A stretch of DNA of 36,352 nucleotides from a bacterium. Its GTDB lineage: Bacteria; Patescibacteriota; Minisyncoccia; Phycocordibacterales; GCA-002787175. Numbering within the stretch: position 1 is the first letter of the stretch; each line of letters opens with the position of its first letter. The notes below the pieces were generated by a model, which searched no databases, was not told where the DNA came from, and worked only from the letters and a program-made list of their open reading frames with translations. Shown here piece by piece: positions 1 through 36,352 of this stretch. A program made the translations under genes and the position numbers. The DNA lies in assembly GCA_030699905.1 (NCBI GenBank), contig JAUYKQ010000004.1, positions 1-36,352 on the forward strand. Direction: 5' to 3'.

Positions 1-138
1 TCTTGAAATAAAAGGAGCTAAGGTTTTGGCGTATTTTGTCCGTTTAAAGCGCCGAGACCTAAAAATCAAAACGAACTAGACCTTGTAGACGTTTCAATGG
101 ATTCTTTTTGCACGGCGGTTCGATTCCGCCCATCTCCA
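1..138 (+). ncRNA. ssrA: tmRNA (ssrA), 3' part; 5' part lies before the window
   Basis: The 3' end of a transfer-messenger RNA, which rescues stalled ribosomes. The T-arm and acceptor strand are visible: a GGCGG stem, the T-loop GTTCGATTC and the acceptor strand CATCTCC (about 131-137). Upstream is the conserved-looking block around CTAGACCTTGTAGAC (about 76-92), typical of the 3' tRNA-like domain of tmRNA. The 5' acceptor strand, the D-loop and the tag-peptide frame are outside the window, so the tag cannot be read. A CCA tail is not fully encoded. An ordinary tRNA is less likely, because no anticodon arm fits the 70 bases before the T-arm. Confidence 0.8.
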
Positions 139-333
139 CATGTACAAAAATGAGCTCGCTTCTTGGCGAGCCATTTTTGTTATGTGGAGATGAGAAACGT
201 GCCTGCGCACGTTTCGTGGCGGAATCGAAGGGGTTCTCCCATATCCAGCACTAATATCCTTTAGTGCTGGATGGGAAACCCGTACTGAACATGTAATGTT
301 CGATAAGCGTACTCGCGGTCCGCCCATCTCCAC
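126..333 (+). repeat. duplicated tmRNA acceptor end (14-bp direct repeat)
   Basis: The 14-mer CCGCCCATCTCCAC occurs at 126-139 inside the tmRNA and again at 320-333. A shorter related piece, TTCCGCCCATC, occurs at 813-823 beyond the GIY-YIG gene. Between the first two copies is an inverted fragment of the T-arm (GGCGGAATCGAA, about 213-224) and hairpins (for example CCAGCACTAA...TTAGTGCTGG). Duplicated tmRNA or tRNA ends are typical of attachment sites left by integrating elements; no integrase is visible here. Confidence 0.5.
143..180 (+). terminator. terminator hairpin after tmRNA
   Basis: A hairpin with arms around ACAAAAATG/GCTCGC and GGCGAGCCATTTTTGT, ending in a T run, just after the tmRNA 3' end. 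It sits inside a larger inverted repeat, since the acceptor sequence CATCTCCACAT is mirrored by ATGTGGAGATG at about 181-192. Confidence 0.6.
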
Positions 334-450
334 TCGACTCGCTTGCTTCAGAAAGCAAGCTCGCTCGTGGATTTTCCTGAGCTTGTCGAAGGATAAACCA
401 CCTAAGAAGTCATGCTAACGCATGGCTTTTTAGTTTAAGCGAGTCGAGTG
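331..450. repeat. 120-bp palindromic element with 14-bp terminal inverted repeats
   Basis: CACTCGACTCGCTT at 331-344 is matched by its exact complement AAGCGAGTCGAGTG at 437-450. Inside are three further hairpins: 341-360 (GCTTGC...GCAAGC), 368-401 (GTGGATTTTCC...AAACCAC) and 409-434 (AAGTCATGC...GCATGGCTTTTT, terminator-like). No coding region is seen. It resembles a miniature inverted-repeat element or a nested transcription barrier between tmRNA and the GIY-YIG gene. Confidence 0.6.
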
Positions 451-524
451 TCCCGAGCAAGTCTTCGCGTCGAGGGACTGTTTGATAGACTTGTCTCAAG
501 TGGTAATTGAGAGATAATAAAACC

Positions 525-791
525 ATGTTCTACGTTTACATGATCAAAAATTCTATAGACAAGCTTTACATAGGCATAACAAAAAATCCTAAAGACAGAG
601 TTGAATACCACAATCAGAAACGCGGCGCTTGCTTTACTAAATACAAATCCGACTTCACAATCGTCTTTCTGGAAGAATACAGCACATTGGAACAAGCAAG
701 AAAAAGAGAAATCCAACTGAAGAAGTGGTCGCGAAAAAAGAAAGATATTTTAATAGAAAAATACAGAAAAGAATTACCCACGAAAATGTAA
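525..791 (+). CDS. small GIY-YIG endonuclease-domain protein
   Basis: An 88-residue protein that is essentially one GIY-YIG nuclease domain (the stand-alone YhbQ/UvrC-N-like class). The order of motifs is right: FYVYMIK at the N-terminus, YIGIT at 15-19, then Arg25 and His29, and a C-terminal Glu62 in the REIQLKKW helix. Arg and Glu are the expected catalytic residues. The ATG at 525 is preferred over an in-frame TTG at 507, because the family starts just before the first GIY strand and the TTG lies in a small hairpin (TCTCAA/TTGAGA, 494-512). Such proteins may nick DNA in repair or mobility. Its setting, between partial copies of the tmRNA end, suggests a small mobile element, but this is inference. 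Confidence 0.85.
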   Translation: MFYVYMIKNSIDKLYIGITKNPKDRVEYHNQKRGACFTKYKSDFTIVFLEEYSTLEQARKREIQLKKWSRKKKDILIEKYRKELPTKM

Positions 792-876
792 CCGATACGC
801 GAGTCCGCGAGCTTCCGCCCATCATTACATTTTCAAAAACCAGCCCGAATGGGCGATTTTTCTTATTGGAGACGGA

Positions 877-940
877 GCAAGTGAACTGCCCGCCCGTACC
901 GAACGTGTCTGTGCGGTACGTTCGGGCGGGCTTCACTTGC
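877..940. repeat. long GC-rich palindrome
   Basis: GCAAGTGAA (877-885) and TTCACTTGC (932-940) enclose GCCCGCCCG and CGGGCGGGC, giving an 18-bp stem with a 2-base bulge. The loop can form an alternative GTACCG/CGGTAC hairpin. A smaller terminator-like hairpin (GCCC/GGGC followed by TTTTT) lies at about 843-862. The region separates the GIY-YIG gene from the next promoter. Confidence 0.6.
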
Positions 941-948
941 GTGAGGAA

Positions 949-977
949 TTGACAAACCCCCTGCATAGGTTTACTTT
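949..977 (+). promoter_or_regulatory. promoter of the three-gene small-ORF unit
   Basis: TTGACA (949-954), a 17-base spacer, and TACTTT (972-977). The first start codon, a GTG at 988, follows about 10 bases later, so the leader is very short but contains the Shine-Dalgarno-like AGAGGA at 978-983. Confidence 0.65.
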
Positions 978-987
978 AGAGGACAGT

Positions 988-1182
988 GTGAACACCCTAA
1001 CAGACAGGCAAATTGTGGAGCTTCGCAGAATATACGAAGCCGACCAGGCCGAAGCGGCATACGAGCAAAGACTAGAAGAATTATTAAGAGCGAAAAGGCG
1101 AAACGACAGATTGCAAACGTTTCTGATTCTAGTCTTCATCTTGTTTTTGTTCTCGCGACTGTTTATAAAGATAAACGGCTAA
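988..1182 (+). CDS. small charged-helix protein with C-terminal membrane anchor (unknown family)
   Basis: A 64-residue protein whose first two thirds are a highly charged amphipathic helix rich in Glu, Arg and Gln. One hydrophobic segment (FLILVFILFLFSRLF) ends the chain, so it should be tail-anchored with the charged part in the cytoplasm. The GTG start at 988 follows AGAGGA by four bases and lies downstream of a clear promoter. A TTG at 937 in the same frame would start upstream of the promoter and inside a palindrome. It resembles the protein at 1961-2179 in both the TDRQ...EL.RI..ADQ region and overall plan. No known family recognised. Confidence 0.65.
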   Translation: MNTLTDRQIVELRRIYEADQAEAAYEQRLEELLRAKRRNDRLQTFLILVFILFLFSRLFIKING

Positions 1183-1204
1183 AGGAACGCAGAAAGGAGT
1201 CAAA

Positions 1205-1432
1205 ATGAGTAGACCGATTCGCGCAACATGTCCCCATTGCGGGATGTTAATACCTTACGCTATCTACGGAGCGCACACGGCGGTATGTGTCAGAATGCGG
1301 AATGCAAAAACGCAACTCCCTCAACCATTCGCCACCACCCGAAAAAAGGACGTGAAAGAAGGAATGTATTCTCGCGTCGAAAGTCCGAGAAATCCACAGA
1401 AAGCCGTTGTGTCGGATGCTTTGTGGCGTTAA
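1205..1432 (+). CDS. small C2HC zinc-finger-like protein
   Basis: A 75-residue basic protein. Near its N-terminus the order Cys-x2-Cys-x11-His-x3-Cys (CPHCG to HTAVC, residues about 9-28) matches the spacing of a classical zinc finger with Cys as the last ligand. The rest is basic, Pro-containing and probably flexible. The start is supported by a strong Shine-Dalgarno site, AAAGGAGT (1193-1200), a few bases before ATG. It is the second gene of the unit that begins at 988. Zinc binding and nucleic-acid or protein binding are inferred from the spacing only. Confidence 0.65.
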   Translation: MSRPIRATCPHCGMLIPYAIYGAHTAVCVRMRNAKTQLPQPFATTRKKDVKEGMYSRVESPRNPQKAVVSDALWR

Positions 1433-1444
1433 ACTGTTTTCAGT

Positions 1445-1648
1445 ATGAACACTCCCAGTATTCCAGTGCCTCTTCCTGTATTTTTGCAAATACAGAAGCA
1501 TGAAATGGAGAGTCCGTTCAACGAGTGGGTGACTGGAGAAGAGGTCAACCACGAGCCCACGAACAACGAGCTGGCGTCCCATTACATTTCATCCGGCCGT
1601 GCCGCTCAAATAGCGCTCGAAATGACGCCAAGGATGGCTAAAATATAA
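1445..1648 (+). CDS. small hypothetical protein
   Basis: A 67-residue reading frame in the same unit, 12 bases after the zinc-finger gene and ending before a terminator. No Shine-Dalgarno site is seen before the ATG at 1445. A second in-frame ATG at 1505 would give a 47-residue acidic product containing NEWVTGEE and a C-terminal helix-like part. No family, signal peptide or membrane segment is recognised. It is kept because it fills the space between two genes and a terminator in the same direction; it may not be translated. Confidence 0.4.
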   Translation: MNTPSIPVPLPVFLQIQKHEMESPFNEWVTGEEVNHEPTNNELASHYISSGRAAQIALEMTPRMAKI

Positions 1649-1686
1649 TTTGAGCGGGGTCTCCTCTCGTCACCGCGAAGAAACAA

Positions 1687-1723
1687 GCCCCATTTTGAAG
1701 CGATTCAAGATGGGGTCTTTTTT
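1687..1723 (+). terminator. terminator of the small-ORF unit
   Basis: Stem CCCCATTTTGAA / TTCAAGATGGGG with a short loop, followed by TCTTTTTTG. It closes the transcription unit that starts at the 949 promoter. Confidence 0.8.
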
Positions 1724-1871
1724 GTAACTACCCACACTCTCATTCTCCCTTTTGTACTCGCCTCTCCGAAGCCGCTTCGGCGTAGCGCGGGAAGGGAGTG
1801 GCCGTAGGCCGAGGGATTTATAAATCCTCCGTCATCAGAATGACCACCCTCCTTTAGAAAAGGATGAATAA
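1724..1871. repeat. dispersed repeat B, copy 1 (inverted relative to 30791-30944)
   Basis: This gene-free stretch (about 310 bases between 1649 and 1960, with the terminator and the next promoter) contains short palindromic words. GAGGGATTTATAAATCCTCC (1811-1830) is followed by GTCATCAGAATGACCA and CCTCCTTTAGAAAAGGA. The same words appear in the same order, reverse-complemented, at 30791-30944, including the end GTAAC..CACACTCT. The flanks TAACTACCCACAC (1725-1737) and GGTGTGAGTGGTTA (about 1887-1900) are roughly inverted. Confidence 0.7.
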
Positions 1872-1911
1872 AGCCACTTTCTGATAGGTGTGAGTGGTTA
1901 TCTTTTTTGAG

Positions 1912-1941
1912 TTGACAAATAGTTGTTCAGTGTGGTATTTT
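1912..1941 (+). promoter_or_regulatory. promoter of the second small membrane protein
   Basis: TTGACA (1912-1917), 18-base spacer, TATTTT (1936-1941). The ATG at 1961 is preceded by AGAAAGGA (1948-1955). Confidence 0.65.
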
Positions 1942-1960
1942 AGATTCAGAAAGGAAACTT

Positions 1961-2179
1961 ATGGAATTGTTTACAGAAAGGGAAAGAAGAGAAATCGAGA
2001 GAATTCTAAAGGAAGACCAAGAAGGCGTGCGAAGAGAAGTGAAAAGGCAGGAAATCCTGGCGAAAATCGGACTCTTCGGCCGAGTCCTTATAAACGTATT
2101 ATTCGTCATGACAGTATGCTCAATTTTCCTCGTGGCCATTCTCTCCCTTCTAAAGGTCATTTCGATCCTTTTGAGGTAA
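1961..2179 (+). CDS. small charged-helix protein with C-terminal membrane segment (paralogue of 988-1182)
   Basis: 72 residues. The first 30 form a charged helix (TERERREIERILKEDQ) and the rest are hydrophobic (about 38-70), long enough for one or two membrane passes. Aligned without gaps, its N-terminal half shares T, R, E, R, I, D, Q, E, E and L positions with the protein at 988-1182. It has its own TTGACA promoter and a canonical Shine-Dalgarno site. A longer overlapping frame on this strand (from 1894) runs through the terminator and antisense to the next gene, so it is not used. Function unknown. Confidence 0.7.
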   Translation: MELFTERERREIERILKEDQEGVRREVKRQEILAKIGLFGRVLINVLFVMTVCSIFLVAILSLLKVISILLR

Positions 2180-2204
2180 CACCAGAATTTGCGCAGAAAA
2201 CCGA

Positions 2205-2234
2205 AATCTTGTCGCTTGGCCGGCAAGATTTTTT
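2205..2234. terminator. bidirectional terminator between convergent genes
   Basis: AATCTTG / CAAGATT with inner CGC..GCC pairing, followed by TTTTTT on the plus strand and preceded by AAAA, so it can serve both the plus-strand small gene and the minus-strand membrane protein. Confidence 0.7.
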
Positions 2235-2753
2235 CTATCCGAAATTATCGGCCATGACTTTCCCTGTCGCGATTGAAAACGATTTTATCAAAACCAGAAA
2301 AGACAGAGCTACCGCAAACCAAATGTCGGCTCCGCGAGTGGCAAATCCAACCGCGATAGCCAAAAGAATAACCCAAGAACCCATAATGTACCCCGCGACA
2401 TGAGTACTTCGCAAAACATCCGCCTTTCCGAAAACGAGAACCTCTTCCTGCCAAACAAAAAGAGTCCAGACGCTCCAGATAAGAAAAGCCGCTATAAGAG
2501 CCAGATTTCCCAAAAACTCCGGCATGGCTATTTCAAGCGGGTTTGAAATAAAAATCAAAATAGCCGAAAGCGCAAGCGACAAAAGACATTCCACGGAAGA
2601 ATAAACGGCCTTTGCCATATTCACCAAAAAACTCCAACCGCTTGATAGTCGGGATTTCCATGAAACCGAAATATTCAAAAACTCTTTTAGAGAAACTTTG
2701 CTCTTTTCAAAGTTGTCTGCTATAAGAGTTTGGCTTTTGTCTGAAATTCTCAT
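2235..2753 (-). CDS. hypothetical multi-pass membrane protein
   Basis: 172 residues. A cytoplasmic-looking N-terminal part of about 45 residues is followed by four likely membrane segments (about 53-72, 80-100, 121-138 and 144-162). The start ATG is the only good one and is preceded on its strand by an A/T-rich run without a Shine-Dalgarno site. Upstream there is a tandem 10-mer (TTTAACTACC twice, 2781-2800), which could be an operator or part of a promoter. It is a single gene between two plus-strand units. No family recognised. Confidence 0.7.
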   Translation of the reverse strand: MRISDKSQTLIADNFEKSKVSLKEFLNISVSWKSRLSSGWSFLVNMAKAVYSSVECLLSLALSAILIFISNPLEIAMPEFLGNLALIAAFLIWSVWTLFVWQEEVLVFGKADVLRSTHVAGYIMGSWVILLAIAVGFATRGADIWFAVALSFLVLIKSFSIATGKVMADNFG

Positions 2754-2806
2754 AAAAAAATTTTATTGATTTCTTAAACTTTTAACTACCTTTAACTACC
2801 ATTTTA

Positions 2807-2835
2807 CTTACAGCGCATGAAAAAATGGTGATAAT
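2807..2835 (+). promoter_or_regulatory. candidate upstream promoter of infC operon
   Basis: CTTACA (2807-2812), 17 bases, GATAAT (2830-2835). A second possible -10, TATGGTA, lies at 2934-2940 just before infC. Confidence 0.4.
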
Positions 2836-2865
2836 GTTTTCTAAAACCGGCTTCAAACTTTTGAA

Positions 2866-2909
2866 AACGGACGAGCTGTATCAACAGGTATTGATACAGC
2901 TCGTCCGTT
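2866..2909 (+). promoter_or_regulatory. 19-bp perfect hairpin in infC leader (possible attenuator)
   Basis: Left arm 2866-2884 and right arm 2891-2909 are perfect complements (AACGGACGAGC...GCTCGTCCGTT) with a 6-base loop. It lies between the distal candidate promoter and infC. The following bases (AAAAAATTGCTTTT) are a poor U tract, so it is either an inefficient terminator or an attenuator. infC-rpmI-rplT leaders are known to be controlled by L20 in other bacteria; whether that holds here is not shown. Confidence 0.5.
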
Positions 2910-2970
2910 AAAAAATTGCTTTTATTTTACTTGTATGGTAAACTCTTCCCATAAGTAATCTTATTATCCC

Positions 2971-3480
2971 TTGAGTCAAAAAGTCAGAATAAACCATCAG
3001 ATACGGGCCAAAGAACTCCGGGTTATAAGCTCCACGGGAGAAAATTTGGGTCTCTTGTCTCTTCAGGACGCTCTTCGCAAAGCCGAAGAGGATGGGCTGG
3101 ATTTGATAGAGATTTCGCCCAACTCTCCGGAGCCGGTGGCTAAGATAATGGATTACGGCAAGTATCAGTACGAGGAGAACAAAAAGACAAAGGCCTCAAG
3201 ATCAAAAAGCCGGAACGCGGAAATAAAAAGCATTCAAATTAAAATAGGCACGGGCGAACACGATTTGGAATTAAAGGCCAAAAAGGCCTCAGAGTGGCTT
3301 CAGGAAGGGCATAGGGTCAAAGTAGAGCTTTTCCTTTCAGGCAGAGCCAAATACATGGACCCAAAGTTTCTCTCTGAAAGGTTGGAGCGAGTTCTTCGTT
3401 TTATTTCCGAAGAATACAAAATCGCCGAACCGCTAAAGAGAGGGCCAAAGGGACTGACGGTGATAATAGAGAGAAGTTAG
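2971..3480 (+). CDS. infC: translation initiation factor IF-3
   Basis: IF-3 binds the 30S subunit, keeps it apart from 50S and checks the start codon and initiator tRNA. The protein of 169 residues has the N-domain (INHQIRAKELRVIS, residues 7-20, then GENLGLLSLQDAL) and the C-domain with the basic K..EIKSIQIK strand (about 83-93) and HDLELKAKKASEWL. The length is normal. The start is a TTG at 2971 with no Shine-Dalgarno site; an in-frame stop lies 15 bases upstream. Rare start codons are typical for infC because IF-3 represses its own translation from them. First gene of infC-rpmI-rplT. Confidence 0.95.
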   Translation: MSQKVRINHQIRAKELRVISSTGENLGLLSLQDALRKAEEDGLDLIEISPNSPEPVAKIMDYGKYQYEENKKTKASRSKSRNAEIKSIQIKIGTGEHDLELKAKKASEWLQEGHRVKVELFLSGRAKYMDPKFLSERLERVLRFISEEYKIAEPLKRGPKGLTVIIERS

Positions 3481-3538
3481 TAAGCGTACAGCGTTTAGCG
3501 TATGTAAATACTTTTTACTGAACGCTTAACGCTAAAAT
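3481..3538 (+). repeat. infC-rpmI spacer palindrome (GTAGCG/TAGCGT family)
   Basis: AGCGTTTAGCGT and ACGCTTAACGCT are near-perfect complements around a TGTAAATACTTTTTACTGA loop. It is built of the same TAGCGT words as the rplP-rpsC spacer at 24030-24136. The end of the stem lies 6-8 bases before the rpmI ATG and could mask it. Confidence 0.6.
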
Positions 3539-3718
3539 ATGAAAACAAACAAATCATACACAAAACGACTTAAGGTTACGAAAAATGGCAAGATTTTAAG
3601 AAGAAGGTCGGGCCAGAACCATTTTAACGCCAAAGAAAGAGGCAGACAGACGATGTCCAAACACAAGACGTCGCCTTTCAAGATGAACAATAAAGACATT
3701 AGCAGATATTTAGCATAA
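3539..3718 (+). CDS. rpmI: 50S ribosomal protein L35
   Basis: A short gene (59 residues). The product begins MKTNKSYTKRLKVTKNGKIL and contains the L35 signature R(R)SGQNHFNAK, about residues 22-32, followed by the KHKTSPFK region; very basic, as expected. It lies between infC and rplT as in most bacteria. No Shine-Dalgarno site precedes it; the spacer hairpin ends just upstream, so translation may depend on coupling or on opening that hairpin. Confidence 0.93.
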   Translation: MKTNKSYTKRLKVTKNGKILRRRSGQNHFNAKERGRQTMSKHKTSPFKMNNKDISRYLA

Positions 3719-3832
3719 AACTCAAATGGTCTCGAAATAGGCGCGAGTACGCGCCTCCCGAATCAATCACGAATCTAATGTTAGGGAAAATTAGGGAGAA
3801 AATTCGGGATTGATTAGAGACCAAATAATCAT
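3719..3832 (+). promoter_or_regulatory. rpmI-rplT spacer with mutually exclusive helices (candidate L20 control site)
   Basis: A GGCGCG/CGCGCC hairpin (3740-3755) lies inside a long-range helix TGGTCTC (3727-3733) with GAGACCA (3817-3823). Two further pairings share bases and exclude each other: CCCGAAT (3757-3763) with ATTCGGG (3802-3808), or AATCAATC (3761-3768) with GATTGATT (3808-3815). The second brings pairing close to the rplT start. Such a switch would suit autogenous control by L20, which binds folded mRNA of this operon in studied bacteria. This is inference from the sequence. Confidence 0.45.
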
Positions 3833-4174
3833 ATGTCACGAGTAAAAAAAGCGGTAAACGCTTTAAAGACAAGGAAAAACGTTTTAAAAGCGACGAAGGG
3901 ATACAGACACGCGCGCTCAAAAAAAGAAAGGGCCGCTTATGAAGCTCTGGTGCACGCGGGCGCCTACGCTTTTGCCCACAGGAGAGACAAAAAAAATGAC
4001 TTCAGAAAACTCTGGAACGTTCAGGTAAACGCCGGACTGGGCACCGAATGGTCTTACAGTAAATTTATCGGCGCTTTAAAGAAAAAAAATATTGATCTGG
4101 ATCGTAAAATCCTCGCCGGTTTAGCCGAAAAGAATCCCGAAACCTTCAAGAGAGTGGTGGAGAAGGCGAGGTAG
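3833..4174 (+). CDS. rplT: 50S ribosomal protein L20
   Basis: L20 binds 23S rRNA early in 50S assembly and in several bacteria also represses its own operon. The 113 residues cover the family: N-terminal basic arm MSRVKKAVNALKTRKNVLKA, then GYRHARSKKERAAYEALVHA and the C-terminal domain with DFRKLWNVQVNAGLG and LAEKNPETFKRVVEKA. Length close to the usual 117. Last gene of infC-rpmI-rplT, followed by a strong terminator. No Shine-Dalgarno site, only an AGAG 13 bases upstream. Confidence 0.96.
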   Translation: MSRVKKAVNALKTRKNVLKATKGYRHARSKKERAAYEALVHAGAYAFAHRRDKKNDFRKLWNVQVNAGLGTEWSYSKFIGALKKKNIDLDRKILAGLAEKNPETFKRVVEKAR

Positions 4175-4208
4175 AAAAGATTCTGCAAGCGCGAGATGCA
4201 ATAATGCC

Positions 4209-4256
4209 AATCGCCCCCATTCGCCCGCTTTTGCGGGCGAATGGGGGCGATTTTTA
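4209..4256. terminator. strong bidirectional terminator
   Basis: A 19-bp perfect stem (4210-4228 with 4233-4251, ATCGCCCCCATTCGCCCGC) with a TTTT loop and TTTTT at 4251-4255. It separates rplT from the convergent beta-CASP nuclease gene. Confidence 0.9.
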
Positions 4257-4283
4257 TCTCCCGAGGACAAAGTTCAGCCGACA

Positions 4284-5666
4284 TTAGAATTCCAACTCCA
4301 CTTTTTCCCCATCCGAAGGATGAACCGCCTCAACCCCAAGATAGTCCCGAAGTTTTTGAACTAAAAAAAATGCCGCTTTCGGCTCGCCCATGACAACAAA
4401 GGTCTTTTTTAAAGAACCGGCCGTATTTTCAACAAAATTCAAAAGTCCATCCGAATCTTTGTGTGAAGAGTACCCGCTTATGGTTTCAACCTTTGCCTTC
4501 ACGAAGACCTTTTTATTTCCTATTTGTACTGACCTGGCGCCGTCTTGAATCTCTCTACCCAAAGAACCGGGCGACTGATAACCGACAAAAAGTATAGTGG
4601 CGTTTTCATCTCCCAAGTAAATTTCTTCATGACGCAGTATTCTGCCACCGGCGGACATTCCGGAGCCGGCTATTATTATCTTTGGTCCTTTGGCGTTTGC
4701 AATGTCCTGCGACTGCCGGACTCGTGGAGTCATTTTGAGTCCCGGAAATTCAAAAATATCGTCTCCTCCCTCCACTTCTTTGCGCACCTCCCCTTTGAAA
4801 TGATGCGACATTTCCGAATAGACGCCTGTGATTTTAATAGCGAGGGGCGAGTCCAAAAAAACGGCGACATCACCCACTTTACCGTTTTCAACCATTTCGT
4901 TTATTTCATAAAGAAGCACTTGAGTTTTTTCAAGCGAAAAAGAAGGAATAAGCAATGTCCCCTTTTTTTTAATAGTTCTTGTTACGGCCTGAAGAAGTTT
5001 GTTTTTTCTTTCTCCCGAACCTTCGTGGTTTCGGTCTCCGTAAACGCTTTCCATGACAACATAGTCGGCGTCTGAAATAATTTCCGTGTTAGGTAAAAGA
5101 GGCGCCGGAGAGTTGCCTAAATCTCCCGTAAAGACCGCCTTGATTTTGCGTCCGTTGCCGTACTCAAACTCATACATCGCGGAGCCCAAAATATGTCCGG
5201 CGTCTTTGGCCGTTACCGCAAGGTCGTGAGACAACTGCAAAGGTTTGCCGTATTCAATCGTTTGCCAAACAGACAACGCTTTGGAAACGTCATCTTCTTC
5301 ATAAAGAAGATTTTCGCCGTTTTTGTTCTCGTAACGCATAATGGAAAGAGCGTCCTCAAACATGAACTTGGCGATTTTTAGTGTCGCTTCGGTGCTTGTT
5401 ATCTTTCCCTTGAATCCGTCTTTTACAAGTTTCGGCACGCGACCGATGTGGTCTATATGGGCGTGCGTCACGAAAAGATAATCAATGTCCGCAGGGTTGT
5501 AAGGGAACGGTTCCGCGTTTCTCTTGTCGGCAAATTGGACTCCTTGTAAAAGACCGCAGTCAACCAAAATCCTCTTGCCACCGGCGGAAAACTCAAAATT
5601 GGCGCCAGTAACGGTGCTTGCTCCGCTCCAGAAAATTATATGAGGATTGATATTTGATTCTTTCAT
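4284..5666 (-). CDS. beta-CASP metallo-beta-lactamase-fold ribonuclease
   Basis: A 460-residue RNA-processing hydrolase of the CPSF/Ysh1-like COG1236 group. The zinc site THAHIDH (residues 67-73), DAGHILGSAMYEF for the next His, FTGDLG for the bridging Asp, and the beta-CASP motifs PSFSLEKTQ, GSGMSAGGR and the terminal SGYSSHKD are all present. It is expected to cut or trim RNA 3' or 5' ends in the cytoplasm. The ATG at 5666 is chosen because it overlaps the upstream gene's stop as ATGA; another ATG at 5711 would overlap that gene by 49 bases and adds residues not typical of the family. Confidence 0.9.
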   Translation of the reverse strand: MKESNINPHIIFWSGASTVTGANFEFSAGGKRILVDCGLLQGVQFADKRNAEPFPYNPADIDYLFVTHAHIDHIGRVPKLVKDGFKGKITSTEATLKIAKFMFEDALSIMRYENKNGENLLYEEDDVSKALSVWQTIEYGKPLQLSHDLAVTAKDAGHILGSAMYEFEYGNGRKIKAVFTGDLGNSPAPLLPNTEIISDADYVVMESVYGDRNHEGSGERKNKLLQAVTRTIKKKGTLLIPSFSLEKTQVLLYEINEMVENGKVGDVAVFLDSPLAIKITGVYSEMSHHFKGEVRKEVEGGDDIFEFPGLKMTPRVRQSQDIANAKGPKIIIAGSGMSAGGRILRHEEIYLGDENATILFVGYQSPGSLGREIQDGARSVQIGNKKVFVKAKVETISGYSSHKDSDGLLNFVENTAGSLKKTFVVMGEPKAAFFLVQKLRDYLGVEAVHPSDGEKVELEF

Positions 5667-6127
5667 TTTAACGGTTTGTCCTCGGTCGTGGATTGACTTT
5701 GATTTTGCCATGAATTTATTGGTCCTCGTGTCTCTTTTTTCAGACCTTTTTCCACATAAAAGGCAGCCACAAAGCCCCCTAACACGTCAAAAACCATATC
5801 CTTTAGAACGTCTAAAGGATAGTTTCTTATGGCGTTGTATGTTTGACCGGTGAAATACTCGTAAACTTCCCAAAAACCGCCGATAACCAAAGCACCGATG
5901 ACGGCCGCAAAAACCAATCTAAAACGACCCTGTTTATCGTAAGAGAAAACTCCGGAGTAAAGATAAGTCCACAAACCTACAAGTCCGGCAAAAAGCCCCC
6001 CGAGAAAATGCATAGGTATATCCAACCACCAAAATATCCAGTAAAAATAAAAGTGGATGGAAAAAGCGTGCAAGGCGCCGATGGCGATAAACAGGACAAA
6101 TATGGAAATACCGATATTCTTCTTCAT
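5663..6127 (-). CDS. multi-pass membrane protein, DUF2238/YjdF-like
   Basis: 154 residues with about four membrane segments (4-24, 38-60, 72-90, 108-128) and a polar C-terminal tail. The pattern DIPMHFLGGL (about 36-45), WEVYEYFTG (about 86-94) and DVLKDMVFDVLGG (about 105-117) recalls the DUF2238/YjdF family with its paired acidic and His residues in membrane helices. Assignment is by pattern only. It overlaps the beta-CASP gene as ATGA and so is probably translated together with it. Role unknown. Confidence 0.7.
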   Translation of the reverse strand: MKKNIGISIFVLFIAIGALHAFSIHFYFYWIFWWLDIPMHFLGGLFAGLVGLWTYLYSGVFSYDKQGRFRLVFAAVIGALVIGGFWEVYEYFTGQTYNAIRNYPLDVLKDMVFDVLGGFVAAFYVEKGLKKETRGPINSWQNQSQSTTEDKPLK

Positions 6128-6231
6128 TGTTTTGGTCAGTAAGTTTTAAAGCGAAGCTCTACTTCTTGGCAAATACCTCTTTTATTCTAACATGTTTTAG
6201 GCACAGGTCTGTTTTCATTCGTTCTTTTCAT

Positions 6232-6259
6232 TTGTCCTTCATTAGAATGGGTGTATAAT
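6232..6259 (+). promoter_or_regulatory. promoter of the structured RNA candidate
   Basis: TTGTCC (6232-6237), 16 bases, TATAAT (6254-6259). The predicted start at about 6266-6267 is exactly where the closing helix of the RNA begins. Confidence 0.55.
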
Positions 6260-6266
6260 GATTATA

Positions 6267-14447: not shown

Positions 14448-15215
14448 TTATATCTTTGTAAGCACTTCAGGCCCGTTTTCAGAAATTAAAATAGTATGCT
14501 CAAAATGAGCCGACAGAGAGCCATCTTTGGTCTTGTATGTCATTCCATCGGAACCGACGGTCAGTTTCTCTCCACCTAAAGTCAGCATTGGCTCTATGGC
14601 GATAACCATGCCGGAGAGAAGCTTTTCTCCTTGGCCCGCCTTTCCGAAATTTGGTATGAAAGGCGCTTCATGGACGGCAAGACCGACTCCGTGCCCCGCA
14701 AGGTCTCGGATTATTCCATATTTATGGGGCTTCACAAACTCTTCAATGGAAAAACCGATATCTCCCACTGTATTGCCGACCCGAGCCGATTTTATTCCCT
14801 TCAAAAGGGCCTCCTTTGTTATTTTGACAAGTTTTTCCGCCTCTTCTGAAATTTTACCGATTGGCACGGTAACCGCCAAGTCCGTAAATCGGCCCTTATG
14901 GTTTAGTCCTATATCAATACCGACGACATCTCCTTCTTTCAGTGGCTCGTCTGTTGGAACTCCGTGAACGACTGAATCGTTTACTGAAACGCAAATACTT
15001 GCCGGAAAGGCCCTTTCCGATTTTCTCGGACTGTAGTTTAGAAAAGACGGAACGTCTCCGTTTTTGACAATAAGTTCGTTTGCAAGTTTATCGAGCTCCG
15101 ACGGCAATACGCCGGGCAACGCCCGTTTTATGACTTCGGCCATCACAAAAGCAAGACGGCGACCGCCGGCGCGAATAAGTTCTATGTCTTTTTTTGTCTT
15201 AATCAAAGCCGTCAT
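14448..15215 (-). CDS. map: methionine aminopeptidase, type I
   Basis: Removes the N-terminal Met from new proteins. 255 residues from the ATG at 15215, beginning MTALIKTKKDIELIRAGG as in the family; a longer frame from 15308 would overlap pyrH. Metal ligands are visible: Asp in GIDIGL and in RFTDLAVT, His in GHGVGLAVHE, Glu in AIEPML and in FEHTILI. It lies 50 bases after pyrH in the spc-type cluster. In many bacteria infA, rpmJ, rpsM and so on follow; none does so here. Confidence 0.95.
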   Translation of the reverse strand: MTALIKTKKDIELIRAGGRRLAFVMAEVIKRALPGVLPSELDKLANELIVKNGDVPSFLNYSPRKSERAFPASICVSVNDSVVHGVPTDEPLKEGDVVGIDIGLNHKGRFTDLAVTVPIGKISEEAEKLVKITKEALLKGIKSARVGNTVGDIGFSIEEFVKPHKYGIIRDLAGHGVGLAVHEAPFIPNFGKAGQGEKLLSGMVIAIEPMLTLGGEKLTVGSDGMTYKTKDGSLSAHFEHTILISENGPEVLTKI

Positions 15216-15265
15216 CGTTTGTTGAAAGCGCGACTTTACAAAGTCACTGCTCACATTTTTTCGCG

Positions 15266-15952
15266 TCAAATCACTGTCGTCCCCGCAAACTCCCTTCCAT
15301 CCAAACAACTTTCCAAGTTCGTGAGGTTTTTTCCGTTCATTATGATTACTTGAAGTTTTGCGTTTTCCGCCCTTTTTGCGGCCACCGGATCAAAAGGCAC
15401 ATTGGCGCCCGGTGTCCATGTCGGCGGTAAAATAGCCAAGAAATCGCTCCAACTTATTTTCTCAACTTTCTTGGCATCAGGATTTACTTTCGGGTCGCTG
15501 TCGTAAACGTAGTCAATATTGGAAAGGTTTATCACTTTTTTCGCGCCTATATTTTCAGCAATAACCACGGCCGAAAAATCACTGCTCCTGCCCGGCTTGA
15601 AACCGCCTCCCACGGCCACTCCTTTTTTTATCTCCTTGAAACCAAACGGCTCCGGAATGATTTGTTCATCGGCCAGTTCACCGAAAGACAGACGCACGAA
15701 TTCGGCATTCATACGAGTGGCGTAAATACCCATCCAGTCAAGTTCTTCTTCTGAATTTTTTGAAATTTCCTTCAAAGCCGTTTGATATTCTCTGCTCATA
15801 GTCCCGCCGCCGGTTATTATCGCAAATTTCTCCCCGTTGTTTACTCTCCTTTTTATGAGGTCAACAAATCCTTTAACAAAAGGAACATCCAATCCATCTT
15901 TAGGGAAGACCAGAGAACCGCCTAAAGATATGACTGTCAGGTTTTTAGACAT
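15266..15952 (-). CDS. pyrH: UMP kinase
   Basis: Converts UMP to UDP with ATP. 228 residues of the amino-acid-kinase fold: VISLGGSLV (about 7-15), ITGGGTMSR (about 45-53), NLSNIDYVYDSDP (about 142-154) and the VPFDPVAAKRA strand (about 184-194). It looks closer to the archaeal-type short UMP kinases than to E. coli PyrH. It overlaps the end of adk by 8 bases, so the two are coupled. Confidence 0.93.
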   Translation of the reverse strand: MSKNLTVISLGGSLVFPKDGLDVPFVKGFVDLIKRRVNNGEKFAIITGGGTMSREYQTALKEISKNSEEELDWMGIYATRMNAEFVRLSFGELADEQIIPEPFGFKEIKKGVAVGGGFKPGRSSDFSAVVIAENIGAKKVINLSNIDYVYDSDPKVNPDAKKVEKISWSDFLAILPPTWTPGANVPFDPVAAKRAENAKLQVIIMNGKNLTNLESCLDGREFAGTTVI

Positions 15953-16535
15953 TGACTCCGATGTTTAAACCTTTAATTTTTTCTAAAATATTTTCGTGAA
16001 TTTCTTCCGGCGTCTTCATTCCGTCTATTTCTATAACCTTTCCCTTTTCTTTAAAAAAATTGATGGCGGATTCAGTAAAATTTCTGTACTCTTTTAACCT
16101 CACTTTTATTTTCTCTTCGTCATTCAAACTGTCTCCCCTGTCGCGGCCGAGCATTCGTTTTGTCGCTTCTTCATCCGTAACAGTAAACTCAAACACAACA
16201 TAGTCCCTATGTAGCCATGTTGCCACGTCATGAAAAAGCCGAGCTTCCGGCTCTTTTCGCCCGATACCTTCGCACACAAGTCCCATCTCGGGAGTCAGTT
16301 TCAAAAGCTCCTCTTCAAAAAGAAAAGAGGCAAACCAATGTGGCATAAGAATGCCTTGGTCGTACTCTTCCCTAACCCTCTCACCTAAAAAGTCGCCTCC
16401 TTTTTTTATTTGGCGAAACCTCCCTCCGGTGGAAAATATTTTCCAACCAAGTTTTCCTGCAATCATGTCGCTTTGCGTACCCTTTCCGGAACCCGTCTTC
16501 CCCATCATTAGTATGGTATTTATACCTTTGTCCAT
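15945..16535 (-). CDS. adk: adenylate kinase
   Basis: Interconverts AMP, ADP and ATP. 196 residues with P-loop GKTGSGKGT (about 12-20), STGGRFRQ for the AMP site, CEGIGRKEPEA, and a short GRDRGDSLNDEEK LID without the Cys4 zinc site. Assigned as Adk by order (secY-adk-map) and motif order; a UMP/CMP kinase cannot be excluded from sequence alone. The ATG follows an extended -10 box (16544-16551) so closely that the message is likely leaderless. Overlaps pyrH. Confidence 0.85.
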   Translation of the reverse strand: MDKGINTILMMGKTGSGKGTQSDMIAGKLGWKIFSTGGRFRQIKKGGDFLGERVREEYDQGILMPHWFASFLFEEELLKLTPEMGLVCEGIGRKEPEARLFHDVATWLHRDYVVFEFTVTDEEATKRMLGRDRGDSLNDEEKIKVRLKEYRNFTESAINFFKEKGKVIEIDGMKTPEEIHENILEKIKGLNIGVNV

Positions 16536-16543
16536 TGCCGTTA

Positions 16544-16551
16544 TTTATATC
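16544..16551 (-). promoter_or_regulatory. extended -10 promoter of adk (leaderless start)
   Basis: TGATATAAA on the minus strand; predicted transcription start lies within about 2 bases of the adk ATG (16535). A hairpin that could end the previous transcript lies just upstream. Confidence 0.5.
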
Positions 16552-16553
16552 AC

Positions 16554-16586
16554 AAAACGGCTAACACTGCCAGTATTAGCCGTTTT
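16554..16586 (-). terminator. hairpin between Nudix gene and adk
   Basis: AAAACGGCTAA (16554-16564) pairs with TTAGCCGTTTT (16576-16586). It separates the secY-Nudix part from the adk promoter. The same core AACGGCTAA/TTAGCCGTT is used at 33254-33286. Confidence 0.55.
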
Positions 16587-16638
16587 TGCCCTAAGGGACT
16601 CAAAAACGCGTAGCACAAACAGCATAATAACAGTGAGG

Positions 16639-17091
16639 TTATTTAGAAACCAAATCCAAAACCTTCCTAAATCCAGGCAGAAGTTTTAATTTACTTGTTT
16701 CGGACATTGTGACCCATTTGTAATTTCGCGCCTCCCAATCTAATTTAACTTTGTCTGTTTTCACCTGCACGGAAACCGCGTGAACAATCCAAGTTTTCCC
16801 GTATTCCGGCGACTCTTGGTGAAAGATACCACAAAGACGCACTCTTTTGAGCATATTTAAAGGAATACCGAGCTCTTCTTTAATTTCGGCCTTGGCCTTT
16901 TCTTCCAAACTCTTTTTGTCATCTAAAAACCCCGAAATGCCGTTCCAAAACCCCGGGAAAAAATGTAAATTTTCACTCCTTTGCACAACCAAAAACCTAT
17001 CACGAAACTTCAAGACGCAATTTATAACCGGCGCCCATCGCGCCTTCGTATAGTCAGTTTGTCCTTTTTCCGGTTTAAATTTATTCTTCAC
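16639..17091 (-). CDS. Nudix hydrolase
   Basis: 150 residues. Nudix box at about 54-76: Gly, then KSLEEKAKAEIKEELGI, keeping Gly1, Glu16, Glu19, Glu20 and Gly22 but with Lys at position 7 and Ala at 15 where Glu and Arg are usual. The metal-binding Glu residues are therefore kept. Ahead of it, FLVVQRSENLHFFPGFWNGI is typical. Substrate unknown; could clean up oxidised or unwanted nucleotides. Inserted 17 bases after secY and before adk, an unusual place. Confidence 0.88.
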   Translation of the reverse strand: MKNKFKPEKGQTDYTKARWAPVINCVLKFRDRFLVVQRSENLHFFPGFWNGISGFLDDKKSLEEKAKAEIKEELGIPLNMLKRVRLCGIFHQESPEYGKTWIVHAVSVQVKTDKVKLDWEARNYKWVTMSETSKLKLLPGFRKVLDLVSK

Positions 17092-17108
17092 TTGTGAGAT
17101 ACCGCACT

Positions 17109-18383
17109 TTAGTATTCCCTCATAGAAACTTGCGCGTCAACTTTTTTGACCAGATCAAGCACCACCGATACCACGATAAGAAGGGCCGTGCCACCGATAG
17201 CCAGAGTGGCGTTTCCCGTAACTCCCTGCATTGCCAAAGGCAAGACGGCGATAAGTCCCAAGAAAGTCGCTCCGACTAAAGTAATCCTCGTCAAAACCTT
17301 GCCGATATACTGGGAGGTTGTTTGTCCCGGACGAACTCCCGGAATAAACGCTCCGTTTTTTTGGAGGTTGGTTGCGATGGAGTCCGGATCAAAAGTAACC
17401 GCCGTGTAAAAATAAGTAAAAACAAAAACCAAGAAAAAGTAGAAAGACGAGTAAAACCATGGATTATTCATTATGCCCAAGAGAAAAGAAGAAAAGGCCT
17501 GAAAGGCGGAACTTTGAACATTGACCAGAAAATTCAAAATCATCTGCGGAAAAAGCAACACGGAAAGGGCGAAAATTATGGGAATTACTCCTGCCTGATT
17601 AACGCGCAAAGGAAGGTAAGTGGAAATACCGCCGTAAACTTTCATGCCTCTGACTCTTTTGGCGTAGTTTATCGGTATCGGCCTCTCGGCTTCCGTTACT
17701 ATGACAACTCCCAAAATTATGAGAAACGCCGCGACCAAAAAACCGAGAAATAGCGGAATCTGCGACGGGTCGTAATTGAGCCAAATTTCGGTAACAGCGG
17801 TCGGAATACTTGCAACGATACCCCCGAAAATTATGAGTGACACGCCGTTTCCGATACCGAACTCGCTTATAAGTTCGCCTATCCACATAAGCAAAAGAGA
17901 ACCGGCCGTAACAACGGCGATGTTGGTTATTGATTCAGCCAAAGAAAGGTCGCTTATTATACCTTGGTTTTTCAAAAGCAGAAGAAAGCCAAAGCTCTGA
18001 ATAACGGCCAACGGCACGGTAAGATATCGCGAGTATTGACTGAATTTTTTTCTTCCCGCCTCGCCCTCTTCGTGGTAGAGCGCTTTTAGCTTAGGGGACG
18101 CGATAGTCAAAAGCTGCATAATGATGGACGCCGTAATGTAAGGACCCACTCCGAGCATGACTATGGAAAGATTGGACAGGCCGCCTCCGGAAAATATGTT
18201 CAAAAGCCCGAAAAACTGATTGTTTGAGAAAAACTGCTCCAGACGAAATATGTCAACGCCGGGAATTGGAATAACGGCCAAAATTCTGAAAATAACCAGA
18301 GCGAAAAGAACGAAAAAGATTTTTTTGCGAAGTACCGAGTCGGTAAAAGCTATTTTTATTTTTGATACGAAATCACTAAACAT
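17109..18383 (-). CDS. secY: protein translocase subunit SecY
   Basis: The channel of the Sec translocon in the cytoplasmic membrane. 424 residues with ten membrane segments expected. VIPIPGVD is the usual motif after helix 1, NIFSGGGLSNLSIVMLGVGP is the plug region, and AERPIPINYAKR is the loop between helices 6 and 7. Located after rplO as in the spc operon; the spacer (18384-18474) holds a TCCGCC/GGCGGA hairpin (18394-18436). Confidence 0.97.
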   Translation of the reverse strand: MFSDFVSKIKIAFTDSVLRKKIFFVLFALVIFRILAVIPIPGVDIFRLEQFFSNNQFFGLLNIFSGGGLSNLSIVMLGVGPYITASIIMQLLTIASPKLKALYHEEGEAGRKKFSQYSRYLTVPLAVIQSFGFLLLLKNQGIISDLSLAESITNIAVVTAGSLLLMWIGELISEFGIGNGVSLIIFGGIVASIPTAVTEIWLNYDPSQIPLFLGFLVAAFLIILGVVIVTEAERPIPINYAKRVRGMKVYGGISTYLPLRVNQAGVIPIIFALSVLLFPQMILNFLVNVQSSAFQAFSSFLLGIMNNPWFYSSFYFFLVFVFTYFYTAVTFDPDSIATNLQKNGAFIPGVRPGQTTSQYIGKVLTRITLVGATFLGLIAVLPLAMQGVTGNATLAIGGTALLIVVSVVLDLVKKVDAQVSMREY

Positions 18384-18474
18384 ATTTGGCTAAACGTCCG
18401 CCTATACCGGAAATATTCCGATATGCTCCGGCGGATGCTGTTTTAAAAAAATTCTATTACAAACTATATGTCTG

Positions 18475-18915
18475 CTATGACAAACTACCGCCTGCCTTCT
18501 CTATTTTCTCCTTGGCTGATTGGGAAGCGGAGAGTCCTTTAACATTGAGTTTTTTGGTAATTTCTCCTCCGTCCAATATTTTCACTTTCGGCATGCGACC
18601 ACTTTGACTTGCCACTATTCCTCTGTCTGCCAAAACTTTGACGGTTACTTTGTCTCCTTCTTTGAAATTTTTTTCAAGCAAAGAAACAGGAACGGAAACA
18701 AAAGCTTTTTGTATTGTTTTAAGTCCGAACACGCCACGACCGCGCAACTTTGGGAGTTTCTTTATGATATCACGCATTTCCGGTCTTAGTTTTCTACCGG
18801 CCCTAGCTTTTTGGCCTTTGGTGCCCCGACCTGATGTTTTACCGCGTTTGCCACCTCTCCCCACTCGGGCGGGCTTTTTGTTGGCATGGTCTCTTTTTAG
18901 TTCGTGTGTTTGCAT
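18475..18915 (-). CDS. rplO: 50S ribosomal protein L15
   Basis: 146 residues from the ATG at 18915 (MQTHELKRDHANKKP); an upstream in-frame TTG would add six residues. The N-terminal VGRGGKRGKTSGRGTKGQ loop and LPKLRGRGVFGL are L15 hallmarks. Precedes secY. Between rpsE and this gene there is no rpmD: the 85 bases (18916-19000) hold no reading frame. Confidence 0.96.
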   Translation of the reverse strand: MQTHELKRDHANKKPARVGRGGKRGKTSGRGTKGQKARAGRKLRPEMRDIIKKLPKLRGRGVFGLKTIQKAFVSVPVSLLEKNFKEGDKVTVKVLADRGIVASQSGRMPKVKILDGGEITKKLNVKGLSASQSAKEKIEKAGGSLS

Positions 18916-19000
18916 AGTGGTTGTTTCGTCCAAGTTACGTTTAAAATCGCAAAATACTACTTCCGAGTTTCAAAATAGTGTTAAATGATGTCTGACGTAT

Positions 19001-19606
19001 TTATTTTAAACTCCGGTCGCCGGAATTTGTTTGAGGTTCCATGCTCGGCGCTGTGGATTTAAGCGAAATGGAAACGAGAGCTTTAACCGTCGCTCGGGCA
19101 ATATTTAGCTTGTTTTTACTGCCGGAAAGAACTTTACCGACCACTCCTCTGTATCCAGCCAAAGTCAAAACGTCTCTGACGGCAGAGCCAGCCACAAGCC
19201 CCTTGCCCGGAGCCGGAAGAAGCAGTACTCTGGCGCTTGAGTATTTGGTATAAACGTCATGGGGAATTGATTGCAATTTTGTTATCGGCACTTTTATCAT
19301 GTTCTTTCTGGCGTTTTTGACCGCTTTGTCTATGGCCAAAGATGTGTCTCCCGCCTTGCCGATACCGACCCCTACGCCCCCTTTCCTATCCCCTATAACC
19401 AAGGCCACGCTAAAATTAAAACGTCTGCCTCCGGCGGCCACACGAGCAACACGGCGTATCATAAGAATTTTCTGGTCAAACTCCGACTTGGCCCTTTCTT
19501 TGGACCTAACATTCCTTTTAGGCGCGCGTCCGGATACATTGCGCGGAAATTTCGCGCCCGCGCTGTTTTGACCTGTTGATTTACCGCTGTATTGTTTGTT
19601 TTCCAT
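19001..19606 (-). CDS. rpsE: 30S ribosomal protein S5
   Basis: 201 residues. S5 core: RRVARVAAGGRRFNFSVALV (about 51-70), GVGIGKA and LLLPAPGKGLVAGSAVRDVL (about 133-152). The N-terminal 40 residues are a basic low-complexity extension, longer than in E. coli (166 residues). Lies between rplR and rplO. Confidence 0.97.
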   Translation of the reverse strand: MENKQYSGKSTGQNSAGAKFPRNVSGRAPKRNVRSKERAKSEFDQKILMIRRVARVAAGGRRFNFSVALVIGDRKGGVGVGIGKAGDTSLAIDKAVKNARKNMIKVPITKLQSIPHDVYTKYSSARVLLLPAPGKGLVAGSAVRDVLTLAGYRGVVGKVLSGSKNKLNIARATVKALVSISLKSTAPSMEPQTNSGDRSLK

Positions 19607-19653
19607 ATTTAGTGAATATACCTCCTTTTCTTCCTTTTCTTTATAATCGCCCG

Positions 19654-19992
19654 TTAAAACGACAGTCCGGCTTCTCGGGCGCCTTCCGCCACCGCCTTTA
19701 CATTTCCAGCGAATTTATAACCGCTCCTGTCAAACACGACTTTTTTGTGTCCTTTTTTCACCGCTTCAGAGGCGATTGCTTTTCCCACACCTTTGGCTAT
19801 TTCCATTTTTTTACCCTTTGAACCTCGTGAAGAGGCGGATCCCAAAGTTACTCCCTTTTCGTCATCAATAAGTTGAGCGGAAATGTATTTATTGGACCTA
19901 AACACGGAAAGTCGCGGACGGTTTGCGTCCCCTTTTACTTTGGCGCGTATGCGCTTGTGTCTGGTTATTCTGTTTTCGGAATTAGATTTCAT
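19654..19992 (-). CDS. rplR: 50S ribosomal protein L18
   Basis: 112 residues; 5S rRNA-binding protein. Basic start [20 protein letters not shown], then [17 protein letters not shown] and the end [26 protein letters not shown]. Normal length. The spacer to rplF carries a palindrome. Confidence 0.96.
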
Positions 19993-20094
19993 TAAATTAG
20001 TTATTCAAGTTCATAAAGTTTATAAATTATTTGTCTCTTTGGTTTTGCTTTATGGACTTTATGGACTTGATTGACTTTACAAACTTTTAACTCT
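19993..20094 (-). repeat. rplF-rplR spacer palindrome (ACTTTATGR family)
   Basis: Left arm (minus-sense 3' side) TTCAAGTTCATAAAGTTTAT; right arm TTTATGGACTTTATGGACTT. Arms are made of the 9-mer ACTTTATGG/ACTTGATTG; loop contains TATTTGTCTCTTTGG. Confidence 0.7.
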
Positions 20095-20631
20095 TTATGC
20101 CGTTTTCTTGCCTTCTTTCCTTCTCACCACTTCGTCTGAGTAATGAATACCTTTGCCTTTATACGGTTCCGGTTTTTTCTTGGCTCTCACCCTGGCGCTC
20201 CAAGAACCGACTTCCTCTTTATCAATTCCGCTTATGGAAATAATATTTTTCTCAACAGAAATCTTCAAAGTGTCAGGTATCGGTACCTTGACCTGATGAG
20301 AAAAACCAAGCCCCATGACAAGGTCTTTGCCTTTTACCTCCGCCCTATATCCCACGCCTTCCAGAATGAGTTTCTTTTCATAAGGAGTGTTTACGCCCTT
20401 AATCATGTTTTTGATGTGAGAAGCGTAAGTTCCCCAAAGAGCTCTTGTTTCTATAGAATCGCTATTTGGCGTCAAGACGACTTGTTTGTCTCGGCTAACC
20501 ACGGAAATTTTGCCCGTCTTGAATTCACGCGCCAGAGTTCCCCCAGGCCCTTTGACTGTAACATTTCCACCCGAAATGGATATTTCGGTTTTATCGGGAA
20601 TGTCTATTGGTTTTTTGCCTATGCGTGACAT
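20095..20631 (-). CDS. rplF: 50S ribosomal protein L6
   Basis: 178 residues. SRIGKKPIDIPDKTEI start, VTVKGPGGTLAREF (about 28-41), then the second domain ending KPEPYKGKGIHYSDEVVRRK, the L6 signature. Normal length. Translation start without Shine-Dalgarno; the spacer upstream contains the longest ACTTTATGR palindrome. Confidence 0.97.
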   Translation of the reverse strand: MSRIGKKPIDIPDKTEISISGGNVTVKGPGGTLAREFKTGKISVVSRDKQVVLTPNSDSIETRALWGTYASHIKNMIKGVNTPYEKKLILEGVGYRAEVKGKDLVMGLGFSHQVKVPIPDTLKISVEKNIISISGIDKEEVGSWSARVRAKKKPEPYKGKGIHYSDEVVRRKEGKKTA

Positions 20632-20772
20632 AAATAATTATATAAAGTATTCGGATCTTGTCTTGGTTTTACTTGATGGACTTTATGAACTTTACGGACT
20701 TTCTGGACTTTATGGACTTTCTGACTTGATGAACTTGATGAACTTTATGAACTTGTTGGACTTTTTAACTCT
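20632..20772 (-). repeat. rpsH-rplF spacer palindrome (ACTTTATGR family), longest copy
   Basis: Runs of ACTTTATGA, ACTTTCTGG, ACTTGATGA repeated about ten times (20670-20765). The block TTGTCTTGGTTTTACTTGATGG and its flanks (20650-20690) are almost identical to 21203-21245, so spacers share sequence. The partner arm is short here, so slippage of the repeat arm is likely. Confidence 0.7.
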
Positions 20773-21159
20773 TTACCATATTCCAAACAACGACTCTCCC
20801 CCGATCTTTTCTTTCCGCGCTTCTTTATCTGTCTTTAAACCTTTTGAAGTGGAGATAATAACGCTTCCGTAACCGCTCTTTATGGAACGTATATTTCGGC
20901 TTCTCTCATATATTCTTTTTGAAAGTTTGGAAATTCTTTTCACTCCGCTTATGGCCGGAGAACCGTCCACGTACTTAAGCTCCACCTCTATTGCCCGAAT
21001 GACTTTTTTGCCCTTTTTTGAAAAGTCGGAAATAAAACCTTCTTTTTTCAAAACCTCCATTATTGAGCAAGCTATTTTTGAATACGGAAAAACGGCAGTG
21101 GCCTTTCCGGCATTGCTTGCATTTTTTAGACCGATGATTATGTTTGAAATTGAGTCCAT
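20773..21159 (-). CDS. rpsH: 30S ribosomal protein S8
   Basis: 128 residues. DSISNIIIGLKNASNAGK start; middle LKYVDGSPAISGVKRISK; end VIISTSKGLKTDKEARKE. S8 binds central 16S rRNA and in E. coli regulates the spc operon. Here it is downstream of rpsN in the usual order. Confidence 0.96.
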   Translation of the reverse strand: MDSISNIIIGLKNASNAGKATAVFPYSKIACSIMEVLKKEGFISDFSKKGKKVIRAIEVELKYVDGSPAISGVKRISKLSKRIYERSRNIRSIKSGYGSVIISTSKGLKTDKEARKEKIGGESLFGIW

Positions 21160-21264
21160 TAAATTAGTTCTTCAAGTTCATAAAGTTTAAAGTTTATAAA
21201 GTATTCGGCTCTTGTCTTGGTTTTACTTGATGGACTTTATGAACTTTATTGACTTTTGACTTCT
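21160..21264 (-). repeat. rpsN-rpsH spacer palindrome (ACTTTATGR family)
   Basis: CAAGTTCATAAAGT on the left pairs with ACTTTATGAACTTT on the right around a loop with TATTCGGCTCTTGTCTTGG. Confidence 0.75.
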
Positions 21265-21450
21265 TTACCAAGACGACTTCTTCACTCCCGGAACCATTCC
21301 GTTGTTTGCAAATTCCCTAAAGCAAATCCTGCATAGACCGAAGTCGCGCATGAAAGCTCGTTTTCTACCGCAACGGAAACAGCGCCGCACTATACGGGAG
21401 CTATACTTGGGCTTCTTTACTGAACGCGCTATTACTGATTTTTTGGCCAT
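21265..21450 (-). CDS. rpsN: 30S ribosomal protein S14, zinc-binding type
   Basis: 61 residues from the ATG at 21450 ([15 protein letters not shown]); the frame continues upstream but the family starts here. Two CxxC pairs (CFRCG and CRICF) make it the C+ short form with a zinc ribbon. Located between rplE and rpsH as expected. Confidence 0.95.
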
Positions 21451-21569
21451 AAATAAAATTAGAATCAGGAACCAGAAGTTAAAAATCAAATCTTTTCCCT
21501 TGACCCCATATTCTGCTTCTTAATTCTTTCAAAGGAATATTACCAACAAAAAACCCTTAAGTCAAACTA

Positions 21570-22109
21570 TTATTTTGACTCTTTGGCAAACGGAATGCCG
21601 ATTTCTCTAAAGAAGCTTTCGGCTTCCTCTTTTGACTTTGCCGTGGTTACCACAGTCACGCCAAAACCAAAAACATCTTTTAATTCTTCGTCGCTTGTTT
21701 CCGGAAAGACGGTATGCTCCAATATCCCGAAAGTGGCATTGCCCATGTCGTCTATGGAGGAAACCTTCACTCCGCGAAAATCCTTGGTCCTTGGAAAGGC
21801 GACAGAAATCATTTTGTCCAAAAAACCGTACATGCGGTTACCTCGTAAAGTTACCTGTATGCCCACAGGATCACCTTCTCTGACTTTGAAAGAAGCTATT
21901 GATTTTTTGGCGCCTCGGACAGCCGCTTTCTGGCCCGTGATTTTCGCTATTCTGTCTTCAACCACTTCGTTTTTCTTTTTATCCTTGAAAGAACCGGTGC
22001 CGGCGTTTATGACAACCTTAACAAGACGCGGCGCCTGCATCGGATTTTTATAGCCAAACTTGTCTTTGAGTTTGGCAAAAGCATTTTTCTGTTTTTCCTT
22101 TGTGTTCAT
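21570..22109 (-). CDS. rplE: 50S ribosomal protein L5
   Basis: 179 residues; binds 5S rRNA. PMQAPRLVKVVINAGTG (about 22-38), ITGQKAAVRGAKKSIASFK (about 57-75), REGDPVGIQVTLRGNRMY and the end FGVTVVTTAKSKEEAESF. Normal length. Confidence 0.97.
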   Translation of the reverse strand: MNTKEKQKNAFAKLKDKFGYKNPMQAPRLVKVVINAGTGSFKDKKKNEVVEDRIAKITGQKAAVRGAKKSIASFKVREGDPVGIQVTLRGNRMYGFLDKMISVAFPRTKDFRGVKVSSIDDMGNATFGILEHTVFPETSDEELKDVFGFGVTVVTTAKSKEEAESFFREIGIPFAKESK

Positions 22110-22142
22110 AGTATATAGCGTGAAACTGTTATTTTTTAGACA

Positions 22143-22442
22143 TTATATGGCCTTGCCGCTTTTTCTGCTTATTCTTAACTTTTTACCATCGGCCAGTTTG
22201 TATCCCACCCTTACCGGTTTACCGTCTTCTAAAAGAGACACGTTGGACACATGAATAGGCATCGGCACATCTATTATCTGTCCCTTTTCCCCGGTTTTTT
22301 TGGCTCGTCGGTGGCGTTTGGCGATGTTTATTCCTGAAACCAGAACTTTATCAATAGGGGACAAAACAGCATCAACCTTTCCGGTCTTGCCTTTATCTTT
22401 GCCCGTACGGACTATTATAGTGTCTCCTTTTTTTATTTTCAT
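22143..22442 (-). CDS. rplX: 50S ribosomal protein L24
   Basis: 99 residues from the ATG at 22442 (MKIKKGDTIIVRTGKDKG), a KOW motif at the start. Then VLVSGINIAKRHRRAKKTGEKG. An earlier in-frame Met (22469) lies within the spacer palindrome and is not used. Confidence 0.95.
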   Translation of the reverse strand: MKIKKGDTIIVRTGKDKGKTGKVDAVLSPIDKVLVSGINIAKRHRRAKKTGEKGQIIDVPMPIHVSNVSLLEDGKPVRVGYKLADGKKLRISRKSGKAI

Positions 22443-22570
22443 AAGATTTAGTTTATCAAGTCCTATCAAGTGGAAAGTTCTTAAAGTATTCCAAATTTGC
22501 CTTACCTGATGGGACTTTATGCACTTTATGACTTGATGAACTTGATGAACTTCTTGATGGACTTTTAACT
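22443..22570 (-). repeat. rplN-rplX spacer palindrome (ACTTTATGR family)
   Basis: TTTATCAAG..CAAGTGG..AAAGTTC opposite ACTTTATGCACTTTATGACTTGATGAAC (in parts); loop TATTCCAAATTTGCCTTACC. Same orientation as the other copies. Confidence 0.7.
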
Positions 22571-22942
22571 CTACACGATTTCAGCCGCCTTTGAGCTAAT
22601 CGTCTGGTAACCGAACTCGGCCATTTCTCTCGGAATCGGACCGAAAATTCTTCCGGCTATCGGCTCCTTTTTTCCTTTTTCCAAAATCACGACGGAGTTT
22701 TCATCGAAACGTATATATGAACCGTCACGGCGCCTGAAAGGTTTGCGCTGTCTTACAACCACCGCGTGAACCACGTCTTTTTTCTTTATGGTTTTGCGCG
22801 GTTCGCTTTTCTGAACGGAAAGAACGACCAATTCACCTATTTCGGCGTATCTTTTCTTGGACCCTCCCAGTATCTTAAAAATACGCCCGATTTTGGCGCC
22901 TGAATTGTCGGCTATTTTTACGATGGAACGTGGTTGAATCAT
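22571..22942 (-). CDS. rplN: 50S ribosomal protein L14
   Basis: 123 residues. MIQPRSIVKIADNSGAKIG start, VVRQRKPFRRRDGSYIRFD middle, EKGKKEPIAGRIFGPI end: all L14 hallmarks. Normal length of 122-123. Confidence 0.97.
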   Translation of the reverse strand: MIQPRSIVKIADNSGAKIGRIFKILGGSKKRYAEIGELVVLSVQKSEPRKTIKKKDVVHAVVVRQRKPFRRRDGSYIRFDENSVVILEKGKKEPIAGRIFGPIPREMAEFGYQTISSKAAEIV

Positions 22943-23022
22943 AAGATTAGTTCGTCAAGTTTATCAAGTTGAAAGTTCTTAAAGTATTCCGACTTTGTCT
23001 TACTTTACGGACTTTATAGACT
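22943..23022 (-). repeat. rpsQ-rplN spacer palindrome (ACTTTATGR family)
   Basis: TCGTCAAGTTTATCAAGTTG against ACTTTATAGACTTTATGGAC; loop TATTCCGACTTTGTC. Confidence 0.7.
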
Positions 23023-23286
23023 TTATGGACTTTTAACTTTGAAACGCTTATCCTTTGACACCGGTTTGCATTCTTCTATATCTACTTTCTCTTCCACTTT
23101 TTTGGTATTTCCGGCATCGTGTACTTTGTAGCGCTTTGTTATTTTTCGGTATTTTTTATATCTCAAATGTTTTACATACCTCGTAACCTCCACCACGATA
23201 GTATCTTTCATTTTGTCGGAAACGACCACACCGGAAAGACGGCGGGGTTTTCTGTTGGCTTGCGTATTGTGAGTGGTTGAATTCAT
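23023..23286 (-). CDS. rpsQ: 30S ribosomal protein S17
   Basis: 87 residues from the ATG at 23286; a longer frame from 23361 is outside the family. RRLSGVVVSDKMKDTIVVEV (about 15-34), KYRKITKRYKVHDAG and the end CKPVSKDKRFKV are typical. Basic. Between rpmC and rplN. Confidence 0.95.
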   Translation of the reverse strand: MNSTTHNTQANRKPRRLSGVVVSDKMKDTIVVEVTRYVKHLRYKKYRKITKRYKVHDAGNTKKVEEKVDIEECKPVSKDKRFKVKSP

Positions 23287-23376
23287 ATTTTTTAGCTTGT
23301 AGCGGGCGATAATGAAGATTTTACCCGGGAACCCGTCGCCTATGCCGAAGAGTTGATTCAAAACGGGTCGTTACGA

Positions 23377-23568
23377 TTAGACGTTTCTCTGTCTCTCATT
23401 TAAAGCCGTCAATATCCTTGCCACGTCTTTTCTCACAGCTCGGCCGTTTCTTACATTTTTTATCTTACTGCCGGTCATATCAAAACGAAACTTGCGAAGC
23501 TCGTCTCGCTTCGCTTTAAGCTCTTTTAGCAGGTCGTTTTCCGTTTTTTTAGTTAATGATGAAGACAT
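23377..23568 (-). CDS. rpmC: 50S ribosomal protein L29
   Basis: 63 residues from the ATG at 23568 (MSSSLTKKTENDL). Coiled helices: LLKELKAKRDELRKFRFDM, then KNVRNGRAVRKDVARILTAL as in L29. Order rplP-rpmC-rpsQ is standard. Confidence 0.93.
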   Translation of the reverse strand: MSSSLTKKTENDLLKELKAKRDELRKFRFDMTGSKIKNVRNGRAVRKDVARILTALNERQRNV

Positions 23569-23609
23569 GTTCAGGAGATACACTACAATAAAAGGTCTGA
23601 AAACGCAAA

Positions 23610-24029
23610 TTACACTCTGGCCACTATTTTGGTCTTTACGGGAAGCTTGGTGCCGGCTTTACGCAAAACTTCCCTTGCTTGCGCTTCAGCGACGCCATCC
23701 ACTTCAAAAATCACTCGACCGGCAAGTATCTGGACTTGATATCCCTGCACGTCGCCTTTACCTTTGCCAAGTTTTACTTCGGCTGGCTTTTGGGTAAAAG
23801 GCATATCGGGAAAAACGCGTATCCAGACCCTTCCGGTTTTTCCGAGAGAGCGAGTCATGGCCTTTCTGGCCGCTTCAATCTGATTTGACCGCACCCGAAC
23901 CGCTTCCACGGCTTTAAGGCCGAAAGAACCGAAATTGATTTCCGTTCCTCTGGTAGCCACAGCCGGACGCTTTGGATTGCGCCTCATAGTGTGCCATTTT
24001 CTGAATTTTACTTTTTTGGGGAATAACAT
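23610..24029 (-). CDS. rplP: 50S ribosomal protein L16
   Basis: 139 residues. FPKKVKFRKWHTMRRNPK start; GLKAVEAVRVRSNQIEAARK (about 37-56), RVWIRVFPDMPFTQKPAEVK, GKGKGDVQGYQVQILAGRV. Ordinary for the family. Confidence 0.97.
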   Translation of the reverse strand: MLFPKKVKFRKWHTMRRNPKRPAVATRGTEINFGSFGLKAVEAVRVRSNQIEAARKAMTRSLGKTGRVWIRVFPDMPFTQKPAEVKLGKGKGDVQGYQVQILAGRVIFEVDGVAEAQAREVLRKAGTKLPVKTKIVARV

Positions 24030-24136
24030 ATTCGTGTAGCGTGTAGCGTGTAGCGTGTAGCGTCAGAGTATTTCTTTTCCGGCGTTACACGTTACAAGTT
24101 ACACGTTGTATATTATGGCGTTACAAGTTCCATGTT
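24030..24136 (-). repeat. rpsC-rplP spacer palindrome (GTGTAGC family)
   Basis: TGTAGCG repeated about four to five times (24036-24062) against GTTACACGTTACAAGTTACA; loop AGTATTTCTTTTCC. Ends next to the rplP start. Same words as the infC-rpmI spacer (3481-3538). Confidence 0.7.
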
Positions 24137-24811
24137 CTATGATTTTCGCTGGTTCTTATCAGCGAAAATCTCTCCCTTATATATCCAGACCTTTATCCCG
24201 ATATCGCCGTAAGGCATATGGGCCTTTTCGCGGGCAAACTCAATATTGGCTCTAAATGTCTGAAGCGGTATTCGTCCTTTTTTTAACTCTTCGGAACGAG
24301 CCATTTCCGCTCCACCTAAACGACCACCAAGATATATTTTTACCCCTTTAACGTCTCTGTTGGCCATTACCTTTTCAATGGTTTGTTTCAAAACCCTGCG
24401 AAACGTCATGCGTTTTTCAAGCGCCTCCGCCACCATCTGAGAAACAATGGCCGCGTTTGACTCCGGCGACCGAACTTCTTCTATGTCAATTTTTAATTGT
24501 TCCGGTATGTTTATCTTTTTTCGGGCCACAAAAGAAAGAAGGTCATTTCTAAGCTTTATCGCCCCTTCTCCGCTTCTGCCTATGATAATTCCCGGACGGG
24601 AAGTTCTTATTATGATTCTTAAAGTTTTTTCGCTTCTTTCTATTTCCACTTCACTTATGTAAAGCCCGCGAAGACGCTTGTCTAAATACTCCCTAATGGT
24701 AATGTCTGATTTTAGAAAGTCGCTATATTTGCCTTTCACGCCAAACCATCGGGATTTCCAATCCCTGATAATTCCCAAACGGTGTGAATATGGATGAACG
24801 GTGTGTGACAT
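24137..24811 (-). CDS. rpsC: 30S ribosomal protein S3
   Basis: 224 residues from the ATG at 24811 (MSHTVHPYSHRLGIIRDW). N-terminal KH-type domain with SRPGIIIGRSGEGA (GxxG loop), C-terminal VKIYLGGRLGGAEMARSE and PYGDIGIKVWIYKGE. Normal length. Confidence 0.97.
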   Translation of the reverse strand: MSHTVHPYSHRLGIIRDWKSRWFGVKGKYSDFLKSDITIREYLDKRLRGLYISEVEIERSEKTLRIIIRTSRPGIIIGRSGEGAIKLRNDLLSFVARKKINIPEQLKIDIEEVRSPESNAAIVSQMVAEALEKRMTFRRVLKQTIEKVMANRDVKGVKIYLGGRLGGAEMARSEELKKGRIPLQTFRANIEFAREKAHMPYGDIGIKVWIYKGEIFADKNQRKS

Positions 24812-24917
24812 AATCATGTAACATGTAACTTGTAACATTGAACATTTTAAGAAAGAAGCGGATAAAGTCCTGTCTTAATTCTTTTGTGTTCCATGTTTCG
24901 TGTTACATGCTTCGTTA
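24812..24917 (-). repeat. rplV-rpsC spacer palindrome (TGTAACATG family)
   Basis: ATGTAACATGTAACTTGTAA opposite GTTCCATGTTTCGTGTTACA with a loop GATAAAGTCCTGTCTTAA. Member of the same group as 24030-24136. Confidence 0.65.
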
Positions 24918-25247
24918 TCACTTTGGTTTTGTATCCAAAACCAAAGTGATGTTACTTGTCCTCTTCTTTATAACATTTGCCGACCCTCGCGCCCGCGGAG
25001 CCGTTCTTCTTAAAACGGTTCCTCCGTTTACCGTAATATCTTTTACAAAAAATTCTGAAATTTCGCCTTTTTCTTTGCCGGAATTGGCAATGGCGGATTT
25101 CAAAAGTTTGTTTATCGGGTCGCAAGCGACTTTACCTCCAAAAGAAAGAATCTGTAAGGCATCGGCGACTTTTTTACCCCTTACCATATCTGCCACAAGG
25201 CGGACTTTTCGGGGAGATTGTCGGTGGTTGTTTAGAATTGCTTTCAT
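24918..25247 (-). CDS. rplV: 50S ribosomal protein L22
   Basis: 109 residues. NNHRQSPRKVRLVADMVRGK (about 6-25), then INKLLKSAIANSGK and the extended beta loop RTAPRARGSANVIKKRTSNI (about 80-100). Standard L22. Confidence 0.96.
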   Translation of the reverse strand: MKAILNNHRQSPRKVRLVADMVRGKKVADALQILSFGGKVACDPINKLLKSAIANSGKEKGEISEFFVKDITVNGGTVLRRTAPRARGSANVIKKRTSNITLVLDTKPK

Positions 25248-25347
25248 GGGATATATAATGCGAACCTGCGAATTATGCGAATACTACGAATAAGAAGAAG
25301 GTTTTCGTAGTATTCGCATATCGTTCGTAGTATTTGGATTATATTTA
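25248..25347 (-). repeat. rpsS-rplV spacer palindrome (TGCGAATACTACG family)
   Basis: GCGAACCTGCGAATTATGCG and GAATACTACGAATAAGAAGA on the left, TTTTCGTAGTATTCGCATA and TTCGTAGTATTTGG on the right (25257-25341). Confidence 0.75.
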
Positions 25348-25689
25348 TTATTTCTTTCCTTCTGCCGCCGATTTAGCCGACTGCGCCGCCGCTATTTCGG
25401 CCTCTTTGGCTTTCTGCTCCTGATCTTTTTGCATTTTTCCTCCGTGTTTTATGAATTTGCGAGTCAAGGAAAATTCGCCCAAACGGTGTCCAACCATGTC
25501 TTCAGTGACTAAGACCTCCGGAAAATCCTTGCCATTATGCACTAAAAACTTGAAACCGACCATTTCAGGAGAAATAACCGAAGCGCGAAGCCAAGTTTTT
25601 ATAGGAGGCGTGTTGTCCGGTTTTTTGCCCTCTATCTTTTTTGTGATACGAGGGTCAACAAACGGACCTTTGGATAGCGACCTTGTCAT
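25348..25689 (-). CDS. rpsS: 30S ribosomal protein S19 with Ala/Lys-rich tail
   Basis: 113 residues, longer than the usual 91-93. S19 core: [56 protein letters not shown]. The last 25 or so residues ([20 protein letters not shown]) are an Ala-rich extension of unknown role. Confidence 0.96.
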
Positions 25690-25766
25690 GGTAAAACAAA
25701 AACTGCAAAGCAGTTAAGCTCCAATATTAACAGAACTCAAAGCAAAGTCAAGGCGCGTAAGCAAAA

Positions 25767-26609
25767 CTACTTATTTTTACCTACTTTTCGGCGAGAAACA
25801 ATAAATACATTTGAGTATTTCTTTGGAGTCCTGGTCTTTTGGCCTTTTCCTGTGGGCTTGCCCCACATACTTTTGGCACGGCGAGTGCCTCTTCCTTGTC
25901 TGCCTTCGCCTCCGCCATGGGGATGGTCAACGGGATTCATGGCCGTACCGCGAACAGTGGGGCGTATTCCCATCCAACGCGATTTGCCGGCCTTGCCGTA
26001 ATTTACGAGCCAATGTTCAATATTACCGACCTGCCCCACACAGGCAAAACATTCGGCAGAGACCTTTCTTATTTCAGTTGAAGGCATTTTAAGATGAGTG
26101 AAACCGGCATCTTGAGCCACTACCGCGGTAAATATTCCGGCGCTTCTGGCTATTTTGGCGCCATTTCCGGGTTTTAACTCAATATTGTAGACAAAAGTTC
26201 CTACGGGAATATTTTTCAAAGCCAAGCGATTGCCGGGTTTTATTTCAGCTTTTTCCGCCACAATAAAAGAGTCGCCGGGTTTGGTATCATGTGGCACAAC
26301 AACATAACGATATTCTCCGTCCCGATAAGAAGCCAGTCCTATAAACGCGCTCCTGTTGGGGTCATATTCTATTGTTTTTATAACCGCCGGAATATTCTTT
26401 TTGTCATAGACAAAATCAATGTCTCTGAAAAGACGTTTGTTGCCTCCGCCCTTGTGTCTTGTCGTGATACGACCGTGGTTGTTTCTGCCCACTGATCGTT
26501 TAAAACCGGAAGTCAGTTTTTTAAACGGTTTTCCAGTCGTAAGAATCTTCCTATAGGGAAGGGTTGTCATGTGGCGACGTGATGCGGTTGTTGGTTTGTA
26601 TTTCTTCAT
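25767..26609 (-). CDS. rplB: 50S ribosomal protein L2
   Basis: 280 residues; peptidyl-transferase-centre protein. GFKRSVGRNNHGRITTRHKG (about 36-55), DPNRSAFIGLASYRDGEYRY, and RGTAMNPVDHPHGGGEGRQG (about 219-238). Standard length. Confidence 0.97.
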   Translation of the reverse strand: MKKYKPTTASRRHMTTLPYRKILTTGKPFKKLTSGFKRSVGRNNHGRITTRHKGGGNKRLFRDIDFVYDKKNIPAVIKTIEYDPNRSAFIGLASYRDGEYRYVVVPHDTKPGDSFIVAEKAEIKPGNRLALKNIPVGTFVYNIELKPGNGAKIARSAGIFTAVVAQDAGFTHLKMPSTEIRKVSAECFACVGQVGNIEHWLVNYGKAGKSRWMGIRPTVRGTAMNPVDHPHGGGEGRQGRGTRRAKSMWGKPTGKGQKTRTPKKYSNVFIVSRRKVGKNK

Positions 26610-26708
26610 ATTAAATCTATAATGCGAACCTGCGAATTATGCGAATACTACGAACAAGAAGAGGGCTTTCGTAGTATTCGCATATTGTTCGTAGTATTCG
26701 CATTATAT
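26610..26708 (-). repeat. rplW-rplB spacer palindrome (TGCGAATACTACG family)
   Basis: TAATGCGAACCTGCGAATTA, GCGAATACTACGAACAAG opposite CTTTCGTAGTATTCGCATAT, GTTCGTAGTATTCGCATTAT (26620-26705). Confidence 0.75.
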
Positions 26709-27071
26709 TTACACGACTTCTATCTTATCCCCCTTCTTTAAATAAACATACGCTTTCTTTATGGCGGCGGTTCTGCCACTTTTACCGCGGACAAAAACTT
26801 TTTTGCCCGGCAATTTTACTACGCGAACCTTCGCCGGTATCACTTTGTAAAGGGCCGATACCGCGCGGGAAACGTCATGTTTTGTGGCTTTCGGCTGTAC
26901 TTCAAAAGCGTAGGCATTGCTATCCGCCAAAATAGCTCCTTTTTCGGTAATCCTCGGACGAATTAAAATACTCTCCAAATTGACGCGTGTGGGAATATCA
27001 CGCCTCGCCTTTACGGCAACGGCTTTGTTTTCGCCCTTTTTCTCTTCGGTTTTTTTAGTGAAAAATGACAT
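26709..27071 (-). CDS. rplW: 50S ribosomal protein L23
   Basis: 120 residues. The core RPRITEKGAILADSNAYAFEV (in part) and the end AAIKKAYVYLKKGDKIEV match the family. The first 25 or so residues (KKTEEKKGENKAVAVKARRD) are an added basic-acidic N-terminal extension. Three bases separate it from rplD. Confidence 0.94.
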   Translation of the reverse strand: MSFFTKKTEEKKGENKAVAVKARRDIPTRVNLESILIRPRITEKGAILADSNAYAFEVQPKATKHDVSRAVSALYKVIPAKVRVVKLPGKKVFVRGKSGRTAAIKKAYVYLKKGDKIEVV

Positions 27072-27074
27072 AAA

Positions 27075-27737
27075 TTAAAGTTTACTTTCCAGAAACTTAA
27101 AGGCCTCCTCCGGTTTTACAAAAACAATATATTTTGCTGAAAGTATGTCAAGCGGATTTATGTTTCGCAACTCATCCACGCGCAAAGAACCTATGTTTGA
27201 AAAACTCTTCTCAACCGCTTCCGCCTTTTCCGGAATAGCGATGTAAGCGGCATTTTTCTTCTTTGATGAAAGTTTTTCCACTCCCGAAATTGAGGATAGC
27301 GAGTTTATAATTTTCTTGGCTTCTTTGGTCTTGGGTTCACTTATTAAAATATTATCAACTAAAACCAGTTCATTTTCTTTAAATTTCCGAGATAAAATCA
27401 CATAAAGAGCTTTGGCTTTCATTTTTTTACTGACCTTTCTCGTGTAATTTTTCTCGTTGCGAGGCCCATGGGTAACTCCTCCTCCAACCCACAAAGGAGA
27501 ACGGCGAGAACCGTGGCGCGCCCGGCCTGTGCCTTTTTGCTTCCAAGGTTTTTTCCCCGTGCCTCTTACTTCGCCTCGTGTTTTGGCGTGAGCCGTGCCG
27601 GAACGGGCGGAAGAAGCCATGGAAGTCGCGACTTGATGGACCAAATCGGCATTCCACTTCACGCCAAAAACCGACTCGGGTAAAGTTATTTTCCCGACTT
27701 GTTTTCCGATTTGGTTGTAAATGATTGATTCCATCAA
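27075..27737 (-). CDS. rplD: 50S ribosomal protein L4
   Basis: 220 residues. The long conserved loop KKPWKQKGTGRARHGSRRSP (about 62-81) and VGGGVTHGPRNE identify it. In E. coli L4 also represses its own operon. Two adjacent Met codons at the start (27737 and 27734); either may be used. Confidence 0.96.
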   Translation of the reverse strand: MMESIIYNQIGKQVGKITLPESVFGVKWNADLVHQVATSMASSARSGTAHAKTRGEVRGTGKKPWKQKGTGRARHGSRRSPLWVGGGVTHGPRNEKNYTRKVSKKMKAKALYVILSRKFKENELVLVDNILISEPKTKEAKKIINSLSSISGVEKLSSKKKNAAYIAIPEKAEAVEKSFSNIGSLRVDELRNINPLDILSAKYIVFVKPEEAFKFLESKL

Positions 27738-27824
27738 ATTAGTTTATCAAGTTATAAAGTTGCAAGTTTATAAAGTATTCGTCTCCATGTTTTACTTGAT
27801 GAACTTTATGAACTTGACTAACTT
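27738..27824 (-). repeat. rplC-rplD spacer palindrome (ACTTTATGR family)
   Basis: TATCAAGTTATAAAGTTGCA opposite ACTTGATGAACTTTATGAAC; loop TATTCGTCTCCATG. Confidence 0.75.
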
Positions 27825-28436
27825 TCAACTTCTTATCTCCACCAACGTTCCTCTCCTGCCCGGCACGGCTCCTTTTATAAGAATGAGGTTGTTCTCGGCG
27901 TCAACTTGCACTATTTTCAAATTCTTGACTGTTACTCTATCCCCTCCCATTCGTCCGGCCATGCGCATTCCCTTTGGCACACGGGTGCGCAGACCTCCTC
28001 CTATGGAACCCGGCTCTCTTTCAGAATGTTTTTGACCGTGCGTTCGTCGGCCTCCCGCAAAGCCGTGCCTTTTAACCACACCCTGGAATCCTTTGCCTTT
28101 GGATATGGCGGAAACGGTCACAACATCACCGACGGCAAAAACGTCCGCTTTTATAATATCGCCACGTTTTTCTTTGGCCGGTTCGGAAAGGCGATTTTCT
28201 TTGACAAATTGAGGAACCGGGATTTCTTTAAAATGCCCCTTTTCGGATTTGCTCGCCCTTTTCTCTTTTTTTGCTCCAAAACCAACCTGGACGGCGTTAT
28301 AACCATCTCTTTCAACCGTTTTTGTGTCAGTAACGACAATAGGCCCGGCAGAAATAACCGTTACCGGCAAGGCCTGTCCGTCATCGGAGAAGACCTGCGA
28401 CATATTAACCTTTGTACCTAAAATAAACTTAGACAT
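27825..28436 (-). CDS. rplC: 50S ribosomal protein L3
   Basis: 203 residues. FILGTKVNMSQVFSDDGQALPV at the start, GKGFQGVVKRHGFAGGRRTH (about 114-133) and SIGGGLRTRVPKGMRMAGRM later: the L3 signature. It leads its own transcription unit here, since rpsJ is cut off by a terminator 264 bases upstream. Confidence 0.97.
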   Translation of the reverse strand: MSKFILGTKVNMSQVFSDDGQALPVTVISAGPIVVTDTKTVERDGYNAVQVGFGAKKEKRASKSEKGHFKEIPVPQFVKENRLSEPAKEKRGDIIKADVFAVGDVVTVSAISKGKGFQGVVKRHGFAGGRRTHGQKHSEREPGSIGGGLRTRVPKGMRMAGRMGGDRVTVKNLKIVQVDAENNLILIKGAVPGRRGTLVEIRS

Positions 28437-28521
28437 GTAAATTTTTGAACGTGCGCCCTATGGGCGGCGCAGAGGTTCCATAACATTCGTAAACATTCGG
28501 CCAGAACGCAATGAAGAGAAC

Positions 28522-28548
28522 ATTATCAGATATGGCAAAAAAAGTCAA
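28522..28548 (-). promoter_or_regulatory. candidate promoter of the rplC-led ribosomal unit
   Basis: TTGACT (minus strand, 28548-28543), 15 bases, GATAAT (28527-28522). The roughly 80-base leader to rplC includes the hairpin GCGCC..GGCGC (28454-28471). In the 302 bases 28437-28738 I see only this, the rpsJ terminator and no gene. Confidence 0.45.
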
Positions 28549-28699
28549 AATTTTTATGCATACCATGTTACATCCCCAACACCAATTTTATGAGGTAAGG
28601 TTATGTATTATTTAACTTTGAGAGTAAGTGCATGCAGACAAGATATGTTGTTTCCGGATTTGAGTGAAAGTGGCGATAGATTTTTAAAAATATAGTCGT

Positions 28700-28727
28700 A
28701 AAAAAAGCTGTTGACCAGCTTTTTTTA
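28700..28727. terminator. terminator between rpsJ and rplC
   Basis: AAAAAAAGCTG / CAGCTTTTTTT around TTGAC; T run on both strands. It follows rpsJ by about 12 bases. Confidence 0.75.
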
Positions 28728-28738
28728 ATATTTATTCT

Positions 28739-29101
28739 CTACAACATTTTTACGTCAATGTTTACTCCGGAAGGCAGAGAAAGATTCGTAAGCGCCTCTA
28801 TTACCTTTGCTCCGGGATTTATGATGTCTATTAGGCGTTTATGCACACGCATCTCAAACTGTTCTCTTGAGTTTTTGAAAACAAAAGAAGCACGATTGAC
28901 TGTGTACTTTTTTATTTCCGTAGGAAGAGGAATGGGGCCGAGAACTTCCGCGTCAAAGCGCAAGGCGGTATCCATTATCTGCTTTACGGACGCGTCAAGG
29001 ATTTTGTGCTCATAAGCTCGGGCGCGAATGCGAAGCTTTGAAACAGCATCCGCTTTGGCGACGACTTTGACGCTCTTCTTTTTTGTGGTGGATTTAACCA
29101 T
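28739..29101 (-). CDS. rpsJ: 30S ribosomal protein S10
   Basis: 120 residues; usual length 102-105. The first 20 residues ([20 protein letters not shown]) are an added basic extension. Core: [53 protein letters not shown] and the end [12 protein letters not shown]. Follows tuf. Confidence 0.95.
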
Positions 29102-29290
29102 TGTAAATCTATAATGCGAACCTACAAATTATGCTAATACTACGTAAATCTATAATGCGAACCTACGAATTATGCGAATACTACGGAAATCTATAATGCG
29201 AACCTACGAACTATGCGAATACTACGAATAAGAAGAAGGTTTTCGTAGTATTCGCATATAGTTCGTAGTATTCGGATTATATTCAGGTTG
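29102..29290 (-). repeat. tuf-rpsJ spacer with three 41-bp left arms
   Basis: The 41-base unit that begins AAATCTATAATGCGAACCTA starts at 29105, 29146 and 29187, three tandem copies, then one right arm TTCGTAGTATTCGCATATAG (29241-29280). In the other spacers of this family there is one left arm. A tandem repeat of this sort is expected to vary in number between strains. Confidence 0.85.
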
Positions 29291-30481
29291 CTACGCAACG
29301 ACTTTGGTGACTACTCCCGCTCCCACCGTCTTGCCTCCTTCACGGACGGCAAAACGCTGTTTTTCTTCCAAAGCGACAGGGGCGACAAGTTTTACCTTGA
29401 AAGTGATAGTGTCTCCGGGCATAACCATTTCTTTGCCTTCAGGCAAAGAAACTTCTCCGGTAACATCCGTTGTGCGGATGTAAAATTGCGGTTTGTAGCC
29501 GGTAAAGAACGGAGTGTGACGACCGCCTTCTTCTTTTTTCAAGACATAAACTTCAGCTTCAAATTCCGTGTGGGGTGTAACAGAGCCGGTCTTGGCCAAA
29601 ACCTGTCCTCGGTGAACGTCTTCTTTCTTGGTTCCGCGAAGCAATACTCCGGCGTTGTCTCCGGCCATGCCTTCCTGCAACGATTTGTTAAACATTTCTA
29701 TGCCCGTAACGGTGGTTTTGGATGTCGGCTTGATACCGACTATTTCAACTTCCTCGCCGACCTTAACAACTCCTCTTTCAATACGGCCTGTAACTACAGT
29801 ACCGCGACCTTCAATGGAGAAAATGTCTTCAATGGGCATAAGGAACGGTTTTTCAACGTCTCTTACGGGCTGTGGTATGTATGTATCAAGCGCGCTTGCG
29901 AGTTCAAGCACTTTCTTTGACCATTCGTCGTCGTTATTTGGCGATTCAAGCGCTTTCAAAGCGGAACCTCGTATAACCGGCGCGGTCTTTCCGTCAAATT
30001 CGTATTTGTCCAAAAGCTCTCGCACTTCCTCTTCAACGAGGTCAATAAGGTCCGTTTCCGGTACCATGTCGCATTTGTTTAAAAATACGATTATTTTAGG
30101 AACACCTACTTGTTTTGCAAGCAGTATATGCTCTCTGGTCTGAGGCATAACGCCGTCCGTGGCGGCAACCACCAAAACCGCGCCGTCCATCTGGGCCGCG
30201 CCGGTAATCATGTTTTTGATGTAATCGGCGTGACCCGGAGCATCTATGTGCGCGTAGTGGCGAGCATCCGTTTCGTACTCGTTGTGCGAAAGAGCTATGG
30301 TAATACCACGAGCTTTCTCTTCCGGAGCCGAGTCAATCTGATCAACACCTCGGAGTTTTACGTTCTGGCCGGCGCGATTTAATACATTCAGTATCGCGGC
30401 GGTAAGAGTCGTTTTGCCGTGGTCAACGTGGCCTATTGTGCCGACGTTTACGTGCGGCTTGCTTCTATCAAAATCTGCCAT
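29291..30481 (-). CDS. tuf: elongation factor Tu
   Basis: 396 residues. GTPase that brings aminoacyl-tRNA to the ribosome. G1 GHVDHGKTT (about 18-26), G3 in [10 protein letters not shown] (Ala in place of the common Cys), G4 NKCDM (about 134-138), G5 GSALKAL (about 172-178). The C-terminal domains are complete, including [16 protein letters not shown]. It lies upstream of rpsJ with a 189-base spacer. rpsL, rpsG and fusA are not next to it in this window. Confidence 0.98.
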
Positions 30482-30547
30482 ATGTCTTGTAACGCAGAGC
30501 TTTTAAGGTGTAATGTCAGAATTCTCAACTTTTTCTGACTATTACAG

Positions 30548-30553
30548 ATTATA
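30548..30553 (-). promoter_or_regulatory. -10 box of tuf
   Basis: TATAAT on the minus strand about 67 bases before the tuf ATG; the -35 (TTTTTA, 17 bases upstream) is poor. The 571-base gap from 30482 to 31053 also contains the hairpin CGTTTTTGA/TCAAAAACG (30609-30640), repeat B copy 2 and the promoter of the next gene. Confidence 0.5.
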
Positions 30554-30790
30554 TGCTACGCGTTTTAAGTTAAAAACTGATTAATAAATTAAAAATTAGC
30601 GTCTACCGTTTTTGAAAACACAAAACAAGCTCAAAAACGCGCGAATTGCGATTAAAGTAATCGTAGCAGAAACAACCAAAACACGCAAGGGTTTGCTTTT
30701 AATCACCCACATCCGATGAAAAGTGCGGGGTGCGATTTATGATTTAGGATTTAGGAATATAGAGAATTTTTCCTGCTATTCTTTTGTGAT

Positions 30791-30944
30791 GGAGGATTTA
30801 TTCCTCCTTTTCTAAAGGAGGATGGTCATTTATCTCGAATGGAATTGAGAGATTCTGATGACGGAGGATTTAAAAATCCCTCCCCGCCTAAGAAGGCGGT
30901 ACTCCCTTTACGAAAGGGAGAATAAATAAGAGTGTGAGGGTTAC
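30791..30944. repeat. dispersed repeat B, copy 2
   Basis: Reading on this strand: GGAGGATTTATTCCTCC, TTTTCTAAAGGAGGATGGTC, ATTCTGATGACGGAGGATTT, TACTCCCTTTACGAAAGGGA and the end AGTGTGAGGGTTAC. Read on the other strand, the same words occur at 1724-1871 in the same order. Confidence 0.7.
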
Positions 30945-30955
30945 TGTACATAAAT

Positions 30956-30984
30956 TTGACTTGTTTACGAGATTAAAGTACATT
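30956..30984 (+). promoter_or_regulatory. promoter of gene 31054
   Basis: TTGACT (30956-30961), 17 bases, TACATT (30979-30984). The leader has a hairpin GCGCCTG/CAGGCGC (31011-31030) and AAGAAAGGA before ATG. Confidence 0.6.
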
Positions 30985-31053
30985 GCTGTACAGATTAAAT
31001 TAAACCCTTCGCGCCTGTAAGCACAGGCGCGGCAAAACAAGAAAGGATATGGC

Positions 31054-31602
31054 ATGATGGTATTCTCTTTTATCTTGATGCTCGTCGGTATTATCGGGAC
31101 GTATACATGTTTAGTGCGCTTAGTTTGCCACTCGGATGAACCGAGTAGAAAAGAGGAGATAGCATTTCGCTCAATACTTAGTTTGGGGGCAATTATTGTC
31201 GCGTTCGTTATTACGTGTTTGTTATATGCGATCAAAAGTAGTACTGACGATAGGGGTTATCTTGCATATCCAACGGAGGCCGATATGAAGAACGGGCAGG
31301 TGTTCGCAATTCTCGCCACTTTTCACAGGGCGGAGGAAGGCGGGCCCAAGAAAATCGGACTCTTGCAAAAGGTTTCTGTTAGACCGGACATGAGCAGGCA
31401 GACATTTTCGTACAAAATTCTCAACAACGAATCGGCGAGATACTATCAGCTTGAGTGGCAGAAGTACGACGGTGTAACCAACCTCATTGCCATCAAAAAA
31501 GATGGCTTGGTCGCCCTTGTACCATACCCCCTAAAGTCCAAGCTTGAGCCGGGAGAAGTTTCGCCGAAGTCATGGAAAGAGGAAGATGTGGATAAAGAGT
31601 AA
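31054..31602 (+). CDS. hypothetical two-pass membrane protein
   Basis: 182 residues. Two membrane segments: about 2-23 (VFSFILMLVGIIGTYTCLV) and about 40-63 (ILSLGAIIVAFVITCLLYA), with a short charged loop between them (RKEEIAFR), followed by a soluble C-terminal domain of about 115 residues with beta-strand-like pattern. The start is supported by AAGAAAGGA 9 bases upstream and a TTGACT-17-TACATT promoter. Ends before a terminator, so it is a single-gene unit. No family recognised; Cys residues are few. Confidence 0.75.
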   Translation: MMVFSFILMLVGIIGTYTCLVRLVCHSDEPSRKEEIAFRSILSLGAIIVAFVITCLLYAIKSSTDDRGYLAYPTEADMKNGQVFAILATFHRAEEGGPKKIGLLQKVSVRPDMSRQTFSYKILNNESARYYQLEWQKYDGVTNLIAIKKDGLVALVPYPLKSKLEPGEVSPKSWKEEDVDKE

Positions 31603-31645
31603 GTTGTCCACCACCTCGCCCAAAGGCAGTATTTAAGAAAATCAC

Positions 31646-31682
31646 ATCGGCCTGTTGAGTCCTCTCAACAGGCCGATTTTTT
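31646..31682 (+). terminator. terminator after the two-pass membrane protein
   Basis: ATCGGCCTGTTGA / TCAACAGGCCGAT with a GTCCTC loop, followed by TTTTTT. Confidence 0.9.
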
Positions 31683-31719
31683 AGCGGAAGGATTTTCTTT
31701 TTGTGTTTTTTGTATATCT

Positions 31720-31764
31720 GACACCTCTGTTATGCTATAGCATAAATAGCATAACAGAGGTGTC
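31720..31764. repeat. 18-bp perfect palindrome in intergenic region
   Basis: GACACCTCTGTTATGCTA (31720-31737) and its exact complement at 31747-31764, loop TAGCATAAA, which itself can re-pair (TATGCTATAGCATA, 31731-31744). Not followed by a T run, so not a standard terminator. It lies about 75 bases before the next promoter and may be an operator, an RNA structure or a remnant of an element. In the 320 bases 31603-31921 nothing codes. Confidence 0.7.
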
Positions 31765-31837
31765 TAAACAACCACAACCGTCAAACTTATTACAGCTAAA
31801 CTACCACCGCAATGTGTGTGCACATTACCAAAATTCC

Positions 31838-31866
31838 TTGACATGAGAGGCAGAGTATGCTACTAT
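31838..31866 (+). promoter_or_regulatory. promoter of gene 31922
   Basis: TTGACA (31838-31843), 17 bases, TACTAT (31861-31866). ATG at 31922 is preceded by AAAGG at about 31909-31913. Confidence 0.7.
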
Positions 31867-31921
31867 ATTTTTGGAATTCTGGCTCTTTGTCAGAACAAAA
31901 AAACAACCAAAGGCGAAAAAA

Positions 31922-33154
31922 ATGAAAAAAATGATTGTCCTTATCGGACTTGCGTTGGTAGGCGTCATGACTGACACCGCATCAGCGCAGATGGAAGTGA
32001 CTAACCCAAGTGGTGGCATCTATCGTCCTGGAGGCCTTATGAGAATTGAGTGGAAGGCGTATGGCCTCAGAAGAGAAAACAACAGTGTCGGTTTAAACAT
32101 TTACCGCAAATCAGACCTGCCCGGAAAGCGTTTGCTGTCTTTAACAACAGCGAATTTGTTCTACTCCGATGGTGAAGTTTCAAACTCCGGAGAATACGTA
32201 TGGCATATTCCGGCAGACGCGCCACTCGGTTCAGATTACGTCGTTTATTTGGCAACTGGTAGCAGTTGGACAATAAGCGAAACATTTGAAATCGCAGCTC
32301 CGGCTGTTGCTGTCACAACAGCAACGGGTATGCCTGAAATTGTCATTCCCGCCGCTGAAACCGAGATTGCTCGGTTCAACATAGAAACTCGGCCGGTTCT
32401 CGGCCAGCTTCAGTACGAATCTTGGCAAATGAACTTTGAGGTCTCTCCCGGGTTTGAAGTTGAAAATCTGGGAACAATGAAGATTGTTGACACCGAATCA
32501 GGGAAGTTGGTGTCGCATTGGAAAATCAATCATCTGATCGCCAAGGGTGACCGGCAAAAGGGAGTCGCAATTTTTGACGCCCTACATCCGCTTAAAGTAC
32601 ATCCCGACAACTTCATGCTCAAGGAGCCGAGCGGTTCTTTGTCTGTGGTTGCCGACACGACAGAATTAGGCGGGGCCGTAATAACGGTGACCTCTGTCCA
32701 GTTGGTAGTCAGTTACCCCTTCCAAAACTTTGCGGTTGATAGCTACACTTCGGATGTTACTACCGAAGTTAAAGTAGAAGCCAAACTGCCTCAACCGGAA
32801 GAACCGATTGAGCCGAAGGACGAGAACTGCGACTGTTCGGCTGAAAAAGCTGAATTTGTTGTGGTTAATATGCCTTACGATGGCCAGAAACAGCTCGCCT
32901 ACCTGCCTGAAAAGGAAGCGGGAGGAACGATGTGGTGTGTGGTATTCATGGAAAACCCCGCGCCGGCCGGTTTTGATCGGCTGGTGTGGGACACGCCGAA
33001 TTACAAGGTCCACTATGATACTCAAAGCATTCATTTAAACGCGGACGGCACAGTAGCCGCCTTTCGCCTACCGGAGGAGTTTACCACCGAAGAACCGAAC
33101 TCTCTTTTTCTTTTGTCGGCAGAGATAAGGTTCTTCCAAATCATCGCTTTGTAG
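31922..33154 (+). CDS. secreted or surface protein with Kre9-like domain
   Basis: 410 residues from the ATG at 31922. The start MKKMIVLIGLALVGVMTDTA with an A-x-A-like end (ASAQ, about 20-23) is a Sec signal peptide. The first domain (about 24-130) begins MEVTNPSGGIYRPGGLMRIE and has the W.IP.D...G.DYVVYL ending of the Kre9/KNH-like repeats also found in the 33348-36143 protein. A second, larger beta-rich domain follows, then an acidic Pro-rich linker with CDC (about 295) and a C-terminal domain. An earlier in-frame TTG at 31871 is upstream of the signal peptide and unlikely. Confidence 0.8.
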   Translation: MKKMIVLIGLALVGVMTDTASAQMEVTNPSGGIYRPGGLMRIEWKAYGLRRENNSVGLNIYRKSDLPGKRLLSLTTANLFYSDGEVSNSGEYVWHIPADAPLGSDYVVYLATGSSWTISETFEIAAPAVAVTTATGMPEIVIPAAETEIARFNIETRPVLGQLQYESWQMNFEVSPGFEVENLGTMKIVDTESGKLVSHWKINHLIAKGDRQKGVAIFDALHPLKVHPDNFMLKEPSGSLSVVADTTELGGAVITVTSVQLVVSYPFQNFAVDSYTSDVTTEVKVEAKLPQPEEPIEPKDENCDCSAEKAEFVVVNMPYDGQKQLAYLPEKEAGGTMWCVVFMENPAPAGFDRLVWDTPNYKVHYDTQSIHLNADGTVAAFRLPEEFTTEEPNSLFLLSAEIRFFQIIAL

Positions 33155-33174
33155 CCATTTTAGCTCTTTGCGCA

Positions 33175-33214
33175 AACCGCTTGACTGTTCAGCTGAACAG
33201 TCAAGCGGTTTTTT
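33175..33214 (+). terminator. terminator after the Kre9-like protein gene
   Basis: AACCGCTTGACTGTTCAG with its exact complement, CTGAACAGTCAAGCGGTT, followed by TTTT; a perfect 36-base palindrome. Confidence 0.9.
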
Positions 33215-33253
33215 AATGTTAGAACCCCAAGCGTAGCTCGGGTGTTATAACAT

Positions 33254-33286
33254 AAAAAACGGCTAAATATTTATTAGCCGTTTTTT
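33254..33286. terminator. bidirectional terminator (facing the large surface gene)
   Basis: AAAAAACGGCTAA and TTAGCCGTTTTTT around AATATT.. ; T runs on both strands. A smaller hairpin GTTAGAACCCC/GGGTGTTATAAC lies just before (33219-33251). Confidence 0.8.
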
Positions 33287-33347
33287 AAACTCTGCACATA
33301 GGTTATTTACTTTCTGGTTTCAACTATTCCCTGCGCCTACGGAAACC

Positions 33348-36143
33348 TTACAGTCCCAAGAGCCGCCTTATGCTTTCCAGTATGGAAGCTTTCTGGCTTT
33401 CAGATAAGCTATCAAACGTAGTGGCGCAGACCGGGAAAGTTGTTCGCGTTCCCGCAAGGTAGCCGCTGATATGACTTATATCAAGCGTAGATACCACTCC
33501 GTTGGCGCTCACGTCGGCCAATTTGATTTGAGCGTCAGTCATTTTGGAAATGCCGAGTACGTGGTTTCGAATCACATCTTCGTCTTTCTCCGTAATCCAC
33601 CCGTCTCCGTCAACATCGCCGTATGAGCCGCAGACGAGGTTGGAGTCGGGATTCGGGGCGGGATTGACTGTTACAGTGACACTTTTAGTGTCAGAGCCGC
33701 CCGCTCCGGTGCAGGTTACGGTGAAGGTTGCGGTGGAGGCAAGACCGATGGTCTGGCTTCCCGAAGTCAAAACATTGGTTTGAGACCACGCTCCGCTCTT
33801 GGTGCAGGAAGTGACGTTGTTTGCCGACCAAGAGAGATTGACACTTTCGCCGACAGTAATGGTAGAGGGCGTAGCGGTGAGTGTTACGCTGGGAGCGGTA
33901 GTCGCCGCGGTGATGGTGAAAGAAGCTGATTCAGCAATAGCACACACATTAAGACACTCACCCTGATTACCGAGCTGAACTACTTCCAGTGTGTATGTTC
34001 CCGTAGGAACTGTGGAAGGAATAGCGAATTGTTTTGATTCAACGCCAGCCGGCCCTCCTACTATTGTTCCAAGCGTATACACAACAGGAGAAACTATAGC
34101 CGGTTTTAGCAGGTTTATTTTGTATTTCTCACCAGAACTGGTATGCGAAAAGTTGACAGTGATATTACCGCCCACAGCAAAAGTTTCTCCTCCATTCGGA
34201 GATGCGATGGTTATCGTAGGCGTATCACCATACACATTCACCCGGAAACTTCCGCATCGTGACCCTGTTTCAAACGATACTCCAGAAGGACACACATAAA
34301 TTGTATAATCCCCACCCGGTACTCCGTTTGGCAGATTCCACTCTTCAGAAGCAAAGCCCACAGCCCATGAAAACGTACCATGATTGGGATAATTTTTTGC
34401 GAATGTCCATTTATGAGTTCCTTCTCCAACGAGATATATATCGACTGTAGAAACCGAACCACTGGTTAACCAACGCCACTCCCCTAATGTGTTTCTCTTC
34501 CAAGATATCGGGGTATTCGGCGAAAGAACGATGATGGAGGGTTGGGAATTGGCTAATGCTTTTAGAATAGTTATATCGTAGTTTTCGGTAACAAGCCCAT
34601 TTTGCTTATCCATACACTTTACAAAGTAGGTTGTGTCTCGATGCCCCTCTGTGATAACACCGACACTTGTCCGGTGTTCTTTCTCTCCGGAATTAGACAA
34701 GGGGGTCATTGAAGAGAAAAGAGTGTTAGCGTTTGCGGAATAGCGACACAAAGCCGGAGAACTCGTTTCTAAATACAGCGATGCCTCTTCACCGACAGAG
34801 AATTCCCGCAGTTGTTGAGCATTTAAAATGGAAGGAGCTGACGCACCGATAATCTTAACCATCTGAAGTGATTCACCCGCCTTTCCAAAATTTACTGAAT
34901 TCCCCGAAGTCATTCCGACTGCTGTTCCGTCTACAACAGGTGTAAATTCAATGCCTGAATAACCTGTTTTTGTATCTACATACACATGAATGGTTTTGCT
35001 CTGGCCAGCAGAAATGACGAGATTTGATATTGAGAATGAATTGACTGTTGAGGGAACCGCCCTTGCAGTGGCGACTGGCTCTCCAGTAGAATGTTCTCTT
35101 AAGCGCAGGTTTGTGATGGCAGAAGCTCCTGTTAGAGGCAAGGTTATTCTTATAGTATTCACCCTTATATCTTCAGAAGGACCAGCCGTCAGAACAAAAG
35201 AACCTATTATTGTCCCGGCAGTTCCGTCGGCGATAGTTTGATTCCCAAGATTTACATTCTTTGTGAGGGTGATGGAGGACTGAGTGGAACTGACCGCAGT
35301 GATGGTGAAGAATGAATTACTGGAATCGGTTGCACCCGTATTTTGTGATGATACAACTGCTTTATACTGCCCTGGTGACATAGATGAAGAGATAGTCATT
35401 CCCCAGCTACGATTACTAGACGAGACACCAGTTTCAAGTACAGAACCTCCTACTGAATTAATTATGGATACTTTGAAAGAGTCACTGGCGACAATATTAG
35501 ATGCAGACCATGAAATGACTATATCATTTCCAACTTTGTATGTCTCTCCCCCATTCGGCGAAAGGACGGTGATGAAGGGTTGGGTTGTCTGCCCACATCT
35601 GTACAGTTGATTAATTTTGACTCTGGTTTTCGGTCCAAGAGAACCGTATCCCGTGGTTTCAGGATCTCCTTGGGAAATGACATTGTTTGCCACCTGAAAA
35701 CGCTTCACGGCTTCTTCCGTGGCCGGACCGTAATAACCGGTTATTTCAGGGTATGAATAGTAACCTTTTTCTTTGAGAAACCTTTGAAGACGCGATACAT
35801 CCCCACCGGATTCGCCGTCTGTTTTGCCTGTGTAAAGCCAACGTTCAAAGCCGTAACACGACGCTACAGTGCCAGTTGAAAGTAAAGATTTGTCAGAACT
35901 ACTATCTACCCCGCTTTTTACAGTGGCACCTTCACTTGAAGAAGACGTAGGATAAGTAAGCGGACGTCCGTTTAGAGAATCATCCACGTTTTGTATGACT
36001 TGCGAATCAGCGCCGAAAGACGAGAGTAGGTTTAAGATTGACTGGATTTGAACGGATGTCAAAGCGGCTTGCGCCTGACTTGCGCCTGTCAAAAGTATCG
36101 CTGCCGCCATCATACCCGCCATAGCTAATTTTGTCTTCTTCAT
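33348..36143 (-). CDS. large secreted surface protein: PG-binding, Kre9-like, Ig-like and dockerin domains
   Basis: 931 residues. Sec signal peptide (1-27, ends QAQA). A peptidoglycan-binding type 1 domain (about 110-180: RLQRFLKEKGYYSYPEITGY, YGPATEEAVKRFQ). Kre9-like repeats begin ITVLSPNGGETY (about 192) and ITIASPNGGETF (about 648). A beta domain lies between them. An Ig-like domain has TPSTITVGESVNLSW (about 757-771). The end has a dockerin-like pair, GDVDGDGWITEKDEDVI and ADVSANGVVSTLDISHI (calcium loops, about 845-885). Likely anchored to the wall; cohesin partner not seen. TTGACC-17-TTAATA promoter upstream. Confidence 0.88.
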   Translation of the reverse strand: MKKTKLAMAGMMAAAILLTGASQAQAALTSVQIQSILNLLSSFGADSQVIQNVDDSLNGRPLTYPTSSSSEGATVKSGVDSSSDKSLLSTGTVASCYGFERWLYTGKTDGESGGDVSRLQRFLKEKGYYSYPEITGYYGPATEEAVKRFQVANNVISQGDPETTGYGSLGPKTRVKINQLYRCGQTTQPFITVLSPNGGETYKVGNDIVISWSASNIVASDSFKVSIINSVGGSVLETGVSSSNRSWGMTISSSMSPGQYKAVVSSQNTGATDSSNSFFTITAVSSTQSSITLTKNVNLGNQTIADGTAGTIIGSFVLTAGPSEDIRVNTIRITLPLTGASAITNLRLREHSTGEPVATARAVPSTVNSFSISNLVISAGQSKTIHVYVDTKTGYSGIEFTPVVDGTAVGMTSGNSVNFGKAGESLQMVKIIGASAPSILNAQQLREFSVGEEASLYLETSSPALCRYSANANTLFSSMTPLSNSGEKEHRTSVGVITEGHRDTTYFVKCMDKQNGLVTENYDITILKALANSQPSIIVLSPNTPISWKRNTLGEWRWLTSGSVSTVDIYLVGEGTHKWTFAKNYPNHGTFSWAVGFASEEWNLPNGVPGGDYTIYVCPSGVSFETGSRCGSFRVNVYGDTPTITIASPNGGETFAVGGNITVNFSHTSSGEKYKINLLKPAIVSPVVYTLGTIVGGPAGVESKQFAIPSTVPTGTYTLEVVQLGNQGECLNVCAIAESASFTITAATTAPSVTLTATPSTITVGESVNLSWSANNVTSCTKSGAWSQTNVLTSGSQTIGLASTATFTVTCTGAGGSDTKSVTVTVNPAPNPDSNLVCGSYGDVDGDGWITEKDEDVIRNHVLGISKMTDAQIKLADVSANGVVSTLDISHISGYLAGTRTTFPVCATTFDSLSESQKASILESIRRLLGL

Positions 36144-36160
36144 AATTTAATTTTCCAATT

Positions 36161-36189
36161 TATTAACTTATAAACCGTCGTTTGGTCAA
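36161..36189 (-). promoter_or_regulatory. promoter of the large surface protein
   Basis: TTGACC (minus, 36189-36184), 17 bases, TTAATA (36166-36161). Confidence 0.5.
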
Positions 36190-36211
36190 TCTGCCGCGTT
36201 ACCCAATGGTT

Positions 36212-36352
36212 ACTTTGAATTACGAAACTCCAAATCCGCGTCTTTCTTTTCAATTTCGGCTACGTCTTTGCAAAAATTATTCAACAGATACTCTGTATAT
36301 GCCTCATAATTTTTGCTTCGCCTCGCTCGAAATTGAAAAGAAATCCATCGGA
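36212..36352. mobile_element. 163-bp inverted-repeat element, copy 2 (cut by window end)
   Basis: ACTTTGAATTACGAAACTC, then the core with GCAAAAATTATTCAACAG and the mirrored ATAATTTTTGC; nearly identical to 14208-14370 but inverted. The far terminal repeat lies outside the window. Confidence 0.75.

Follow-up and report, generated by a model that had tools for sequence, protein, structure and literature searches.

Word-built palindromes in the spacers of a patescibacterial ribosomal protein gene run: probably small dispersed repeats that spread between essential genes

Palindromic and word-like repeats between bacterial genes have been described in several forms. In the account given in PMC3733652, REP and BIME sequences are multi-copy intergenic palindromes that lie chiefly between co-directional or convergent genes and sometimes inside genes; REPs themselves measure 20-40 bp and carry GTAG or CGTC tags. 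The TAACTGA heptamers of the Beggiatoaceae, according to passages of PMC4679880, are, with few exceptions, direct repeats of a single word, with no predicted RNA structure. Their patchy spread suggests transfer, and canonical ribosome-binding sites are rare in these organisms. For Patescibacteria, searches of open PubMed Central papers turned up no account of word-built palindromes like those presented below.

The window analyzed here is a stretch of 36,352 nucleotides from a Taylorbacteria-like member of the Patescibacteriota (assembly GCA_030699905.1). Within the ribosomal run from tuf to secY, 11 of the 21 spacers carry a word-built element: six of family A, three of family B, and two of the C type. 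The common architecture is an imperfect DNA palindrome of 80-140 nt, in whose arms a word particular to the family is repeated several times in degenerate form; this word measures 9 nt in A, about 17-20 nt in B, and 7 nt in C. Family B occurs as 97-nt copies that are 93-94% alike (E values of 2.8e-35 and 5.5e-38 between copies). Gene names were checked with NCBIfam for 20 proteins, of which L23 and L35 fell below their own cut-offs and the others passed one; rpsE, rplO, rplE, rpmC, and rplP were named from synteny. Each spacer was folded against 100 dinucleotide shuffles, apart from two of the 21 that were too short. The elements are as follows, with fractions giving the matching bases in the same spacer of a sister species.

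3481-3538, plus strand: short palindrome in the infC-rpmI spacer, with AGCGTNY words read by eye; z -3.3.
3719-3832, plus strand: D element, rpmI-rplT spacer; z -4.6; sister 104/113.
18384-18474, minus strand: palindrome outside the named families, rplO-secY spacer; z -3.9; 6 nt in the sister.
19993-20094, minus strand: A element, rplF-rplR spacer; z -3.9; matches profile A; sister 80/93.
20632-20772, minus strand: A element, rpsH-rplF spacer, with a long 5′ word array and a shortened 3′ arm; z 0.4; profile A at 20640-20702 and 20722-20765; sister 62/76.
21160-21264, minus strand: A element, rpsN-rpsH spacer; z -2.1; matches profile A.
22443-22570, minus strand: A element, rplN-rplX spacer; z -4.2; matches profile A.
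22943-23038, minus strand: A element, rpsQ-rplN spacer (22943-23022) and the end of rpsQ, the stop codon of which lies inside a repeat word; z 0.4; profile A at 22944-23038; sister 75/80.
24030-24136, minus strand: C element, rpsC-rplP spacer; z -3.4; matches profile C.
24812-24917, minus strand: C-like words (TGTAACA), rplV-rpsC spacer; z -5.1; no match to profile C.
25251-25347, minus strand: B element, rpsS-rplV spacer; z -7.6; matches profile B.
26610-26710, minus strand: B element, rplW-rplB spacer; z -7.7; matches profile B.
27735-27829, minus strand: A element, rplC-rplD spacer (27735-27824, with the profile match running to 27829); z -4.7; matches profile A; sister 90/90.
29102-29290, minus strand: tuf-rpsJ spacer, with a full B copy at 29189-29285 beside partial copies at 29108-29145 and 29148-29187; z -5.4; matches profile B.

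A preliminary description of this DNA had reported palindromes of degenerate short repeats in most spacers of the run. This first observation was partly confirmed: it is real, although "most" somewhat overstates 11 spacers of 21. The six A spacers and the three B spacers were found as claimed. The group built on TGTAGCG or TGTAACA words holds for rpsC-rplP; the rplV-rpsC spacer has similar words but fails to match the profile, and infC-rpmI, which had been placed in the same group, is palindromic yet built of other words. Folding is strong (z below -3) in nine of the 19 folded spacers, eight of which are element spacers. The stable stem expected between each pair of genes is seen in eight of the 11 elements, but not in rpsH-rplF or rpsQ-rplN, and only modestly in rpsN-rpsH. 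As had been noted, the stems are not intrinsic terminators: the A, B, and C spacers contain none of the 31 terminator-like sites, and a site over the end of rplV, on the non-coding strand, extends 2 nt into the rplV-rpsC spacer. A ribosomal protein leader or other known RNA family was rejected because the run has no curated Rfam match; between 19900 and 29400 there were only microRNA matches far below gathering scores, and the only hit of the whole window was tmRNA at 1-141. An assembly error, which would have undone the description, is very unlikely, since the rplC-rplD spacer is identical in the sister assembly.

The families extend well beyond this run, and they also occur in the alpha operon and adjoining ftsZ. 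In the genome as a whole, B gives 33 two-strand matches, or 13 places after neighboring fragments are merged, and C gives 30 matches, nine of which are at least 94 nt long at 88-100% identity. In the 267 kb of this genome that were profiled, many of them picked for repeats, there are 28 places for A, 12 for B, and 18 for C. Among 197 genomes of relatives, this one included, A was found in 27 (with the rpsN-rpsH element as the query), B in five, and D in three, and A recurs in other genera. Local copying, which had been proposed for neighbors within a family, can therefore account for a share at most, as every family is spread over the genome and A over the whole order. Orientation relative to the genes had been described as constant within each family; this is true of the full A and B copies in the window, but genome-wide it is a strong bias rather than a rule (A 13:3, B 10:1, C 11:1). 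The ratio is 14:5 for A in other genomes and 293:59 for similar spacers of different genomes.

The wider survey of ribosomal operon spacers covered 96 genomes. Palindromes are found in 187 of 374 ribosomal operon spacers of 60-350 nt but in only 7 of 83 at 40-60 nt, and the palindromic share rises with spacer length. A relative in another ribosomal operon spacer of the same genome exists for 95 of the 187 palindromic spacers, compared with 18 of 95 spacers with z above -1; for a relative in another genome, the counts are 112 of 187 and 25 of 95. Internal repetition of 6-mers (p<0.05) is present in 96 of the 187, versus 37 of 141 spacers with z above -2. Of 352 pairs of similar spacers from different genomes, 299 lie at different junctions and 53 at the same one, where permutation gives 22.4±4.2.

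Positions also turn over between close relatives. The rpsS-rplV spacer holds a B element here and a C element in the sister species; rpsC-rplP holds C here and a second D copy in the sister. The A element of rplN-rplX faces only 2 nt there, the B element of rplW-rplB faces 38 nt, and the sister's rplV-rpsC spacer is 45 nt long without folding. In a further member of the genus, 15 of the 16 ribosomal operon junctions seen measure 3-43 nt, and one measures 413 nt. At gatC-gatA, one indel of 14 nt and another of 7 nt are multiples of the 7-nt word. The elements common to both sister species are 82-100% identical, while same-residue codons in gene interiors match at about 0.44, and the codons flanking shared elements are also conserved, a combination that fits short-tract exchange. 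Some spacers are also conserved in the pair while carrying no A-D element (z above 5, both at least 50 nt), namely L081:5139, L131:9632, L132:11009, which contains rpmJ, and L132:11609.

It is probable that the spacers hold small, dispersed, non-coding palindromic repeats that spread and whose presence between essential genes is tolerated, and not RNA stems maintained for a function in the mRNA. Several unrelated families would coexist in one genome, some of them recurring across the order. The elements would enter gene boundaries and be kept there as the site of least harm, may lose or gain whole words, and would be both inherited vertically and passed between lineages by short-tract DNA exchange. 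We infer that the spread is a DNA-level process resembling transposition or recombination. A "spreading spacer repeat" had been among the roles first proposed, and it is upheld by the genome-wide families, by the way similar elements occupy different junctions from species to species, and by sister junctions that are empty or otherwise filled; the counterparts sought in related genomes exist. Nevertheless, several observations count against it. No mover came to light in the PF01797 search, and no target-site duplication was seen at the rplN-rplX junction. Same-junction sharing above chance (53 against 22) implies that part of the pattern is vertical or site-favoring. The orientation bias exceeds what a neutral element needs; selection or the way in which the elements insert may have produced it. 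Between the sisters, the elements they share are no less conserved than the flanking synonymous sites, which would fit selection too. Finally, among 23 A copies from other genomes, an arm matches the opposite arm of its own copy better than one swapped in (p 0.001).

Functional stems in the mRNA, each setting the processing, stability, or translation of the adjoining genes, are the rival that survives best, but they are a rather unlikely account of the families. They would agree with the folding well below shuffles in eight of 11 element spacers, with the consistent orientation, with the high identity of shared elements between species near synonymous saturation, and with a median gap of 8 nt from stem to start codon, against 5 nt in shuffles. 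The strand that becomes mRNA, however, showed no mark of such selection in the tests made. Across the 187 palindromes there is no G-U excess, with 48 G-T mismatches against 74 A-C, a difference that base composition explains in part. The sense strand is not stabilized beyond composition, as the antisense is the more stable in 109 cases against 63, and in shuffles in 122 against 53. Own arms match no better than swapped arms in B, C, and own-genome A (one C place being counted twice in this comparison). In addition, the element is absent or exchanged at some of the same junctions in the sister species, and no bacterial Rfam family appears in the run. Selection on mRNA stems was rejected as the main cause on the G-U, sense-strand stability, and arm-swap results; the cutting, stability, pause, or insulation roles first suggested are not supported by these tests, although single elements may still have an mRNA role.

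It is unlikely that the elements are MITEs proper, that is, non-autonomous elements with terminal inverted repeats and target-site duplications that are moved by a transposase in trans. They are palindromic, intergenic, and dispersed as short non-coding copies with inverted ends, and a C-type palindrome lies within the reading frame of mnmA (named by eye) in both sister species. The genome also has a further palindrome family of 140-150 nt in at least 40 places. Against this, no target-site duplication was visible by eye between the filled and empty rplN-rplX junctions, which are too diverged for firmness, and a search that covered PF01797 found no cognate transposase. Moreover, MITEs are not known typically to have tandem-word arms or variable loops.

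A further reading, which we regard as doubtful, treats the palindromes as portable recombination anchors: incoming DNA would recombine at the joints, converting the element together with 30-70 nt of each neighboring gene, much as in homing with co-conversion. It is put forward because similar elements stand at gene junctions in many naturally transformable species of Patescibacteria. Beside elements, same-residue codons agree between the sister species in 26 of 32 cases in the first eight codons and 25 of 32 in the last eight, compared with about 0.4 farther in and with 15 of 30 and 17 of 39 at other junctions. This signal was seen before it was tested, and choosing junctions by element similarity favors recently exchanged ones. 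With junctions controlled for, four of the five that have elements in both species fall in the top 0-1.7%, and none of 11 others do. Over 39 syntenic junctions, the agreement is 101 of 137 codons for seven that share an element and 220 of 418 for 30 others, with rpsC-rplP and rpsS-rplV, which carry different elements (36 of 41), set apart. Conversely, no excess is seen over all genome pairs: the agreement is 215 of 436 where similar elements occur at both junctions of a pair (34 such pairs, to which these sisters contribute two) and 0.44-0.48 in the other classes. At the D junction the flanks do not clearly exceed the interior (11 of 18, against 44 of 77), and tracts that look exchanged lack an element at their center in mnmA and gatC.

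Local duplication with replication slippage inside the operon, without any spreading element, is very improbable: word-multiple indels and the tandem partial B copies of tuf-rpsJ would fit it, but the families lie elsewhere in the genome, in the alpha operon and by ftsZ, and A is found in other genera. The least probable rival makes them REP elements that depend on a RAYT (Y1_Tnp) transposase for their movement; for A, B, and C it is largely refuted. PF01797 is present in 115 of the 197 genomes, and in 23 of the 27 with A hits against 92 of 170 others (Fisher p 0.003), but the present genome, 98.9% complete, has no match. Profiles A, B, and C found nothing within 500 nt of 20 Y1_Tnp loci from 19 A-bearing genomes (two of these genes having been missed by the gene finder, and some being presumably IS200-like rather than RAYT). 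Four loci have matches farther off: in G042, a C match of 37 nt lies 529 nt away (E 0.0016), the nearest of all, and in G118 an A match lies 658 nt away. At five loci, the gene is flanked on either side by one and the same short hairpin. The A word is not a DNA uptake sequence either, as ACTTTATGR has only 65 matches in 816 kb, versus 33 for the reversed word.

Although the genomes of Patescibacteria are very small, essential operons are loosened in this lineage by palindromes of about 100 nt at many joints, and the sharing of one architecture by several unrelated word families calls for some process that generates them all. If the palindromes did act as recombination anchors, essential operons would be mosaic at their joints. 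Exchange of element-bearing joints between species, if confirmed, would offer a direct handle on recombination in an uncultured group.

Among described systems, REP and BIME sequences resemble the dispersed repeats proposed here in being multi-copy intergenic palindromes (as described in PMC3733652). The present elements differ in their length of 80-140 nt, in their repeated words, and in that none was found beside the Y1_Tnp genes examined; the GTAG inside the C words is part of a repeated word and not an end tag. Prokaryotic MITEs and the Rickettsia palindromic elements, as treated in PMC10969869, are also palindromes of about 100-150 nt with several families per genome, and the Rickettsia elements share with the present ones in-frame insertion into protein genes, here in the single gene mnmA of both sister species. 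In this case, the arms are word arrays, many copies sit in operon spacers, no duplication was visible by eye at the diverged rplN-rplX junctions, and the PF01797 search gave no transposase. The TAACTGA repeats, as presented in PMC4679880, likewise have 7-nt words that lie near start codons and also within ribosomal protein operons, whereas the elements described here use several words and set them in a palindromic arrangement.

The window spans 36,352 bases of a Patescibacteria genome. Its S3 protein has its best named matches in Candidatus Taylorbacteria and other Paceibacteria, and the minus strand carries the run tuf-rpsJ-rplC-rplD-rplW-rplB-rpsS-rplV-rpsC-rplP-rpmC-rpsQ-rplN-rplX-rplE-rpsN-rpsH-rplF-rplR-rpsE-rplO-secY (20 window proteins were checked; the remaining gene names follow synteny). 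The preliminary description had placed palindromes in most spacers of this run. Word-built elements are present there, although in only 11 of 21 spacers: six of family A, three of B, one of C (rpsC>rplP, where x>y denotes the spacer between two genes) and one C-like (rplV>rpsC). A fourth family, D, lies in the window at rpmI>rplT. When 19 run spacers were folded against 100 dinucleotide shuffles each, nine had z<-3 (negative z meaning more stable than shuffles), and eight of these were element spacers. The expected folding excess does not extend to every element: rpsH>rplF and rpsQ>rplN, both A, fold no better than their shuffles, and the excess of rpsN>rpsH (A) is marginal. In element spacers, z is similar on both strands or lower on the non-coding strand, except in rplN>rplX and rpsS>rplV, where it is slightly lower on the coding strand. 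Other features observed in the window are as follows.

24141-24170 and 24918-24949: perfect hairpins within the 3′ ends of the rpsC and rplV coding regions; that of rplV spans the stop codon, and that of rpsC is also recognisable in the sister species and a third relative (L137)
21537-21565 and 25724-25751, coding strand: promoter-like TTGACT..TG-TAATAT sites in the element-free rplE>rpsN and rplB>rpsS; the total count of such sites is not above shuffles
1-141, at the contig end: tmRNA gene, of which the 3′ part is present
6508-6625: palindrome of a further 140-150-nt family with ends GAATTACGAAA..TTTCGTAATTC, found at many places in the genome
14159-14447 (map>h3): another long palindrome family, CTTTGAATTACGAAACTCC..GAGTTTCGTAACTCAAAG, also in an extracted stretch (L129:7182-7430)

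A, B, C and D are genome families, with copies beyond the run. In the window's own genome, B gave 33 two-strand matches, or 13 places after merging neighbouring fragments; C gave 30 matches from the 40 candidates scored out of 41, nine of these reaching 94 nt or more at 88-100%; and D gave four. A profile search of 267,289 own bases, with many stretches picked for their repeats, located 28 places for A, 12 for B and 18 for C. Further copies lie in the alpha operon (rpmJ>rpsM, rpsK>rpsD, rpoA>rplQ and rplQ>rplM) and after ftsZ, all names being read by eye. Two stretches, L082 and L085 (G000:C10:1-15000 and C25:1-10000), hold many A copies and few genes called by the gene finder. The claim that each family keeps one orientation relative to the genes describes a strong majority genome-wide and not all copies, with same:opposite counts of 13:3 (A), 10:1 (B) and 11:1 (C) against co-directional neighbours within 300 nt, taking the best strand per place; some of the places counted are pieces of a single element. 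This bias could stem from start-codon-side selection, from the way the elements insert, or from alignment with the direction of replication. The GAATTACGAAA..TTTCGTAATTC family, with 74 two-strand matches at no fewer than 40 places (40 of 53 candidates scored), one match in the sister species and none in G002, of the same genus, looks like a recent MITE-like expansion.

The same families were also found in related Patescibacteria. Counting the window's own genome, A occurs in 27 of 197 genomes, B in five and D in three, and C was present in three of 10 genomes tried; copy numbers in relatives are lower bounds because usually four candidates were scored per genome. In other genera, A retains its words around a different loop, and its orientation in co-directional settings in other genomes was the same in 14 cases and opposite in five.

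The window's genome (G000) shares its genus with the sister species (G001) and G002. Between G000 and G001, ribosomal proteins are 69% identical and 273 of 724 fourfold sites match (16 genes). A recognisable common element is found at seven junctions.

Spacer content in G000 and G001 (shared elements with identical aligned bases; ftsZ>trxB and gatC>gatA named by eye)
rpsS>rplV: B in G000, C in G001
rpsC>rplP: C in G000, D in G001
rplN>rplX: A in G000, 2 nt in G001
rplW>rplB: B in G000, 38 nt in G001
rpmI>rplT: shared, 104/113
rplF>rplR: shared, 80/93
rpsH>rplF: shared, 62/76
rpsQ>rplN: shared, 75/80
rplC>rplD: shared, 90/90
ftsZ>trxB: shared, 93/107
gatC>gatA: shared, 99/103

Two indels, of 14 and 7 nt, and four substitutions separate the gatC>gatA copies. 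L137 has other sequences, palindromic by eye, at rpsS>rplV and rpsC>rplP, and the ribosomal operon of G002 has 15 spacers of 3-43 nt and one, rplE>rpsN, of 413 nt. In both G000 and G001, mnmA (named by eye) contains an in-frame C-type palindrome, strongly diverged between the two (L132 near 1900-3070 and L105:1106-2245, respectively); within the gene, highly conserved stretches alternate with poorly conserved ones. At L081:5139, compared with L096, an intergenic stretch of 380-396 nt is identical at 266 of 344 positions between the two genomes and is perhaps an unannotated gene or RNA.

The S10-spc region was surveyed in 96 distinct genomes (the window, 20 and 80 others, five duplicates dropped). 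About half of the 1,473 spacers are shorter than 20 nt, and the length distribution rises slightly again at 80-100 nt. With GU pairs forbidden and 30 shuffles, z<-3, here called palindromic, was reached by 187 of 374 spacers of 60-350 nt versus seven of 83 of 40-60 nt, and 56 genomes had at least one palindromic spacer of 60-350 nt. Repetition of 6-mers within the spacer exceeded shuffles (p<0.05) in 96 of the 187, versus 37 of 141 spacers with z>-2; roughly one in two palindromes is therefore built from words, and these sequences are of many unrelated kinds. Where spacers of different genomes resembled each other, they occupied the same junction in 53 cases and different junctions in 299 (seven close pairs excluded), against 22.4±4.2 same-junction cases expected by permutation, and shared orientation in 293 cases versus 59. 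Positional turnover predominates, alongside a measure of vertical inheritance or of preference for particular sites. GGAG, AGGA or GAGG shortly upstream of start codons was rare, both in palindromic spacers (3/187) and in spacers of 20-60 nt (4/234).

It had been proposed that the elements act in RNA as cutting, stability, pause or insulation stems. Stems working in mRNA should show more G-U than A-C on the mRNA strand. No such excess was found in the 187 palindromic spacers: single mismatches were G-T in 48 and A-C in 74 cases in the sense fold, the corresponding counts for the opposite strand being 69 and 43, a difference partly predicted by spacer composition (A 0.34, C 0.19, G 0.18, T 0.30). 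The complement was the more stable strand in 109 spacers and the mRNA strand in 63 (122 and 53 in shuffled copies). Own arms paired no better than swapped arms in C (24 rows, p 0.84) or B (9, p 0.43). For A they did over all genomes (44, p 0.0008), the advantage being absent in G000 (21, p 0.27) and present elsewhere (23, p 0.001). Mismatch, strand-stability and arm-swap tests thus argue against retention as mRNA stems, A in other genomes excepted, and individual elements may have an mRNA role.

Instead, the elements probably arise or arrive as DNA, then enter gene boundaries and persist at sites of little harm, while words within them would be gained and lost, and elements would be swapped between lineages together with adjacent gene ends. 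Up to 12 codons away from the seven shared elements, 101 of 137 same-residue codons match between G000 and G001. The figure for 30 other junctions is 220 of 418, gene interiors give 0.42-0.47, and two junctions with different elements give 36 of 41. This pattern in the sequences fits short-tract recombination. The signal is only a lead because it does not generalise across all genome pairs. Natural transformation has been demonstrated in Saccharibacteria (PMC10633639), a class other than that of the host.

Among known systems, REP palindromes are linked to RAYT, whose transposase domain is Y1_Tnp (PF01797). This domain has no match in G000, and 20 Y1_Tnp loci taken from 19 A-bearing genomes have no A, B or C match closer than 500 nt to the gene, which argues against these families being REPs. 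Four of the loci have a match farther away, the closest, at 529 nt, being a weak C match of 37 nt (G042). Y1_Tnp is present in 115 of the 197 genomes and is commoner with A (23 of 27 A-bearing genomes versus 92 of 170 others). At five loci (in G091, G103, G169, G188 and G195), the same short hairpin flanks the Y1_Tnp gene on both sides, and these pairs look like ordinary REPs.
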